From positions 1,548,250-1,612,249 of the forward strand of contig NZ_KI632512.1 of the NCBI RefSeq assembly GCF_000504305.1: 64,000 nt of DNA, written 5' to 3'. The notes below the pieces were generated by a model. That model had not been told where the DNA came from. It saw nothing but the letters and a program-made list of their open reading frames with translations, and ran no database searches. A program made the translations under genes and the position numbers. This DNA comes from Nitratidesulfovibrio termitidis HI1. GTDB lineage: Bacteria > Desulfobacterota > Desulfovibrionia > Desulfovibrionales > Desulfovibrionaceae. This document shows positions 1-64,000 of this stretch, piece after piece (positions within the stretch are counted from its first letter, which is position 1; each line of letters opens with the position of its first letter).

Positions 1-253
1 GCTGGAAAACTACGTGAAGCGGCTGGAAGACCTGGAGAACATCGCCACCGGCTTCGACGGCGTGGCCAAGGCCTACGCCATCCAGGCGGGCCGCGAGATC
101 CGGGTCATGGTCAACTCCGACAACGTGGACGACGACCAGACCTACATGCTGTGCAAGGACATTGCGGGCAAGATCGAAAAGAACCTGACCTACCCCGGCC
201 AGATCCGGGTCACGGTCATCCGCGAACGCCGCGCCGTGGGCTTCGCCAAGTAG
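1..253 (+). CDS. rny: Ribonuclease Y, C-terminal end (partial)
   Basis: This is the last 83 codons of a gene that begins before the window; the first complete codon is at base 2. The visible peptide has the typical RNase Y tail: an [11 protein letters not shown] helix, then a [18 protein letters not shown] segment, and an end of the [16 protein letters not shown] type. RNase Y is a membrane-anchored endoribonuclease that starts mRNA decay; its KH and HD domains lie outside the window. An intrinsic terminator follows 48 bp after the stop. The family is recognised from the tail alone, which is highly conserved, so the identification is fairly safe. Confidence 0.9.
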
Positions 254-300
254 CCCGCGCGGCCTTGCCGCCCCCCGTTCCCCTTCGCAGACACGATGAA

Positions 301-325
301 AGCCCGGCCAATGGCCGGGCTTTTT
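301..325 (+). terminator. Rho-independent terminator of rny
   Basis: A perfect 9 bp stem (AGCCCGGCC / GGCCGGGCT) with a 3 nt loop is followed by a T run, 48 bp after the rny stop codon. Confidence 0.9.
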
Positions 326-689
326 CGCGTCTTGCCTGTTGACGGGGCAGGCGGCCCGGAGCTCGTCAGCGCAATACTCCTTATCCTATATTTATTCTGG
401 TTGCGCCTTCCTGAATCCTGACCGCCGCAGGGATTCATTGTCGCATCGTGCGGCGACGGGAACCGCCCCTGGCAGGCACAGGCCGCGCCGGGGGCGGTTC
501 CCACCATTTTCGGGGACAGCAGGCCGTTGCCCGATCATAAGCTATCCCTCGCCGCGCGCCACCGACAAGGATGCTCCGGCGAACGTATCGTCCTGCACGT
601 TGCCGCCCGACAAAACACCGCCAATGTCCTGCAGACATCGGCGGCGACATGGCGCGGAGGCAGCCCCTCCGCAGCCCGAAAAATGGCCG
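326..689. other. Intergenic region with hairpins
   Basis: No supportable gene. It holds a 12 bp inverted repeat (458-469 with 491-502, GGGAACCGCCCC type) and the terminator of the minus-strand receptor gene at 611-642. Confidence 0.6.
611..642 (-). terminator. Probable terminator of the solute-binding protein gene
   Basis: Read on the minus strand, GCCGATGTC pairs with GACATTGGC and is followed by GGTGTTTTG. It lies about 50 bp past the stop of the minus-strand receptor gene. Confidence 0.6.
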
Positions 690-1466
690 TCACGGTTCCA
701 GATAGCGCTGCACGATGCGGCGCAGGGTGCCGTCCTCGTCCATGTGGCGCAGGGCCCCGTCCACGCGGCGCACCGTCTCGTCCGGCACGGTGAGCGGCCA
801 GAACACGTGCACCGGCAGTTCCAGCCCCACGCGGACCGTGCGTGTGCGCGTCGGCACGGCGGGGTCCGGCAGGCGCAGGGCGCCGGCCTCGCCCACCAGC
901 GCCACCTGCACCCGGCCCGCTTCCAGCTTGCGCAGGCACAGCGCCTCGCTGGGCGCGGGGTCCAGGTTCCAGCCGCCGTCCACCAGGGCCCCATCCAGCG
1001 GCGGCCCGTAGTTCCACCCCTCCACGATGCAGGTACGATACGGCTTCAGCTCGGCCACCCGGGTGGCATGGAACGTGGCGTCCTGCGGCAGCACGGCCAC
1101 GATGCGTTCCAGATGCAGGGGCAGGCTGACCCGCCACTGCCCGCGCGCGCGGGTGGTGGAAAAGACGCCCCCAAGGGCCGCCTCGCCCATTTCCAGGGCG
1201 CGCAGGGCCCGCGTCCACGGGACAACGCGAACATCCAGTTGCACGCCGGATCGGCGCGCGGCCTCGCGCAGGATTTCCGGATACATCCCGGCGGGCTGTC
1301 CGGCGTCATCGCGGTAGGAAAGGGGAAAGTGCTCGTCGTTGCACAGCACCACTGAGGGCGCGGCACTGCCCGCCGCCGGATGCATCAGCAGCGTCAGCAC
1401 CATGACCACGACCATGCGCAAGGCCGTCATGAATCGGTGCGGCAGCAAATCCCATGGCAGCATCAT
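690..1466 (-). CDS. Periplasmic solute-binding protein, family 3 type
   Basis: A 258-residue protein starting MMLPWDLLPHRF with a hydrophobic signal peptide (about residues 12-35) ending near GSAAPS. The mature part has the family 3 fold signature: VVLCNDEHFPLSYRDDAGQ, then AGMYPEILREAARR and VPWTRALRALEMGEA, and a C-terminal helix after DGTLRRIVQRYL. Such proteins capture amino acids or other small ligands in the periplasm. No permease or ATPase gene lies next to it, so it could be an orphan receptor or a sensory input. The start is chosen because GGGGGAA precedes the ATG pair at 1466 and 1463. A perfect TATAAT box lies about 150 bp upstream on the same strand (1619-1624). The ligand is unknown. 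Confidence 0.82.
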   Translation of the reverse strand: MMLPWDLLPHRFMTALRMVVVMVLTLLMHPAAGSAAPSVVLCNDEHFPLSYRDDAGQPAGMYPEILREAARRSGVQLDVRVVPWTRALRALEMGEAALGGVFSTTRARGQWRVSLPLHLERIVAVLPQDATFHATRVAELKPYRTCIVEGWNYGPPLDGALVDGGWNLDPAPSEALCLRKLEAGRVQVALVGEAGALRLPDPAVPTRTRTVRVGLELPVHVFWPLTVPDETVRRVDGALRHMDEDGTLRRIVQRYLEP

Positions 1467-1666
1467 GGGTTCCCCCGACGGTATGAAAACGCCCCGGCAC
1501 TTGCCCCGCCGTGCGCGTTTTCGGTGGCAGGCGCCCGTCACGCCCTTCCCCCCGGCGGAGTGACATGCCGGATCCCCTTGGGTGCTCCCGGCGGCGTGCC
1601 GCTGAGTGTTCGCCCAGTATTATACTGAGCTATGATGCACCGGAGTTATTGTCAATGCTGCGCCCC

Positions 1667-2593
1667 TCAGGCGAACAGGGGCAGGTCGGGCAGGTTCTTG
1701 CCTGGCCCGTCTGCCTCATCAGGCTCATCAGGCCCATCTGATCCACCCGGTCTTCCTGACATGGCAACGGCCTTTTCCAGCAGCGCGCGGATGGCGGCGC
1801 GCCCCTCGTCACGCAGGTCCAGGCTGAAGTCGTTCACGAAGGTGCGGATGTGGCTGTCGGTCACCTCATCCGACATTTCCTGGGCATGTTCGCGTATCCA
1901 CGCGCGCGAGGCCGCCGGATTGGCGTTGGCGTATTCCAGGCTGCGCCGGATGGCGTCCTGCACGGCAAGTATGGTGGCCTCGCCCAGGTCCCGCCGCGCG
2001 GCAATGGCCCCCAGCGGCAAGGGCAGCCCGTAGGCGGATTCCCACCACTGCCCCAGGTCCAGCACGCAATGCAGGCCGTAGCCGCCGTAGGTGAAGCGGC
2101 CCTCGTGGATGACCAGCCCGCAATCGGCCTTTCCTGCGGCCACGGCGGGCATGACCTGGTCGAACACCATTTCCTCGCGCGGGCCTTGCAGCATGCCGTG
2201 CAGGGAAAGCAACAGGTTGGCCGTGGTCATGCGGCCCGGGATGGCCACCCGCGCCCCGGCCAGATCGGCGGGCGACAGCGGCTCGCGCGCCACCAGCAGC
2301 GGTCCGCAGCCGCGCCCCAGCGCCGCCCCGGCATTGAGCAGCACGTAGTCGTCCAGCACATGGGCCATGGCCGCCAGCGACAGCTTGGTCACGTCCAGCG
2401 TGCCCGCGCGGGCGCGGCCGTTCAGCACCTCCACGTCGGCCATGAACAGGTCGAACCCGCAGGGCAGCGGAATGCATCCCCTGGCCAGGGCGTGAAAGAT
2501 GTAGGTGTCGTTGGGGCAGGGGGAAATGCCCAGCGACAGGGTGCGCGCCGGGGACAGGGAAACTGCCGGAGTGTGCTGGTTCTGCGAAGACAT
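1667..2593 (-). CDS. mqnD: 1,4-dihydroxy-6-naphthoate synthase (menaquinone, futalosine route)
   Basis: MqnD converts cyclic dehypoxanthine futalosine to 1,4-dihydroxy-6-naphthoate. The 308-residue protein carries the family opening LSLGISPCPNDTYIFHALA, then VEVLNGRA, DVTKLSLAAMAHV, the GCGPLLVA segment and GLVIHEGRFTY. The start at 2593 (MSSQNQ) is chosen because conservation begins soon after it; the open frame extends further but without recognisable sequence. The C-terminus ends in a non-conserved Asp/Gly/Pro-rich tail coded by 9 bp repeats (1715-1743). It is divergent from mqnE-mqnC, and mqnA lies 3 kb further on, so most of the pathway is clustered here. MqnB is not in the window. Confidence 0.93.
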   Translation of the reverse strand: MSSQNQHTPAVSLSPARTLSLGISPCPNDTYIFHALARGCIPLPCGFDLFMADVEVLNGRARAGTLDVTKLSLAAMAHVLDDYVLLNAGAALGRGCGPLLVAREPLSPADLAGARVAIPGRMTTANLLLSLHGMLQGPREEMVFDQVMPAVAAGKADCGLVIHEGRFTYGGYGLHCVLDLGQWWESAYGLPLPLGAIAARRDLGEATILAVQDAIRRSLEYANANPAASRAWIREHAQEMSDEVTDSHIRTFVNDFSLDLRDEGRAAIRALLEKAVAMSGRPGGSDGPDEPDEADGPGKNLPDLPLFA

Positions 2594-2930
2594 GGAAGCG
2601 ACCTTGCGGGGCCGCCCGGATGGCCGGGCGGGTGGGAATGGACGAGGGAATGATGGGCAGTAATGCCAGATGAAATGGTCAGGCCCGAAGCCCGGTGCAA
2701 TGCACGAAAAATGGACAGGCCCGGTGCGCCGGGCAGTCGCCCCGGCGTGCCCACGGTGTTGACACGGGGCCACGGCGGGTCGATACTCCGCCTTCCGTCA
2801 GCGGGATGCAAGCCCCTGACCGGCAAGATCGGACCCGATCAGGCCACTCGGTTCGGGTTGGCCCCGGACAGGAACCGCTGCCTCGCTCACCATCCGCAAG
2901 ACATTTCAGTCCCGCCACACCGGAGGACAC
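2594..2930. other. Divergent promoter region between mqnD and mqnE
   Basis: No gene is seen. It contains the promoter at 2759-2787 for the mqnE side and presumably the mqnD promoter on the other strand, which I could not place. Confidence 0.6.
2759..2787 (+). promoter_or_regulatory. Candidate sigma-70 promoter for mqnE-mqnC
   Basis: TTGACA (2759-2764) is followed by a 17 bp spacer and GATACT (2782-2787, four of six consensus bases). It is 144 bp upstream of the mqnE start. Confidence 0.55.
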
Positions 2931-4094
2931 ATGCTCGACGCTGCCCATTACGCCCGCCTGGGCCTTGGGACCGCCTTCGAAAAGGTGATGGAAGGCGCGC
3001 GCCTTTCGCCCGAAGAGGGTCTGGCGCTGTTCCACTGCCCGGACATCACCGCCGTGGGGGCTCTTGCCCACCACGCGCGCACCCGCCTGCACGGCGACAG
3101 AACCTATTACGTGCTCAACCGGCACGTCAATTACACCAACATCTGCGTCAACGGCTGCCTGTTCTGCGCCTTTCAGCGAGAACGCGGGCAGGCCGGTTCC
3201 TTCGCCCTGACGCCGGACGACATCCTGCACCGCGTGCTGGACGACCGGGGCACCCCGTTTTCCGAGGTGCACATCGTGGGCGGCTGCCACCCGGACCTGG
3301 GCCTTGCCTGGTTCGAGGACGTCATCCGCCGCATCCGTGCAGCACGCCCCCAGAGCATCGTCAAGGCCTTCACCGGCGTGGAGATCGCCCACTTCGCCAG
3401 CATGGAAGGCATCAGCACGCTGGACGTGCTGCGCCGCCTGCAGGACGCGGGCCTGGCCATGATGCCCGGCGGCGGTGCCGAAATCTTCGCGCCGGAAGTG
3501 CGCACCAGAATATGCCCGCGCAAGGCCACGGCGGACGAATGGCTGCGCGTGGCGGGCGAGGCGCATTCCCTCGGCATCCGCACCAACTGTTCCATGCTCT
3601 ACGGGCACATTGAAACCTTCGAGCACCGCGTGGACCATCTGTGCCGCCTGCGCGAACAGCAGGACACATCCGGCGGGTTCACCTGCTTCATCCCCCTGCC
3701 CTTCCTGACGGAAAACAGCCTGCTCAAGCTGCCGCCCGAACGGGTGGGCGAACACGTGGGCCTCGACCGGCTGCGCACCGTGGCCGTAAGCCGCCTGATG
3801 CTGGACAACATCCCCCATGTGAAGGCCTACTGGGTGATGATGGGCGTCAAGATGGCCCAGACCGCCCTGTACTTCGGGGCTGACGACCTGGACGGCACCA
3901 TCGTCGAGGAACGCATCGGCCACGACGCCGGGGCCGATTCCGCCCAGTCGCTCACCGTGCCCGAACTGGAACTGATGATCCGCCGTTCCGGCTTCACCCC
4001 GGTGCGCCGCGATTCGCACTTCAACCCCGTGGCCGACCCGGACGCCATCCGCAACGATACCGGGCACGCCGATACGCCGGAGGTCCGGGCATGA
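2931..4094 (+). CDS. mqnE: Aminofutalosine synthase (radical SAM)
   Basis: MqnE joins the MqnA product 3-[(1-carboxyvinyl)oxy]benzoate to S-adenosylmethionine to make aminofutalosine. The 387-residue protein has the radical SAM cluster motif C72-x3-C76-x2-C79 inside NRHVNYTNICVNGCLFC, an MqnE-type signature. GGCHPDLG and MMPGGGAEIF follow in the barrel. A GGAGG Shine-Dalgarno sits just before the ATG. The stop overlaps the start of mqnC (ATGA), so the two are co-transcribed and probably translationally coupled. MqnE is told apart from MqnC by the NYTNICVN motif and its place first in the pair; the two paralogues are similar, so the functional split is inferred from family patterns. Confidence 0.93.
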   Translation: MLDAAHYARLGLGTAFEKVMEGARLSPEEGLALFHCPDITAVGALAHHARTRLHGDRTYYVLNRHVNYTNICVNGCLFCAFQRERGQAGSFALTPDDILHRVLDDRGTPFSEVHIVGGCHPDLGLAWFEDVIRRIRAARPQSIVKAFTGVEIAHFASMEGISTLDVLRRLQDAGLAMMPGGGAEIFAPEVRTRICPRKATADEWLRVAGEAHSLGIRTNCSMLYGHIETFEHRVDHLCRLREQQDTSGGFTCFIPLPFLTENSLLKLPPERVGEHVGLDRLRTVAVSRLMLDNIPHVKAYWVMMGVKMAQTALYFGADDLDGTIVEERIGHDAGADSAQSLTVPELELMIRRSGFTPVRRDSHFNPVADPDAIRNDTGHADTPEVRA

Positions 4095-5263
4095 GCGCCG
4101 CCACTACCGCCGCCACCGCCACCAACAGGCCCATCATGCCGGGCGGCTCGTCCATCAATGAGCCGACCGGGGTCCGCGCCGTGGCCGAACGGGTACTGGA
4201 CGGCCAGCGCCTTACCCGCGCCGACGCCGACCTGCTGTACGACCACGCCGGGCTGCACACCCTGGGGCATCTGGCCCACGCCGTGCGCCTGCGCAAGCAT
4301 CCGCAGCCCGTGGTCACCTACGTGGCCGACCGCAACATCAACTATTCCAACATCTGCGTGTGCGCCTGCCGCTTCTGCGCCTTTTTCCGCGCCCCCGGCC
4401 ACCCCGAAGGGTACGTGCTGACGCGCGAGGAACTGGGCAGGAAGATTGAGGAAACCCTGGCCCTCGGCGGCACCCAGATCCTGCTGCAAGGCGGCCACCA
4501 CCCCGATCTGCCCCTGTCGTTCTACGAGGGCATGATCGGCTGGATTCGCGACACCTATCCCGCCATCCACATCCACGCCTTTTCGCCGCCCGAAATCGTC
4601 TTTTTCGCGGAGTTCGAAAAGATCACCGTGGCCGAGGTCATCGCGCGGCTGCGTGCCGCCGGGCTGCACTCCATCCCCGGCGGCGGCGCGGAAATCCTGG
4701 TGGACGAGGTGCGCACCCAGGTTTCGCCCAACAAGTGTTCCGCCGGGCGCTGGCTGGGCGTGATGGAAGAAGCCCACACCCAGGGGCTGCGTACCACCGC
4801 CACCATGATGTTCGGGCACGAGGAAGAGCCCCGCCACCGCCTGGACCACCTGTTTGCCGTGCGCGAGGTGCAGGACCGCACCGGCGGGTTCACCGCATTC
4901 ATCCCGTGGACCTTCCAGCCCGCGCACACCAATATCCACCGCGACCCGGAACCCGCGCCCGCCTACCTGCGACTGCTGGCCCTGTCGCGCCTGGTGCTGG
5001 ACAACGTGGACAACGTGCAGGCCTCGTGGGTGACCATGGGGCCGCAGGTGGCCCAACTGGCCCTGTACTTCGGCGCCAACGACTTCGGCTCGCTCATGAT
5101 CGAGGAAAACGTGGTGGCCGCCGCAGGCGTCAGCTTCAGCCTCTCGCGCCGCGAAATCCACAACTGCATCCGCGCCGCCGGGTTCACCCCCGTGCAACGC
5201 ACCATGAACTATACCCCCGTTTCGCCCCAACCCGTGGTGGAAGGGGAGATACAGGAGTTGTAA
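4091..5263 (+). CDS. mqnC: Cyclic dehypoxanthinyl futalosine synthase (radical SAM)
   Basis: MqnC cyclises dehypoxanthine futalosine by radical SAM chemistry, the step before MqnD. The 390-residue protein carries C89-x3-C93-x2-C96 in NINYSNICVCACRFCAF, then GGTQILLQGGHHPDLP and SIPGGGAEILVDEVR, matching the family. The first 25 or so residues are an Ala/Thr-rich, non-conserved leader. It starts inside the mqnE stop codon. The substrate comes from deamination and nucleosidase steps (MqnB-type) not coded in this window. A structured repeat region follows the stop. Confidence 0.93.
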   Translation: MSAATTAATATNRPIMPGGSSINEPTGVRAVAERVLDGQRLTRADADLLYDHAGLHTLGHLAHAVRLRKHPQPVVTYVADRNINYSNICVCACRFCAFFRAPGHPEGYVLTREELGRKIEETLALGGTQILLQGGHHPDLPLSFYEGMIGWIRDTYPAIHIHAFSPPEIVFFAEFEKITVAEVIARLRAAGLHSIPGGGAEILVDEVRTQVSPNKCSAGRWLGVMEEAHTQGLRTTATMMFGHEEEPRHRLDHLFAVREVQDRTGGFTAFIPWTFQPAHTNIHRDPEPAPAYLRLLALSRLVLDNVDNVQASWVTMGPQVAQLALYFGANDFGSLMIEENVVAAAGVSFSLSRREIHNCIRAAGFTPVQRTMNYTPVSPQPVVEGEIQEL

Positions 5264-5593
5264 AGGCAACAACCGGGGAAGGGACCCTTTGCGGCAGCCG
5301 TTAGGTGAGCGCGAAGCGTGAACCTTACGGATGGCGACCGCAACGCGTAAAAGGGTCTCCTTCCCCCGTACCCCGCTCTGCTGTCTTCATCCGTAATGCT
5401 CGAAGACTCGCATAACGGCTGAAGCTCCCCCCAAAACTTTTTAATTGGGGGGATACGGAACATCAGGCTTCCTCTTCTTTATCAAAAAACGCCCCAAGCC
5501 CCCCAATATGGGGGTGCAGGGGGCAAAGCCCCCTGCCCGCCGGAGGCGTAACAAACAGCCAAACCGGCAGGGGATACAAACGCGATACATGCC
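5264..5593. repeat. Structured intergenic region with two REP-like units
   Basis: This 330 bp gap is full of inverted repeats. A long hairpin (5274-5367) has arms GGGAAGGGACCCTTT and AAAGGGTCTCCTTCCC around a unit beginning CCGTTAGGTGAG (5298-5332). A divergent inverted copy ending in ATAACGG lies at 5389-5421. Two G/C hairpins follow: CCCCCCAA/TTGGGGGG (5427-5452) and GCAGGGGG/CCCCCTGC (5516-5536). The last two could end the mqnE-mqnC transcript. Related units occur at 39.15-39.35 kb. Confidence 0.75.
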
Positions 5594-6454
5594 ATGAACA
5601 AAGCTACCACCACGCCGTCGTCATGCGCGCGCCCGCTGCGCCTGGGCCGCATCGGGTACCTGAACGTGCTGCCCATCTACCATCCGCTGGAGTCGGGCAT
5701 CATCCCGCACGAGTACGAACTGGTGGCCGGGCCGCCTGCGGTGCTGAACAACATGATGGCCCGGGGCGACCTGCACGTGTCGTCCAACTCGTCGGTGGAG
5801 TACGCGCACCGGTGGAGGAACTACCTGCTGGTGCCCGATCTCGCCATCGGCAGCCGGGGGCCGGTGCAGAGCGTGCTGCTGCTGTCGCGCCGCCCGGTGG
5901 AGGACCTGGCCGACCAGCCGGTGCTGATCAGCGCCGAGACGCACACCTCTGCCGCGCTGCTGCGCCTGCTGTTCCGCGATTACTACAAGTTCCCGGTACG
6001 CTACGAGGTGGGTTCGGCCACCGGACGCATCGCGTCGGGCAACCCGCCGGAGGCGTTCCTGGCCATCGGCGACGAGGCCCTGCGCCTGCGCAACCACCCG
6101 GAGTTCCCGTACCGGCTGGACCTTGGCGAGGCCTGGCGGCAGTGGACCGGCCTGCCCTTCGTGTTCGGGGTATGGGTGGTCAGCCGCGCCGCCGCGACAG
6201 CAGGCTGTTTCGCCAATGACCCGTGCGAACTGTTGCAGCGCGCCCGCAACTGGGGCGAACTGCACATGGACGTGATCCTCGACCTGACCTTACAGGGCTG
6301 CCCCCTGACGCGCGAAGAACTGCGCCAGTACTACCACGGCCTGGTCTTCCACATGGGCTTTCCGGAAATGGAAGGACTGCGCCTGTTCTACCACCGGCTG
6401 GCCGAGGCGGGCGAAATACCCGTGGCGCCGGAACTGGAATTCTTCAGCATGTAG
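5594..6454 (+). CDS. mqnA: Chorismate dehydratase
   Basis: MqnA removes water from chorismate to give 3-[(1-carboxyvinyl)oxy]benzoate, the first committed step of the futalosine menaquinone route. The 286-residue protein has the expected LRLGRIGYLNVLPIYHPLE opening, VAGPPAVLNNMMARGDLHVSSNSS, the SVLLLSR stretch and FLAIGDEALRLR. The fold is that of a periplasmic binding protein, but with no signal peptide, as usual for this cytoplasmic enzyme. No strong Shine-Dalgarno is visible before the ATG at 5594. A clear terminator follows directly after the stop, so mqnA ends its transcript. Confidence 0.93.
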   Translation: MNKATTTPSSCARPLRLGRIGYLNVLPIYHPLESGIIPHEYELVAGPPAVLNNMMARGDLHVSSNSSVEYAHRWRNYLLVPDLAIGSRGPVQSVLLLSRRPVEDLADQPVLISAETHTSAALLRLLFRDYYKFPVRYEVGSATGRIASGNPPEAFLAIGDEALRLRNHPEFPYRLDLGEAWRQWTGLPFVFGVWVVSRAAATAGCFANDPCELLQRARNWGELHMDVILDLTLQGCPLTREELRQYYHGLVFHMGFPEMEGLRLFYHRLAEAGEIPVAPELEFFSM

Positions 6455-6460
6455 CGCATG

Positions 6461-6492
6461 GCGGCCCCGCGAACAGGACGCGGGGCCGTTTT
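6461..6492 (+). terminator. Rho-independent terminator of mqnA
   Basis: The stem GCGGCCCCGCG / CGCGGGGCCG is followed by TTTT, starting 7 bp after the mqnA stop. It overlaps the upstream-most ATG of the next frame (6458), which argues against that start. Confidence 0.85.
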
Positions 6493-6508
6493 GCGTTTGC
6501 GACCCGCC

Positions 6509-7594
6509 ATGCATACCAGCGGAAACCCCACGCAACTCGCCAGTCAGGATACGCCCGTCGCGTCGCACCCCGCCCACACCCTGCCCGTGCGGATTCTGGG
6601 CCTTGACGTTACGGCCACCCCCGGCCCACGCAAACCGCTGACCCTGGCGGTGTGCGACCTTGCGCCGGGGAGCGGGAACGCGCCGGATAACGGAATGCCG
6701 GACAGGCCAGGCTTGCCAGACTGGCCGGACTGGCCGGACTGGCCGGGCCTGCTCGGCGCACCCCCCGTGCTTACCCTGCACGAACTGCGCGAACTGCACG
6801 CGCTGGGCGACCTGGACCGGCTGTTCGGTGGGTTGTTGGATGCGGGCTTCGCGGGGGGCGATGTTCCGCCCGACGCGGGCTGGGTGCTGGGCATCGACGC
6901 CGCGCTGGCGCAACCGCTGGAACTGGTGGAACAACTGGACTGGCCACGCGACTGGGCCGGATATGCCGCCCTGTGCGGAACCATGGACCGCGCCACGTTC
7001 CGCGATCTGTTGCGCGGGGTGTCCGCCGCCCGGCCCGCCGGGCAGAAGTACCTGTACCGCGCCTGCTGCCGCCGCGCCGGGGCCGCCAGCCCCATGAACA
7101 CGGTGCGGCCGCCCGTGGCCCTGATGTTCCACGCCGTGGCTCCGCGTCTGGCCGCGCACCAGGTTCACGTGCCCCTGCTGCGCCCCCTGCCCGATCTGTC
7201 GGCTTCGCCCCGTGCGGCGCTGGAAACCTACCCCGGCTGGCTGGCCCGCCAGTTGATAGGCCGTACCCCGTACAAGGGTGGCGAGAGTTCAGACCGGGCA
7301 GCCCGGCGCAAGGCCCGTACGGACCTGCTCGGGAGCCTGGCGGGGCTGGCCGGATCGACGAACGCCACCGGCCTTCCCTTTCTGACCATCCGTTGGAACG
7401 CGGACCATGCCGCCCGCATGCTGGACGACCCGGAAGCGGACCTGCTGGATGCCCTGCTCTGCGCCGTGCTGGCCGCAGCGTCCACCCTGCGGCCCGGCTA
7501 TGGCCTGCCAACACGATCGGCCCCGCCGCGCGGCATCACCGCCGCCCAACTGGGCGTGGAAGGCTGGATCGCCGGACTGCCGCCTGTGGCATAG
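6509..7594 (+). CDS. DUF429-type protein of unknown function
   Basis: A 361-residue protein. It begins ILGLDVTATPGPRKPLTLAVCDL near residue 30 and later has GWVLGIDAALAQP, KYLYRACCRRAG and FHAVAPRL, a pattern that resembles DUF429 / RNase H-like nuclease-fold proteins (GIDAA near the core, then a basic motif). Residues 69-88 hold a Pro-Asp-Trp repeat coded by tandem 9 bp units. The start at 6509 (MHTSGN) is preferred over 6458 because the latter lies in the mqnA terminator; no strong Shine-Dalgarno is seen. No biochemical role is known to me, and the link to menaquinone is only by position. Confidence 0.6.
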   Translation: MHTSGNPTQLASQDTPVASHPAHTLPVRILGLDVTATPGPRKPLTLAVCDLAPGSGNAPDNGMPDRPGLPDWPDWPDWPGLLGAPPVLTLHELRELHALGDLDRLFGGLLDAGFAGGDVPPDAGWVLGIDAALAQPLELVEQLDWPRDWAGYAALCGTMDRATFRDLLRGVSAARPAGQKYLYRACCRRAGAASPMNTVRPPVALMFHAVAPRLAAHQVHVPLLRPLPDLSASPRAALETYPGWLARQLIGRTPYKGGESSDRAARRKARTDLLGSLAGLAGSTNATGLPFLTIRWNADHAARMLDDPEADLLDALLCAVLAAASTLRPGYGLPTRSAPPRGITAAQLGVEGWIAGLPPVA

Positions 7595-7640
7595 TCTCGC
7601 CCCCTGCATCCCCTCCGCAGATACTGCGGCGCACCCATGC

Positions 7641-7678
7641 AAAAAAACGGCGCGTGACGATCATCCGCCACGCGCCGT
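7641..7678 (-). terminator. Rho-independent terminator, minus strand
   Basis: On the minus strand ACGGCGCGTGG pairs with CACGCGCCGT and is followed by seven T. It serves the minus-strand transcript of the small membrane protein and possibly the EamA transporter. Confidence 0.85.
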
Positions 7679-7772
7679 ATCTGCGCAAAGTTCGGGGTGC
7701 CCTCGCGGGGTCAGCCCCGTGTGTTGCCCGCCTCAGTCTGCGGCCATTGTCCTGACGGCAACCTGTGTCCGC

Positions 7773-7964
7773 CTACCAGCCCGCTCCGCCGCTGAACAGA
7801 TAGGACAGCATGGACCAGGTAGCCCCCAGCAGCCCAAGCAGCAACAGCCCCAGAAACAGGCGCAGAACGCATCCTGCGGCGGCCAGCAGTCCGCGCACCA
7901 GCAGCCAGCCGAGCACCAATGCCACGGCGGTCACGAATATCAGGCTCAATATCTGCACCGTCAT
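7773..7964 (-). CDS. Small hydrophobic membrane protein
   Basis: A 63-residue protein that is nearly all hydrophobic. Segments around residues 4-30 and 32-55 would form two membrane helices. It is 36 bp downstream of the EamA transporter on the same strand, with a terminator beyond, so the two may share a transcript. GGAGGG abuts the ATG at 7964; a GTG two codons later (7958) has better spacing and may be the true start. No family is recognised. Confidence 0.55.
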   Translation of the reverse strand: MTVQILSLIFVTAVALVLGWLLVRGLLAAAGCVLRLFLGLLLLGLLGATWSMLSYLFSGGAGW

Positions 7965-8000
7965 CCCTCCGTCCGTTAACGGCGCAGCGCGCCCTGATTG

Positions 8001-9032
8001 TCATGCATCCTCATGCGCCGCCGCATCGGAATCTTCAGCCATCTCGCCCGGACGGCATACCCGCGCGCCCGAACCGCCAGTTCCGCCAGTTCCGCCAGTT
8101 CCGCCAGACGCACCCGAGGCACCGGACAGGCCCAGCCAGATGGCGAACAGGGCGATGCCCGCCCCGGCCATACCCCATCCGTCGGTGGGCCGTTTGAACA
8201 GCACGATGTCCCACATGAACGACAACGCGGGCTGCACCAGCATCACCAGCCCCGCCAGCGAGGCGGGCAGGCGCGGCAGCCCGGTGGACAGCAGCACCCA
8301 GCCAACGCCCTGGCACAGCACGCCGTAGGCCACCAGGTAGCCGCCGCTGGCCGCATCTGCAATGGCAAAGCTGTCGCCGCGCACCAGAATGCCCGCGCCG
8401 CTCACCGCGGCGCAGGCCAGTGAAATGACCGCCATGTTGGCCACCGGCGAAAGCATGCCCGCCATGCCGCGCGACTGGCGCAGCAGCAGGATGAACCCGG
8501 TGTAGAACAACGCCGTGGCAAAACCGTAGCCCACCCCGGCCAGCGAATCGCCCACCACCAGCCCGCCATCCGTCGATGTGGGCAACAGGTCCGCCGGGCT
8601 GACGCCCAGCAGCAGCCACAGCCCGGCCAGGGCCAGCGGAATGGCCGCCATGTGCCGCCCGGACAGCTTTTCGCCCAGCAGCAGCGCCCCGGCAATGGCG
8701 ATGAAGAATACCTGGAAATTGCCGATGATGGTGGCCAGCCCCGGCCCGATGAGCAGGATGCCCCGGTGCCAGCACTCCAGGTCCAGCGCGAACAGCACGG
8801 CGGCTCCCACCATCACGCCCCACACGCCGGGCCGCGCGCGCAGCCGTTCGCGCCGGGCCAGGGCCACGCACAGCAGGGCCAGCCCGCCGAAGAACATGCG
8901 GTAGAAGGCAGACTGGCTGGGCCCCACCTGCACCAGCTTCACGAACACGGCGGAAAAGCTGATCAGCACGCCGCCCCCGGCAACGCGCAGCAGCCCGCCC
9001 GCATCAAGGCAGGGGGAACGGTGTGTACTCAT
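8001..9032 (-). CDS. EamA/DMT-family transporter
   Basis: A 343-residue inner-membrane protein with about ten predicted helices in two EamA repeats, for example GGGVLISFSAVFVKLV, the GLATIIGNFQVFFIAIAGALLLGEKLSG segment typical of the first repeat, and a second-repeat segment ending LVMLVQPALSFMWD. Members export metabolites or amino acids; the substrate here cannot be told. The start MSTHRS at 9032 has a G-rich Shine-Dalgarno. The C-terminus after the last helix is a cytoplasmic Gly/Thr/Ser-rich tail coded by four 9 bp repeats (8074-8107), unusual for the family. Confidence 0.85.
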   Translation of the reverse strand: MSTHRSPCLDAGGLLRVAGGGVLISFSAVFVKLVQVGPSQSAFYRMFFGGLALLCVALARRERLRARPGVWGVMVGAAVLFALDLECWHRGILLIGPGLATIIGNFQVFFIAIAGALLLGEKLSGRHMAAIPLALAGLWLLLGVSPADLLPTSTDGGLVVGDSLAGVGYGFATALFYTGFILLLRQSRGMAGMLSPVANMAVISLACAAVSGAGILVRGDSFAIADAASGGYLVAYGVLCQGVGWVLLSTGLPRLPASLAGLVMLVQPALSFMWDIVLFKRPTDGWGMAGAGIALFAIWLGLSGASGASGGTGGTGGTGGSGARVCRPGEMAEDSDAAAHEDA

Positions 9033-9179
9033 GCGGCCCCCCATACTGCGAAGCCGGGTGAAGCGCAAATGGTGTCGGTGCCCCAACTGGCATCAGGCAG
9101 ACGCCGGGCTGACCCCGGGCAGACGCCGGACAGGTGACCGGCAGCCCCACGGCCCGTTTTCCGGGTTCCTTCCCGGCGG

Positions 9180-9220
9180 AAACGCGAAGGCGGCACGTCC
9201 CGCCGGGGGACGTGCCGCCT
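9180..9220 (-). terminator. Terminator of the hrcA-grpE transcript
   Basis: On the minus strand AGGCGGCACGTCC pairs with GGACGTGCCGCCT, followed by TTCGCGTTT. It lies 50 bp past the grpE stop. Confidence 0.7.
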
Positions 9221-9269
9221 GATGTCCGCATTGCGTGCCCTTTGCTATCCGGGCGCCTATTCCGGACGC

Positions 9270-9872
9270 CTATTCCGTACGGCTTACGGTGACCTTGGCG
9301 GGCCGCAGCAGGCGTTCCTTCAGTCGATAGCCGCGCTGCATCAGCGCACACACGGTGTTTTCCGGCAGGTCGGGGCGCACTTCGGCCCCGATGGCCTCGT
9401 GAATTTCCGGGCTGAACGGTTCGCCCGCCTCGCCCACGGGTTCCAGGCCGTGGCGCTTCAGCGCGTCCAGCAAGAGCTTCTGGGTCATCTCCACGCCGAT
9501 CAGCATGTCCTTGCAGGCCGCGTTGCCGCGCCCGTACTGCAGGGCCAGGTCCAGGTTGTCCAGGGTGGGCAGCAGGTCCGCCAGCACCACTTCTGCGGCG
9601 TAGCGCACCTGGTCGTCCTTTTCGCGCTGCAAGCGCTTCTTGAAATTGTCCATTTCCGCCAAGGCGCGCAGGCGCTGCTCGTCGGCCTCGGCCCGCTCGG
9701 GACATTCCGGACACAGACGGGCGGCGCACTGTTCGCGCAGGCCGTCATCGTCGATCACCACGGCGGAACCCGCAGCGGCCTGATTCCGCGAGGAGGCATC
9801 GGCCTCGGTACGCAGGGCCTCGGCCTCGGGGCTGATCTCCACATTGTCCTTGAACACATTGCTGGGGGGCAT
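9270..9872 (-). CDS. grpE: GrpE nucleotide-exchange factor
   Basis: GrpE is the nucleotide-exchange factor for DnaK. The 200-residue protein has an acidic, Ala-rich N-terminal region, a long helix through LRALAEMDNFKKRLQREKDD, and the conserved LLPTLDNLDLAL, GVEMTQKLLLDALKRHGLE and HEAIGAE motifs of the beta domain. AAGGAGA sits 9 bp before the ATG at 9872, fixing the start. It follows hrcA with 101 bp between them, the usual heat-shock arrangement, but dnaK does not follow here. It carries an extra CPECPE cysteine pair (residues 54-57) before the helix, not needed for the family function. Confidence 0.95.
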   Translation of the reverse strand: MPPSNVFKDNVEISPEAEALRTEADASSRNQAAAGSAVVIDDDGLREQCAARLCPECPERAEADEQRLRALAEMDNFKKRLQREKDDQVRYAAEVVLADLLPTLDNLDLALQYGRGNAACKDMLIGVEMTQKLLLDALKRHGLEPVGEAGEPFSPEIHEAIGAEVRPDLPENTVCALMQRGYRLKERLLRPAKVTVSRTE

Positions 9873-9973
9873 GTTCCTGAATCTCCTTGAAATCCTGAAG
9901 CGTGACGTCGTCGTTGAAATATCCCGCCGGGGCGGGTCGCATGTATCGGGCGCTGTCCGGAAAATGGCCGGGA

Positions 9974-11041
9974 TTACGGCAGTCGGGAAGGGGCTGCGGC
10001 AAACCGTTCGCTGAACAGTTGGGTGAGCGCCCGCGAAACGCACTGCACCACCGGAACGATCTTGGCGTAGTCCATGCGCAGCGGCCCCACCACGCTGACC
10101 ACGCCGCGCGGCGCGTCCCCACCGTACGGGGCGCTGATCACGCTGCACCCGCGCAGCCCGTCGGGCGCGCCGTTGGCCACGTCCTGACAGAAGGTGATGC
10201 GCACGTCGCGTTCGGACAGGGTGCGGTCCAGAAGTTCCAGCAGGCGAGAGCGTTCCTCGATGGCGGCCAAAAGGTCGCGCATGCGGCCCACATCGGTGAA
10301 TTCCGCGTGCTCCAGCATGTTCAGCGTGCCGTTGACGATGAGTTCGCGGTCGTCACCCATGTGTTCGACGGCGCGGCGCGACAGGGCCAGGGCGCGCACG
10401 CACATTTCTTCCAGCCGCGACCCCGCGCGGGCCAGTTCGTGGCCGATGCGATCACGCGCTTCGGACAGGGACAGCCCCCGGAAATGGTCGTTGAGATAGT
10501 TGCCGAAGCGCACCAGTTCATCCTGCCCGTAGCGCTCGTCCACGCGCACGGTGCGGGTGCGCACAAGGCCGCCTTCCAGCATCAGCACGGCCAGCACCAG
10601 CCCTTCGGCTGCCGGGGCGAATTCGATGCTGCGCCAGCGGGCCTCGTCCTCGCTGGGGGCCACCACCATGCCCAGTTGCCGGGCATGCCCGGACAACAGG
10701 TTGGCGGCGCGGCGCAGGATGCCGGAAATCTCCAGTTCCTGCCGCGAAAGCTCGTCGGCTATGGCCTCCCGCTCGACACTGCCCAGCGGCAACGGTCGCA
10801 GCAGGCTGTCCACATACAACCTGAAGGCGCGCGCGGTAGGCACCCTTCCTGCGGACGTGTGCGGCTGCTCCAGATACCCGAGGTCGGTCAGGTCGGACAT
10901 GGTGGCGCGCATGCTGGCCGGGGAAAGATGCAGACCGGAGTGCTCGGCCACGGCGCGAGACCCCACGGGCGAGGCCGAGGCGATGTAGCTTTCGATGATG
11001 GTGGCGAGCACCTGGGTTTCGCGCTGTCCGAGGCTGGGCAT
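9974..11041 (-). CDS. hrcA: Heat-inducible transcription repressor HrcA
   Basis: HrcA represses chaperone operons by binding CIRCE elements and needs GroEL to fold. The 355-residue protein has the N-terminal winged helix (QVLATIIESYIASASPVGSRAVAE, SPASMRATMSDLTDLGYLEQPHTSAGRVPT) and the C-terminal dimerisation part ending VVSVVGPLRMDYAKIVPVVQCVS. GGAG precedes the ATG at 11041. No CIRCE inverted repeat (TTAGCACTC type) is seen upstream, so autoregulation is not supported here. A perfect 7-6-7 palindrome lies about 190 bp upstream. Confidence 0.95.
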   Translation of the reverse strand: MPSLGQRETQVLATIIESYIASASPVGSRAVAEHSGLHLSPASMRATMSDLTDLGYLEQPHTSAGRVPTARAFRLYVDSLLRPLPLGSVEREAIADELSRQELEISGILRRAANLLSGHARQLGMVVAPSEDEARWRSIEFAPAAEGLVLAVLMLEGGLVRTRTVRVDERYGQDELVRFGNYLNDHFRGLSLSEARDRIGHELARAGSRLEEMCVRALALSRRAVEHMGDDRELIVNGTLNMLEHAEFTDVGRMRDLLAAIEERSRLLELLDRTLSERDVRITFCQDVANGAPDGLRGCSVISAPYGGDAPRGVVSVVGPLRMDYAKIVPVVQCVSRALTQLFSERFAAAPSRLP

Positions 11042-11226
11042 GAAGGCTCCGGCATCATGAGGATGCAGTTCTTGCAGTAGCACAAACGGGTAACAACGGG
11101 GGTGGGGGCTGTCAAGGTTGGCAGGGGTATGCCCGCCCCGTTCCGCCAGACCGACACGCCGGAACAAGGCGGCGCCGGCGTGCCGGACGCGCCGCACACG
11201 ACGTATCGGACCGAACCGGTCCACCA

Positions 11227-11246
11227 ATTGTGACATATTTCACAAT
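11227..11246. promoter_or_regulatory. Perfect palindrome, Crp/HcpR- or Rex-like operator
   Basis: ATTGTGA, six bases, TCACAAT: a perfect 7-6-7 inverted repeat matching the Crp/Fnr-family consensus TGTGA-N6-TCACA. Redox (Rex) sites TTGTGAA-N4-TTCACAA are similar, but the inner bases here do not complete one. Placed between hrcA and dsrC. Confidence 0.65.
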
Positions 11247-11403
11247 GACTTTGCCAAGAAGACCTGAATGCACCGTAATACACTGTTATTTCAGACTGAT
11301 AACAAAAACGAACCCACCACTGCCATTTTCAGCCTTCGCAAAGGTACCCCACTGTATGCGGCATGTTGTGCCCACTCACGACTAGTGCATTATTTCACAT
11401 ACA

Positions 11404-11432
11404 TTGACACAGTTCCGACAACACACTACAGT
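11404..11432 (+). promoter_or_regulatory. Candidate sigma-70 promoter facing dsrC
   Basis: A perfect TTGACA (11404-11409), 17 bp spacer and TACAGT (11427-11432, four of six). It is about 520 bp upstream of the dsrC start; no better promoter was seen closer. Confidence 0.5.
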
Positions 11433-11951
11433 GCCACCTGTCACCGGGGAGTGGAAATGCATCATGGCATGCATCACTTACCCTGCCCCACATAGCAAAC
11501 CCCATACGGCCCGTAATGCGCCCATCCTGCCGGGCATGTTGCGGCTGGTGAGCAACTGTTTACACGCTCACCTGTAGGGGGCTGTAATGCTTGCCGAAAA
11601 AACACCCACGCCTGCCTTGAATTTTTCATGACATTGTGGCATCTTGTGCCTCGTCCGCATGTCTGGAACCCGGAAAAACCCGCGCGATTCGGTTCTCCGG
11701 TACCCGTGTTTGCGTCCCCCTTCGGGGTACGTTGCGGGTTCACCAGCGAAGCGCCCGCATGGGAGCCTCGTTGACACGCCGGGTGGCTGCGGTTTATCCA
11801 GCGGGCAGAGTCTGCCCATGGGCGACCATCATTCGGATAGAGGCAGCGGATCGCTGCTTATCATCGGCCGGCGCATCGCCGCACGATGCGAAGGTCAGGC
11901 GTTTGTCGTGCATCCCTTTCACTGCCAAGAACCTGTCCAAGGAGGACACGC

Positions 11952-12269
11952 ATGGCTGAAGTCACTTACAAGGGCAAGAGCTTCGAAGTCGATGAAGACG
12001 GCTTCCTTCTTCGCTTTGATGACTGGAGCACCGAGTGGGTTGAATTCGTGAAGGAATCCGAAGGTATCGCGGACATCACCCCCGATCACCAGAAGATCAT
12101 CGACTTCCTGCAGGACTACTACAAGAAGAACGGCATCGCCCCGATGGTTCGTATCCTCTCCAAGAACACCGGCTTCAAGCTGAAGGAGATCTACGAACTG
12201 TTCCCCTCCGGCCCCGGCAAGGGCGCCTGCAAGATGGCCGGCCTGCCCAAGCCCACCGGCTGCGTGTAG
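11952..12269 (+). CDS. dsrC: DsrC, sulfur-carrier partner of dissimilatory sulfite reductase
   Basis: DsrC (DsvC) carries sulfur as a trisulfide between DsrAB and the membrane DsrMKJOP complex in the cytoplasm. The 105-residue protein starts MAEVTYKGKSFEVDEDGFL and has both essential cysteines, C93 in GACKMAG and the penultimate C104 (TGCV), so it is a true DsrC and not a TusE-like form. AAGGAGG precedes the ATG at 11952 with good spacing; the frame upstream of it is not conserved. It stands alone with its own promoter region and two downstream hairpins, as in Desulfovibrio, where dsrC is apart from dsrAB. Expression is expected to be very high. Confidence 0.97.
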   Translation: MAEVTYKGKSFEVDEDGFLLRFDDWSTEWVEFVKESEGIADITPDHQKIIDFLQDYYKKNGIAPMVRILSKNTGFKLKEIYELFPSGPGKGACKMAGLPKPTGCV

Positions 12270-12292
12270 TCCATACGGCCCATTGTTCACGA

Positions 12293-12328
12293 AAGGGCGG
12301 GAGCGCAAGCTTCCGCCCTTCTCATTTC
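12293..12328 (+). terminator. First hairpin after dsrC
   Basis: AAGGGCGGGA pairs with TTCCGCCCTT (one G-T pair) round an 8 nt loop, 23 bp after the dsrC stop, followed by a weak CTCATTTCC tail. Confidence 0.7.
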
Positions 12329-12360
12329 CCTGGCCTGGCCACGCAACGCCGTTGCGCCAC

Positions 12361-12404
12361 GCCGCAAAGGGCGGGAGCTTGCGCTCCCGCCCTTTGCGGC
12401 TTTC
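12361..12404 (+). terminator. Second, perfect hairpin after dsrC
   Basis: A perfect 18 bp stem (12361-12378 with 12383-12400) and a TTGC loop followed by TTTC. The stem repeats the AAGGGCGGGAGC sequence of the first hairpin, so it is a duplicated terminator or a transcript-stabilising structure. It also lies past the stop of the convergent gene at 12489. Confidence 0.75.
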
Positions 12405-12488
12405 AGTGGCACGCCTGGCCAGTTCAGGCGCGCCGGTTGCGGGCTTCGTACTGCGAAGCGTGGTTGCTTGTGGGAAGGACGACCGGAA

Positions 12489-12761
12489 TCAATGTTCGGT
12501 GCCGTCCTCAGCGGCGTCGAACAACGTGTTCAGCGCCTCTTCGCGGCACAGGACGCTCGACGCCATGGCGATGCTGAACGTCGAGTGGGCCTTCTTCCAC
12601 AGGGAAAGTATCTGCTGCACGGAATGAACCATGGACAGCAGCACCGATGCAGGCACGATGTACGCGCCGTCCGGTGTGCGTTCCAATCCGTCCAGCGATA
12701 CGGAAAGGCCCGTCAGTTCCTTGCCCACGTTACCCAATAGGCCGTCAATGTCATGCTTCAC
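12489..12761 (-). CDS. Hypothetical protein, 90 residues
   Basis: A small soluble protein, MKHDIDGLLGNVGKEL..., with regular helical spacing (TGLSVSLDGLERTPDG, VLLSMVHSVQQILSLWKKAHSTF). It starts with GTG at 12761 and a weak ATGGGGTT Shine-Dalgarno. It converges on dsrC and is divergent from the next small gene. No family is recognised. It may be specific to sulfate reducers, but that is a guess. Confidence 0.5.
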   Translation of the reverse strand: MKHDIDGLLGNVGKELTGLSVSLDGLERTPDGAYIVPASVLLSMVHSVQQILSLWKKAHSTFSIAMASSVLCREEALNTLFDAAEDGTEH

Positions 12762-12932
12762 GTTGCGAACCCCATTCTGCGAACTTGGCGCCGTGCGCGC
12801 TCGCGCCGACGCCGCTACTGGTCTAGCAGGGGCACCCCGCGCCGGTCATTTATATTTTCCCCGCCGGGCCAGCGGTGCGCGGCCGCACAGCTTGACGCGG
12901 CCCATGCCGCGCAATACACCGGGGAATACGCC

Positions 12933-13238
12933 ATGTTCGATTATACCAACGCCACCACCGATGCCATGTCCTGGCTTGCCGCTCTCTCGCCCCTGAGCGA
13001 GCAGGATCTGTGCGACCTGTGCCTTGCCTTGCGCACGCGCGGCCCCGGGCAGCGTTTTTGCTGCACCCAGGACGCCAGCCTCCTGCTGCTTGAAGCACAG
13101 GGAGCGGATACCCCCCTGCTGCTGCTGTCCGACAGGGCCGCGCGCAACCTGCTGGACTACCTGGTGACCGGCTACCTGCGCGACAAGCCTCGCGGGCTGC
13201 GCGCCTGGCATGCGCGCGAATACGGCGGGCACGACTAA
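12933..13238 (+). CDS. Hypothetical protein, 101 residues
   Basis: The product starts MFDYTNATTDAMSWLAALSPL and has two Cys-containing stretches (LCDLCLALRTRG, RFCCTQDAS), then LLLLSDRAARNLLDYLVTGYL. There is no signal peptide or membrane helix. GGGGAA precedes the ATG at 12933; the longer upstream frame is basic and non-conserved, so it was not used. The function is unknown. Confidence 0.55.
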   Translation: MFDYTNATTDAMSWLAALSPLSEQDLCDLCLALRTRGPGQRFCCTQDASLLLLEAQGADTPLLLLSDRAARNLLDYLVTGYLRDKPRGLRAWHAREYGGHD

Positions 13239-13393
13239 TCAGCGCCTTCCATATCTTCTGCCTGCCTTTACATTCCCCCCTTACGCCCGCCACGGAACCC
13301 CACATACAAGGGCCGCCCCCCTTCGGAAGCGGCCCCGGTGGCATCTCTTGTCACGCCGGTACCCGGCCCGAACCCGGGACCGGAACCGGCGGG

Positions 13394-14722
13394 CTACCTG
13401 CGCAGCACTTCGGCGTCCCAGCCGCGTTCCAGCGCTTCCAGCCAGTCGGCGGGAATCTCGGGCACGGCGCGTTTTGCCAGCACGTCGGGTGACAGGGTTG
13501 CCTCGCCCATCTTCATGGCGGCGAAGCGCGCGCGCCATTCCTCGGGCAGACGCCCCACCTCGATGGCCGGAAAATCGCCCCACCAGGCCGGGTCCATCTT
13601 GGCCAGCTGCGCCTCGGGCGACAGCAGGAAGTTGGCAACCACCATGGCCCCCGCCTTGTTGGGTGCGTTGAAGGGAATGGCCACGAAATGGGTGTTGAAG
13701 ATGGACCCGTCGTCCAGGACCACGGTGCGCACGGTGGCCGGGTAGGTGCCGTCATCGATCAGCGCCTGGGCGTGGGCCGGGTGGTACGAGACGGAAAAAT
13801 CCACCTCGCCCCGCGCGAACAGCGCGTCCAGCGCGGCGGCATCGCGGGGGTAGGCGCGTCCGGCCTGCCACAGGTGCGGGGCCAGGTCGCGCAGCCACCC
13901 CCACAGGACAGGCGCCTTGCGGCCCAGCAGGTCCTTGTCCAGCGGACGCATGTACTGTGCGTGGCCCCCGGTAAGGGCATAGAAGGCCTGGCGGATGAAG
14001 GCCGATCCGGTGAAGTCCGGCGGCTGGGGATAGGTGAACCGTCCGGGGTGGGCTTTCACCCATTCGCCCAGTTGGGCCATGGTGCGCGGCGGTTCGGGGA
14101 TGCGGGCGGTATCGTATTCCAGCACCAGCTGGGCGCGGCCATAGGGGGATTCATAGCCGTCCACGGGATAGCCGAAATCGGTGGAGCTCTGCACCGGGTC
14201 GGTCAGGGCCATGTTGGGCAGGGCCGGGGCATACGGCCCCCACAACACGCCGCCCAGCCGGGCGTTGCGAAAATTCTCGCCGTTGATCCACAACAGGTCC
14301 ATGCTGCCCGTGGCGCGGCCAGCCGACTTCTCCGCCAGCAGCCGATTGACGAACACCGGGGCCTCCATGGGCACCCGCACCAGGGTGATGCCGTACCGGC
14401 GCGCCAGTTCCGGCGCGACGAAGCCATCCACGTAGCGGTTGGCCGTGGCCATGCCGCCGTACATGTGAAAGCGCACCGTGGTGCCGCGCGCGGCGGCTTC
14501 CACCTCGGACCAGGGGAGTGACGCGGGCTTGGGCAACGTCGCGTCTACGGCCGCGGCAGGCCGCCCCAGACACAGCACGGCCAGCAGCACAAGCGCCGCC
14601 ATGCGGAACAGAGGGAACAGGTGGGACTGAAGGAACCGGGGAAGCAAGGGGACGGAACGGAACGGTCGGAACGGGTGGCGCGCGGTGGCCGGACGGCCGG
14701 AAGGCGAGCGGAACGGATGCAT
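13394..14722 (-). CDS. ABC transporter substrate-binding protein, YnjB-like
   Basis: A 442-residue exported protein. The signal peptide is long, with a hydrophobic core AALVLLAVLCLGRPAAA near residues 41-57. The mature part has the extracellular binding-protein features of the YnjB group: GTTVRFHMYGGMATANRYVDGFV, SMDLLWINGENFRNAR, GYESPYGRAQLVLEYDTARIP and AIPFNAPNKAGAMVVANFLLSPEAQ. The start at 14722 follows a GGGAGG Shine-Dalgarno. No permease or ATPase gene (YnjC/YnjD type) is adjacent. The substrate is unknown. It lies 173 bp downstream of a TRAP-type receptor on the same strand. Confidence 0.8.
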   Translation of the reverse strand: MHPFRSPSGRPATARHPFRPFRSVPLLPRFLQSHLFPLFRMAALVLLAVLCLGRPAAAVDATLPKPASLPWSEVEAAARGTTVRFHMYGGMATANRYVDGFVAPELARRYGITLVRVPMEAPVFVNRLLAEKSAGRATGSMDLLWINGENFRNARLGGVLWGPYAPALPNMALTDPVQSSTDFGYPVDGYESPYGRAQLVLEYDTARIPEPPRTMAQLGEWVKAHPGRFTYPQPPDFTGSAFIRQAFYALTGGHAQYMRPLDKDLLGRKAPVLWGWLRDLAPHLWQAGRAYPRDAAALDALFARGEVDFSVSYHPAHAQALIDDGTYPATVRTVVLDDGSIFNTHFVAIPFNAPNKAGAMVVANFLLSPEAQLAKMDPAWWGDFPAIEVGRLPEEWRARFAAMKMGEATLSPDVLAKRAVPEIPADWLEALERGWDAEVLRR

Positions 14723-14895
14723 GTACCCTCCCTGTGGGTGCCTGACTGTGTCTGGATATCGTGCGGGGAGCAGGCCCGAACCACGCCTGAATCGGGCCCA
14801 ACCAGGCAGGATCATGCCGGATCAGACAGGATCAGGCCAGGGCAGGCCAGAACCGGACCAGAACCGGGCAGAACCGGGCGGGGAGCGGTGCCGCC

Positions 14896-16125
14896 CTACT
14901 CCGGCGGGCTCTGCTCCGCCTGCCGTGCCGCCCTTTTGGCGATTTCGTACAGCGTGGGGTCCACCCCCACGAAATCCACCACCTCGCGCTCGCCCAGGCG
15001 CAACCGCTCGCGCCAGCGGCGCAGCACGGCGTCGTCGGGCACGGCGAAGGCCAGCCCCTGGGCACGCAGTTCATCGCGGGCCTCGGCCTGCGCCTCGGCG
15101 GCCTGGGCGCGCGCCTCGTCCACATGGTCTTCCCAGGCGTCGCGCAGCACGTCACGCATGTCCTCTGGCAGGCGTTCCCAGAACGTCCGGCTGACCAACG
15201 GCACGTACATGGCGAAATAGGCGCGGTCCTCGAACACGTGGGTCACCCCGTAACGCCACAACTGGCCGGACACCGCCGTCTCGTGGGTGGTCATCAGCCC
15301 GTCCAGGTTGCCGCCCTGCAGCCAGTGCGGCAGGTCGGGCCAGGGCACCACCAGGGGGCGTGCGCCCATGGCCGCCAGACGCAGTTCGTTGGCCGGGCCG
15401 CCCGCCACCCGGATGCGCAGGCCCGCGAGGTCTTCGTGCCGCCGCACGGCGTGGTCCACCAGGTACAGGTTGGCGTGCCCCAGTTCCAGCCAGCGACCCA
15501 ACACGGTGACGCGCAGGTTGCGCTCGATGCGCGAATCGATGATGCGGCCCGTCGGGCCATCGGCCACGGCCAGGCTGGCACGGGCCGGGGCGCCGTAGAA
15601 GACGGGCAGCATGAACACGCCGCAGTCGGGCACCACGGAATGCAGCACCCACGTGCCCGGCAGGGCCATTTCCACGCGGCCAAGGTTCAGCGCCTGCAAC
15701 ACGTCGCGGTCGCGGTACAGGCTGGCGCTGTCGTACACCTCCACCCGCAGCCGCCCGGCCAGACGTTGCCGGACGTCATCCGCAAAGCGGCGCAGGGCCT
15801 TGACCTGGAAATGCGTGGGACCGTTGTCCACGGAAATGCGCAGCACCGGCACGCTGTCCTCGGCGCGGGCGGCTGGCGGGGAATCGACGGAAGGGTCGGC
15901 GAGGGACTCGGAAACAGGCGATGCGGAGGGGGAAGGGGCATCCTGCGCCCGCGCGGGCGGTACGGCGGCAACCAGCAGCGCGCACAGCGCCATGGCCAGA
16001 CAGGCGACCAGTGCAGCGACACGCGGCGCAAAGCGGCACCGGGATACGTGACTGTCGGGCAAGGGACGCGCGGTGCGCGCCGGGCAGCGGCGCACCGACG
16101 GGGCTCGCGGAACAAGGTCGGTCAT
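14896..16125 (-). CDS. TRAP transporter solute receptor, DctP type
   Basis: A 409-residue periplasmic receptor with a Sec signal peptide (hydrophobic VAALVACLAMALCALLVAAVPP, then ARAQDA). A low-complexity Ser/Pro/Ala spacer follows and then the DctP fold: HFQVKALRRFADDVRQRLAGRLRVEVYDSASLYRDRDVLQAL, LRIRVAGGPANELRLAAMGARPLVVPWPDL and the LQGGNLDGLMTTHETA stretch. TRAP receptors deliver organic acids to DctQM permeases, but none is encoded beside it. GGGGGAGG precedes the ATG at 16125. It could serve a permease elsewhere or a sensor. Confidence 0.85.
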   Translation of the reverse strand: MTDLVPRAPSVRRCPARTARPLPDSHVSRCRFAPRVAALVACLAMALCALLVAAVPPARAQDAPSPSASPVSESLADPSVDSPPAARAEDSVPVLRISVDNGPTHFQVKALRRFADDVRQRLAGRLRVEVYDSASLYRDRDVLQALNLGRVEMALPGTWVLHSVVPDCGVFMLPVFYGAPARASLAVADGPTGRIIDSRIERNLRVTVLGRWLELGHANLYLVDHAVRRHEDLAGLRIRVAGGPANELRLAAMGARPLVVPWPDLPHWLQGGNLDGLMTTHETAVSGQLWRYGVTHVFEDRAYFAMYVPLVSRTFWERLPEDMRDVLRDAWEDHVDEARAQAAEAQAEARDELRAQGLAFAVPDDAVLRRWRERLRLGEREVVDFVGVDPTLYEIAKRAARQAEQSPPE

Positions 16126-16192
16126 GCAGCCTCCCCCAAGGCGGTCTCGAAACGATGCTTGCGTGTCGGCCAGTATGCCACAACAGCCTGCG

Positions 16193-17056
16193 TCAGTACA
16201 CCTTTCTCCGGGCAAACTGGCCACCGAGCACGGTGAAGGTGTTTTCCACGATGAACAGCGCCTCGGGGTCCACGGTAAACACCAGTTCCTCCATGCGCTT
16301 CAGTTGTACGTTGTTGGTCACGGTCATGACGATTTCCCGGTCGTCGCCGGAATACCCGCCCCGCCCTTGCAGGAAGGTTGCCCCCTGTCCCAGTTCGGAA
16401 ACCAGATCGTGCCCGATGCGCCTGCTGTGCTCGGAAATGACGAACACCACCTTGCGCTGGTTGAACAGGGCCAGCACGTATTCCATCGTCACCGCCGCGA
16501 TGAATACCTGGATCAGCGAGGCGATCACCGTGTCCACGGGCATGGAGACGAGGCTGGCGGTGAACAGCACCGCGTTGAAGCAGAAGCCGAACCGTCCGAT
16601 GCCGAGCCCCAGGCGCCGATGCAGGATGATGGCCGCCACGTCCAGCCCGCCGCCGGACCCCAGCGACCGCAGCATGATGCCGCCCCCTGCCCCGCAAATG
16701 ACCCCGGAGGCCACGGCGGCGTACAACTGGTCGTGCACGCCAAGGTCCACCCCCTGAAACACTTCCGCGAACAGCGAGGTGGCCAGCATGCCGTACAGGC
16801 TGTAGAGCAGAAAACGCCGCCCCACGTGCAGCCAGCCCAACGCGAACAGCGGGATGTTGCACAGCAGGTACCAGGCCGCCGGAGACAGCAGGTGGGTGTG
16901 GTACCAGGAAAGCAGCGCGATGCCATAGATGCCGCCGGTAAGAAACCCGTGCCGGGCCACGATGCCCTGCGCCCCAAGGGCAAACAGCGCCGACCCCACG
17001 GTGAGCAGCAGCAGGTTCCAGCGGACGGAATAGGCCAGTTCCTTGCGGGTGAACAT
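16193..17056 (-). CDS. YitT-family membrane protein
   Basis: A 287-residue protein with five or six N-terminal membrane helices (for example NLLLLTVGSALFALGAQGIV, LTGGIYGIALLSWYH) and the YitT glycine-rich stretch GAGGGIMLRSLGSGGGLDVAAIILHRRLG. A soluble C-terminal DUF2179-like domain follows (VVFVISEHSRRIGHDLVSELGQGATFLQGRGGYSG). The role of the family is unsettled. GGGAGG precedes the start codon. A strong terminator-like hairpin sits only about 50 bp before the start, which suggests attenuation or insulation from upstream transcription. Confidence 0.85.
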   Translation of the reverse strand: MFTRKELAYSVRWNLLLLTVGSALFALGAQGIVARHGFLTGGIYGIALLSWYHTHLLSPAAWYLLCNIPLFALGWLHVGRRFLLYSLYGMLATSLFAEVFQGVDLGVHDQLYAAVASGVICGAGGGIMLRSLGSGGGLDVAAIILHRRLGLGIGRFGFCFNAVLFTASLVSMPVDTVIASLIQVFIAAVTMEYVLALFNQRKVVFVISEHSRRIGHDLVSELGQGATFLQGRGGYSGDDREIVMTVTNNVQLKRMEELVFTVDPEALFIVENTFTVLGGQFARRKVY

Positions 17057-17597
17057 GCAAACCTCCCTGCCCGGCCCGGTGCCTGAACGCACACGGCCGA
17101 CATGAAAAAAACAGGGGCGCGCCCCGCCATGCGGCAGGCGCGCCCAGCTCAGCCCGATTCAGCCAGATTCGGGCCAATCCAGCCCAGTCCTCCGCGTACC
17201 GTCGAGACCGTCAGACCATCAGACCGGGGGCGCGTTGGCCGTGCCTCTACCCCGGATGCGGCGCGCGGGCAAGGGTGCGGCCTGGATCAAATGCAACGGA
17301 AACGCCGTCCGCCGCCTGCTGCGGCACGTCATGCGACGTCCGACGTCATGCGATGATCATTTTCAAATTCAACATGTTACATCAGCATGACATTACGAAG
17401 ACCACCGCACACCGCTACGGCAAGATCCTTGGCGCACCCGGCAAAGATGAAAAGATATACCACGAATGGCGCGCCATAGACAGCGGGACGGCAGCGGGAC
17501 AGGAGCCGCATGCAGGGAGGCGATGGGGCAGCGTCGGCCGGGCGCAGGCGATGAGGGAAAGACGGGGAAGGCTGGAACGGGTCGGCGTGTCCGAAGG
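17057..17597. other. Intergenic region upstream of the YitT gene
   Basis: No gene is seen. It contains the minus-strand terminator at 17105-17145, a short direct repeat of ACGTCATGCGA (about 17327-17354) and an AT-richer patch (17355-17400) that could carry the promoter. Confidence 0.5.
17105..17145 (-). terminator. Terminator-like hairpin in the YitT leader
   Basis: On the minus strand GGGCGCGCC pairs with GGCGCGCCC and is followed by CTG and seven T. It lies upstream of the YitT start and past the end of the next minus-strand gene. Confidence 0.75.
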
Positions 17598-18131
17598 TCA
17601 GGGGCGGTCGCAGTCGGGCCAGACCAGGCCGGGCACTTCGGTGCGCAGGGTGCGGCACAGGGTGCGGCCATTCTCGGCCATGAACAGCGCCTCGTTTTCC
17701 AGGCGCAGGCGAAAGCCGGTGGAGTCGACGCGTGCATCGCCCCCCTGACGACAGATCGCCCCACCACCGTCCAGGGTACGTTCCAGCCGCGAGGCGGATT
17801 CGTTGGCCCGGCGAAACGCACTGCGCAGCATTTCCTGCTTGGGGTCGTTCTCCACCAGCAGCAGCCGTTTCATGGCCGCCTCGGACGCCCGGCGCACGCC
17901 CCGCACGCTGTCCATGTCCCGGACGATGCGATCACACACCGGGCCTTCGCCATAGGCATCCGCAAGCTGCGCGCCGGTGCGAATGAACTGCTGCACGGCA
18001 TCGGCATCCTGCCCCAGGGTGCTGCCCGCCGCGTGGACGATGGGGCCGGGCAGCAGCAGGCACACGGCCAATGCACACGCGGCCAGGACATGTGGCACGG
18101 GCATCCTCGGGGCGCCCCCCCGGGTGACCAT
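17598..18131 (-). CDS. Exported hypothetical protein
   Basis: A 177-residue protein with a signal peptide (PHVLAACALAVCLLLPGPIVHAAG, cleavage probably after HAA). The mature part is helical and charged (DADAVQQFIRTGAQLADAYG, RASEAAMKRLLLVENDPKQEML) with cysteines in VCDRI, AICRQ, TLCRT and PDCDRP that could form two disulfides in the periplasm. The start at 18131 has AAGGAAAGG upstream. No family is recognised. Confidence 0.65.
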   Translation of the reverse strand: MVTRGGAPRMPVPHVLAACALAVCLLLPGPIVHAAGSTLGQDADAVQQFIRTGAQLADAYGEGPVCDRIVRDMDSVRGVRRASEAAMKRLLLVENDPKQEMLRSAFRRANESASRLERTLDGGGAICRQGGDARVDSTGFRLRLENEALFMAENGRTLCRTLRTEVPGLVWPDCDRP

Positions 18132-18438
18132 GCCGCCTTTCCTTGCCAGGCATGGCGCCATGCCTGGAGCCGGGCCTGGAGCCAGGGCGGAAATGCAGCC
18201 AGCACCGTCGCGGAGCAAATGTAAAGTTTTGTAAAGATGCGCGGGCATTCAGCCCCTCTATATGCCCCGCCCTGCGAATGCAACCCTCTGCTCCGTTTGT
18301 GCTCCTGCCCTGCCCATTCCATCGGTTCCGCCGTACGGAATCGCACGGCGTGCGCGGTGGGCCGCAAACGCAGCAGCCCCCGGCGTGGGGGCGCCGGGGG
18401 CCGTGCGTGAGAATACCTTCGGTAGGAGAGAGCGTCGT
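18132..18438. other. Intergenic region
   Basis: No gene is seen. It holds a G/C hairpin at 18376-18401 that may end the TSUP gene transcript, and presumably the promoter of the exported protein gene at its left side. Confidence 0.5.
18376..18401 (-). terminator. Possible terminator of the TSUP gene
   Basis: The 10 bp stem GCCCCCGGCG / CGCCGGGGGC lies about 40 bp past the stop; the T tail on the minus strand (GCTGCTGCGTTT) is weak. Confidence 0.45.
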
Positions 18439-19236
18439 CTACAGCAGCTTCAGCAGCATGCGCGTGGCCACAACGATGAGCAGCACGGCAAAGATGCGCT
18501 TCAGCCGCGCGACCGGCAGGTTGTGCGCCAGCCGGGCTCCCAGTGGAGCCGTCAGCACGCTGGCGCAGACAATGCCGACCAGGGCGGGGAGGTAAACGAA
18601 CCCGAAGGTGTTCGCGGGCAGGCCCTGGGTAGCCAGCCCGTTAACTATGTAGCCCACGGTGCCGGACACCGCGATGGGAAAGCCGATGGCGGCGGAGGTG
18701 CCGATGGCCGTGTGCATGGCCACGTTGCACCAGGCCATGAACGGCACCGACAGCGTACCGCCGCCGATGCCCACGAGGCTGGACACCCCGCCGATGACGT
18801 TGCCCATGCCGAACATGCCCATGGCGCCGGGCAGTTCGCGCGAGGCCTTGGGCTTGATGTCCAGCAGCATCTGCGCCGCCACCCAGTACAGGAAGCAGAC
18901 GAAGAAGCCCTTGAGGAAATTCGTGGAAAGCTGGGCCACCACCCACGTGCCGATGAGCGTGCCGGTGATGATGCCGGGGGTGATGCGCCACACCACGTTC
19001 CACAGCACGGCCCCGCGCTTGTGGTGTGCCCGGAAGCTGGAGATGGAGGTGAACATGATGCTGGCCATGGACGTGCCCAACGCCAGATGCTGCAGATGCT
19101 CGTTCGGAATGGACTGCCATTCGAACGCGAAATTGAGCATGGGCACGATGACCAGCCCGCCGCCCACGCCGAGCAGCCCGGCAAGAACGCCCGCCAGGGC
19201 GCCGAGAATCAGATAGACCGCGAGGGAAAGAAGCAT
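18439..19236 (-). CDS. TSUP (TauE/SafE) family sulfite or organosulfur exporter
   Basis: A 265-residue inner-membrane protein with about eight helices. The first repeat has the family signature LGALAGVLAGLLGVGGGLVIVPML and the second GNVIGGVSSLVGIGGGTLSVPFM. TSUP proteins move sulfite, sulfoacetate, thiosulfate or related anions. The start at 19236 (MLLSLAV) follows GGAGAA. It lies just after the alpha-hydroxy-acid oxidase on the same strand, separated by 200 bp with two palindromes, so co-transcription is doubtful. The substrate is unknown; in a sulfate reducer a sulfur anion is plausible. Confidence 0.88.
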   Translation of the reverse strand: MLLSLAVYLILGALAGVLAGLLGVGGGLVIVPMLNFAFEWQSIPNEHLQHLALGTSMASIMFTSISSFRAHHKRGAVLWNVVWRITPGIITGTLIGTWVVAQLSTNFLKGFFVCFLYWVAAQMLLDIKPKASRELPGAMGMFGMGNVIGGVSSLVGIGGGTLSVPFMAWCNVAMHTAIGTSAAIGFPIAVSGTVGYIVNGLATQGLPANTFGFVYLPALVGIVCASVLTAPLGARLAHNLPVARLKRIFAVLLIVVATRMLLKLL

Positions 19237-19336
19237 GTCTGGTTCTCCGCGTTGCGGGCAGTGCGCGGCCCGCGTGGTTCCGGCCATGGCGCGCGGCGTG
19301 CCGCCGGACACCGGGTTGCCGGACATCGGGGTGATG

Positions 19337-19427
19337 GTCCGGCGGCAGCCTGCTCAGGCAGCCGCCGGACCGGATATCCGTCAGGATTGCACATGCGGAT
19401 GCTCGCATGTTGGCGCGCCAACATGCG
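19337..19427. repeat. Two palindromes downstream of the FMN oxidase gene
   Basis: A hairpin with one mismatch in its 16 bp arms (19337-19370, GTCCGGCGGCAGCCTG type) and a perfect 24 bp palindrome at 19404-19427 centred on GGCGCGCC. On the minus strand they follow the stop of the FMN oxidase gene and could end its transcript, although neither has a good T run. Confidence 0.6.
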
Positions 19428-19443
19428 AAAACGCCATGTGCAA

Positions 19444-20463
19444 CTACATGCGCAGGGCATGGCGGCCAATGGACGCCACATTGGCGCTGCCGGTCAGCAC
19501 CATGGCCTGCACCAGCTGGCCCTTGATGGTATCCACCAGCATGACCACCCCGTCCTTCAGGCCGCCCACGGCGGCAATGGAGAAGGGGCGGCCCAGCATC
19601 ACGGCGTCGGCCCCCAGGGCCAGCATCTTGAACACGTCCACACCGTCGCGCACGCCGCCGTCGGCCAGGATGGCGATGCGCCCCTTCACCGCGTCGGCGA
19701 TTTCGGGCAGCACCTCGGCGGTGCCGGGGGCATGGTCGAGCACGCGGCCCCCGTGGTTGGACACCACGATGCCGTCAGCGCCCACCTCGACGGCCAGGCT
19801 GGCGTCGATGGTGGTCATGATGCCCTTGAGGATGAACGCCATGCCCCTGGCCTTGACCTTGGACACGATGCGCGAAAGTTCCGCCGGGGTCTTGGGGCCC
19901 ACGGGGCGGCCCATCTTGCGCAGGGTGACGAGACCCGCCGCGTCGATGTCCATGCCGATGGCCGGGCAGCCCAGTTCCATCGCCCGGTCGATCTTTTCGT
20001 CCAGTTCCGCGCCATCCCACGGCTTGATGAACGGGATGCCCCGTCCGCCCGCGCCTGTGATGGCCGCGAAGCCCGCGTCGATGATGAACGGGGGCACGCC
20101 GTCGCCGGTGCCGCCGATGATGCCGCGTTCGGCGCAGCCGCTCACCACGGCGGCCGCGTAGTCTTCTTCGCTCACGCCGCCGCCCATGTTGAAGGATACG
20201 CCGCCGATGGGCGCTGCCAGCACGGGCATGTCCAGGGCGATGCCACACACGGTGGTGGAGGTGTCGGGCTCCTTCACGTCGTGCACCAGGCGCATGTTCA
20301 GGCGCACGGCGGCCAGGGCATCAAGGTTGGCGCCAAAGGTTGCGCCGGTGCCCAGGCCGCCCATGCCGGGCACCTCGCCCGAGCAGGCCTTGCCGTTGCA
20401 CACCGGGCAGACCCGACAGTAGCCCTTCATCAGTTGGCGTGCCTTGTCGCGAACTTCCTTCAT
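19444..20463 (-). CDS. FMN-dependent alpha-hydroxy-acid oxidase/dehydrogenase
   Basis: A 339-residue TIM-barrel flavoprotein of the lactate/glycolate oxidase group, which oxidises L-2-hydroxy acids to 2-oxo acids. The catalytic His-Arg motif SNHGGRVLD is present, as are LAAPIGG, AFILKGIMTTIDASLAVEVGADGIVV and ILADGGVRDGVDVFKMLALGADAVMLGRP for the FMN phosphate site. The N-terminus has an unusual cysteine run, C16-x2-C19-x2-C22-x4-C27, not needed in classic enzymes and perhaps binding a cluster. GGAGGG is better spaced for the ATG at 20463 than for 20466. It is downstream of a FadR-type regulator on the same strand, which probably controls it. The exact substrate (lactate, glycolate) is inferred. 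Confidence 0.85.
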   Translation of the reverse strand: MKEVRDKARQLMKGYCRVCPVCNGKACSGEVPGMGGLGTGATFGANLDALAAVRLNMRLVHDVKEPDTSTTVCGIALDMPVLAAPIGGVSFNMGGGVSEEDYAAAVVSGCAERGIIGGTGDGVPPFIIDAGFAAITGAGGRGIPFIKPWDGAELDEKIDRAMELGCPAIGMDIDAAGLVTLRKMGRPVGPKTPAELSRIVSKVKARGMAFILKGIMTTIDASLAVEVGADGIVVSNHGGRVLDHAPGTAEVLPEIADAVKGRIAILADGGVRDGVDVFKMLALGADAVMLGRPFSIAAVGGLKDGVVMLVDTIKGQLVQAMVLTGSANVASIGRHALRM

Positions 20464-20624
20464 CATGTCCCTCCGTTGCCAGGCGAACATGGGCGGCGCG
20501 GGCCGGGCCCGCACCGGGCGCGGTTCGCCCTGGGCGTCGTTGGCGTGATGCGCGCCCGAGACACCGGAACGCGCGGTGAGTGGTCTTGCCGCCTGCGTGG
20601 TCATGCGTGGTTGCTCATGGGGGG

Positions 20625-21341
20625 TCATTCCCCCGACCATTCGAGGGCAATTTCCTCGACGTGCAGAATATGTTCGTGCATGGCGCGAAAGGCCGCCTGG
20701 GGGTCGCGCGCCTCCATGGCGGCGAGAATGTTGGCGTGGGTCTCGACGGCCCACTGGCGGCGGTCTTCGGTCTGCAGGGTGAAATCGCGGCTGTCGGTAA
20801 GGATGTCGTGCAGGCGCGTCAGCACTTCCTGCACCACCGTGTTGCGGGTGGCGCGGGCGATGATCATGTGGAATTCCACGTCGGCGTCGGACCCGGTGTT
20901 GCCGCCGCCTATCTCGGCGATCTGGGCATCCAGGGCGCGGCGCAGGGCCGCAAGGTCGCCGTCGCTGACGTGGGCCGCGGCCAGCGCGGCGATCTGCGGT
21001 TCCAGCAGGCGACGGAATTCCAGCACCTCGCGCAGCTTGGCGCGGCGCTGCTCGATGATGGCGGCCAGCGGCTCGATGAGCGTTTCTTCCGTGTCGTCCA
21101 GCACGTAGGTGCCGTCGCCAAGGCGGCTGGTGACGATGCGCTGCTGCTCCAGCGAGCGGATGGCCTCGCGCACGCAATGGCGCGAGACCCCGAACAGTTC
21201 GGCCAGACGGCGTTCGGGGGGCAGCTTGTCGCCGGATTTCAGTTCGCCCTTCTCGATGAGGTCGCGGATCTGCCCCACGATTTCCTCGTGCAGGCGGATG
21301 CGGCGCGCGGGCTTGAAGGCGGGGGTCATCTGCGCTTTCAC
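20625..21341 (-). CDS. GntR/FadR-family regulator of the hydroxy-acid oxidase
   Basis: A 238-residue repressor or activator with an N-terminal winged helix (LHEEIVGQIRDLIEKGELKSGDKLPPERRLAELFGVSRHCVREAIRSLEQQRIV) and a C-terminal FCD ligand domain with the metal-binding pattern of the LldR branch (EFRRLLEPQIAALAA, DVEFHMIIARATRN, ETHANILAAMEARD). The GTG at 21341 is chosen because GGGAGGG lies 7 bp before it; the ATG five codons later has no Shine-Dalgarno. A 35 bp palindromic operator lies about 45 bp upstream. It probably senses lactate or glycolate and controls the neighbouring oxidase and itself. Confidence 0.88.
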   Translation of the reverse strand: MKAQMTPAFKPARRIRLHEEIVGQIRDLIEKGELKSGDKLPPERRLAELFGVSRHCVREAIRSLEQQRIVTSRLGDGTYVLDDTEETLIEPLAAIIEQRRAKLREVLEFRRLLEPQIAALAAAHVSDGDLAALRRALDAQIAEIGGGNTGSDADVEFHMIIARATRNTVVQEVLTRLHDILTDSRDFTLQTEDRRQWAVETHANILAAMEARDPQAAFRAMHEHILHVEEIALEWSGE

Positions 21342-21383
21342 GCAACGGCCCTCCCGGGCAGTGGGGTGTGCGAACGGATTGCA

Positions 21384-21418
21384 GAATTGGTACAACCATT
21401 CACTGGTTGAACCAATTC
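21384..21418. promoter_or_regulatory. Nested palindromic operator of the GntR/FadR regulator
   Basis: GAATTGGTACAACCA (21384-21398), a 5 nt spacer and TGGTTGAACCAATTC (21404-21418) are inverted repeats with one mismatch. The outer ATTGGT/ACCAAT and inner CAACCA/TGGTTG fit FadR/LldR-type half-sites. Confidence 0.75.
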
Positions 21419-21504
21419 ACCCGAACATGCCCCCCCTGTCAACGAAAATCCGCGCCGGATGTGGTCCGGCGGGCAATGCAACCGGTCGGGCGTCATGAGC
21501 GGAC

Positions 21505-21537
21505 AAAAAACGCGCGGCCCCGAAGGACCGCGCGTTA
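21505..21537 (-). terminator. Terminator of the DUF3124 gene
   Basis: On the minus strand AACGCGCGGTCC, loop TTCG, then GGGCCGCGCGTT followed by TTTT. It lies 65 bp past the stop. Confidence 0.85.
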
Positions 21538-21602
21538 CACCTTGAATATCTATCTGTCTCAGCCGCAAAACCGCGAAAGCTGCTGGCACGTCGCAAGAGG
21601 GA

Positions 21603-22226
21603 CTATTTCACGCCGCCGATGACCTTCCCCTCCGTAATGAACGAGATGCCCTGCGACGACACGGTGCCGATCATCACCCCCTGGGCCAGGGGTTGCGACA
21701 CCGGTCCGGCGGCGCGCCACACCACGATGAATGCGGGGCCGGAACCGCCCAGGGTGTCCGATTCTTCCACCACGAACTGGGCGGAACCCAGCGGCGGCAA
21801 CTGGCGGGGGCTTTCCAGGTAGCTGCGCACCGTCTTGCCCTGTTCGTCCACGTAGCGCACCTCCATCAGGGTGATGGGCACGCGCTGGTCGGTGTTGCGC
21901 ACCGAAAGCATGGTGGTGATGTTCAGGGTGCGGCCCCGATTGCCATAGACCACCGAGGAATACACCGGCACGTAGATGGTCTGGCCCACGGCCATTTCCG
22001 CCCGGGCCTCACCGGGAAGAACGGACAACGCGGGCAACGCGGACAACGCGGACAACGCGAGTTGGGCCGTTTGGGCGGTCGCCGCCCGATACTGCGTGGG
22101 CACGGGCAGCGCGGCAAGGCCGCAGCACAGCGCAAGGCAGGCGGTCACACGCAGGGCAGCCCCGCGCATGCGCGCAATCATGGGCCGTAGCCCAGCCAGG
22201 CAGGACAGACAGGACAGGCGGGACAT
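21603..22226 (-). CDS. DUF3124-type exported protein
   Basis: A 207-residue protein with an N-terminal export signal (RVTACLALCCGLAALPVP) followed by a Leu/Ser/Ala-rich linker coded by tandem 9 bp units (22023-22059). The conserved domain starts at GQTIYVPVYSSVVYGNRGRTLNITTMLSVRNTDQ and has LMEVRYVDEQGKTVRSYL, FVVEESDTLGGSGPAFIVVWRA and GVMIGTVSSQGISF, the DUF3124 pattern. AAGGAG precedes the ATG at 22226. It is probably periplasmic; the function is unknown. It lies 24 bp after an ArsR-type regulator on the same strand and may be under its control. Confidence 0.78.
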   Translation of the reverse strand: MSRLSCLSCLAGLRPMIARMRGAALRVTACLALCCGLAALPVPTQYRAATAQTAQLALSALSALPALSVLPGEARAEMAVGQTIYVPVYSSVVYGNRGRTLNITTMLSVRNTDQRVPITLMEVRYVDEQGKTVRSYLESPRQLPPLGSAQFVVEESDTLGGSGPAFIVVWRAAGPVSQPLAQGVMIGTVSSQGISFITEGKVIGGVK

Positions 22227-22250
22227 GTGAAACGCTCCTTGCGCCGCCGG

Positions 22251-22745
22251 TCAGCGGCTTTCCTGCACGTGGTCCAGCGCCTGGCGGAACAGGTGCAGCA
22301 CGTGGTCGTCGTCCAGGGAGTAGAAGGCGTTCTTGCCGTCGCGGCGCACCCGCACCAGCTTGGCCGCGCGCAGCAGGCGCAACTGGTGGGAAACGGCGGA
22401 CTGGCTGTGCCCCACCACGGCGGCCAGGTCGCACACGCACAACTCGTCACCGGCCAGCGCCTCGAGAATGCGCACTCTGGTGCGGTCGCCCAGCAACCGG
22501 AAGGTGGCGGCCAGTTCGGCCATGTCCTCGTCCGGGGCCATGCGGGCGCGTACCCGCGCGATGACGTCGGCATGCTCGCAATGCTGCTGACATACCGGGG
22601 CCTCGGCAAGGTCAAGGTCGCCCGCACCCGACCCTGCGGCCCTGCCGGGCACGCATGCGGCCTTGCGGGCACGGGCGCGTCCGGAACGGGGCGCCGCGCC
22701 GGGGCTGGCGGGTTGCGTGGCGTCTGGGGCGTCTGGGGCGCTCAC
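22251..22745 (-). CDS. ArsR/SmtB-family metal-sensing repressor
   Basis: A 164-residue repressor. The winged helix is LAATFRLLGDRTRVRILEALAGDELCVCDLAAVVGHSQSAVSHQLRLLRAAKLVRVRRDGKNAFYSL. It has the cysteine metal site ELCVCD (alpha-3N type), N-terminal cysteines in CQQHCEH, and the alpha-5 site DDHVLHLFRQALDHVQE, so it resembles CadC/SmtB sensors of Zn, Cd or Pb. The GTG at 22745 is preferred, with AGGAG 10 bp upstream, because the longer ATG frame (22898) runs into the terminator of the upstream cheW gene. No metal efflux pump is adjacent. The DUF3124 gene downstream is the nearest possible target. Confidence 0.85.
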   Translation of the reverse strand: MSAPDAPDATQPASPGAAPRSGRARARKAACVPGRAAGSGAGDLDLAEAPVCQQHCEHADVIARVRARMAPDEDMAELAATFRLLGDRTRVRILEALAGDELCVCDLAAVVGHSQSAVSHQLRLLRAAKLVRVRRDGKNAFYSLDDDHVLHLFRQALDHVQESR

Positions 22746-22880
22746 CGGTTGCGGACTCCTGCGGCGGCATGCCGCCTGTTGCGGGCCGGGCCCACAACGC
22801 AGGAAATCGCGGCGGGCAACGGCCAGTGTCGCAAGGCTACCCGGAACACCGGGACGACGCAAGGCCCCCGGCGCCATACG

Positions 22881-22912
22881 AAAACGGGCCGGACGCATGC
22901 GCCCGGCCCGTT
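22881..22912 (-). terminator. Terminator of the MCP-cheW operon
   Basis: On the minus strand AACGGGCCGG pairs with CCGGCCCGTT and is followed by TTCG. It lies 40 bp past the cheW stop. Confidence 0.8.
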
Positions 22913-22952
22913 GCGGATGTCGTGTACGTTACGCCTGCGGCGTGTCCGCGTG

Positions 22953-23492
22953 CTACGAGGGCGGGCCTTCGCCGCCAGCCATGGCGGCGGCTGGCATGCC
23001 GCCGTCGCCCGCCAGGGGTACGCCGCCGATGGCGGCCCCGGTGGCGGCCAGTTCTTCCACCGAGAAGATGCGGTTGCCATCCAGGATGATCACGAAGCCG
23101 TCGTTGCGGTGCCCCATGCCCTTGATGAAGTCCTGCCGCACGGCGGTGCCCATGCGCGGGGCTGGCTCTATGGCGTCGGACGGAATCTCTATGACCTCGC
23201 GCACCGAATCCACCAGCGTGCCGATGACGGCGGCCTCGCCCTCGAGTTCGGCCTCGACGATGATGATGCAGGTGTTCACCGTGTCGGTCGTCGGCTCCAT
23301 GCCGAACTTGCGGCGCAACTCCAGCACGGGCACGGCGCGCCCGCGCAGGTTGATGACCCCGCGCATGAATTCCGGCGTACGCGGTATGCGCGTGATGGCG
23401 GTCAGTTCAAGCACCTCGCGCACGGTGCCGATGTCCAGCGCGAACACCTCTTCGCCAAGGGTGAAGGTCAGATACTGGCTGCTCTCGTACAT
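22953..23492 (-). CDS. cheW: Chemotaxis coupling protein CheW
   Basis: CheW links chemoreceptors to the kinase CheA. The 179-residue protein has the CheW SH3-like fold: QYLTFTLGEEVFALDIGTVREVLEL, RIPRTPEFMRGVINLRGRAVPVLELRRKFGM and IGTLVDSVREVIEI. The last 25 residues are a Gly/Ala/Pro-rich tail beyond the domain. GGGAGG precedes the ATG. It lies 24 bp downstream of an MCP gene on the same strand, so the two form a receptor-adaptor operon; no cheA is in the window. Confidence 0.93.
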   Translation of the reverse strand: MYESSQYLTFTLGEEVFALDIGTVREVLELTAITRIPRTPEFMRGVINLRGRAVPVLELRRKFGMEPTTDTVNTCIIIVEAELEGEAAVIGTLVDSVREVIEIPSDAIEPAPRMGTAVRQDFIKGMGHRNDGFVIILDGNRIFSVEELAATGAAIGGVPLAGDGGMPAAAMAGGEGPPS

Positions 23493-23516
23493 GCTGCCTC
23501 CCGAAGCTGGCCAGCG

Positions 23517-25496
23517 CTAGAAGCGCTCGAACTCACTGTCATCCGCATCGGAATCCATGTCCAGTGCGATGTTGCCGCCCTTGCCGGACACCGCCTTGCG
23601 CGGGGCCTGGCCCGCAACGGCGCGGGACGCCGCCTTGGGCTGCGCCCGACGCGGTGCGCGCACCATGCCGTCGTCCAGCGCCGCCACGCGGAAGCGCGAG
23701 ACGGTGGCCTGCAACTGCTCGGCCTGGCTGGACAGTTCTTCGGACGTGGACGCCATTTCTTCCGAGGCGGAAGCATTCTGCTGGATGACCTGGTCGAGTT
23801 GGGCAATGGCCTTGTTGACCTGTTCCGCGCCCACGTTCTGCTCGTTGCTGGCGGCGGCGATTTCCTGCACCAGTTCGGCGGTGCGGCGGATGCCCGGCAC
23901 CATCTTGGTCAGCATTTCGCCGGCATGTTCGGCCACGGCCACGCTGGACGACGACAGATCGCTGATCTCGGCGGCGGCCTGGCCGCTGCGTTCCGCCAGT
24001 TTGCGCACTTCTGCGGCCACCACGGCAAAGCCCTTGCCGTGTTCACCGGCGCGGGCAGCCTCGATGGCCGCGTTCAGGGCCAGCAGGTTGGTCTGGCGGG
24101 CGATTTCCTCGATGATGGAAATCTTGGCCGCGATCTCGCGCATGGCGCCCACGGTATCGCCCACGGCCTTGCCGCCGCCTTCCGCATCGGTCGCGGCCTG
24201 CATGGCGATGGTTTCCGTCTGGCGGGCGTTTTCCATGTTCTGGCGGATGTTGGCCGCCATTTCTTCCATGGACGAGGATATCTCTTCAATGGACGCGGCC
24301 TGCTCCGTGGCCCCCTGCGACAGGGTTTCGGCCGAGGCGGAAAGTTCCTCGCTGCCGGAAGCCACGTTTTCGGCGCCGGAGCGCACCTCGGTGATCACCG
24401 AGACAAGGCCGTCCACCATGTCCTTCATGTCGGCGTACACGCCGCGCAGTTTGCCGCTGCCCGCGTTGAACGACACGTCCAGATCGCCCGCGGCGATGCG
24501 CCGGGTAACGGAGGCCAGGGCGGCAGGGTCCGCCCCCAGTTGAGCCATGACCACCCGGATCAGCAGCCAGGCAATGGCCACACCCGCCGCCACGGCCACC
24601 ACGGCAAGGACGCCGGTCAACAGTTGCGCCTGATCGTTGGATGCCTGCACGCGGGGGCCGATTTCGCGCTGTTCCGCCTCGTAGCTGTTCTGGATGGCAT
24701 CGCAGGCCTGGGCGATGGCCGGCCCGAGCTTGGACAGGCGTTCGAAGAATATCGCGTCGCGCTTCAGGGCCGCGGCGGACATGCGCTCGAATGCGGAAAA
24801 ATAGTCGGTGCGCTGCTGGTACAGTTCACGCGCCTTGTCGCGCAGCGCCGGGTTGCGCACGTCGGCAACAAGCCGGCTGAAGGCCTCACCCACCACCACG
24901 GACTCCTGCTTGGCCCGCTCCAGCCATTTGACGTCGGTGTCGGCCATCATTTTGACCACGATCACCCGCAGTTCCAGCATGGCGCGAATGACCGCTTCCG
25001 CCCGGGCGGCCCCCACCGTGTCCCCTTCGCGCTGGGCCGCCTCCGCCAGTTGGGAAAGAGCCTGCACACGCTGCGGCCCCATGGTGTTCAGGGCATCGAT
25101 TTCGGCATGGCGTGCCTGGTTGAACTTCTGCAGTTCGACCACCCCCTCGCCATACTGGGTGAACGCCTCGGCCACTATGGCCAGTTGCTTGCGGCGCTCC
25201 GGGTTCTTGATGGACTTGTCCGCCTCGTCCAGCCCTTTGGCCAGGTCCGCGCGGGCTTCCTCGTATGAACGCAGCGCAGCTTCGGACGAGGAATTCATGT
25301 AGCTGAACACGCCCAGGCGCATCCGCAGCATGTCCGCCAGAATGCCCCCGCTCATGAGCGAGCCGCGTGCCGTGCGGCGGTAGTCCGTGAAGCCGAACGT
25401 GGCGTCCGACAGCGCCTTGTAGGAAATGCCTCCCATGGCAACCAGCAGTACGAGTACAAGGCCGAAACCCAGAATCAGCTTTTTGGCGAGCGTCAT
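23517..25496 (-). CDS. Methyl-accepting chemotaxis protein
   Basis: A 659-residue receptor. It has an N-terminal membrane helix ([21 protein letters not shown]), a helical periplasmic sensor of about 260 residues, a second helix ([26 protein letters not shown]), a HAMP domain and a long cytoplasmic signalling coiled coil. The tip motif [31 protein letters not shown] contacts CheA/CheW. The C-terminus ends DSEFERF, an aromatic/acidic tail of the sort that tethers methylation enzymes. GGGAGA precedes the ATG. cheW follows in the same transcript. The ligand is unknown; the sensor looks like a helical-bundle type. Confidence 0.94.
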
Positions 25497-25790
25497 GTGT
25501 TTCTCCCGTCCGGAACGTTGACGTCACGGCATCGCGGGGCGGCCGTATCACCACCCGGAACGCCGTCGGGCCGGGGCTGCCCGAACGCATCCACCGAATG
25601 TATCCGCCGAATGCATCGGCGGGCGCCACGTGAGGACGCACCCGGCAACGGCCTTCGGCGGACGCCTTCGAACAGGGAATCCCCCATCCGGCCCCTTGTC
25701 CAACCCAACCCCGCTCTGGTCAGGCGGCACGATACTGCCTGACCAGCCTAGTCATGCCCCCGCATGCGCGACATGATTTTCACGTTGCCG
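25497..25790. other. Intergenic region
   Basis: No gene is seen. It contains an imperfect tandem repeat of CCGAATGCATC-like units (about 25578-25622), just upstream of the MCP gene. Confidence 0.45.
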
Positions 25791-26099
25791 TCAGGCTGAC
25801 GTGCCCCCGCACAACCTGACCGCAAGCTGCACGGCCCGTTCGTCATCTGGCGTTGCCAGCAGATCGTCGAACAGTTCACCCGGCAACACCGCCGGATCGT
25901 AGTCCAGCGTAAGCGTGGAGGAGAACACGTCGAACCGTGTTCCGCGCAGCCCCGGCCATGTATCCGGCGTCAGGGCGCGCAGTTGCGCCGCGGCCGGATG
26001 CCGCAGGACGGCAAGGTCCACCTTGAGCCGCAACCGGCCGGGAATATGATCGGCAACTTTCAGAAATTTCCTAAGGTCCGCAAGTACACGAGGGTTCAT
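25791..26099 (-). CDS. Small HMA-like domain protein
   Basis: A 102-residue protein, MNPRVLADLRKFLKVADHIPGRLRLKVD..., ending FDVFSSTLTLDYDPAVLPGELFDDLLA. The PGRLRLKVD opening and the STLTLDYDPAVL strand resemble the beta-alpha-beta HMA2/heavy-metal-associated fold found in small proteins of sulfate reducers, but no CxxC metal motif is present. The start is uncertain: AGGAGA abuts an ATG at 26111 and is 13 bp from the ATG at 26099 chosen here. The function is unknown. Confidence 0.6.
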   Translation of the reverse strand: MNPRVLADLRKFLKVADHIPGRLRLKVDLAVLRHPAAAQLRALTPDTWPGLRGTRFDVFSSTLTLDYDPAVLPGELFDDLLATPDDERAVQLAVRLCGGTSA

Positions 26100-26406
26100 A
26101 TTTCGTTGCATTCTCCTGTGCTGCACGGCGATACGGGGCACCACACCCTACGCCGCAGGCCCCGCAGACGCAAGCGAATGCAAGAAAACATGTTCCCCCG
26201 CCATCATTTGCGAGCCTATACCCCCATGCATCGCAGCGCCACCCATGCGGCAGCGCATCGGCGCCCAGGCAACGCACCGCCACATGCCGACGCGCCCGCC
26301 CCCGACCACGGCGGCGGTACCTTCGCACACTCCGGCGCACACTCCGGCGCACACTCCAGCCTATCTCCGGCATTCCCCAACGGCATGACCGGCGCGCATC
26401 GCACCG

Positions 26407-26838
26407 TCAGGACGCATCCCGCGAACCGGGCACGCCCTGCCCCGCCACCGGCTGCGAAGGGGGGGCCAGGCGGCGGCGCTGCGCCACCGAGGCCACCTTG
26501 CGCAACATGGAATCCATGTCGAAGGGGATCAGGATGTCATCGTCGATTCCGCGCTTCATGCACTGGATGGACAGCCGCACCTGGTCGGGGCGGACCATCA
26601 GGATCACCCCCATGTGCGGGGCCAGCCGCCGCGCCGAGTCCAGCAACCCCAGCGGGCAGGGCGGGCCTTCGGCGCAGCCGAACAGGAACACGCTGAAGCC
26701 GCCGGTGGCCAGCAGGCGGCGGGCATCGTCCGGCTCCGCCGCCACCACGCAGGCACTGCCGCCGCCACCCAGCAATTCGGCCACATGCCGGGCGAAGGCG
26801 GTATCTGTATCGAACACCAGCACCGAGGTCATCCACAT
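26407..26838 (-). CDS. Degenerate response-regulator receiver protein
   Basis: A 143-residue stand-alone receiver-like protein. The fold is readable (MTSVLVFDTDTAFARHVAELL, FSVFLFGCAEG, GVILMVRPDQVRLSIQCMKRGIDDDILIPFDMDSMLRKV). The phospho-acceptor Asp at the end of strand 3 is replaced (FLFGC), and the Lys at strand 5 is replaced by Pro in LIPFDM. It therefore probably does not take part in ordinary phosphotransfer. AGGGA lies about 10 bp before the ATG at 26838. It could be an adaptor or a ligand-sensing pseudo-receiver. Confidence 0.7.
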   Translation of the reverse strand: MWMTSVLVFDTDTAFARHVAELLGGGGSACVVAAEPDDARRLLATGGFSVFLFGCAEGPPCPLGLLDSARRLAPHMGVILMVRPDQVRLSIQCMKRGIDDDILIPFDMDSMLRKVASVAQRRRLAPPSQPVAGQGVPGSRDAS

Positions 26839-27437
26839 GGTGCACCGGTCCCTGTATCGTTATCCCGTTAGTGCGTTGACTGTTGCCGCACCAGTCCGTT
26901 GCCCCGCCGCGATGCACGGGAACAAGCGCCCCGCCCTGCACCGTTCAATCCCATCCTGACCGGGCATCGCTTGCGCCGGGTGGGGAATGGCGCCCGGAAG
27001 CAGTGCTTACACGCCCCGGCAACAGTGCTTCGTGAAAATGGTAGCAATGTCTGTTCCAGAAGTCGTTACTTCATGGTTGCAGCATGTTGCCGAATGGAAG
27101 CACCGGCAGTGTTGGCCGAAATTCAACCGGTGCACGCGGCAACACGCAGCCGCTGCATCATAATGCAACATTTTGCAGCGCAAACACCGGCCCCCGGAGG
27201 GGGGAATCGCCACGGGCAACGGCACTCCGCCACGGACAAGGCACAGCCGCGCCCCCCCTGGGTACGCCGGGGTCGGACATGCTCTCGGCAAAAAAAAGGG
27301 AGGAAGGGAGGAAGGAGGCTGGAAAAAAAGAAGGAGCCACGACAGACAACGGCAGCGCGGCAATGAAAAGTGGTCGGCAGCGCCCCGCTGGCGGCGGCAC
27401 CCGCCTCCGGAAATCAAGGCCTGTCGCCCGTCAGCCG
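26839..27437. other. Intergenic region with polypurine tract
   Basis: A 599 bp gap with no supportable gene. It has an AT-rich patch with TGCAACATTTTGCA-like symmetry (27164-27179) and a 46 bp nearly pure purine tract (27290-27335). The latter lies past the stop of the NifX-like gene on the other strand. Confidence 0.5.
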
Positions 27438-27830
27438 TTACACCCCGCCGAGCACGGCATCGGCCTTCAGGGTATCGGCCAGCAGCGCCCCGATGATCGC
27501 GTCACGCCCCCCCACCACGCCATCCAGCACGGTGATGCGCTTCCAGGTGAGGTAGTCGTGGAATTCCTGCTCGATGCCGCAGCAGACCACGGTGGTGACA
27601 TTTTCCGTCAGGATGATCCGGCACAGTTCCTCGGCCGAGGCATTGGCCAGCACCATGGTGCGCGAACGCGCCAGCCCGCCCTCGCTGTCGATGCGCCCCA
27701 GCCACGCCTCGGTGGCCTTGTCGAAACGGGGCGCCACCGCGTCGCGGTGCAGGGCCACCAGCACGTTGCCGCGCGCGCCTCCCCGCCGGGCCGCCCTGGA
27801 TGGCGCCATGCCGTTGTCGTTGCTGCTCAT
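27438..27830 (-). CDS. NifX/NafY-type dinitrogenase cofactor domain protein
   Basis: A 130-residue protein of the iron-molybdenum cofactor-binding family: VLVALHRDAVAPRFDKATEAWLG, then SAEELCRIILTENVTTVVCCGIEQEFHDYL and the WKRITVLDGVVGGRDAIIGALLA end. In sulfate reducers such small proteins occur in metal-cluster or cell-division-linked complexes (the orange protein family), not only in nitrogen fixation. Its ATG overlaps the stop of the sigma-54 activator (ATGA), so the two are coupled. The exact cluster bound is unknown. The cysteines in VVCCGIE are notable. Confidence 0.8.
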   Translation of the reverse strand: MSSNDNGMAPSRAARRGGARGNVLVALHRDAVAPRFDKATEAWLGRIDSEGGLARSRTMVLANASAEELCRIILTENVTTVVCCGIEQEFHDYLTWKRITVLDGVVGGRDAIIGALLADTLKADAVLGGV

Positions 27831-29425
27831 TGGTCCAACCCGTACTGGCGCATCTTGCGCCACAATGTGGTTCGCGCCCAGCCCAACGCCGTGGCCGCCG
27901 CGCCGCGCCGCCCGCGCGCCCGCACCAGCGCCTCCATGATCAGGCGGCGCTCCGCCTCGGCCCACGTGGCATCCCCCTGGGAGGCCTCGGTCGGGGGAAC
28001 TTTCCGGTCATGGCTCACGGCGGAACCGGGCGCGCCGAGAGGGGCGGGGCAATCGGAGCGGCCAGGCTGGCCCGCATCCGCAGTGCCGGAAGCCGGCCAG
28101 CCCCGCCCGCCGCCAGGCGGGGTCTGCGCCCCCACCATCGGCACTCCCTGCCCCGCCCGCAGGCCAGCGTATGCGCCGCCCCAATCCGACGCCTCGGATT
28201 CTCCGCCTTCCTCCAGCAGGTAGCGAGGCAGATGCGGCAGATCCACGTGGGTTTCCTGGCACACGTTGACGCAATATTCCACAATGTTGCGCAATTCACG
28301 CACGTTGCCGGGGTAGGCGTGTTGCTGCAGCACCCGTTCCGCCGCCGGGGTGAAACCGGCCAGCCGCTTGCCGAACATGCCCGCGTACACCTTGAGATAG
28401 TGCGCCAGAAACAGGGCAATGTCGTCGCCGCGCTCGCGCAGGGGGGGCAGGTGAAAGCGCACCACGTTCAGGCGGTACAACAGATCCTCGCGAAAGCGCC
28501 CCTCGCGCACCATGCGCCGCAGGTCGCGGTGGGTGGCGGCCATGATGCGCACATCCACGTGCACCCCGCGCGTGGAGCCCAACGGATGGATGACCTTGTC
28601 GTCCAGGAAGGTCAGCAGCTTGACCTGCAATGGTAGGGGCAGGTCGCCCACCTCGGTGAGAAACAGCGTGCCGTTGTGGGCCAGCCGGAAGCGACCGGGC
28701 TTGTTTTCCGACGCCCCGGTAAAGGCGCCCTTCTGATGGCCGAACAATTCCGATTCCAGCAGGCTTTCCGGCAGGGCGCCGCAGTTCACCTTGACGAACG
28801 GCCCCTTGGCCCGGTTGGAGGCATTGTGCAGCGCCTCGGCCAGCAGATCCTTGCCTGTGCCCGTTTCTCCGGTGACCAGCACGGAGGAATCCGTCTGGGC
28901 GATACCCGGCAGCAGCCGGAACACCCGCTCCATCTCGGGGCTGTGCCCCAGCATGTCGCCGAACCCTTGCGGCCACTCGGGCCGGGCCTCCACCGGACGG
29001 AACAGGCGCAAATCTTCCAGCGTCTCGAAGTAGCCCACCCGGCTGCCGTCGGGGGCGGTCAGCGCGCCGCAGGTCACCCGAACGGGAATGCGCGCCCGGT
29101 CGGCGTTGACGATGTCCGCCTCGCGCGCCACCGGGGCCACGGCAGCCGCAGGCGACTTGTCCACCACGTCCAGCGGGCAGCCCCCGGTGCACAGGCTGCA
29201 CCGGAACACGTAGCGGCACGGCAGGTTCCGGGCCCGCTCGCGCGACATGGCCGTGAGGGCGCAGGCCGCCTGGTTCAGGAACACCACCCGCCGCTCGGCG
29301 GAAACCAGCGCCAGCGGCAGGGGAATGCGGTCCAGCAGGGTGCGCGCCGCCACCGGCTGCTCGAACAGCCCCTGCAGCAACGGTCCCAGCGTTGCGGCCA
29401 TGTCCTGCGTCGTTCCTTCGGCCAT
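27827..29425 (-). CDS. Sigma-54-dependent activator with cysteine-bearing PAS domain
   Basis: A 532-residue enhancer-binding protein. The N-terminal PAS domain (about 28-140) carries C70, C76, C79 and C83 in PCRYVFRCSLCTGGC, a candidate Fe-S or redox site. The AAA+ domain has Walker A GETGTGKD (186-193) and the sigma-54 contact loop GAFTGA (233-238), then RDLRRMVREGRFREDLLYRLNVV. A Pro/Gly-rich linker precedes a Fis-type helix-turn-helix (RRGAAATALGWARTTLWRKMRQYG). GGGAG precedes the ATG. It is translationally coupled to a NifX-like gene that may be its functional partner. No sigma-54 promoter was found in the flanks, so its targets may be elsewhere. Confidence 0.92.
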   Translation of the reverse strand: MAEGTTQDMAATLGPLLQGLFEQPVAARTLLDRIPLPLALVSAERRVVFLNQAACALTAMSRERARNLPCRYVFRCSLCTGGCPLDVVDKSPAAAVAPVAREADIVNADRARIPVRVTCGALTAPDGSRVGYFETLEDLRLFRPVEARPEWPQGFGDMLGHSPEMERVFRLLPGIAQTDSSVLVTGETGTGKDLLAEALHNASNRAKGPFVKVNCGALPESLLESELFGHQKGAFTGASENKPGRFRLAHNGTLFLTEVGDLPLPLQVKLLTFLDDKVIHPLGSTRGVHVDVRIMAATHRDLRRMVREGRFREDLLYRLNVVRFHLPPLRERGDDIALFLAHYLKVYAGMFGKRLAGFTPAAERVLQQHAYPGNVRELRNIVEYCVNVCQETHVDLPHLPRYLLEEGGESEASDWGGAYAGLRAGQGVPMVGAQTPPGGGRGWPASGTADAGQPGRSDCPAPLGAPGSAVSHDRKVPPTEASQGDATWAEAERRLIMEALVRARGRRGAAATALGWARTTLWRKMRQYGLDQ

Positions 29426-29818
29426 TCCTGCTCCCCTTGCCCGCCCTGCCCGGCATGTCCGGCCTATCTGCCCTGCCCGGCATGTCCGACATGCGCGGCA
29501 TGCGCGGCATGCGCGGGGCCAGGTCGGCTTCCCGGTTCACCCTGCCCGCCCGCCTCATATCCGCTGCATTGTGCAACGGTGCGCAACACAGCTGGTGCAT
29601 AATGTTGCAAAACTTTTCACAGCGCTATCCCATTCCGTGCCCCGGAGCAAGCATGACCTTGCATAGGCAAATTAATACACCGAAATAACAAGCCAACCTA
29701 GCCATGTGAATTATGGAACGAAGCTTGCTGACTCTCTGACCATGAACCGACGCAGCGCGAGCGCACACCACTGGGGACCGTGTCGCCACCGCCGTCGTTT
29801 CCCAAAGGGAGCACATTC
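29426..29818. other. Divergent intergenic region with repeats
   Basis: No gene is seen. Near the activator start it carries repeats of CTGCCCGGCATGTCCG (29452-29490) and three CATGCGCGG units (29490-29516). Further on, 29568-29640 is AT-richer with GTGCAAC/GCGCAAC direct repeats and ATAATGTTGCAAAAC, a likely promoter and regulator zone. Confidence 0.5.
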
Positions 29819-31471
29819 ATGGGGATCAAGACCAGACTGTATCTGCTGCTCGCTTCCGTTCTCGTGGCTCTGGCCGCCATCGTGACCGCCAGTTGGGTGG
29901 GCTCGGCCAAGGTCGAACGGGCCCTGGAACTGCGCGCCCTGGCCGTGGACGCCAACACCGAGCTGTTGCAGGCCCGCCGCCAGGAAAAGAACTTTCTCAT
30001 GCGCAAGGAAATGCAGTGGGCCGACAAGACCCGCAAGCACATCGGCACCGTGGATTCGCTGTTGCAGCGCATCGCGGCGGCGGACCCCGGCAACGCCGCC
30101 ATGTGCGACAAGGGGCGTTCCGCCCTTTCCCGCTACAACGCCTCGCTGGACGAAGTGTTCCGCACGGTGGCCGAAACCGACGCCATGATCCAGGCGGGCC
30201 GCGCCGTGGAACCGGCCCTGGCCGACATCCGCAAGGCGTATGAAGACAAGGCCGACGACATCTCCGGCCTGGTCAAGACGGTGAACACGGTCATCGAGGC
30301 GGGCATGGGCGTGCTGATCACCCTGTTCGTGCTGGCCGTGATTTCGGGCATCACCCGTTCGCTGGCCGCGTTGCAGGCCTTCTCGCGCGAGGTGGCGGCA
30401 GGCAGGCTGGACGCCACGGCCAGCGGCAGCATGGCGGGCGAATTCGGCCTGCTGCGCGACGACCTGACGGCCATGGTCGGCAGGCTGAAGGAAACCCTGC
30501 ACGACTGCTCCGCCAAGGGCGACGAGGCGCGCCACCAGGCCGAGCAGGCCCGCGCCGCCATGCAGGCGGCCACCACGCGCGAGCAGGAAGTGAACGCGCT
30601 GGTGGACACCATGCGCCGCGTGGCCGCAGAGGCCGCCGCCATCGCGGGCGACCTGACCGACGCCTCGCAGGAACTGGCCGCCCAGACCCAGCAGGTCAGC
30701 GCCGGGGCCGAGGTGCAGCGTGCCCGCATGGCCGAGACGGCCACCGCCATGGATCAGATGAACGCCACGGTCATGGAGATCGCCCGCAACGCCACCCTGG
30801 CCGCAGACGCCTCCAGGTCCACCCGCGAAGAAGCCCAGAAGGGCGCGCAGGTGGTGGAAAACGCCGGGCGGTCCATCTCGCGCGTGCATGAAATCGCCAC
30901 CCGCCTGCGCACCGACATGCAGTCGCTGGGGCGCGACGCCGAATCCATCGGCGAGGTCATCAACGTCATCAACGAAATCGCCGACCAGACCAACCTGCTG
31001 GCGTTGAACGCCGCCATCGAGGCGGCCCGCGCCGGTGACGCCGGACGCGGCTTTGCGGTCGTCGCGGACGAAGTGCGCAAGCTGGCCGAAAAGACCACCA
31101 ACGCCACCAAGGAAGTGGAAACGCGCATCTCGGCCATCCAGACGGCGGCCCAGCGCAACGTGAACAACATGGATACGGCCACCCAGGCCGTGGCCGACGC
31201 CACCGGGCTGGCCGACGAATCGGGCGGGGCGCTGCGGCGCATCGTGGAATTCGCGGACAACACCGCCGGGCAGGTACAGTCCATCGCCGCCGCCAGCGAA
31301 GAGCAGTCCGCCGCGTCGGACCAGATCAGCCGGGCCGTCACCGAGGTCAACGACGTGGCCACCGAATCGGCACAAGGCATGGAGGCGGCCAGCGAGGCGG
31401 TGCGCGCCCTGGCCATGATGGTCCAGCGGCTGCGCACGATCATCCAGCAGATGGACGGCAGCAAGCGCTGA
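29819..31471 (+). CDS. Methyl-accepting chemotaxis protein
   Basis: A 550-residue receptor starting [28 protein letters not shown] (first membrane helix). It has a four-helix-bundle periplasmic sensor of about 130 residues, a second helix ([19 protein letters not shown]), HAMP, and a signalling coiled coil with the tip [46 protein letters not shown] precedes the ATG at 29819; the upstream in-frame ATG at 29780 has no Shine-Dalgarno. A terminator follows closely, so it is probably a single-gene transcript. The ligand is unknown. Confidence 0.93.
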
Positions 31472-31503
31472 CCGCCACGGATTCGCGCCTTCTGCATGCA
31501 CAT

Positions 31504-31544
31504 GGGGCATGGCCGGAAACTCCCGGTCATGCCCCGTTCATCTT
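31504..31544 (+). terminator. Terminator of the second MCP gene
   Basis: GGGGCATGGCCGG pairs with CCGGTCATGCCCC (one mismatch), followed by GTTCATCTT, 32 bp past the stop. It may also serve the convergent gene at 31590. Confidence 0.75.
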
Positions 31545-31589
31545 GCGGAGTATCGCGCCTGCCGCATGCGAGCCCCGCCCTTGCAAAGC

Positions 31590-32576
31590 CTACCCCGCGG
31601 GCAGCGCCGCATACGTGGCGGGCAGCCACGAATAGCCGCCATCCCTCGCCCGCAGCCGACCGATGCCCGGAAACGGCAAGTGCGCCCCGGCCACCCAGTG
31701 CCGCTCGCGGGCGGCGCGGGCCATGACCTTTTCGCGCGCGGGAAAGGCCTTGGCCTGGTCCGCGTCGAAGTCGATGGTCACCCCCGGGCGGGGAAACTGC
31801 ACATCCATGCAGTGCACCACGTCGCCCCAGCACAGCAGGCTGGCGCCGCCCGATCCGATGCGAAACCCGTAGTGCCCCGGCGTATGGCCCAGGATGGGTT
31901 CCGCCGCCACCCCGGGCACTGTCGTTTCGCCCGCCCTGAAGGGGCGCAGCGTCCCTGCGGCACGGTACGGCTCCACGGCGGCACGCAGCGCGGGCAACAC
32001 GACACGCTGCCCCTCGGTGACACGGTTCTCCGCACCGGCGCTGAGCCAGTAGGCCACTTCCGCCTCGTGCACGCGCACCTCGGCACCGGTGAACAGGGGC
32101 TTGCCCGATCCGTCCACCAACCCCAGGGCATGGTCGGAATGCAGGTGGGTGAGCAGCACGGTGTCCACCTGTTCGGGCCGATACCCTGCCTCCGCCAGAC
32201 TCTGAGGCAGCAGCCCGGCCTTGTCGCCGAAGTAGGCGCCTACACCGGTATCGACAAGGATCAGGTTGCGCCCGGTGTTGACGAGAAACGCGTTGATGGC
32301 GGTGGGTATGCCCGCCTGCGGGTCGACATAGGCGTCGTCCAGCAGCCTGTTCACCTCGGCCTCCGGCGCGCCGTGCAGAAACTTCGACGGGATGCCCACC
32401 CCGCCGTCATACAACGCGGTAACCTCCACGTCGCCCAGCAGCATGCGAAAATAGCCGGGCGCCTGCCGCCCCACCCTGGGCACGGGCGCCGCCATGGCCG
32501 GGGGCACGGCTTTGCCCAGCGCGGCACCCGCCACCGCCAGCAGGGCCCCCTGCATGAACCTGCGTCTTCCTATCAT
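31590..32576 (-). CDS. Tat-exported metallo-beta-lactamase-fold hydrolase
   Basis: A 328-residue protein. The start MIGRRRFMQGALLAVAGAALG is a twin-arginine signal, which suggests export in folded form to the periplasm. The metal-binding motif is H144-x-H146-x-D148-H149 (LLTHLHSDHALG), with later histidines in ILGHTPGHYGFR and CWGDVVHCMD. AGGAGG precedes the ATG at 32576, which fixes the start; the longer frame upstream is not conserved. The overall pattern is of lactonase/quorum-quenching-like or general MBL hydrolases; the substrate is unknown. Confidence 0.87.
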   Translation of the reverse strand: MIGRRRFMQGALLAVAGAALGKAVPPAMAAPVPRVGRQAPGYFRMLLGDVEVTALYDGGVGIPSKFLHGAPEAEVNRLLDDAYVDPQAGIPTAINAFLVNTGRNLILVDTGVGAYFGDKAGLLPQSLAEAGYRPEQVDTVLLTHLHSDHALGLVDGSGKPLFTGAEVRVHEAEVAYWLSAGAENRVTEGQRVVLPALRAAVEPYRAAGTLRPFRAGETTVPGVAAEPILGHTPGHYGFRIGSGGASLLCWGDVVHCMDVQFPRPGVTIDFDADQAKAFPAREKVMARAARERHWVAGAHLPFPGIGRLRARDGGYSWLPATYAALPAG

Positions 32577-33531
32577 GTTCCTGCCTCCTGTTCGCCATGG
32601 TGCGCCTTGCCCGGAGCGGGCGATGCCGGAACTCCGCGCGGCGATGGCGCGAACCCGGCAGACATGTACATGACGAAATAGCAGCTGACGCATTTTACTC
32701 AAGTACGCACCATTTTGTTTCATTGTACCCAAAAGGATAGCAAGGAACAAAATGCATACCTGCCATGCCACGCGGCCACCAGGCAACGCGTGCAAGTCGG
32801 CACGAAATGCGGTGGCACGCGCGGCACTGCCAGGGGCCGGATGCAACGGCAAGAGGGGATGGGGACAATACCGGGCGGCTGGCGCGGGATTGTCAGGGAG
32901 CAGAAAAGGCAACAGGCCCGGTGCACGGGGCACCGGGCCTGTCCTGCGTCGTCTCGCCTGTTCCGCCGGAGCGGAACCGGGAAGCGGCGGACGCGCACCG
33001 CCTGTCGCTATCGATCCGGGACTGCCGACTCACCGGACCGTGCAAGGGCGGATTCGCCGTGTGGAGGCAGGCGATGTGGAAATTCGTACCGTGCAGAAAG
33101 GCGGCAACAGGGAGGAGAGGGTGGGGCCAGGGGTGTGGGCGTCCCTGGCCCCGCAGGGCAAGAGGGAGAACCGAACAGGCATGATCGGCGGGGCCGGGAG
33201 CAATGGCCCCGTTGTTCTCGTCTCTCAAATCGCCCCCGGCAGGGCGGCGGCCCGCCGTTGGGGACGTGGGTACTCTCGTCTCTCCATGCATGGGTGCGAC
33301 AGGGCACCCATCCCGGCCCATGGCCGGTCGCGGCAGTTGCTGCGGCGTGGGTCCGGCTGAAACACAGACTGTGCAACCAACCAGACACAATTCCTGCTTA
33401 GTCGAGTTCCCGACAGGAGTCCAGCATTTCGCCGCAGGTTTTTGTGATTTTTTTATTTAGCTATTGCACAATGTTAGAGCGCACTCTCCACTACTTCCGG
33501 CAGAAGTGGCCACATGCTTTTGCGGCAATTC
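32577..33531. other. Long intergenic region with hairpins
   Basis: A 955 bp gap with several frames but none supportable. Near the hydrolase gene, three GCATTTT-like words (32691-32755), one inverted, suggest an operator. Strong hairpins lie at 32913-32941 (CAGGCCCGGTGC / GCACCGGGCCTG) and 33123-33152 (GGGGCCAGGG / CCCTGGCCCC). An AT-rich stretch with a long T run is at 33437-33470, and a short hairpin at 33487-33511. A small RNA is possible but not shown. Confidence 0.5.
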
Positions 33532-34242
33532 CTACTCCGCAAGGCGGATGACCACTTCCGCGCCCGGCGAATAGCCCTTCAGTTCCGCCAGCATACCCTT
33601 CAACGCGCCGGAAACGATGCGCGCCACAAAGGGATTCAGTCCCAACTGGTGCCCGTTCACCGCCACCGTCAGCGGCCCGTCCACGGAACAGCAGTCGCCC
33701 GGCACGGCCTGATGCGCCACCACCATGCGGGCAAACCCGGCACAGTCCTGCTGGCCGCAGGCCCCGCAGTCCAGCCCCGGCAACACAAAGCCCTGCTCGG
33801 CCACCAGTTCCGCCAGTGCGTCCACGCTGCCCGCGTCGAACCGGGGCAGTTCCGGCGCGCCCACCGCGCCGAAGGTGGCCAGCGCCAGCCCCCTGTCCAG
33901 GGCCTGGGCCTCGCCCGCCTCGCGCAGGCACAGCACGCGCGGCAGCCAGCCCAGGCTCTTGCCGCCTTCAACCAGCAGCACGTCGGCCCGCACCAGCGGC
34001 AGCAGGTCGGCAAGATGCCGCCGGGTAGACCAGAACACCGCGCATTCGCCCTCGGCAATGCCGATGACCGTGCGCCCCGGCTTCATCAGCCGTGCGGTGT
34101 CGGTTTCCGCCTTGTCCAGGTTGTGGTGGGTATGCTTTGCCACGGCAACGGTCAGGCCGCGCGCCTCCAGCGCATCGGCCAGCAACGCGGTACAGGTGGT
34201 CTTGCCCGAATTCTTGAACCCGATGATGCTCACTGCCTTCAC
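33532..34242 (-). CDS. mobB: MobB-type GTPase fused to an Fe-S domain
   Basis: A 236-residue protein. Residues 1-150 are MobB-like: P-loop GFKNSGKTT (8-16), VAVAKHTHHNLD, and ADVLLVEGGKSLGWLP. MobB helps to make the guanine-dinucleotide form of the molybdopterin cofactor. The C-terminal part has C159-x2-C162-x4-C167 and C184 (LDCGACGQQDCAGF...GDCC), a 4Fe-4S domain not found in the enteric MobB. The GTG at 34242 has GGAGG upstream. It lies downstream of fdhAB on the same strand but beyond two terminators, so it is its own unit. The context links it to cofactor supply for the formate dehydrogenase. Confidence 0.87.
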   Translation of the reverse strand: MKAVSIIGFKNSGKTTCTALLADALEARGLTVAVAKHTHHNLDKAETDTARLMKPGRTVIGIAEGECAVFWSTRRHLADLLPLVRADVLLVEGGKSLGWLPRVLCLREAGEAQALDRGLALATFGAVGAPELPRFDAGSVDALAELVAEQGFVLPGLDCGACGQQDCAGFARMVVAHQAVPGDCCSVDGPLTVAVNGHQLGLNPFVARIVSGALKGMLAELKGYSPGAEVVIRLAE

Positions 34243-34365
34243 GGCGTCCTCCGTATGGCTGATGCGGCCAGTGTGATCAGTCCGCCCGCTTCCGCGCGCT
34301 GTTCCGCGTGTCGTTCCTTTGCATTCCATCCTAGCGTTGCCCCGGTTCCGGCACAAGCCGGGGCG

Positions 34366-34430
34366 ACAAAAAGGAGCGCCGTCCGCCCGCCCGCATTTCC
34401 CACACGGGAACGCGGGCGCACGGACGGCGC
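34366..34430 (-). terminator. Second terminator between fdhB and mobB
   Basis: On the minus strand GCGCCGTCCG pairs with CGGACGGCGC through a longer imperfect stem, followed by TCCTTTTTG. Confidence 0.7.
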
Positions 34431-34555
34431 GGGCTACCACCTTGTGCGCTGCCCGGCGCCATGTACACAGCCAATCGCCACGTGCATGACCTACGGGCAC
34501 CGCCCGGCGCGAAGCAGGCGGGAAACCGCTCCGCGCCCAAGGAGGCAGGGATGAT

Positions 34556-34605
34556 GGGAAAACATCGGCCCGCCGCGCGCTGTCGAAAACGCGGCGCGGC
34601 GGGCC
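34556..34605 (-). terminator. Terminator of fdhAB
   Basis: On the minus strand CGGCCCGCCGCGC pairs with GCGCGGCGGGCCG, followed by ATGTTTTCCC. It starts about 20 bp past the fdhB stop. Confidence 0.8.
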
Positions 34606-34626
34606 GGGTTGTGTTGTCAGTCTACG

Positions 34627-35334
34627 TTACGCGCGCGCCCGGAACAGCCTGGCGAACAGCTGCTTGCGGGTGAGCGGGCCGGATTCCAGCTCGGCCACGG
34701 CGTGCTCGAAGTAGCTCTTCGGGTCACGCTGGAACAGGTACACCACACGCACGTCGTTGGGGTCGCCCAGGACGGCGTTGGGGTGCTTCTTCTTCACCTC
34801 GGCCAGACGCTTGTTGGCCAGTTCGGTCATTGCCGCCTCGTCGCCGAAGTTCATGCACCCTGTGGGGCAAGTCTTCACGCAGGCGGGCAGCAGGCCGTTC
34901 TGCACGCGGTCGTTGCACATGTCGCACTTGGACAGCAGGCCGGTGGCCTCGTCGCGGCGCGGGATGTCGTACGGGCAGGCGGAACGCACCATCTCGCCGT
35001 CCACCTTGGCGGTGAGCTCGGTGAAGATGACGGCCCCGGTCTGTTCATCCTTCAGCACCGCGCCTTCCAGGTCCACGTCTGCCTGGCCCTTGCAGGGGGG
35101 CTCGACGCAGTGGCGGCACTGTTCGGGAAAGAACAGCCAGTCCAGCTTCTTGTCGAACACCCCTTCCTCGAAGCGCACCGTTTTAAGGGTGACGTACGAG
35201 AGGTCCGGCGGGTTCTGGTGCGAACCGGTGTTGCGGGTTTCCTCGGCGGGCAGGTTCTTCCACTGCTTGCAGGCTATCTGGCAGCCGCGGCAGGCGGTAC
35301 ACCGGGTAAGGTCGATGAAGAACATCTTTCCCAT
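34627..35334 (-). CDS. fdhB: Formate dehydrogenase beta subunit (Fe-S)
   Basis: A 235-residue ferredoxin-like subunit that moves electrons from the catalytic subunit to periplasmic cytochrome c3. It has cysteine motifs for four 4Fe-4S clusters: C12-x2-C15-x2-C18-x3-C22 (CTACRGCQIAC), CRHCVEPPC, CPYDIPR with CDMCNDRV, and CVKTCPTGC. There is no membrane anchor or signal peptide of its own, so it would be exported with the Tat-tagged alpha subunit. It lies 2 bp after fdhA on the same strand. This two-subunit soluble form matches the periplasmic FdhAB enzyme of Desulfovibrio. Confidence 0.95.
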   Translation of the reverse strand: MGKMFFIDLTRCTACRGCQIACKQWKNLPAEETRNTGSHQNPPDLSYVTLKTVRFEEGVFDKKLDWLFFPEQCRHCVEPPCKGQADVDLEGAVLKDEQTGAVIFTELTAKVDGEMVRSACPYDIPRRDEATGLLSKCDMCNDRVQNGLLPACVKTCPTGCMNFGDEAAMTELANKRLAEVKKKHPNAVLGDPNDVRVVYLFQRDPKSYFEHAVAELESGPLTRKQLFARLFRARA

Positions 35335-35336
35335 GA

Positions 35337-38300
35337 CTACTTACCTCCCACCTTGCGGATATCGACCATGAAGGCCTTGGTCTCGGGGATGCCGGTGTTC
35401 GGGTCGCCCGCAGACGGCGTGAGCAGGTTGGCCGTGTCGCCGCCGTTCTTCGGCACCATCCACCCGTAGTGCCAGGGCAGGCCCACCATGTGGATTTCCG
35501 CGCCCATGACCTTGTAGGGCTTGATGCGCTCGGTGACGATGGCCACCGCTTCCAGCGAACCGCGCAGGCTCGAAACCTTGACGCGGTCGCCATTCTTGAT
35601 GCCGCGCACCTTGGCCAGTTCCTTGCTGATTTCGGCGAAGATTTCGGGCTCCGCTTCCACCAGCCATGCGCAACGGCGGGTCATCAGGCCGGTCTGCCAG
35701 TGCTCGGTGACGCGGTAGGTGGTGCCGATGAAGGGGAACTTCGGATCGCACACCGCCGCCTTTTCGCCCTCGATCTTGAAGGCCACCGGGTTGTGCAGCT
35801 GCTTCGAGAACGGGTTCTTGGAAACCGGGCACTCCAGCGGTTCATAGTGCTCGGGGAAGGGACCTTCCTCGCGGCCGGGGCCGTACAGGGCGCCGAAGCC
35901 GTGCGTCTGCATGATGAAGGGGTGCTTGGCGCCGGGGTCGCCGCCGCCGTCCACCACGTCGCCCACCCACTTGCCGTCCTTCCATTCGATGACGGCCTTG
36001 GCCGGGTTCCACGGCTTGCCGGTCTTGTCCACCGAGGCACGGTTGTAGATGATGCGCCGGTTCACCGGCCAGCTGAACGACCAGTTGGGGAACAGGCCGA
36101 TGCGCGCCTGTTCCGGCGTCTGCGCGCTGTCGCGGCGGGCCATCATGTTGCCCGCGTCGGTGAACGACCCGGCATGCAGCCAGTTGCCGGAACAGGTGGA
36201 ACCGTCCGCCGTCAGGAAGGCGAACGAGGGCACCTGCTGCCCGGCCTTGAACTGCTTGCCGCCCACTTCCGTGTCCTTCAGGAAGTAGCCGTTCATCAGC
36301 TTGGCCGTCTTGGCCGGGGAGAACTCGTTGTGTTCTTCCCAGTCCTTGATGTTCAGCTTCAGGATGGCATCGGCGTGCACGCCGCCTTCCTTGGCGTACA
36401 GTTCGCGGATCTTGTGCATCATTTCCAGCATGATGTCGCCGTCGGGCTTGGTCTGGCCCCAGGGCTTCGGACCGCGATAGCGCCACTGCATCCAGCGGCC
36501 GGAGTTGGCGACGGAGCCTTCCTTTTCGATGGACACGGCGCACGGCAGGAAGAACACTTCCGTGCCGATTTCCTCCGGCTTCATGTTCGGGCCCTTCCAG
36601 AACGACGACGTTTCGTTCTCGAAGATGTTCACGTTCACCAGCCAGTCCAGCTTGCCCAGGGCGCGCCGGTTCTTGTTGGCGTTGGCGCCGCCGCAGGCGG
36701 GGTTCATGCCCCACGCAAAGCAGCCCTTCACGTCGCCCTTGTCCATCTTGTCGAAGATGTTCAGCCAGAAGTAGTAGGTGGCGGGCTTGGTGGCATCGAG
36801 CTTGGGCATGACGGCATAGGCGTCCGCCGGGGCAAGGTCCGGATACAGGGCCTTCAGGTAGCTGGCCATGTACTTGGGCCGGTTCTGCCACCAGTTCACG
36901 CTCATGGGGTCTTTGGACTGCGGAGTGGCCGCATTGTAGGCGTCGAGCGTGGCGGCCTTGGTGGTGGGGGTGGGGTTGTACCCCGGCCAGATGTGCGACA
37001 GCAGGCCCTGGTCGGTGGAACCCTGCACGTTGGATTCGCCGCGCAGCGCGTTCACGCCGCCGCCAGCCACACCGATGTTGCCCAGCAGCAACTGCACCAT
37101 GGCCATGGAACGGATGTTCTGCACGCCCACGGAATGCTGCGTCCAGCCCATGGCGTACATGATGGTGCCCGCCTTGTCCGACTTGCCCGTGGCCGCGTAG
37201 GCCTTGTAGACCTTCAGGACCAGGTCCTTGGGCGTGCCGGTGATGTCGGCCACCTTGTCCACGGTGTAGCGCTCGTAGTGCTTCTTCAGCAGGTTGAAGA
37301 CGCACCGGGGGTGCTTCAGCGACGGATCGCGCTTGGGCACGCCGTTCTCGTCAAGCTCGAAAGCCCACTGCGACTTGTCGTACTTGCGCTTGTCCGCGTC
37401 GTAGCCGCTGAACAGGCCGTCCTTGAACGAGAACTTCTCGCTCACGATGAGCGAGGCGTTGGTGTACTCGCGCACGTACTCCTCGAAGTACAGCTTGTTA
37501 TCGAGGATATACTTGATGAGGCCGCCAAGGAACGGAATGTCCGCGCCCGACCGGATGGGGGCGTAGATGTCACACTTGGCGGAAGTACGCGTGAAGCGCG
37601 GGTCCACGTGAATCAGCGTGGCGCCCCTGTCCTGCGCGCGCAGCACCCACTTGAAGGAAATGGGGTGGTTTTCGGCAGCGTTGCTGCCCATGATCAACAC
37701 ACAATCACTGTTCGCGATATCGTTCCAGTGATTCGTCATCGCACCTCGACCGAACGACTCTGCCAGAGCCGGTACAGTGGGGCTGTGTCAGATCCGCGCC
37801 TGGTGTTCGATGAACACCAGGCCGAGGCTTCTGAGGATTGCCTGGTAGGCCCAGCATTCCTCGTTGTCCATGGCGGCGGAGCCGAACGACGCGATCGCTT
37901 CCGTCCGGTTCACCGCATCACCGGCCGGGTTGGCCAGTTGGAAGGATTCGTCGCGGGTCTTCTTGACGCGCTTGGCGATTTCGGTCAGCGCCCAGTCCCA
38001 TTCCACTTCCTTCCACTCGCCGCTGTTGGGCGCGCGGTACAGGGGCTTGGGCGAGCGGGCGTTGTTTTCACCCAGCTGAAAGATGGACGCGCCCTTGGGG
38101 CACAGGGAGCCTTCGTTGATGGGATGGTCCGGGTCGCCTTCCACGTTGACGGCACGGCCTTCGCCATTCTTGGCGGTGTGGACGATGAGCCCGCAGCCCA
38201 CCGCGCAGTAGCAGCAAACCGAGGTGGTCTGCTTTGCCCACTGGAGTTTCTGGAGTTCGGCCCGCGCCACCGAGGGCGCAAGGCTGATCCCCAGCCCGCC

Positions 38301-38363
38301 GAACGCGCTTGCCAGGGTGGCCCCCGCGCTCAGCTTGAGAAATTGCCTGCGATTGACAGTCAT
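35337..38363 (-). CDS. fdhA: Formate dehydrogenase alpha subunit, selenoprotein (TGA read as Sec192)
   Basis: The catalytic subunit, 1008 residues counting selenocysteine. It oxidises formate to CO2 (or the reverse) in the periplasm with a Mo/W bis-MGD cofactor. A plain ORF scan splits it at 37788-37790, but the frame is continuous: ...FIEHQARI, TGA, HSPTVPALAESFGRGAMTNHW. The TGA falls at residue 192, next to His193, exactly where the Sec-His pair sits in Desulfovibrio FdhA. The start MTVNRRQFLK is a twin-arginine signal with AAGGAGG upstream. The proximal 4Fe-4S motif is C50-x2-C53-x3-C57 with C88. A SECIS-like hairpin follows the TGA. The W/Mo choice cannot be told from sequence. Confidence 0.96.
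37750..37787 (-). promoter_or_regulatory. SECIS element of fdhA
   Basis: Immediately 3' of the TGA on the coding strand, CTG-TA-CC pairs with GG-CAG around the loop GGCTCT, with the TA bulged. The layout (bulge, short stem, GG-containing apical loop, about 17 nt after UGA) matches bacterial fdh SECIS hairpins bound by SelB. Confidence 0.75.
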
Positions 38364-38437
38364 CGTGCCTCCTTGCGTACCGGTTACACCGTTGCCGCAG
38401 GGCGTCCTGATGCGGATGCGCCAGTGGCGCCCCGCCT

Positions 38438-38674
38438 TCAGCGCCCCCTGATCTCCCGACCCAGCTCCACCAGCAGCGCGTAGCCTGCCCGACGGGGCGC
38501 AAGCCCCGCATGGCGACGCCACGCCGCGTGCGACCGGACATCGCGCGGCCGCCGCACGGGAATCCATGCCAGCAGTCGGGCGCGCGACGCCACGGGCGCC
38601 AGGTCGTGTCCCAGGCCCGAGAACGGCAGCGGGGTTTGCCCCGGCACCTCATGTGTTGCAGGGTATGCGAACAT
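38438..38674 (-). CDS. Possible small protein upstream of fdhA
   Basis: A 78-residue frame, MFAYPATHEVPGQTPLPFSGLGHDL..., Arg- and Pro-rich, ending 74 bp before the fdhA start. AAAGGGGA precedes its ATG and a promoter lies about 190 bp upstream. Being between the promoter and fdhA it would be co-transcribed. It has no recognised domain, so it may be a real leader protein or a chance frame in GC-rich DNA. Confidence 0.4.
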   Translation of the reverse strand: MFAYPATHEVPGQTPLPFSGLGHDLAPVASRARLLAWIPVRRPRDVRSHAAWRRHAGLAPRRAGYALLVELGREIRGR

Positions 38675-38856
38675 GGTAGTCCCCTTTCCCTGTGAAGGTC
38701 CGGCGGCATGCCGGGCCCCTGCCCCCTCCGCGCCGTTCCCGGCGGCGCAAACGAGACATCTTTCCTGTTACAGCAGGGTGTTAGACGTGACCACGCAAGG
38801 CGGCAACGGGCGTTTTCCTGCGCACGGTTCTGCACCAGGGCCAGATTTTTTGTGCC

Positions 38857-38884
38857 ATCATTCGCACCCGTTACATGATGTCAA
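38857..38884 (-). promoter_or_regulatory. Candidate sigma-70 promoter of fdhAB
   Basis: On the minus strand, TTGACA (38884-38879), 16 bp spacer and AATGAT (38862-38857, four of six). It is in the AT-rich patch about 490 bp upstream of fdhA. Confidence 0.5.
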
Positions 38885-38960
38885 AAAGCATATAATTACG
38901 CTTTGACACCAAGCCGCACCGCACCCGACAACAGCGGCACTCTCGCAACATGCCGGAATA

Positions 38961-39001
38961 CAAAAGAGAAGGCCCGCACCCGGAAAACCGGGCACGGGCC
39001 T
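38961..39001 (-). terminator. Minus-strand terminator downstream of the IR element
   Basis: On the minus strand GGCCCGTGCCCGG pairs with CCGGGTGCGGGCC round a TTTT loop, followed by TTCTCTTTTG. Confidence 0.7.
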
Positions 39002-39083
39002 GAAAATCACGAATCTGGTGTAAAACGGTAAGGAATTACCAGAGGAGGGATCCGCGAGGGAAAGCTCAGTCCAAGCATTTCCG

Positions 39084-39407
39084 GGGGGGTGTTTCTGGAT
39101 TAGGATTTTCGTTCATTGGCAAGGAAAACGAGCCTGCCATGAGGGAGTGCGGCAACCGTTAGGCGAGTTTGCGAGCCTTACGGATGGCGACCGCAACGCA
39201 TACTCTTATCGTATTCGACCGAGCCTTAGCCGTTAGGTGAGCGAAGCGAACCTTACGGATAAGGACAGCAGAGCTATGGCAGGCGAAGTTTGACCGCGTT
39301 GCGCACGATGACCGTAAGACTCGCGCTACGCGCTCACCTAACGGGCACGCTTCGCGCCCTTCGGGTCGGATGCCAATGGACGAAAAGACAATCCAGAAAC
39401 ACCCCCC
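39084..39407. mobile_element. 324 bp element with 37-38 bp terminal inverted repeats
   Basis: The left end (39084-39121) starts GGGGGGTGTTTCTGGATT and ends TTCATTGGCA; the right end (39371-39407) is its inverted copy with a few differences. Inside, a second inverted pair (GAGCCTGCCAT / ATGGCAGGC) and three REP-like units lie at 39156-39185, 39230-39260 and, inverted, 39312-39344. It has no ORF and looks like a MITE or large REP/BIME structure. Its right end meets the stop codon of the transposase-like gene. Confidence 0.75.
39156..39344. repeat. Three REP-like CCGTTAGG...CCTTACGG units
   Basis: The units are 30-33 bp, begin CCGTTAGGYGAG and end CTTACGG(AT). Two are direct and one inverted. 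The same unit, including the following GGCGACCGCAACGC, is found at 5298-5345. Confidence 0.8.
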
Positions 39408-40330
39408 TACGGGCGGGATTCATCCAACTCCGGCACATCAGGCACCATGTCGCACAGATAGCGCACCAACGTGGCGAACAGGTTCTCGCGCCGATGGTTG
39501 AAGCGGAATTCCAGTTCCTTGAGATACAACGGAAAACGCTGGGCCGACACGCCCTTGAAGGCTCGCAGCCGCCCCCCGGCGAATCTCCAGAACTCGCCCG
39601 GAGGCTCGGACGGACCGTCGGCCCGCCGCCGGATGTATTCGTAGGGCAGAGAATCGTCGCCGCACAGCACCAGGGCGTCGTAGTGTCTATAGGGCGCGGT
39701 GTGCACCAGGTTGCCCGCCCGTTCGATGCGCAGATGAAAATTGTGATTGAAGTGGAACACCGTCTCGGCGGACAGGCCGGAAACAAGGTCGATGAACACC
39801 CACCCGTTGCGTTCCAGGATGCCGAACACGGGGATGGGCACCTGCCCGCCCCCGCCCTTGGGCTCGCCGGTCAGCTTCTTGCCTTTCAGATAGCTGCCAA
39901 GGCCGGTTTCCGGCCCCAGCAACTGGCGGGCGTCGGGGGCGTGGGCCAGGATGGCAAAGCGCGCCGTGGTCACGGCCTTGTAGGCCGCGTTGTACGAAAG
40001 GCCCAGCTCGGCGGCCAGGGTGTGCACCGTGGCCTCGCCCGCGTACAGGTGCAGCAGGCGCAGCCAGGTCAGCGGCGTGAGGTTGCCGTTGTTGATCCAG
40101 CGACCGGAAAAGGGATGGAAGGTGTACTTGCAGCCCGCGCAGCGCCAACGCCCGGCAGACAGATCATACAATCGCCCGCCGCCGCAACGGGGGCAGAAAC
40201 TGCGCCCGCCCGGCCAACAGTGCTCCAGCAGATGGGCAAGGGCCGCCTCTTCCGAGGCAAGACACGGCTCGTCCAAGGCGAAATCCTGCCCTTCGGGGGC
40301 AGGGGACGACTGTTCGGGCAACAATTTCAT
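39407..40330 (-). CDS. IS1595/ISXO2-like transposase-related protein
   Basis: A 307-residue protein. The N-terminal zinc ribbon reads SFCPRCGGGRLYDLSAGRWRCAGCKYTFHPFSGRW, then a helix-turn-helix-like stretch (TVHTLAAELGLSYNAAYKAVTTARF) and a DDE-like domain with CGDDSLPYEYIRR and the end LYLKELEFRFNHRRENLF, the IS1595 pattern. It has no flanking copies of its own ends, sits next to an unrelated inverted-repeat element, and abuts tlpA. It may be an isolated or domesticated transposase. The ATG at 40330 has AGAAGGA; a GTG at 40453 that overlaps the tlpA stop is an alternative start giving 41 more residues. Confidence 0.75.
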   Translation of the reverse strand: MKLLPEQSSPAPEGQDFALDEPCLASEEAALAHLLEHCWPGGRSFCPRCGGGRLYDLSAGRWRCAGCKYTFHPFSGRWINNGNLTPLTWLRLLHLYAGEATVHTLAAELGLSYNAAYKAVTTARFAILAHAPDARQLLGPETGLGSYLKGKKLTGEPKGGGGQVPIPVFGILERNGWVFIDLVSGLSAETVFHFNHNFHLRIERAGNLVHTAPYRHYDALVLCGDDSLPYEYIRRRADGPSEPPGEFWRFAGGRLRAFKGVSAQRFPLYLKELEFRFNHRRENLFATLVRYLCDMVPDVPELDESRP

Positions 40331-40449
40331 GTCCTTCTGGTAGCCCAAGTCACCCCGTGCGCGCAATGCGCCCTCGCCCCGCTCGACCCGACTCACCCTG
40401 TCGCGCGCCCTGTCGCGCGCCCTGTTCCGGCCCCCGTCACGCATGTCGC

Positions 40450-41223
40450 TCACGGCAGCGCCCCTGCCGCCGCCAGCACGCGGTCCAGGAACTCCGCCGG
40501 AGTGCCGGAAAGCGCTCCGGCATGGGTGAACAGCACCCGGAATCCGTCGGCCTTGCGCCGCAGCACCCAGGTGAACGGCACCGGCAGGCCGCCTAGCTGA
40601 CCGTGCAGTGCCAGTTCCGGATCGGCGAACAGGGGAAAGGTCAGCCCGTGCCGCTGGCGAAAGGCCTGCACCAGATTCCAGTCGTCACCGGCGGCAATGC
40701 CCACCAGTCGCACCCGCCCGGCCAGATTGTCCGAACTGCCCGAACTGGCCGAGTTGGAGGAACTGGCCGAACCGGCGGACGCGATCAGCGCATGCAGCGC
40801 GCGCAGGGCCGGGGCTTCTTCCTGGCATGGCGCGCAGAACCAGCTGTACATGTTCACGATGAACACCTGACCGCGCAAATCCGAAAGATGGGCAGGCAGT
40901 CCTTCGGGGGCTTCAGGCGCATGTTCGGGCATGGCCACGTCCGGGCCGCCGGTCCATCCGGCATCCGGCGAGGGGACGCCAAGGGCGATGTCCGGGAAGC
41001 GCGCACCCGTCGGCCAGACAGCCGACCCGGCTGTTGCCGTACCGTCCGTCCCGGACCCGGACTGCTCCAGCGGCGCGGCAGCCTGTCCCGCCCGGGCCGA
41101 CTGAACCGGAATAACGACAAGCGCCAGCAGACAGACCGCCGTCAGCACGCCGCAACGCAACCATGACCGCGCGCTCCCACGCGGCCAGGCCCCCGCAGTC
41201 ATGGGCGAAAAAAACAATGCCAT
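40450..41223 (-). CDS. TlpA-like thioredoxin-fold protein, exported
   Basis: A 257-residue protein with an N-terminal hydrophobic signal (CGVLTAVCLLALVVIPVQSARA), so periplasmic or membrane-anchored. The thioredoxin-like domain contains the redox pair CAPC in FIVNMYSWFCAPCQEEAPALRALHALI and the cis-Pro segment GGLPVPFTWVL. A Ser/Ala/Asn insert coded by imperfect 9 bp repeats (40731-40774) splits the domain after the active-site helix. Such proteins reduce disulfides or support cytochrome assembly. GGGAG precedes the ATG at 41223. It is divergent from the three-gene signalling set. Confidence 0.83.
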   Translation of the reverse strand: MALFFSPMTAGAWPRGSARSWLRCGVLTAVCLLALVVIPVQSARAGQAAAPLEQSGSGTDGTATAGSAVWPTGARFPDIALGVPSPDAGWTGGPDVAMPEHAPEAPEGLPAHLSDLRGQVFIVNMYSWFCAPCQEEAPALRALHALIASAGSASSSNSASSGSSDNLAGRVRLVGIAAGDDWNLVQAFRQRHGLTFPLFADPELALHGQLGGLPVPFTWVLRRKADGFRVLFTHAGALSGTPAEFLDRVLAAAGALP

Positions 41224-41551
41224 CCGGACTCCCGTGTACGACGCGGCAGGTGGTGCGCGGTGCCGGGCCGCGCTTCGCGGCACCATCATAAAGTGTAGCC
41301 ATGCTCCACGCTTCTGACAACGGTCAGCGCAGCGCACCGTCCCCAGCCGCCAGCCACTGTCCTTTTCCTGCCATTCCGGTTGGTTTTGCGCCACATGGCG
41401 AAACTGCGCGCGCTCCGTTTCGGGGTCGCGCACCCTTGAACTTTCCACCATCGTCAGGCTACAGTCCGCACGGCGCGGCCCCTTGTCGCGCTGCGCCCCG
41501 GAATCCACCCCGGACTCCGAGGGGCAACGCCCGAGAGCAGGGAGAGCAAGT
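41224..41551. other. Divergent promoter region
   Basis: A 328 bp gap between tlpA-like and the signalling set. No gene or clear promoter could be placed. Confidence 0.5.
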
Positions 41552-43204
41552 GTGACCACGCGCACCGCAGCATCGCGCGCCGCCGCCCGGCATCCGGCCC
41601 CCTCGCGCCGGGCCGGGGGAATTTTCCGGTGCGCATCGGGCACTCCGCCCACGCCTGCCGTGCGGCCTGTTCCCGCGCCCTCCTCCGCGCTCTGCTGCGT
41701 GTTGTCACGCCCCCTCCGCCGCCCTGCATGGCGCCGCCTGCTGGCGCTGCTGCCCGTACTGCTCCTGCTGGCCCTGCCCCCCCTGCTGGCCGCCTGCAAC
41801 AGCGACAGTCCGCGCCAGCAGGAAAACGCGGCCACGCCGGGGGTCACCGGCGACACCATCCATCTGGCCTCGTCCCTGGCCCTGACCGGGCATGCCAGCT
41901 ACCTTGGCGTGCAGACCCTGCGCGGCGCGCTGTCGTACATCCACCACATCAACGACACCGGCGGGGTACACGGGCGGCGCATCACGATCACCGCGGACGA
42001 CGACGGCTACGATCCCCCGCGCTGCCTGGCCAACACCCAGCGGTTTCTCATCGATGGCGACGTGTTCGCCCTGTTCAGCTACGTGGGCACCCCCACCACC
42101 ATGCGGGTATTGCCGCTGGTGGAAGAGGCGCGCATCCCGCTGGTGGGCATGTTCACCGGGGCCAACGGCCTGCGCGAGCCGTTCAACCGTTACGTGTTCA
42201 ACGTGCGTGCCTCGTACTACCAGGAAACCAAGGCCGCCGTGCGCCATCTGGTGCGCGACCTTGGGCTGACGCGCATCGCCGTGTTCTACCAGTACGACGC
42301 CTATGGCTTCGACGGGCTGACCGGCACGGAAATAGCCCTGCGCGAACTGGGGTTGGCCCCGGTGACGCGCGGCTCGTACGTGCGCGGCACCACCAAGGTG
42401 GAGGAAGGGTTGCGCCGCATCCTGGCCGCCAACGCCCAGGCCGTGGTCATGGTGGGCACCTACGAGCCTTCGGCCCGGTTCATCCGCCTGGCGGAACAGG
42501 CGGGCCTGCGCGCGGTATTCCACTGCCTGTCGTTCACCGGGGCCGAGGAACTGGCCCGGCTACTGGGCAATGCGCCGGTGAACCCGGTGACCATGTCGCA
42601 GGTGGTGCCGCCCCCGCGCGCCAAGGAAACCCCCGACCTGCTGACCGCCGCCGCCGACTACGTGCAACTGCTGCACCGCTACTTTCCCGACGAGACGCCC
42701 AACACCATCGGCCTTGAAGGCTACGTCAACGCGCGCATCCTGGTGGAAGGGCTGCGCCGCGCAGGCCGCGACCTGACCCGCGAAGGCTTCGTGCAGGCCC
42801 TTGAATCGCTGCGCGACTACCCGCTGGGCGGCAGCACCTACGTGTCCTTTTCGCCCGAGAGCAGGCAGGGCATGAACCAGGTGTACTTCACCCGACTGCA
42901 CGACGGGCAGTTCGAACTGATTCGCGACTTTGGCGAAGTGCGCCCCCTGCCTGCGCCAGCCCCCGAGGCCGGGCCTGAATCTGCGGTCGGACCTGACGCT
43001 GCGGTCGGGCCGGATGTTTCGCCTGATCCGGATTCCGTTTCTCGGCCTGACCTTGCGATCGGCGCGGGTGGCGGATCAGGAACGGATTCCGCCCCGAGTC
43101 CCGTTCCGAGCATTGTCCCGAATTCTGGCCCGAGCCAGGGCCCGAATCCTGCGCGGACCCCCGTGCTCTCCCCCGCACCGGGCAGCGCGGAGGCACGGTC
43201 ATGA
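41552..43204 (+). CDS. Periplasmic-binding lipoprotein, branched-chain amino acid (LivJ) fold
   Basis: A 550-residue protein. A long basic leader precedes a lipoprotein signal (LLALLPVLLLLALPPLLAAC, lipid Cys82). The type I binding fold reads GDTIHLASSLALTGHASYLGVQTLRGALSYIHHINDTGGVHGRRI, VFALFSYVGTPTTMRVLPLVEEARIPLVGMFTGA and RIAVFYQYDAYGFDGLTGTEIAL. The C-terminal 75 residues are a Pro/Asp/Ser/Gly tail of no fold. The GTG at 41552 has GGGAG; a shorter GTG start at 41699 is possible. It overlaps the histidine kinase start (ATGA), so it is likely the ligand-binding partner of that kinase and not part of an ABC importer. Confidence 0.82.
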   Translation: MTTRTAASRAAARHPAPSRRAGGIFRCASGTPPTPAVRPVPAPSSALCCVLSRPLRRPAWRRLLALLPVLLLLALPPLLAACNSDSPRQQENAATPGVTGDTIHLASSLALTGHASYLGVQTLRGALSYIHHINDTGGVHGRRITITADDDGYDPPRCLANTQRFLIDGDVFALFSYVGTPTTMRVLPLVEEARIPLVGMFTGANGLREPFNRYVFNVRASYYQETKAAVRHLVRDLGLTRIAVFYQYDAYGFDGLTGTEIALRELGLAPVTRGSYVRGTTKVEEGLRRILAANAQAVVMVGTYEPSARFIRLAEQAGLRAVFHCLSFTGAEELARLLGNAPVNPVTMSQVVPPPRAKETPDLLTAAADYVQLLHRYFPDETPNTIGLEGYVNARILVEGLRRAGRDLTREGFVQALESLRDYPLGGSTYVSFSPESRQGMNQVYFTRLHDGQFELIRDFGEVRPLPAPAPEAGPESAVGPDAAVGPDVSPDPDSVSRPDLAIGAGGGSGTDSAPSPVPSIVPNSGPSQGPNPARTPVLSPAPGSAEARS

Positions 43205-45261
43205 TCCTGCGCCGCTTCCAACGCCTGGGGCTGCAACAGAAGTTCTTCATCACCATTCTTGTGGTGATCATGGCCATCAGCGGCACCATCGCCCTGTTGG
43301 CCCGGTGGATTCTGGTGTCCGGCCTGACCGCGGAACTGGAACTGCGCGGCGCGGCCATCGCCCACAGCGTGGCGGCGCGCGGGGCGGGCTACATCCTGGA
43401 CAACGACGTGCCGCAACTGGTGGGGCTTATCTTCGACGAGGCCCAACTGCGCGAGCGGCACCAGTTCATCGCCTACATCTTCGTCACGGACCCGCAAGGC
43501 GCCGTGCTGGCCCACACCTTCATCAAGCCCTTCCCCGAATACCTGCGCATGGCCAACCCCCTGCCCGACGGGATGGCCAAAAGCGTGGAACTGGTGGACG
43601 TGATGGGGGTGTCGGCCTACGACATCGCCGTGCCGGTGAAGGAGGGGCTGTACCGCATCGGCGACGTGCACGTGGGCCTCAGCAAGGACCACATGGACAG
43701 CCTGGTGGGCAAGCTGCGGGTGACCTTTCTGGGGTTCATCACGGCGGTGGTGGTGATCACCTTCTTCATCAGCCACTATCTCGCCCGGTACATCACCGCA
43801 CCCGTGACGCGCCTGACGCGCATTTCCGACGATCTTTCACGCGGCAACTTCAACACCGCCGTGGACCTGGACGTGCCCGACGCGGGCTGGGACATCCATG
43901 ACTGCCCCGCCTACAGCAACACCGACCTGCCGTGCTGGCACTTCGACGAGCAGCGCCGGGGCCCGCGCCAGACGCCGGAGCGGCTGCACAGCTGCCCCAC
44001 CTGCGTGTTCTACCGCAAGCGCGGCGGCGACGAGGTGATCCAACTGGCCGACTCGTTCCGCAACATGGTGTGGTCCATCCGGCTGTACCGCAAGCGGCTG
44101 CAGGAGTCGGAGGGCAAGTACCGCTCGTTGTTCGACAGCGGGCCGGACCCCATCTTCGTGGTGGACTGCACAGACCTGTGCATTCTGGACGCCAACCCGC
44201 GCGCCGTGGAAATGTACGGCTACACCCGCGAGGAACTGCACGGCCTGCCGCTCACCGCGCTGGGCGGCGACGTGATGCGCGAATGCAGCGCGGTGTTCGA
44301 CACCGTGTTCGATGGCGGCGATGCGGCGGGCGGCTGCCTGAACATTCCCAAGGCCATGCAGGTGCGCAAGGACGGCAGCGTGTTCCACGTCAACCTGCAT
44401 GCCTGCCCCATCAGCTATCGCGGGCGGCCCGCCATCATCGTGTCCACCACCGACATCAGCGAAATGATGGACAAGGACGCCCAGATCATCCAGGCGGCCA
44501 AGATGAAGTCGCTGGGCGAAATGTCCGCCGGGGTGGCCCACGAGTTGAACCAGCCGCTCAACGCCATCCGCATGGGCAGCGACTTCCTGTCGCTGGTCAT
44601 CGAGCAGGGGCTGCCGCTGCCGCAATCGCGCCTGCACGAGGTTGCGCGCGACATCTGCACCCAGGTCGACCGCGCCACGGAAATCATCAACACCCTGCGT
44701 TCGTTCGGCCGCAAGTCCGACGCGGTCATAGAGCCGCTGGACATCAACCGGCCCACCCGCGCCGTGCTGCCGCTGGTGGAGCGCCAGTTCCTGCTCCAGA
44801 ACGTGGAGGTGAAGCTGGACCTGGCCGAGGGCCTGCCCCCGGTGCGCGCCCACGAGAACCGCCTGCAGCAGGTGTTCTTCAACCTGGTGACCAACGCCCG
44901 CGACGCCATTCTGGATCGCGCCCGCAAGGATGGCGGCCTGCGCGGGGTGATCACCATCGCCACGCGGGCCGAGGCCGACGGCGACGCCGTGGTGGCCACC
45001 GTGTCCGACAACGGCGCGGGTATTCCCGAGGCGCTGCGCGAGCAGATATTCCAGCCGTTCTTCACCACCAAGGTCACGGGCCAGGGCATGGGCCTTGGGC
45101 TGTCCATCGTGTACGGCATCGTGCGCGATTACGGCGGCGACATCCGCATCGAAAGCACAGAGGGCAAGGGCGCCGCATTCCACGTGCGCCTGCCCGCCCA
45201 CCGCGATACCCCGCCCCACGGCGGCAAAAAGGACGACAGCCATGCGCATCCTGGTGATTGA
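43201..45261 (+). CDS. Sensor histidine kinase with HAMP cysteine insert and PAS
   Basis: A 686-residue membrane kinase. Membrane helices lie at about 15-38 and 174-194 around a 135-residue periplasmic domain. A HAMP domain follows, interrupted by an insert with C235, C245, C265 and C268 (DIHDCPAYSNTDLPCWHF...LHSCPTCVF), then PAS (about 305-420) and HisKA with phospho-His447 in SAGVAHELNQPLN. The ATPase part has NLVTNARDAI, DNGAGI and FTTK..GQGMGLGLSI. The ATG overlaps the stop of the binding-protein gene, and the stop lies past the start of the receiver gene. The cysteines could hold an Fe-S cluster or zinc, giving a redox input. Confidence 0.93.
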   Translation: MILRRFQRLGLQQKFFITILVVIMAISGTIALLARWILVSGLTAELELRGAAIAHSVAARGAGYILDNDVPQLVGLIFDEAQLRERHQFIAYIFVTDPQGAVLAHTFIKPFPEYLRMANPLPDGMAKSVELVDVMGVSAYDIAVPVKEGLYRIGDVHVGLSKDHMDSLVGKLRVTFLGFITAVVVITFFISHYLARYITAPVTRLTRISDDLSRGNFNTAVDLDVPDAGWDIHDCPAYSNTDLPCWHFDEQRRGPRQTPERLHSCPTCVFYRKRGGDEVIQLADSFRNMVWSIRLYRKRLQESEGKYRSLFDSGPDPIFVVDCTDLCILDANPRAVEMYGYTREELHGLPLTALGGDVMRECSAVFDTVFDGGDAAGGCLNIPKAMQVRKDGSVFHVNLHACPISYRGRPAIIVSTTDISEMMDKDAQIIQAAKMKSLGEMSAGVAHELNQPLNAIRMGSDFLSLVIEQGLPLPQSRLHEVARDICTQVDRATEIINTLRSFGRKSDAVIEPLDINRPTRAVLPLVERQFLLQNVEVKLDLAEGLPPVRAHENRLQQVFFNLVTNARDAILDRARKDGGLRGVITIATRAEADGDAVVATVSDNGAGIPEALREQIFQPFFTTKVTGQGMGLGLSIVYGIVRDYGGDIRIESTEGKGAAFHVRLPAHRDTPPHGGKKDDSHAHPGD

Positions 45262-45985
45262 CGACGAGGCGCCCACCCTGAAGATGTTCGGCCTGCTGCT
45301 GGAAGCGCTGGGGCACGAGCCGCTGGCCGCGGAATCGGGCGAGGAGGGGCTGATCCGCTTCGACCGCGAACGCCCCGACGTGGTGCTGACCGACATCAAG
45401 ATGCCGGGCATCGACGGCATGGACGTGCTGCGCGCCCTGAAGGAAGCCGACCCGCGCAGCGAGGTCATCGTCATCACCGGACACGGCGACACGGAACTGG
45501 CCATAGAGGCGCTGCACCTGGACGCCACCGACTTCATCAACAAGCCGGTGCGGCGCGAGGCCCTGGAACACGCCCTGGCGCGGGCCGAGGAACGCATCCG
45601 CCTGAAACGCGTCAAGGAAGAGGAAATCCGGCTGGTGGCCGGACCGGGGGTGGCGGAAACTGGCGACGCGGACACGGGCGCGGCGCAGGACGGCGTCGCA
45701 GTGGTGCGCATACGCGGCACGGTGAACAGCCCGGCGGAACCGGTACTGCGCCACGTGTTCGAAGAGGCGCTGCTGACCGGCGCACCAACGGTGGTGCTGG
45801 ACTTCGAGCCGTCCGTTTCGGTGAACGGCGCGGGCATCGCCGTGCTGGCGGAACTGGTGCGCCACGCCCGCACCCTGGGCCGCGCGGTGCGCATCAGCGG
45901 GGTGTCGCCCAATCTTTCCACCGTGTTCGACGTGGTGGGCATTGCCCGCAACGCCACGGTGCAGGTGGGCACGGCGGCGGAATAG
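45242..45985 (+). CDS. Response regulator fused to a STAS domain
   Basis: A 247-residue protein. The receiver has D7/D8, phospho-acceptor D51 (LTDIKMPGIDG) and K101 (INKPV). Residues about 150-245 are a STAS (anti-sigma-antagonist-like) domain: VVRIRGTVNSPAEPVLRHVFEEALLTGAPTVVLDFEPSVSVNGAGIAVLAELVRHARTLG. No DNA-binding domain is present, so output is by protein contact. It overlaps the kinase gene by 20 bp, and the kinase is its obvious partner. A serine in the ...VSVNGAG loop takes the usual STAS phosphorylation zone, but its role is untested. Confidence 0.92.
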   Translation: MRILVIDDEAPTLKMFGLLLEALGHEPLAAESGEEGLIRFDRERPDVVLTDIKMPGIDGMDVLRALKEADPRSEVIVITGHGDTELAIEALHLDATDFINKPVRREALEHALARAEERIRLKRVKEEEIRLVAGPGVAETGDADTGAAQDGVAVVRIRGTVNSPAEPVLRHVFEEALLTGAPTVVLDFEPSVSVNGAGIAVLAELVRHARTLGRAVRISGVSPNLSTVFDVVGIARNATVQVGTAAE

Positions 45986-46033
45986 GCGAATGGATGCGCC
46001 ACCCGCGCGACCGGACAGGAAGCGACGGGCGCA

Positions 46034-46070
46034 AGAAAGGGCCGCATGCACAGGGCATGCGACCCTTTCG
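46034..46070. terminator. Bidirectional terminator
   Basis: GAAAGGGCCGCATGC pairs with GCATGCGACCCTTTC (one mismatch) between convergent genes; both strands have short T runs near it. Confidence 0.75.
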
Positions 46071-46089
46071 GCATACCTTTCAGGCCAGA

Positions 46090-46743
46090 TTATGATCGTG
46101 CGGCACAGCGAGGGAATTCCTTCAACGCCGCCTCGACCACATCTCCTTCGATATCACCCGCGACGATGGTCAGGGAAAGCTTGACCAGCCCTTCCACAAG
46201 CCCCGGTGCAGGGCGCTCGATGTTCTTGATCCACAACACGGTGCCATGCTGCGCGTCGATCAGGCGCGCGGCCACGGACCGCACGTCGAAATATTCCTTG
46301 CCCTGATTGTAGCTGCGGTAAATGGACGTGGCCTCGATGACGAACATGGCCTGCACGTTCAGCAATTCCGCCAGCTTGACCCGGAAGTCCTTTTCCATGA
46401 GCTGGTTGTATTGCAGCTTTTGCTCCCGCAGGATCATGTCGATATCCGACCTGCTGGCCAGCAGGTAGCCCTTGTGCGTGAGATCCTCCAGCGCCATGTT
46501 TTCCGCGCGCACCGAATTGAACCCCTTGTCGGGGATGACGATCACCGCCACCCGCTGCAGGGGAGCCCCGGCGGAGGTCACGATGGGTGGGGGTGGCGGC
46601 GGCGGAGTCCCTGTCGTCCCCTGCGCGGCTCCGGTCGACCTGGGCGTACATGCCGCCGCCAGCAGCATGCACGCCATGGCCAGCGCCATCGCCCCGCCGA
46701 CCACCACACTACGGAATCTGTTTGAACGCGGATTCAAGTGCAT
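46090..46743 (-). CDS. Lipoprotein, CsgG/GNA1162-like
   Basis: A 217-residue protein with a lipoprotein signal (MALAMACMLLAAAC, lipid Cys32), a poly-proline spacer (TPPPPPPPIV) and a domain VAVIVIPDKGFNSVRAENMALEDLTHKGYLLASRSDIDMILREQKLQYNQLM followed by LAELLNVQAMFVIEATSIY and AARLIDAQHGTVLW. The pattern resembles CsgG/GNA1162 envelope lipoproteins. AAGGAGG precedes the ATG at 46743. It overlaps the upstream gene's end by 35 bp, so the two form one operon, probably envelope-related. Confidence 0.72.
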   Translation of the reverse strand: MHLNPRSNRFRSVVVGGAMALAMACMLLAAACTPRSTGAAQGTTGTPPPPPPPIVTSAGAPLQRVAVIVIPDKGFNSVRAENMALEDLTHKGYLLASRSDIDMILREQKLQYNQLMEKDFRVKLAELLNVQAMFVIEATSIYRSYNQGKEYFDVRSVAARLIDAQHGTVLWIKNIERPAPGLVEGLVKLSLTIVAGDIEGDVVEAALKEFPRCAARS

Positions 46744-47575
46744 CAGAAAGCGCCTCCTTCTTCATCGTGTCCACGGGTTTTGCCTGCCCCTGAAAATAGA
46801 CCGGGGAAGCGCCTTCGCTCCGCACGGAATGCAGGGTTTCACCCGAATCCGTGGCATATGCGACAAGCCTCACGACCGCATATGCCTTTGTCGAACCGAA
46901 ATCTCTCCCCACGGGGCCCTGCTGGTCGCTCATGTACAGATCACTCACCTCGACCTTCACGTACCTGCCTCGCAATGCCTGCACCGCGCCCACCCTGTCC
47001 GTGACGATGCTACGCACGTCTTCGGCAAGCAGACTGTCCACGCCCCTTGCGCGCACGTTCACCGTCACCCCTTTGCGATAGACATCCCGCGGGACGGGGG
47101 AGGCAGGTGGCGACTTGACGGATGCCGTCGATGGACCGCGTGCTTCGGCCCCGGCGCCTGTGCCATCGGAAGCCGAACGCCTCGATGGGTCTGGTCCTGG
47201 CTGCGGGTTGGGCTTTGGCTCAGGCAGAGGCTCTCGCTGCGTTTTTTGCGCGAACGCACTCTTGTGGGGCTCCGTGTAGAACGCCTTGAGAGCACTGGAA
47301 TGTTTGTTCCACCAGAAGGCAAGAACGAACAGCAGTACCATAATGGACAACACTGCCCGAAACGGCCCCCCCCAACGGAGCTGCCACACGGCGGCCAACA
47401 CAAAGTAAGCGCCCCCGACCATGCCCACCAATTCGAACATCGGGGCTCTCAAGGGGCCGGACGAGAGCGCCGCAGCACATGCCGCGCTGAACGCTGCCGC
47501 GAATAGCGCGATTATCGCCGCTGGCGAAAACAATATGTCGCCCAGACTGCCCGATGCTCCGTTACCGTTGTCCAC
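46709..47575 (-). CDS. Membrane protein with periplasmic/cytoplasmic C-terminal domain
   Basis: A 288-residue protein with two or three N-terminal helices (AAIIALFAAAFSAACAAALSS, FELVGMVGGAYFVLAAVWQL, AVLSIMVLLFVLAFWW), a Lys/Pro-rich linker (EPLPEPKPNPQPGPDPS) and a C-terminal domain GVTVNVRARGVDSLLAEDVRSIVTDRVGAVQALRGRYVKVEVSDL... with YAVVRLVAYATDSGETLHSVRSEGASPVYFQG. The GTG at 47575 follows AAGGGGG. It lies upstream of the lipoprotein and overlaps it, so the two probably act together at the envelope. No family is recognised. Confidence 0.68.
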   Translation of the reverse strand: MDNGNGASGSLGDILFSPAAIIALFAAAFSAACAAALSSGPLRAPMFELVGMVGGAYFVLAAVWQLRWGGPFRAVLSIMVLLFVLAFWWNKHSSALKAFYTEPHKSAFAQKTQREPLPEPKPNPQPGPDPSRRSASDGTGAGAEARGPSTASVKSPPASPVPRDVYRKGVTVNVRARGVDSLLAEDVRSIVTDRVGAVQALRGRYVKVEVSDLYMSDQQGPVGRDFGSTKAYAVVRLVAYATDSGETLHSVRSEGASPVYFQGQAKPVDTMKKEALSDALESAFKQIP

Positions 47576-47839
47576 GCAGCCCCCTTGCCTAGACCGCCCG
47601 CACGCGTTTTGCCCCGCCCCGTCGGCACCCGGAGCGGACTTCTCGAACCAAAGGATACAGGATATACAAAAGACGCCGCCCCGAAACCGGACCGGCCTTC
47701 CTGCCGCAATAGACGAACACAACCCACAGGGCTGGATGCGACATCAAAACCATTAAATGATGTTTATTTACCTATACAAAAATCAGAAAAATGTAAATAC
47801 GCCAAAAGGCAATGAACTTCCCTTCTGAAGGGGCTCACC
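47576..47839. other. Divergent intergenic region upstream of lytR
   Basis: No gene is seen. The part next to lytR (47750-47810) is AT-rich, with ATTAAATGATGTTTATTTAC, and is the likely promoter zone of lytR. Confidence 0.5.
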
Positions 47840-48622
47840 ATGACCATCCGCGCCCTCATCGTCGATGACGAACGCCCCGCCAGGGACGAACTGGCCTACC
47901 TGCTCTCGGCCTACCCGGACGTGGAGGCCGCCGAGGCGGCATCGGCCAGCGAGGCGTTGCGCAAGCTGGCGGACGAAAAGTTCGACCTGGTCTTCCAGGA
48001 CATCCAGATGCCGGGGCACGACGGCTTCCACGTCCTGCGCGAGGCGCAGGCCCAGTCGCAGCCGGGCGAGGCCCCGCCGCTGTTCGTCTTCGTCACCGCC
48101 TTCGACGAGCACGCCATCCGCGCCTTCGAGGAAAACGCCCTCGACTACCTGCTGAAGCCCGTGGCCCCGGCCCGGCTGGCCCGCTGCCTGGACCGGGTGC
48201 GCGGACGACTGGCCACCGACGGCGCACAGCCGTTGCAGAACGCCGTGGCCACCCTGCTGGGCGCGTTGGGTCATTCCAAGCCCGTGGACCGTCTCGCCGT
48301 CGAGCACGGCGGGCGCATCAGCCTCATCCCCACGCGCGACGTGGTGATGATAGAGGCCGAAGAAAAGCGCATCGTGGCCGTCACCGACGAGGGCCGCCTG
48401 CCCTGCCACAACATGAACACCCTGGCCCGGGCGGAAGAACGCCTGGCCGGGCTGCCGTTCTTTCGGGTGAACCGCGCCGTGCTGGTAAACCTGGAGCGCA
48501 TTGCCGAATTTTCGCCGTGGATCAACGGCAAGTACCATCTGGTCATGAACGACCCGGAGCGCACCGAGGTCACCGTCAGCCGCAACCGCGCGCGCGACTT
48601 CCGTTCCCGGCTCGGCGTCTAG
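47840..48622 (+). CDS. lytR: LytTR-family response regulator
   Basis: A 260-residue regulator. The receiver has VDDE (8-11), phospho-acceptor D54 (VFQDIQMPGHDG) and K in YLLKPV. The C-terminal LytTR DNA-binding domain (about 152-258) has VDRLAVEHGGRISLIPTRDVVMIEAEEKRIVAV and FFRVNRAVLVNLERIAEFSPW. AAGGGG precedes the ATG. With the kinase just downstream and CstA-type transporters after that, it matches the BtsR/YpdB/LytR group that switches on pyruvate- or peptide-uptake genes. I use lytR as a family name; direct orthology to Staphylococcus LytR is not claimed. Confidence 0.9.
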   Translation: MTIRALIVDDERPARDELAYLLSAYPDVEAAEAASASEALRKLADEKFDLVFQDIQMPGHDGFHVLREAQAQSQPGEAPPLFVFVTAFDEHAIRAFEENALDYLLKPVAPARLARCLDRVRGRLATDGAQPLQNAVATLLGALGHSKPVDRLAVEHGGRISLIPTRDVVMIEAEEKRIVAVTDEGRLPCHNMNTLARAEERLAGLPFFRVNRAVLVNLERIAEFSPWINGKYHLVMNDPERTEVTVSRNRARDFRSRLGV

Positions 48623-48791
48623 GCGCTGCCGCCGGATTGCCCTTTCGCCCGTTGGCTGGCGCCTCGAAAGACAGATCACGTGTACGTCAGGTGAGCTTGC
48701 GAATCAGACGGGCATCGTACAACGCGGTCAGGCTCCACCTGTCAACGAACACAACTCCTGATTGAAAAACAGCCCCTAGCGAGGGCACCGC

Positions 48792-50615
48792 ATGGACCCG
48801 ATACTTTCCCCCCATGTTCCCGAACTGTTCATCACCCTGACCCAGCGCTTCGGCCTGCTGCTGGCCGGGGGCTTCGCCATCATGACCTTTGCCCCGCTGG
48901 ACAAGGTGGGGCCCGGGCGCTCGCGCCCGTTGTGGGCCACGGCGCTGCTGGTGGTCATGTTCGGGCTGTTCGGCATTCTGGGCACCTACACCGGCAACTT
49001 CGTGTTCCAGTCCTTCGCCAACCTGCGGGCCATGGGCGTGATCACCGCCGGTTTGTTCGGCGGGCCGGTGGTGGGCGCGGGGGCGGGCATCATCGCCGCC
49101 GGGCACCGCTATCTCATCGACGTGGGCGGATTCAGCGCGCTGCCGTGCGGCCTTGCCACCCTGAGCGAAGGGGTGCTGGCCGGGCTGGTGGCATGGCGCT
49201 TTCCGGAACGGCGGCTGGACTGGGCCACGGCCCTGACCCTGGGGCTGATCGGCGAAACCTACCACATGGGCCTCGTGCTGTGGCTGGCCGAACCCTTCAC
49301 CGAGGCCGTGGAACTGGTGCGGGTGATCAGCCTGCCCATGATCCTCATCAACGCCATGGGCGCGGCGCTGTTCGTGCAGGCCCTGCGCCTGCAACTGCAT
49401 TTCCGCGACCTGCGCGACTCCACCCAGGCCCGTCAGATCCTGTCCATCGCCAACCGGACACTGTCGCACCTGCGTTCCGGCCTGACGCGCGCCTCTGCCC
49501 AGGCCACGGCGGACATCATCCTGGACGAGACGCACGTGGCCGCCGTGGCCCTGACCGGGGGCGACATGGTGCTGGCCCACGTGGGCGCGGGCGACGACCA
49601 CCACATGCCCGGCTTTCAGGTGCGCACCCTGGCCACCCGCCGGGTGGCGGAAACGGGCGAGCCGCTGTTCGTGCGTGACCGCGATTCCATCGGCTGCCGC
49701 CAGCCCGGCTGCCCGCTGACCGACGCCATCATCGTGCCGCTGCGCAAGGGCGGCCAGATTCTGGGGTGCCTGAAGCTGTACGGCACCAAGAACCGCCCGC
49801 TGGACCAGACCCGCTTCGAACTGGCCAAGGGGTTGGCCGACCTGTTCTCCACCCAGATCGAACTGGAAGAGATCGGCATCAAGAACCAGCTCATCGCCCG
49901 CGCCGAAATCCGACGCCTGCAGGCCCAGATCAACCCGCACTTCCTGTTCAACTCGCTGAACACGGTGGCCTCGTTCTGCCGCACCGCGCCCGGCCAGGCC
50001 CGCGACCTGATCCTGGACCTGGCCCGGTACATGCGCCGCAACCTCGACTCCAGCCGGGGGGCCATCCGCCTGTCCGAGGAACTGGAGCAGGTGCGCTCGT
50101 ACCTTGTCATCGAGCAGGCCCGCTTTGGCGACCGCATCCGCGCCGACATCGACCTGGCCCCAGGCACCGCCGACTGGCTGATACCGCCGCTGCTCATCCA
50201 GCCGCTGGTGGAAAACAGCGTGCGCCACGGCATCCTGGCCCGCGAGGAAGGCGGTCTGGTGCGCCTGTCGGCCCATGCCGACGGCGACCACCTGCTGGTG
50301 ACCGTGGAAGACGACGGCGCGGGCATGGACGACGACACCCGCAACGCCATTCTGGCCCCGGACGCCAGCGACCTTTCGCCCCGCATCCTCCCCGTCCCCC
50401 CGAGCGAGGCGCAGAACGACGCCCAGTCCGGCCCCCAATTCGGCACATCCTGCACCGACATCCCGGGCGAAAGCCTGCGTGACGGCATTGGCGCCCGCAA
50501 CTGCAACCAGCGGCTGCTGCAGATGTACGGCCCCTCGTACGCCATGCGCATAGACAGCGAACCCGGCAGGGGCACGCGCGTCTCGTTCCGCATTCCGCGC
50601 CAGCAGTTGCAGTAG
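48792..50615 (+). CDS. lytS: LytS/BtsS-type sensor histidine kinase
   Basis: A 607-residue kinase. The 5TM LytS sensor domain spans about residues 15-190 (LLLAGGFAIMTFAPLDKVG, GGPVVGAGAGIIAAGHRYLIDVGGFSALPCGLATLSEG), which in BtsS binds pyruvate. A GAF domain follows (about 210-350), then the kinase with phospho-His in QAQINPHFLFNSLNTVASFC and QPLVENSVRHGI. Between the N and G2 boxes of the ATPase is an extra 30-residue Pro/Ser/Gln insert (50375-50465). GAGGG precedes the ATG. It lies 169 bp after lytR on the same strand. The ligand is inferred, not shown. Confidence 0.92.
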   Translation: MDPILSPHVPELFITLTQRFGLLLAGGFAIMTFAPLDKVGPGRSRPLWATALLVVMFGLFGILGTYTGNFVFQSFANLRAMGVITAGLFGGPVVGAGAGIIAAGHRYLIDVGGFSALPCGLATLSEGVLAGLVAWRFPERRLDWATALTLGLIGETYHMGLVLWLAEPFTEAVELVRVISLPMILINAMGAALFVQALRLQLHFRDLRDSTQARQILSIANRTLSHLRSGLTRASAQATADIILDETHVAAVALTGGDMVLAHVGAGDDHHMPGFQVRTLATRRVAETGEPLFVRDRDSIGCRQPGCPLTDAIIVPLRKGGQILGCLKLYGTKNRPLDQTRFELAKGLADLFSTQIELEEIGIKNQLIARAEIRRLQAQINPHFLFNSLNTVASFCRTAPGQARDLILDLARYMRRNLDSSRGAIRLSEELEQVRSYLVIEQARFGDRIRADIDLAPGTADWLIPPLLIQPLVENSVRHGILAREEGGLVRLSAHADGDHLLVTVEDDGAGMDDDTRNAILAPDASDLSPRILPVPPSEAQNDAQSGPQFGTSCTDIPGESLRDGIGARNCNQRLLQMYGPSYAMRIDSEPGRGTRVSFRIPRQQLQ

Positions 50616-50793
50616 CGCCGGGCGGGACGGCCCATTGCGCGAGCCCCCGTGGCCGCGCGCTCCCCGCCGCGCAGGCCGCGTTGCCATGCGCGGCGGTTGC
50701 GGGTATTTTCCCCCCGTCGCCGGTCGCCATCCGCCCTGACCTCAGTCATGCCATCCTCATGACGACCCCGCCATCACTCCCCAAGGAGCACCC

Positions 50794-52197
50794 ATGCCGC
50801 CCGGGGCATACCTTGCCATAAGCCTTGCCGCACTCATCTGCGGCTACCTTCTCTACGGCCGACTGATGGCGCGCCTGATGCGCCCGGACAACGCCCGTCC
50901 CACCCCCGCCTGCACCATGGCCGACGGGGTGGACTACGTGAAACTGCCCGCAAAGACCGTCTTTCTCATCCAGTTGCTGAACATCGCGGGCATCGGACCG
51001 GTGTACGGCCCCATCCTGGGGGCGCTGTACGGCCCGTGGGCGCTGCTGTGGATCGTGCTGGGGTCTATCTTTGCCGGGGGCGTGCACGACTACTTTTCCG
51101 GCATGCTTTCGGTGCGGCGGGGCGGCCTTTCACTGCCGGACGTGGTGGGCGACCACCTGGGCATTCCCATGCGCCGCTTCATGCAGGTCTTCTCGCTGGT
51201 GGTGGTGGTGCTGGTGGGGGTGGTGTTCGTCACGGGTCCGGCGCGCCTGCTGTCGGACATGACCGCCATTCCGGTAATGACCTGGGTGGTGATCATCTTC
51301 GCCTACTACTTCCTGGCCACCATCCTGCCCATAGACGTGGTCATCGGGCGGGTCTACCCCATCTTCGCGGGCTCGCTGCTGGTCATGGCCGTGGGCCTTA
51401 CCGCCGCGTTCTTCGTGGAGGGCTACGCCACCCGCGCACCCCTGAACTGGACAGCCCCCCCCGCCGATCTGCCCATGTGGCCGCTGCTGTTCATCACCAT
51501 TGCCTGCGGGGCCATTTCCGGCTTCCACGCCACCCAGTCGCCCCTGATGGCCCGCTGCCTGCCCGACGAACGCAGCGGGCTGCCCGTGTTCTACGGGGCC
51601 ATGATCGCCGAAGGCGCGCTGGCGTTGATCTGGGCCACCCTGGGCATGGCCCTGTACCCCAACCCGCAGGCGCTGCACGCCGCCATCGCCGCCGGAGGGC
51701 CGGGAAAAGTGGTCAACGACGTGTCCATGGAACTGATGGGGCCGGTGGGGGGCATTCTGGCCATTCTGGGGGTCATCGTGCTGCCCATCACCTCCGGCGA
51801 CACGGCCTTCCGCTCCGCCCGCCTGACCATCGCCGACGTGCTCGGCGTGGCGCAGCGGGAACGCCGCCGCCGACTGCTCATCGCGGTGCCGCTGTTCGCG
51901 CTGGGCGCCGCCCTGTCGCAGGTCAACTTCGAAGTGATCTGGCGCTACTTCGGCTGGGCCAACCAGGTGCTGGCAACGCTGGTATTGTGGACCGTCGCGG
52001 CTTTCCTGGCGCGCGGGAGCAAATTCCACTGGCCCGCCAGCCTGCCCGCCAGCTTCATGACCGCAGTGTGCGCCACCTACATCTGCCATGCCCGCATCGG
52101 CCTGAACCTGCCGCTGACCGTATCCTCGTGGATGGGGGGTGCCGCCGCCGTGCTGACGCTGGCCCTGTTCCTGTCCCGCTGCCGCCGCAAGGCCTGA
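50794..52197 (+). CDS. cstA: CstA-family transporter, copy 1
   Basis: A 467-residue membrane protein with about 13 helices. The CstA hallmark DGVDYVKLPAKTVFLIQLLNIAGIGPVYGPILGALYGPWALLWIVLGSIFAGGVHDYFSGMLSVR is near the N-terminus, and GAISGFHATQSPLMARCL and the VVLPITSGDTAFRSARL-like segment follow. CstA/BtsT proteins take up pyruvate or peptides. It is the short form (about 470 rather than 700 residues). AAGGAG precedes the ATG. It is the most divergent of the three tandem copies and lies 179 bp after lytS. A terminator follows it. Confidence 0.93.
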   Translation: MPPGAYLAISLAALICGYLLYGRLMARLMRPDNARPTPACTMADGVDYVKLPAKTVFLIQLLNIAGIGPVYGPILGALYGPWALLWIVLGSIFAGGVHDYFSGMLSVRRGGLSLPDVVGDHLGIPMRRFMQVFSLVVVVLVGVVFVTGPARLLSDMTAIPVMTWVVIIFAYYFLATILPIDVVIGRVYPIFAGSLLVMAVGLTAAFFVEGYATRAPLNWTAPPADLPMWPLLFITIACGAISGFHATQSPLMARCLPDERSGLPVFYGAMIAEGALALIWATLGMALYPNPQALHAAIAAGGPGKVVNDVSMELMGPVGGILAILGVIVLPITSGDTAFRSARLTIADVLGVAQRERRRRLLIAVPLFALGAALSQVNFEVIWRYFGWANQVLATLVLWTVAAFLARGSKFHWPASLPASFMTAVCATYICHARIGLNLPLTVSSWMGGAAAVLTLALFLSRCRRKA

Positions 52198-52870
52198 CAT
52201 CTCTCGCATGCACACCAGGCGCGCGGGCTGACCAACGTAGCGCCACACTGCCCCGGCCTTGCCCCCGCAAGGCCGGGGCAACGTTTTCCGGCCCGCCCCT
52301 GCGCCTGCCCCCTTCACGCCCCCCCGCGTCCACACCCCAAAAGATATGCGGAGAAACATTCCCTCCGCACTCCTCCTTGCGCCGTCCGGCATTCCGCCGT
52401 GCGGCGCCTTGATCTTTTCGCATGTGCACGGAGTGTGCTCCAAACATTCCCCCAGTCTTCCCACACCTGCAAACAGGCACTTCACCGACAAAATACTACT
52501 TCTCGGAATATGCACATTGTCTTGCCTTTCAAAACGTGTAGTAGGTGCATCATGAACGTCCTGGTGCGCCATCAATACGTTTTCATCACCCATTTTCTCA
52601 CATGTGAATACAAAAATACAAAAAAATATTCATATTACGAAACAATAACACCATTTTATGACCATAAAATTATTTGCATGAATATATTATGAACAATAAA
52701 GCTTCATAAAATGACAATATTCTAACATCATGCACCAATATGCACATGAAAATAATCACCATCACATCCAAAACCACAATGTATCAACTGTGTTTATCCC
52801 TCATGATATTCGCGCACAATAAGCAGTTCGCATAAAATTTTCAGGAACGTTCAGCAAAAGGAGGACTGAA
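52198..52870. other. Intergenic region with AT-rich leader of the second cstA
   Basis: A 673 bp gap. The first part holds the terminator at 52250-52287. From about 52590 to 52850 the DNA is strongly AT-rich, unlike the rest of the window. It contains the 10 bp palindrome TCACATGTGA (52600-52609) and several CATAAAA words. No gene is supportable. Confidence 0.65.
52250..52287 (+). terminator. Terminator after the first cstA
   Basis: GCCCCGGCCTT pairs with AAGGCCGGGGC, loop GCCCCCGC, followed by AACGTTTT. Confidence 0.85.
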
Positions 52871-54289
52871 ATGCCACCTGTCATGTATTTTCTGCTCAGC
52901 CTCGCGGCACTCATAGTCGGATACTTCGTCTATGGGCGCATTGTGGAACGCATGTTCGGCGCCGACAACTGCAAGGCGACTCCCGCCTGCACCATGGCGG
53001 ACGGCGTGGACTACGTGAAGATGAACCCCAAGAACATCTTCCTCATCCAGCTGCTGAACATCGCGGGCCTGGGCCCCGTGTTTGGCCCCATTCTGGGCGC
53101 GCTGTACGGTCCGTGGGCGCTGGTGTGGATCGTGCTTGGCTCCATCTTTGCCGGGGCCGTGCACGACTACTTTTCCGGCATGCTTTCGGTGCGCTACGCG
53201 GGCAAGTCCGTGCCCGACGTGGTGGGCTACAACCTTGGCAACGGCTTCAAGCAGTTCATGCGCTTCTTCTCGGTGGTGCTGTTGCTGCTGGTGGGCGTGG
53301 TCTTCGTCACCGGCCCGGCCAAGCTGCTCGACAACCTGACCGGCTGGGGCCTGATGGTGTGGGTGGCGATCATCTTCGCCTACTACTTCCTGGCCACCAT
53401 CCTGCCCATCGACAAGATCATCGGGCGCATCTACCCCGTTTTCGCGGCCATCCTGCTGATCATGGCCGTGGGCCTCACCGCCATGCTGTTCATCAAGGGC
53501 TACGCCTTCTTCCCCGCCGCGCAGTGGACCAACCAGCACCCCACCGGGCTGCCGCTGTGGCCGCTGATGTTCATCACCATCGCCTGTGGCGCCATCTCGG
53601 GCTTCCACGCCACCCAGTCCCCCATGATGGCCCGGTGCATCCCCGATGAAAACTGCGGGCGGCCCATCTTCTACGGCGCCATGATCGCCGAAGGCGTCAT
53701 CGCCCTGATCTGGGCCACCCTTGGCATGACCTTCTACCAGACCCCCGAGGCGCTCAACGCCGCCTTGACGGCGGGCGGCCCCGGCAAGGTGGTCAACGAC
53801 GTCTCCCTGACCCTCATGGGCCCCATCGGCGGCGTGCTGGCCATCCTGGGCGTGGTGGTGCTGCCCATCACCTCGGGCGACACGGCCTTCCGCTCCGCCC
53901 GGCTGACCATCGCCGACTTCCTGAACTTCTCGCAGGTGGAAAACGGCAAGCGCCTGATGATCGCCGTGCCGCTGTTCGTCATCGGCGCCGCCCTGTCGCA
54001 GGTGAACTTCGACATCATCTGGCGCTACTTCGGCTGGGCCAACCAGACCCTGGCCACCATCGTGCTGTGGGCGGCTGCCGCCTACCTGGTGCGGCGCGGC
54101 ATGCTGCACTGGATGGCCAGCGTGCCCGCCACCTTCATGACCGCGGTGTGCACCACGTACATCTGCTACGCCAAGATCGGCCTGAACATCCCGCTGAACA
54201 TCTCGACATGGATCGGCATTGCCGTTGCCGTGGTGTCGTTCGGGCTGTTCCTGTCCAAGCGCAAGGCCTTCGAGGCGTCACCAGCCTAG
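52871..54289 (+). CDS. CstA-family transporter, copy 2
   Basis: A 472-residue transporter with the CstA pattern (DGVDYVKMNPKNIFLIQLLNIAGLGPVFGPILGALYGPWALVWIVLGSIFAGAVHDYFSGMLSVRYAG) and GAISGFHATQSPMMARC, ending KRKAFEASPA. It is much closer to copy 3 than to copy 1, with long identical runs, so copies 2 and 3 arose by a recent duplication. AAAGGAGG precedes the ATG. It has its own AT-rich leader and its own terminator, so it can be controlled separately from copy 1. Pyruvate or peptide uptake is inferred from the family and the LytSR neighbours. Confidence 0.93.
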   Translation: MPPVMYFLLSLAALIVGYFVYGRIVERMFGADNCKATPACTMADGVDYVKMNPKNIFLIQLLNIAGLGPVFGPILGALYGPWALVWIVLGSIFAGAVHDYFSGMLSVRYAGKSVPDVVGYNLGNGFKQFMRFFSVVLLLLVGVVFVTGPAKLLDNLTGWGLMVWVAIIFAYYFLATILPIDKIIGRIYPVFAAILLIMAVGLTAMLFIKGYAFFPAAQWTNQHPTGLPLWPLMFITIACGAISGFHATQSPMMARCIPDENCGRPIFYGAMIAEGVIALIWATLGMTFYQTPEALNAALTAGGPGKVVNDVSLTLMGPIGGVLAILGVVVLPITSGDTAFRSARLTIADFLNFSQVENGKRLMIAVPLFVIGAALSQVNFDIIWRYFGWANQTLATIVLWAAAAYLVRRGMLHWMASVPATFMTAVCTTYICYAKIGLNIPLNISTWIGIAVAVVSFGLFLSKRKAFEASPA

Positions 54290-54938
54290 CCGGCCCCGCT
54301 CCGACACGGTGACGGGCATGCGGCACGACGCCGCACCCCGTCCGACAACCAGCCAGCGCCCCGCCTGCATACGCAGACGGGGCGCTTCCCTTTGGCGCGG
54401 CCAGAAAGGCGAAGCCAAGAACACCACCCAGGACAGCGCCGAAACGACAACGGCATGACCCGCCCCGCCCCCTCTCGCCCGTGCTTCGCCTCGAATGCCA
54501 CCCGCCAGCCATGCACCCGGCGTCCGTTTGGCCCCCAAAAAACACCTCTCAGAAACGAAAAACGACAAACAGGCAAACGTCGGTTGAAAAAACAAACCGC
54601 AACACACTACTAATGCCCACAAAAGCATCACTGAAAGGCCACGGCATCAAAAAATTTCAGAACTTGTAGCACTCCACCATCCAGCACAAAAATACAACAA
54701 TAGACACATGCACCACTACAAAATCAACACCAACACAAATACATCTATGATGATTTTCAAAATCCACTCAACATAAAAGTTCATGAAATCACAAATTTAT
54801 CACGCAAAAACAGACAATACTCATGCATAATTCTGCTCATAAACCAGAAAAGTCACACAAAATATCAATATAACACGCACAGGAAACACTCCGTCAACGT
54901 CAAATCACGATACGGCGGGGCAACGAAAGGAGAAGAGT
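54290..54938. other. Intergenic region with AT-rich leader of the third cstA
   Basis: A 649 bp gap with the terminator of copy 2 (54355-54391), then an AT-rich stretch from about 54530 to 54900 like that before copy 2, with CATAAAAGTTCATGAAAT and other CAT/ATG words. No gene is supportable. Confidence 0.65.
54355..54391 (+). terminator. Terminator after the second cstA
   Basis: AGCGCCCCG pairs with CGGGGCGCT, followed by TCCCTTTGG, 65 bp after the stop. Confidence 0.75.
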
Positions 54939-56357
54939 ATGCCTTCTGTAATGTATTTCATCATAAGCGTGGCTTCGCTTATCATCGGCTACATGGTGTA
55001 TAGCCGTGTCGTCGAGCGGTTCTTTGGGGCAGATAACTGCAAGTCAACCCCTGCCTGCACCATGGCCGACGGCGTTGACTACGTGAAAATGTCCCCGGGC
55101 AAGATATTTCTCATCCAGCTGCTGAACATCGCGGGGCTTGGCCCGGTGTTCGGCCCCATTCTGGGCGCGCTGTACGGCCCGTGGGCGCTGGTGTGGATCG
55201 TGCTGGGCTCCATCTTTGCCGGGGGTGTGCACGACTACTTCTCGGGCATGCTTTCGGTGCGCTACGCGGGCAAGTCCGTGCCCGACGTGGTGGGCTACAA
55301 CCTGGGTTACGGCTTCAAGCAGTTCATGCGCTTCTTCTCGGTGGTGCTGTTGCTGCTGGTGGGCGTGGTCTTCGTCACCGGCCCGGCTGCGCTGCTGGCC
55401 AGCATGACCGACTGGACCCTGCTGGTGTGGGTGGTGATCATCTTCGCCTACTACTTCCTGGCCACCATCCTGCCGGTGGACAAGATCATCGGGCGCATCT
55501 ATCCGCTGTTCGCCGTCATCCTGCTGATCATGGCCGTGGGCCTTACCGCCATGCTGTTCATCAAGGGCTTCGACTTCTACCCCGCCGCCCAGTGGACCAA
55601 CCAGCACCCCAAGGGCCTGCCCCTGTGGCCGCTGATGTTCATCACCATCGCCTGTGGGGCCATTTCGGGCTTCCATGCCACCCAGTCGCCCATGATGGCC
55701 CGTTGCGTGCCCGATGAAAACTGCGGTCGCCCCATCTTCTACGGCGCCATGATCGCCGAGGGCGTCATCGCCCTGATCTGGGCCACCCTGGGCATGACCT
55801 TCTACCAGACCCCCGATGCGCTCAACGCCACCCTGGCCGCTGGCGGCCCGGGCAAGGTGGTCAAGGACGTGTCCATCGCGCTGATGGGCCCCGTGGGCGG
55901 CATCCTGGCCATTCTGGGCGTGGTGGTACTGCCCATCACCTCTGGCGACACGGCCTTCCGCTCCGCGCGTTTGACCATTGCCGACTTCCTGAACTTCTCG
56001 CAGGTGGAAAAGGCCAAGCGCCTGCTCATCGCGGTGCCCCTGTTCGTGGTGGGCGCCATCCTGTCGCAGATGAACTTCGACCTGATCTGGCGCTACTTCG
56101 GCTGGGCCAACCAGACCCTTGCCACCATCGTGTTGTGGGCGGCCGCCGCCTACCTGGTGCGGCGGGGCATGTTCCACTGGATCGCCAGCGTGCCCGCCAC
56201 CTTCATGACCTCGGTGTGCACCACCTACCTGTGCTACGCCAAGATCGGCCTGGGCCTGCCGCTGGATGTCTCCACGTGGATCGGCGTTGCCACGGCTGCC
56301 GGTTCGCTGATCCTGTTCCTGTTCAAGCGCAAGGCGTTCGAGGCGTCCCCGGCGTAA
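54939..56357 (+). CDS. CstA-family transporter, copy 3
   Basis: A 472-residue transporter nearly collinear with copy 2: DGVDYVKMSPGKIFLIQLLNIAGLGPVFGPILGALYG, GAISGFHATQSPMMARCVPDENCGRPIFYGAMIAEG and the end FKRKAFEASPA. Differences from copy 2 are scattered and conservative, mostly in loops and the SMTDWTLLVWVVII helix. AAAGGAGA precedes the ATG. It is followed by a strong perfect terminator. Like copy 2 it has a private AT-rich leader, so the set may be expressed under different conditions. Confidence 0.93.
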   Translation: MPSVMYFIISVASLIIGYMVYSRVVERFFGADNCKSTPACTMADGVDYVKMSPGKIFLIQLLNIAGLGPVFGPILGALYGPWALVWIVLGSIFAGGVHDYFSGMLSVRYAGKSVPDVVGYNLGYGFKQFMRFFSVVLLLLVGVVFVTGPAALLASMTDWTLLVWVVIIFAYYFLATILPVDKIIGRIYPLFAVILLIMAVGLTAMLFIKGFDFYPAAQWTNQHPKGLPLWPLMFITIACGAISGFHATQSPMMARCVPDENCGRPIFYGAMIAEGVIALIWATLGMTFYQTPDALNATLAAGGPGKVVKDVSIALMGPVGGILAILGVVVLPITSGDTAFRSARLTIADFLNFSQVEKAKRLLIAVPLFVVGAILSQMNFDLIWRYFGWANQTLATIVLWAAAAYLVRRGMFHWIASVPATFMTSVCTTYLCYAKIGLGLPLDVSTWIGVATAAGSLILFLFKRKAFEASPA

Positions 56358-56410
56358 CCGCGGGATCGGCCAACGACGCACAGGCATGGCCGGATTTCCC
56401 CGGCATGCAC

Positions 56411-56450
56411 GAAACGAAGGCGGGGTCCACGTGGACCCCGCCTTTTCGTT
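56411..56450 (+). terminator. Strong terminator after the third cstA
   Basis: A perfect 14 bp stem, AAGGCGGGGTCCAC / GTGGACCCCGCCTT (56417-56444), is followed by TTCGTT. It also separates this gene from the convergent moaA. Confidence 0.9.
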
Positions 56451-56522
56451 GGCTGCAACTATCTGTTCCGTCTGGCGCCGTCCGGAACCTGCCGGACGGA
56501 GGATGGCAAAATGGCGTTCCCT

Positions 56523-57689
56523 CTACCCGCCGATGGCGCTCATGCGGCGATTGGCCACGGCGGTGCCGCCCTCGCACGGGGCATTGGGCAGTTCCTGCCC
56601 CGCCCCCCGCAGTTCGGCCAGCTGGCCCGCGCGCACCCTGGCCAGCAGCTGGTAGCCCAGGGGTTTGCGGCGGTTGGCCAGGCGCAGCACCTTGCGCACC
56701 GCGTCCATGCCCAGTTTCGGATGGCGCAGCAGCGGGCGCAGCCGGTATTCGCGGTCGGAGAACAGGCAGGTGCGCAGCCGCCCGTCGGGGGTTACGCGCA
56801 GGCGGTTACAGTCGCCGCAGAAGTGGTCGGACAGGGGCGTGATGAGGCCGAAGCGGCCCAGCCCCCCGGCAATGCCCCACAGCTTGGCCGGTCCCTTGCG
56901 CCGTTCGCCGGGGGCCAGGGGCACGAGGTCCGCCAGACGCTGCGCCGCCGACAGGATGTCCGGCGCGCCCCAGAACTGGTCTTCTGTCCAACTGGTGCCG
57001 CCGCCCATGGGCATGAATTCGATGAACCGCACGTCAACGGGATTCCGGCGCGCAAAATCGATGAAGGCGGCCAGTTCGTCGTCGTTGACGCCCTTCAGGG
57101 CCACGGCGTTGATCTTCACGGCCAGGCCCGCATCCAGCGCGGCGTGGATGCCGTCCAGCACCTGGGGCAGCATGTCGCGCCCGGTGGTGGCGGCAAAACG
57201 GTCGCGCCGGAAGGTGTCCAGCGAGATGTTCACCGTGCTGACGCCAAGGCCGCGCAGTGCGGCGGCGTGCGGGGCCAGCAGGGTGCCGTTGGTGGTAATG
57301 CGGATGTCCAGGGCCGGGTGGCGCTGGTGCAGCATGTCCAGAAAGCCGGTCAGCCCCTTGCGCACGAAGGGCTCGCCCCCGGTCAGGCGCACCTTTTCCA
57401 CGCCCTCTTCCACGGCCACGTCCACGATGCGCGCCATTTCCTCGTAGCGCAGCACGTCGTCATGTGGGATGAAGCGCATTTCCGTGCAGCCCCAGCAGTA
57501 CGAGCAGCGCAGGTTGCAGCGGTCGGTGATGGACAGGCGCAGATAGCGCACCTTGCGACCGTGGGCGTCGGTCAGGGTGGCGCGGTCTGCCGCGGCGTCC
57601 TGATCGGAGCCGGGTCTGGAGCCGGGCGCTGCGGATGCGCTGGTGGTGGGTGCGTCGGCATTCCTGGCCATCACGGTGGTACTGGTCAT
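56523..57689 (-). CDS. moaA: GTP 3',8-cyclase MoaA
   Basis: MoaA is the radical SAM enzyme that begins molybdopterin synthesis from GTP. The 388-residue protein has the SAM cluster motif C58-x3-C62-x2-C65 (TDRCNLRCSYC), the second C-terminal cluster site FCGDCNRLRVTPDGRLRTC, and the double-Gly end SAIGG that MoaA needs. The 40-residue Ala/Thr/Ser-rich leader before RKVRYLRLSITDRCNLRC is not conserved. The ATG at 57689 has GGGAG about 10 bp upstream; an ATG at 57671 is possible. It is the last gene of the fdhE-fdhD-mobA-moaA operon, 91 bp after mobA. Confidence 0.94.
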   Translation of the reverse strand: MTSTTVMARNADAPTTSASAAPGSRPGSDQDAAADRATLTDAHGRKVRYLRLSITDRCNLRCSYCWGCTEMRFIPHDDVLRYEEMARIVDVAVEEGVEKVRLTGGEPFVRKGLTGFLDMLHQRHPALDIRITTNGTLLAPHAAALRGLGVSTVNISLDTFRRDRFAATTGRDMLPQVLDGIHAALDAGLAVKINAVALKGVNDDELAAFIDFARRNPVDVRFIEFMPMGGGTSWTEDQFWGAPDILSAAQRLADLVPLAPGERRKGPAKLWGIAGGLGRFGLITPLSDHFCGDCNRLRVTPDGRLRTCLFSDREYRLRPLLRHPKLGMDAVRKVLRLANRRKPLGYQLLARVRAGQLAELRGAGQELPNAPCEGGTAVANRRMSAIGG

Positions 57690-57780
57690 GACATTCCAAC
57701 TCCCGGCATTCCGGTTTCCGGCGTTCCCGCTCCCGGTGTTCCGGAAGAGGGGCATGCGCGCGGCCCGTGCGGCCTGCCCG

Positions 57781-58578
57781 CTACAGCCCGCCGATGATCC
57801 GCCGGGCCATCTCGAGGTCGGCGGGATAGTTGATGTTGAAGAACGGCAAGGCTTCGCGCACCGTGTAAGGAATATGCTCGCGCAGATCCGGCGGCACCAC
57901 CCGGCTCAGTTTACGTTCCCCGTCCTCCAGCGCCTGCCGGAACAGCGGCAGGGCCTCGAATTCGTACACGGCCACCAGCGATTCGATGAAGCCGGTCTCC
58001 ACCTGCTGGAAGGTGGTCATCACCGCGCCCGGCCTGCGCGCGGCCCGGTGGGCCAGCAGCCGTTCCAGCACGGCGCGCTCCATGAACGGCAGATCGCACG
58101 ACAACACCAGCACCGGTCCCTGGGCCACGCGCAGGGCGGTGATCACCCCGCCGAACGGTCCCATGCCTTCCACCTCGTCGTTCAGGCGGTAGTAGGGGCC
58201 GTCAACGCCCGTTTCGGACACCGGGCAGGGGCGGTTGCCCCGGCAGGATATCCAGACCTCGCCGGTGACCGCGTGCAGCAGCGCCGCCGTACGGGCCAGC
58301 ATGCCTGGCGCGGCATCACCGTGCAGGTGCAGCCGGGTCTTGTCCTGCCCCAGCCGGGTGGACAGCCCACCCGCCAGCACCACGCCGACGATGCCGTGCG
58401 CGTCGTCGCGGCCAGACATGTTATCACGGCCAGACATGTCGTCACGGCCAGACGGGTCATCACGAACCGGCGAACCGTCAGGCGCGGGGGCCACGGCCAC
58501 GTCGACACCAGCGCCGGGGGTGGCGTCCCCCCCTTCCTCCGGCATGTCCGCCGCGTGTTCCGTGCCCCGTCGGCTCAT
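57781..58578 (-). CDS. mobA: Molybdenum cofactor guanylyltransferase MobA
   Basis: MobA adds GMP to Mo-molybdopterin, giving the MGD cofactor of formate dehydrogenase. The 265-residue protein has the nucleotide-binding motif VVLAGGLSTRLGQDKTRL, PFGGVITALR and VLVLSCDLPFM. The first 62 residues are an Asp/Gly/Arg-rich leader coded by three tandem 18 bp units (58406-58459) that repeat as SGRDDM/SGRDNM. The ATG overlaps the fdhD stop (ATGA), so it is translationally coupled. The domain end RRIIGGL is family-like. Confidence 0.91.
   Translation of the reverse strand: MSRRGTEHAADMPEEGGDATPGAGVDVAVAPAPDGSPVRDDPSGRDDMSGRDNMSGRDDAHGIVGVVLAGGLSTRLGQDKTRLHLHGDAAPGMLARTAALLHAVTGEVWISCRGNRPCPVSETGVDGPYYRLNDEVEGMGPFGGVITALRVAQGPVLVLSCDLPFMERAVLERLLAHRAARRPGAVMTTFQQVETGFIESLVAVYEFEALPLFRQALEDGERKLSRVVPPDLREHIPYTVREALPFFNINYPADLEMARRIIGGL
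58406..58459. repeat. Tandem 18 bp repeat in mobA
   Basis: Three 18 bp units with the core CGGCCAGAC lie head to tail inside the mobA leader; the first two differ at three positions. Because the unit length is a multiple of three, copy-number change would alter protein length but keep the frame. Confidence 0.85.
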
Positions 58579-59396
58579 TCCAGCACCCTGCCCCCGGCAT
58601 CGGCAAACACGGTAAAGCGTTCCTCGCGGTCCCGCGCAAAACCCACCAGGGTCACCCCCTGTTCCGTGGCCATGTCCACCGAACCGGTGGTCACGGCGGA
58701 ACGGCTGACGATGAACGAAAAGCCCGCCCTGCGCGCCTTGGCGAACAGGCTGGCCGTCACCCGCGCGGAAACCAGCAGCAGCCGGGGGCCCAGGTCCACG
58801 CCTTCACGCGTGGCCCATCCGGCCAGCCGGTCGATGCAGTTGTGGCGACCGATGTCCTCGGCCCGGCGCAGCAGGCGACCCTGCACGGGGTCGTACACGC
58901 CCGCGCGGTGAAAGCAGCCGGTGCCGTCCCACAAGCCTTCCTCGCCCATGAAGGCGCGCATGGCGTCCAGCAGGACGGCGGCCCGCATGGGCATGGGCGG
59001 TTGCGGCGCCGTGACGCGCGGTGTGGCACGCAGGCTTACGGCAAAGCCAAGGCTGCCGCCCTCGCTCACTTCGGTCACCGTGCCCGCATGGCGGATGCCC
59101 CACGCCCCCGGCTCCTGCCCGGTCACGGCGGGATGCACCCGGTCCAGCAGCACATGGCCAAGGGCCAGGTCGGCCAGGCCGTGCGGCCAGGCCCACAGCC
59201 GGGTGGCCCCGGCGGCAATGCCCAGTGTGCCCGCTGTGCCCGCGTCTCCGGGTTCCGGCCCCCACTCCACGCGCACCGGCACTTCGCGGCTCAGAACGTC
59301 GTCCACGTCGCCCCAGGCCGCGTCCTTGTAGCGGCGCACGGAAACGTGGCGCGGAATGGCCCCTGTCGGCAATCCGGTCGCGTCTCGCCCGGCCAT
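58575..59396 (-). CDS. fdhD: FdhD-like sulfurtransferase for formate dehydrogenase
   Basis: FdhD transfers sulfur from IscS to the Mo/W cofactor of formate dehydrogenase. The 273-residue protein has the family frame: SREVPVRVEWG, then WAWPHGLADLALGHVL, GTGCFHRAGVYDP, EDIGRHNCIDRLAGWA and SRSAVTTGSVDMATEQGVTLVGFARD. The cysteine pair CGxCG of the usual active-site loop is missing; only C148 in GTGCFHRAG and the Cys of GRHNCIDRL remain. It starts in the fdhE stop (TGATG) and overlaps mobA. Family membership is clear; catalysis by the standard CxxC route is not, so the enzyme may work differently. Confidence 0.85.
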   Translation of the reverse strand: MAGRDATGLPTGAIPRHVSVRRYKDAAWGDVDDVLSREVPVRVEWGPEPGDAGTAGTLGIAAGATRLWAWPHGLADLALGHVLLDRVHPAVTGQEPGAWGIRHAGTVTEVSEGGSLGFAVSLRATPRVTAPQPPMPMRAAVLLDAMRAFMGEEGLWDGTGCFHRAGVYDPVQGRLLRRAEDIGRHNCIDRLAGWATREGVDLGPRLLLVSARVTASLFAKARRAGFSFIVSRSAVTTGSVDMATEQGVTLVGFARDREERFTVFADAGGRVLE

Positions 59397-60307
59397 CAGA
59401 ACCCCCAGGCCGACGGAGTGGGCCGCGCATAGCCCTGCTGGCGGGCCACGATGTCCAGCGCCAGCGATTCCAGGTCGTCCAGCACCGGGATGGAGATGCG
59501 GTCGAACTCGCGGAAATCCGCCACCTTGATGTACCCCTTGCACGACTTGCAGACGTGCACCTGAAAGCCGGGTTCGCCGTCGGCGGTGAAGTATTCGAGG
59601 TTCTTCGATTCACCTTCCAGGCAGAACGGGCACTGCAACCGCTTGGCGCGGTATTCGTGACGGCAGAACGAGCAGGTATGGTGCAGCGCCCCTTCCTTGC
59701 CCACCAGACGCCCCACCAGCGGCGCGCTGCCGCATACCGGACAGTGGCCGTGCTGCCACACCACCGGGGTGGCGCCCGGCTGGTCCGCGCCCGTGCGGCG
59801 GGCGTGTTCCGCCGCCACCGCCTGGGCCAGCACTTCCACCGATGGCACCACGCTGCCCATGGCCAGAAACCGCACCAGGCTGGGGGCGTCGTTCAGGCGC
59901 AGGGCCCAGGCGTCGAACCAGGCCGCATCGTCGCGCAGGGCCGCGTCACAGGCGTCCTCCACGGCAAGCTCGCCCTTTTCCATGGCCTCGCGCACCACCT
60001 CGGCGGCGGGGCCAAGGCTGCCCCCTGCGGCGCGCATCATGGCCAGCAGCCGACCGAAGGTGGCCGCCGTGCGCGCCCGGTCGTAGGTAAAGGCATCGCG
60101 CGGGAGCAGCGGCGCGCCCTGGGCGTGGGCCTCGGGCGTGGCCAGTTCCGGCAGCGGGACAGCGGGTTCGGCGGCGCGCGCCTCCAGCTGGATGGCGGCG
60201 GTGCGCGCCACGATTTCCAGCAGGGCGTCGGGGATGTATTCCTTGCTGCGCAGGGCTTTCAGTTTGCCTTCAAGGCGTTGCAGCTCGCGTTCGGAATCGA
60301 AGGTCAT
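59396..60307 (-). CDS. fdhE: Formate dehydrogenase accessory protein FdhE
   Basis: FdhE helps to assemble or activate formate dehydrogenase, perhaps through the Fe-S/rubredoxin-like centre. The 303-residue protein has the four CxxC knuckles: HCPVCGSAP, TCSFCRHEYR, QCPFCLEGE and VCKSCKGYIKVAD. The N-terminal half is helical (LQRLEGKLKALRSKEYIPDALLEIVART). AGGAGA precedes the ATG at 60307. It is the first gene of the fdhE-fdhD-mobA-moaA operon. The unit is about 19 kb from fdhAB on the same strand but serves the same enzyme. Confidence 0.93.
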   Translation of the reverse strand: MTFDSERELQRLEGKLKALRSKEYIPDALLEIVARTAAIQLEARAAEPAVPLPELATPEAHAQGAPLLPRDAFTYDRARTAATFGRLLAMMRAAGGSLGPAAEVVREAMEKGELAVEDACDAALRDDAAWFDAWALRLNDAPSLVRFLAMGSVVPSVEVLAQAVAAEHARRTGADQPGATPVVWQHGHCPVCGSAPLVGRLVGKEGALHHTCSFCRHEYRAKRLQCPFCLEGESKNLEYFTADGEPGFQVHVCKSCKGYIKVADFREFDRISIPVLDDLESLALDIVARQQGYARPTPSAWGF

Positions 60308-60830
60308 GCGTTCTCCTGAGTGGAACGTGGATGGGATGTGGCCTTGGCAGGCGAATTTGCCGGTCACGGATTTCCGCCAGACCGTGTCTTGCGAAGACAC
60401 ACCCCTGACAGGCACCCTACAGCCCTTGGCGGGCCCGTTCAATGGCGGGGGCTCCTGCGCAAGGTCTTGCACCGGACCGGCTCCGCATCGGGCGGTCCGT
60501 CTCCGGTCCGGGATGTTACGGTAACCATGTTCCGGGCCTCTGTGAACCATGCGGGCGCATTTCACCCCCGGCCCGCCGCGTGCGTGGCCTGTCTGGCCTG
60601 TCCGGCATGTCCTGCTTGTCTGGTCTGTCCGGCATGGCCGGTATGCTCCTTATGCCCTTGTGGTTGCCCACTGCGTCTCACCGCCAGTCCTCCCCCTGCC
60701 TTGACACAGCCCCCGCAGGCTCTACCTGTACAAGAGAGGCCCGCCCTACCCGGAAATGCCCCGGCAAGACGCAGGGGACCGGAGCAGGGCCCCGGGCCGG
60801 GCGGCGCACAGGCACCGCCGGGAGGCAACC
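60308..60830. other. Divergent intergenic region with repeats
   Basis: No gene is seen. It contains a perfect GTTACGGTAAC palindrome (60515-60525) and a run of imperfect TCTGGCCTGTCCGGCATG units (60585-60645) like the repeats at 29.45 kb. The promoters of fdhE and the MsrB gene should lie here. Confidence 0.5.
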
Positions 60831-61679
60831 ATGCACGCTCCACGCGCCACCACGCGCCCCCTCCGCCGTTCACCGAACGCCATGCCACGCCTGTTCTCGC
60901 GGGTTGCCGCCCGCCTGCCGCGCGTTCCGCGCCATCGGCCCGGCAAGGAAGCGGCGGAAGCCACCCCGCCCCGCACCGTTCACGGCCGCTTCCGCGCACG
61001 CGACGGCCTGCCCGACCTGCTCTGGCTGATGCTGGCCGTATTGCTGTTCGCCCTGCTGGCCGGGCAGCCGGGCATGGCGGCGCAACAATCCGCATCGGCA
61101 CCCGTTGCGGCAGCGACGGACATGGCCGCAACCGATGCCGCCCCCCTTCCGACACACTCCCCGGACGTCGTGCCCAACGGCACACATGACGCACCCGGGA
61201 TCAAGGGAGACAATCCCATGACCACACCCGCACCATGGCAGCGCTTTTCCAAGCCCGCAGACAAGGAACTGCGCGCCCGCCTCACCCCGCTGCAATACGA
61301 GGTCACCCAGAAGGAAGGCACGGAACGCGCCTTCCACAACGAATACTGGGATGAAAAACGCCAGGGCATTTACGTGGACGTGGTGTCGGGCGAGCCGCTG
61401 TTCCTTTCGTCCGACAAGTACGATTCGGGTACCGGCTGGCCCAGCTTCACCCGGCCCGTGGCATCCGACGTGGTGACCGAACACATGGACCGCACCTTGT
61501 GGATGGTGCGTACCGAGGTGCGCAGCCGCATTGCCGGGTCGCACCTGGGGCATGTGTTTTCCGATGGCCCGGCGCCCACGGGGCTGCGCTATTGCATGAA
61601 CTCGGCCGCGTTGCGCTTCGTCCCGCGCGAGGCCATGCAGGCCGAGGGATACGGGGAATTCCTCAAGATGCTTCCGTAA
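60831..61679 (+). CDS. msrB: Peptide-methionine (R)-S-oxide reductase, membrane-anchored
   Basis: MsrB repairs R-methionine sulfoxide in proteins. The C-terminal 140 residues are the enzyme: [58 protein letters not shown], with the catalytic Cys in RYCMNS. The zinc-binding CxxC pairs of many MsrB proteins are absent. The first 140 residues are an Arg/Pro-rich region and a hydrophobic helix ([22 protein letters not shown]) that would anchor the enzyme on the periplasmic side, followed by an Ala/Thr/Pro spacer. GGGAGG precedes the ATG at 60831. The anchor suggests envelope protein repair. Confidence 0.9.
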
Positions 61680-61734
61680 CACACCGGCAAAATACGCACT
61701 TGCCGCACCGTTCCGGCTCTGCTACACGGGCCGG

Positions 61735-62046
61735 ATGAAGCACACCATCCGCCCGCTCGTCCGCCCGTTCATCCGCCTGTTCGCCTTGGCCGCGTTGCTG
61801 TCCCTGACCCTGCCCTGCGCCGCCATGGCGTGGGACGGCTTTGACACCGAAACGGGCCATCTCGTGGAAGTCGACGTGGATGCCGTGCCCATGCGCGGCG
61901 AGATCGTCGATGTGTTCGACTGCGACACCAAGGAGACGGCCACGCTGATGGTGGACGCCGTAAAGAACAATGCCCGCACCGTGGAGATTACCGTGCGCGA
62001 GTCCGACACCGGGCGCACGCGCATTCTGGTGATGGAAGCCCGCTAG
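61735..62046 (+). CDS. Small exported protein, DUF5334-like
   Basis: A 103-residue protein with a signal peptide (LFALAALLSLTLPCAAMA, cleavage near AMA-W). The mature part is WDGFDTETGHLVEVDVDAVPMRGEIVDVFDCDTKETATLMVDAV..., which resembles DUF5334 (WDGYD...G..V.I opening). It lies 55 bp after the msrB stop and could share its transcript. The function is unknown. Confidence 0.65.
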   Translation: MKHTIRPLVRPFIRLFALAALLSLTLPCAAMAWDGFDTETGHLVEVDVDAVPMRGEIVDVFDCDTKETATLMVDAVKNNARTVEITVRESDTGRTRILVMEAR

Positions 62047-62104
62047 GACACGCCAGTCCGCCCGCCGGGGTCATCGCCAATTGCACAGCCGGACACCAGA
62101 AAGA

Positions 62105-62140
62105 AGGGCCGGGCATTTTCATGCCTGGCCCTTTATGTCG
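62105..62140. terminator. Terminator between convergent genes
   Basis: AAGGGCCGGGCA pairs with TGCCTGGCCCTT (one mismatch), with TATGTC on one side and TCTTT on the other strand. Confidence 0.75.
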
Positions 62141-62161
62141 TCTCTTTTCCACAGGTTGCGG

Positions 62162-62899
62162 CTACTGCCCCGGCAGTTTCATTCCCGGCGGCATGCCCAT
62201 GCCTTCCAGCGCCTTCATATCCGGCATGCCTTTCATATCCGGCATATCCTTCATATCCGGCATCCCCGCCATGCCGGGCATGCCCTTGCTCCGGGCATAC
62301 CCCTTGGGCACCTCGAACAGCGCGGCAGGCTGCGTCCCCACCTTGATATTGCGGAACTCCTCGGTTTCGCCGGTTTCATCACGCTCCCGCAGGGGTACGT
62401 CGAACTCGTCGGCCGTCCACACCGTGGACACGGTGGTCTGGGCGTGGCCCATGATCCTGGAGGTTGTGGTAACCCGCTTCTTGTGCGTGACGTAGCCATT
62501 CACCGTTTCGGCGCCCAACGGCTCTTCCTTCACGGTGCTGTCGCCCATGGGCATGTGCATGGAGGGATTCAGGGGCGCCGCGTCGTCCAGGGGCTGCTCG
62601 AAGTATGTCTTGGCCGCCTCGTCGATGATCCACTGCACCTTGCGGTCTGGCCGCAGGATGAGCACCATGGGCCCCATGCCCTCTTGCGCGGGCACTTCCA
62701 CGCGCACCTTGCCGCCGGAAAAGAACAGACGGCTGGTGTTCTCCACCTTGCCCGCCTCGTCCAGCGACACCATGTCCCCGGCATAGTCGCTGACGCTGCC
62801 CGCCCGCGCCGCCACGGCCCACCCGAAAATCGCCGCGGCAAGGCACGTCGCGATCACGATCTTTCTGGATGCGGCCAGCATCCCGTACATGTTCTGCAT
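62162..62899 (-). CDS. Exported protein with Met-rich C-terminus, DUF4412-like
   Basis: A 245-residue protein with an N-terminal signal (KIVIATCLAAAIFGWAVAARAG). The domain SDYAGDMVSLDEAGKVENTSRLFFSGGKVRVEVPAQEGMGPMVLILRPDRKVQWIIDEAAKTYFEQPLDD fits the DUF4412 pattern (a lipoprotein-carrier-like fold). The last 40 residues are SKGMPGMAGMPDMKDMPDMKGMPDMKALEG, a methionine-rich run coded by 15 bp repeats (62212-62275). Met-rich periplasmic tails can bind Cu(I), but that is a guess. GGAGG precedes the ATG at 62899. Confidence 0.72.
   Translation of the reverse strand: MQNMYGMLAASRKIVIATCLAAAIFGWAVAARAGSVSDYAGDMVSLDEAGKVENTSRLFFSGGKVRVEVPAQEGMGPMVLILRPDRKVQWIIDEAAKTYFEQPLDDAAPLNPSMHMPMGDSTVKEEPLGAETVNGYVTHKKRVTTTSRIMGHAQTTVSTVWTADEFDVPLRERDETGETEEFRNIKVGTQPAALFEVPKGYARSKGMPGMAGMPDMKDMPDMKGMPDMKALEGMGMPPGMKLPGQ
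62212..62275. repeat. Tandem repeats coding the Met-rich tail
   Basis: Imperfect TTCATATCCGGCATN units of 15 bp, four in a row, in frame. Confidence 0.8.
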
Positions 62900-62990
62900 C
62901 CGGCTACCTCCGAGCCCGTGCGCGCGGCATAGGGCGTGGTTCGGCCATCCCCGCCTCGTAACATAACGCACCTGCCGCGATTCGGGCAAA

Positions 62991-63047
62991 CCCCTGATAA
63001 CCGGAGCCTGATAACCGGAGCCTAAGAGCCGGAGCCCAAGAGCCGGA
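62991..63047. repeat. Tandem 14-15 bp repeats
   Basis: Four imperfect copies of GATAACCGGAGCCT / AAGAGCCGGAGCCC lie in the gap between CreA and the Met-rich protein gene, outside any supported gene. Confidence 0.75.
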
Positions 63048-63074
63048 GTGGGACAGCCAGCCCCTGGCAGCACG

Positions 63075-63102
63075 AAGGCCCGCCGCGATCGCGACGGGCC
63101 TT
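63075..63102 (-). terminator. Terminator-like hairpin after creA
   Basis: AAGGCCCG pairs with CGGGCCTT with the palindrome CGCGATCGCG in the loop; about 70 bp past the creA stop. Confidence 0.6.
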
Positions 63103-63170
63103 GCTGTCAGGCCGGGCAAAAAGCCGGTACGGGGAAACCGGAAATCGCCATGAAGGACGTACCGTGTCCC

Positions 63171-63710
63171 CTACGGGCGCACCGGTACCGTGGATACGGA
63201 GTTGTACGGCGAACCTTCGATGACCCGGCGGCTTACCGCCAGATAGACCAGGGTGTTGCGTTCCTTGTCCCACAGCCGGGTAACCCGGGTGGCCTTGAAG
63301 AACACCGAGGTCGATTCCTTGAACACGTTTTCCTTGGCGGGCAGCTTGTCGGGAATGGTGATGGGGCCGGTCTGGCTGCACGAGACGGAGAAGTTGGACG
63401 GGTCTTCAGCCAGGCCCAGGCTGCCGCTGATGCCGCCGGTCTTGGCCTGGCTGATGAAACACGACACGCCGGGCAGGCGCGGGTCCTGGAAGGCGAAGAC
63501 GCACACCTGATGGTTGGCGCCCAGCAGCTTCCATTCGGTGGTCACGCAGCCCACTTCGCTGTCGTCGGCGCGCGCCGGGGCAGCCAGCGCCAGCATGCCG
63601 AGCAGCAGAAGCAGGACGACGGAGGCCAGCAGGACGACGGACAAGGTATCGTCGCGGGTGGCGGCAAGGGCCACGGCGCGGGGGCGGGCGGTGCGGGTAC
63701 GGGGATGCAT
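63171..63710 (-). CDS. creA: CreA family exported protein
   Basis: A 179-residue protein with a signal anchor (LLASVVLLLLLGMLALAAPARA). The mature part is the CreA family: EVGCVTTEWKLLGANHQVCVFAFQDPRLPGVSCFISQAKTGGISGSLGLAEDPSNFSVSCSQTGPI, with four cysteines likely in disulfides. AAGGAG precedes the ATG at 63710. Its role in bacteria is unknown, despite the name. Confidence 0.92.
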   Translation of the reverse strand: MHPRTRTARPRAVALAATRDDTLSVVLLASVVLLLLLGMLALAAPARADDSEVGCVTTEWKLLGANHQVCVFAFQDPRLPGVSCFISQAKTGGISGSLGLAEDPSNFSVSCSQTGPITIPDKLPAKENVFKESTSVFFKATRVTRLWDKERNTLVYLAVSRRVIEGSPYNSVSTVPVRP

Positions 63711-63922
63711 GGCGATGCTCCTTGGGCTTCGTGACGTCGGATGAACGCAACCAGCTTTCAGGATAACGCATCGCGCGGATGATGCAAGGCCGGGATGGCG
63801 GCGGAGGGGACATCACCCCCCTCCCACGTTATCGCGGAGCGACGCGCAAACCTGCCCGTCGGGCGCGCTTCGTGACCTTCGGGGCCGATGCCAACGGGCG
63901 ACCGGGCCCGTGGAAGCAGCCC
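63711..63922. other. Intergenic region
   Basis: No gene is seen. It contains a sequence (63840-63895) like the tail of the 39 kb IR element: CGCTTCGTGACCTTCGG..GATGCCAA, plus a CCCCTCC/GGAGGGG hairpin at about 63806-63827. Confidence 0.55.
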
Positions 63923-64000
63923 CTACCGCCAGCGCACCAACCCCAGCGCATACCGCTCCACGGGGGCGTAGTCGTCGGTCAGCGGGGGCACGTCGTCACG
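63923..64000 (-). CDS. C-terminal end of a spermidine-synthase-like protein (partial)
   Basis: The last 25 codons of a gene that enters from the right edge. The peptide RDDVPPLTDDYAPVERYALGLVRWR ends with the LTDDYAPVE motif typical of the C-terminus of polyamine aminopropyltransferase-like proteins and their membrane-fused relatives. The stop is TAG at 63925-63923. The rest is outside the window. Confidence 0.6.
   Translation of the reverse strand, partial: RDDVPPLTDDYAPVERYALGLVRWR

Follow-up and report, generated by a model that had tools for sequence, protein, structure and literature searches.

A gene for a LivJ-type binding lipoprotein that is followed by genes for a sensor histidine kinase and a response regulator, with no transporter gene beside it, raises the question of what the binding protein serves and what the regulator controls. 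Such a trio lies in the window, i.e., the whole 64,000-nucleotide stretch analyzed here, which comes from the 4.26 Mb genome of Nitratidesulfovibrio termitidis HI1. An initial annotation made from the sequence alone had described three overlapping ORFs encoding a LivJ-type lipoprotein, a PAS histidine kinase and a receiver-STAS (REC-STAS) protein, and had suggested that the lipoprotein is a ligand sensor for the kinase and that the output works by partner switching through an anti-sigma factor or other STAS-binding protein. The overlaps were confirmed from the ORF coordinates (4 bp between lipoprotein and kinase, 43201-43204; 20 bp between kinase and REC-STAS, 45242-45261), and the three assignments were borne out by Pfam (Table 1). 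The architecture and the sensor logic of that annotation have stood, the case for partner switching is weakened, and the formate dehydrogenase and thiol-redox neighbors of the trio, which lie outside the segment that it covered, had been missed. From gene content and conservation, the trio is probably a ligand-sensing three-component system that serves the periplasmic formate/redox metabolism of sulfate reducers.

Table 1. The trio, its functional sites and its neighbors, by position in the window
Feature	Position	Strand	Evidence and remarks
fdhB, 4Fe-4S subunit	34660-35334	-	bounds are those of the tblastn match, not gene ends
fdhA, periplasmic formate dehydrogenase	35337-38363	-	TAT signal; in-frame TGA 37788-37790 is codon 192; Cys 845, 872
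IS1595-like gene	39407-40453	-	DDE_Tnp_IS1595 1e-20 and Zn_ribbon_IS1595 (Pfam); recurrent beside fdhA
CxxC redoxin (AhpC-TSA family)	40450-41310	-	AhpC-TSA 2.5e-10 (Pfam), motif FCAPC; divergent from the trio; start tentative
Binding lipoprotein gene	41552-43204	+	Peripla_BP_6, LivJ-like fold; true start possibly downstream of 41552
Sensor histidine kinase gene	43201-45261	+	sCache_3, interrupted HAMP, PAS, HisKA, HATPase_c
sCache_3 domain	43318-43719	+	sCache_3_2 2.2e-19, residues 40-173, before HAMP (Pfam)
Four-Cys insert C235, C245, C265, C268	43885-44016	+	inside the HAMP connector
PAS domain of kinase	44116-44463	+	Pfam
HisKA His447 codon	44539-44541	+	H-box His in 65/65 aligned kinases
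REC-STAS response regulator gene	45242-45985	+	Response_reg plus STAS_2/STAS (Pfam)
REC Asp51 codon	45392-45394	+	Asp51 and several other REC residues invariant in 41 aligned proteins
STAS loop N195-G196-A197-G198	45824-45835	+	replaces D-S-S-G

The lipoprotein matched Peripla_BP_6 with E = 1.5e-56 (Pfam) and has the lipobox LLAAC, with the codon for the lipidated Cys at 41795-41797. Its start codon is uncertain because conservation upstream of the lipobox is poor, even among members of the genus. In the orthologs a Cys ends the N-terminal hydrophobic stretch, as found by the lipobox pattern in 63 of 80 and by eye in the other 17 (duplicates included). The AlphaFold model had a mean pLDDT of 92.6 and its best PDB match was 4kv7, with a TM score of 0.90; the titles of 4kv7 and 3lop, the solved structures nearest to the protein, name no ligand. 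The protein also carries a long tail rich in Pro, Ala, Gly and Ser (42950-43204), before which the matches from outside the genus mostly stop.

The kinase, whose TM segments were read from the sequence, has an extracytoplasmic sensor domain, recognized as sCache_3_2. A sequence comparison of the sCache part with solved structures gave a lone match to RecA, which was disregarded, and no stretch passed on its own. HAMP fell below the Pfam cut-off because the domain is interrupted by an insert: the HAMP fragment with the insert scored 29.1 bits over profile positions 2-35, and with the insert removed 40.6 bits over positions 2-48. The cysteine insert that the initial annotation had pointed out is a conserved feature, its four Cys residues in the HAMP connector being present in 64 of the 65 aligned kinases (duplicates included). 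The sole aligned kinase lacking them, at locus L037 (5021-6964), has lost all four together, as would be expected if they formed a metal or cluster site. The fragment of the window kinase gave no match to the two-CW domain (NF045718) at the curated cut-off of 35 bits, an ortholog fragment from L054 scored 28.6 bits and so fell under the same cut-off, and a literature search for this domain found no useful paper.

The initial annotation had proposed a search of genomes for the three-gene synteny. This search was run, and the synteny is far beyond chance. The complete trio was present at 50 of the 65 loci selected by REC-STAS (L031-L095), and lipoprotein, histidine kinase and REC-STAS were found in this order at 35 of 37 loci of relatives selected by lipoprotein. 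The two incomplete loci of relatives are cut short by contig ends, reached within the kinase in L125 and 0.6 kb past it in L134. Several of the 15 incomplete REC-STAS loci are short contigs, one has a split kinase (L061), and others have REC-STAS without lipoprotein and kinase. In these counts, ten lipoprotein-selected loci duplicate REC-STAS-selected loci by a midpoint test; of 110 loci, L096-L110, where the match covered part of the query or REC by itself, and L001-L030, whose flanks are short, were excluded; and the lipoprotein orthologs of G029 and G055, which lie at contig edges, are absent, as is the window itself. The split kinase gene, from Desulfoferrobacter, is apparently interrupted by about 1.5 kb (L061, 3339-6935).

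Among 59 related genomes, 40 had a lipoprotein ortholog and 36 had REC-STAS; all 36 also bear the lipoprotein, and one of them, G004, was matched over REC-STAS positions 1-131 only. In a phylum-wide sample of 297 genomes, 8 had full-length REC-STAS, one of them being the window's own, and a clear score gap separates these (279 bits) from partial matches (193 bits); REC-STAS thus belongs to part of the Desulfobacterota and not to the whole phylum. The nearest REC-STAS loci, those of Nitratidesulfovibrio oxamicus and N. liaohensis among them, are 90-94% identical. In two members of the genus REC-STAS is interrupted or partly matched (L088 7001-7586; G004:C2:876868-877260), and in Desulfosarcina and kin (L086, L089-L092) it lies beside formate dehydrogenase (FDH) genes and a gene for a large BTAD/NTPase-type regulator, without lipoprotein or kinase. 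When plasmids were searched with REC-STAS, 80% of the query was covered at one place in 2 of the 1846 matching records; the best 10 matches listed were 25-47% identical to the query across most of its length or in parts.

The trio tends to adjoin genes for a predicted periplasmic selenocysteine FdhAB, a link that is new relative to the initial annotation. As a CO2 reductase of sulfate reducers, FdhAB has been studied intensively, and in the D. vulgaris enzyme the surface disulfide C845-C872 controls activity and O2 protection, according to the available text of PMC11323313 and PMC13397495. The FdhA of the window has the predicted Sec192 (TGA), C845 and C872 at positions identical to those given for DvFdhAB (SeCys192, C845-C872) in the available text of PMC11323313. 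In those parts of the two papers that were available, no physiological reductant or regulator of FdhAB is named and the word thioredoxin does not occur; nor does histidine kinase occur in the available text of PMC13397495. A sensor system that tracks the FdhAB type across genomes offers candidate genes for the question of this reductant or regulator.

FdhA was found in 40 of 40 lipoprotein-bearing genomes versus 9 of the 19 others (Fisher value 1.5e-6), and an FdhA of the C845/C872 type in 38 of the 40 trio genomes versus 3 of the 19 others (1.2e-9), ten of these 19 being without FdhA at the cut-off used; because the genomes are related by shared ancestry, both values overstate independence and are indicative only. 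In 26 of 40 genomes FdhA shares a contig with the trio and is no more than 12 kb from it. Twelve of the other 14 have no FdhA on the trio contig, several of these contigs being short, and two have it about 210 kb off. By locus, FdhA or FdhB was near the trio at 30 of the 50 REC-STAS-selected and 25 of the 35 lipoprotein-selected loci. The Cys pair is present in 22 of 25 adjacent FdhA proteins, and two further adjacent copies, at L229 and L231, also have it. It is present in 18 of 45 non-adjacent FdhA proteins of trio genomes, a sample that omits most copies from the window's genus, some fragments, and the second copies of G033 and G037, and in 3 of 11 FdhA proteins from genomes without the trio. 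The trio genomes without a Cys-pair FdhA are G044, which has another pair, and G027, in which there are a non-pair copy and unresolved fragments; a Cys-pair FdhA without the trio occurs in three genomes. In G028 it is not the FdhA adjacent to the trio but a copy at a distance of about 12.6 kb that has the pair.

Thiol-redox genes are associated with the trio as well. The CxxC redoxin is a recurrent neighbor, and many lineages have, downstream of the trio, genes for a CxxC redoxin, a rhodanese-like membrane protein, a MauE protein and a small lipoprotein. With a redoxin query from L064, redoxin was found near the trio at 35 of 50 REC-STAS-selected and 24 of 35 lipoprotein-selected loci; the corresponding counts for the rhodanese-like protein were 24 of 50 and 16 of 35. 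The latter consists of a large N-terminal part, a TM helix and a rhodanese domain, and a sequence search with the N-terminal part against solved structures found no match. The catalytic Cys of rhodanese sulfurtransferases is absent from its rhodanese domain in 31 of 31 proteins, and the loop, placed by eye, is of the VYGR/VYGG type. The MauE protein has the motif CGCF in 30 of 30.

A full-length rhodanese-like protein is encoded in 20 relatives, in one of them in two pieces. By coordinates, its gene starts no more than 1 kb downstream of REC-STAS in 19 of the 20, a distance into which the redoxin would fit; in the twentieth, G021, its contig is short and has fdhA on it as well. All five in the phylum sample lie next to REC-STAS, again by coordinates. 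The rhodanese-linked REC-STAS copy and the lipoprotein are on different contigs in G011, G017 and G029, and loci such as L078 and L079 indicate that REC-STAS accompanies the rhodanese-like set without an adjacent lipoprotein and kinase. The window's genus retains the redoxin, transcribed divergently, and has the rhodanese-like membrane protein in none of 8 genomes. A lipoprotein-like rhodanese with a loop Cys (by eye) is encoded beside a MauE gene in the genome of the window (G000:C1:1532867-1533890; L237 2368-2904), about 56 kb from the trio.

We propose that the lipoprotein would bind a small periplasmic ligand and act on the sCache part of the kinase, and that the four-Cys module in the HAMP connector, which is probably metal- or redox-responsive, would gate or integrate the signal. 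The kinase would then phosphorylate Asp51 of REC-STAS, and phosphorylation of REC, rather than of a STAS serine, would control the binding of STAS to a partner. The pathway would probably serve periplasmic formate/CO2 electron transfer, that is, FdhAB and the adjoining thiol-redox genes. It might be argued instead that the binding protein serves an ABC importer whose other genes lie elsewhere, and that it is simply co-transcribed with a two-component system, given that its fold is that of the binding proteins of Liv/amide transporters and that the genome has other Liv transporters. We consider this very improbable. The initial annotation had noted no permease or ATPase by the lipoprotein, and queries for LivH, LivM and LivF, with thresholds of 80-120 bits, likewise gave nothing above threshold at 102 trio-related loci; the best value below threshold, 100 bits for LivF in L071, is what other ABC ATPases would give. 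With the same queries a permease/ATPase was detected at six of seven further Peripla_BP_6 loci in this genome, four of these controls being independent because two of the six positive loci had supplied the queries; no Liv genes were detected at the seventh locus, L154. The genome has 11 Peripla_BP_6 matches, and the control covered seven of these loci, that of the trio not counted. Further, lipoprotein, kinase and REC-STAS are co-retained across orders. The binding-protein gene is linked to kinase and response regulator genes and not to transporter genes, and the conserved synteny and the failure to find an ABC partner at orthologous loci support the suggested role of the lipoprotein as a ligand sensor for the kinase. 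The trio might also regulate something unrelated to formate and share a conserved chromosomal neighborhood with fdhAB, since fdhA is not adjacent in all trio genomes and other neighbors, e.g., the IS1595-like gene, recur too. This seems unlikely, given that FDH genes occur on either side of the trio and in either orientation across loci, so that the linkage has been kept or rebuilt through rearrangement, and that the co-occurrence at the level of genomes is independent of adjacency. The IS1595-like gene, with its zinc ribbon and recurrence by fdhA, may be a domesticated regulator rather than a mobile element.

How REC-STAS would act bears on the remaining alternatives. The STAS fold is present (Pfam STAS_2 1.4e-10, STAS 7.5e-9) and the structure model had a mean pLDDT of 85.9; the best 50 Foldseek matches listed were to REC domains throughout and have no bearing on the STAS type, for which MlaB-like STAS is an alternative to SpoIIAA-like STAS. 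In classical partner switching, STAS would act as an anti-anti-sigma factor: switched by phosphorylation of REC, it would bind an RsbW-like kinase and thereby release a sigma factor. Besides the fold, the presence of RsbW-like HATPase_c_2 genes (E <= 1e-10) in 39 of 40 trio genomes fits this proposal, but 13 of the 19 genomes that lack the trio have such genes too, and by eye only one of the 40 genomes, G017, has an RsbW-like gene no farther than 12 kb from the lipoprotein. In the window's genome the two strong RsbW-like kinases sit elsewhere, each with its own STAS neighbor, whose loops read DSSG and SSAG by eye. The trio loop was placed against D-S-S-G by eye, using these neighbors and SpoIIAA. 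It is mostly NGAG, with the variants NGAA, NGTG, NGTS and SGAG, and in 41 of 41 aligned REC-STAS proteins Gly196, and thus no phosphorylatable Ser or Thr, stands at the position of SpoIIAA Ser58. Canonical partner switching by serine phosphorylation is therefore unlikely, and the earlier proposal is weakened; an anti-anti-sigma role switched by REC is also unlikely; a REC-gated interaction of STAS with a partner is possible. One such partner might be the cytoplasmic part of the Cys-less rhodanese membrane protein; its binding would switch a periplasmic thiol relay of MauE and CxxC redoxin by which the C845-C872 disulfide of FdhAB is reduced or oxidized, with no transcriptional action. If true, this would make the thiol relay a signal-controlled post-translational activation of a CO2 reductase. 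We hold it to be quite unlikely, and it is less likely to be general because the rhodanese-like protein is missing from the window's genus.

The sensing system proposed here has partial precedents. TorT-TorS-TorR and LuxP-LuxQ contain binding-protein-dependent kinases, and in them, as in the trio, an orphan periplasmic binding protein is encoded with a sensor kinase and no transporter. The trio differs in that its binding protein is a Peripla_BP_6 lipoprotein, its kinase is of the sCache_3 type and carries four Cys in HAMP, and its output protein, REC-STAS, has no DNA-binding domain. In D. vulgaris, another sulfate reducer, DVU0245-DVU0251 also cluster a binding protein (PtxB-type), a kinase (a PAS/HAMP pseudogene) and a receiver protein; as far as the available text of PMC4001038 goes, that cluster differs in its phosphonate-type binding protein, in a receiver for which no STAS is noted, and in a link to nitrate resistance and not FDH. 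The regulator of TciK-TciR of Vogesella resembles REC-STAS in having as output a partner-switching-type domain and not DNA binding, but that of TciR is RsbW-like and not STAS, and the phrase periplasmic binding is absent from the main text (PMC12826045, available part). SpoIIAA and RsbV share the STAS fold with the trio protein and, in the part of PMC8256260 available, have a phosphorylated Ser, whereas the trio protein has Gly there and a fused REC. Trios of binding protein, kinase and regulator are known in principle, and what appears to be new here is the exact combination and the FDH link.

The initial annotation knew of no described system with exactly this trio, and our literature search, to which most subscription papers were outside, likewise found no description of the trio, of REC-STAS function or of the FDH link; a search by locus tag found no description of such a trio. 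The matches listed included nothing on a formate-sensing two-component system of Desulfovibrio and no work on REC-STAS function, and the main text of the Rajeev response-regulator paper, in the part available, mentions neither STAS nor formate dehydrogenase. For mechanistic study, the trio provides a natural REC-STAS output and a HAMP with a cysteine module. Downstream of the trio, at 47840-52197, the window carries genes for a LytTR response regulator, a 5TM-LYT kinase and CstA, which resemble the DVU0596 system as described in the available text of PMC3333781.
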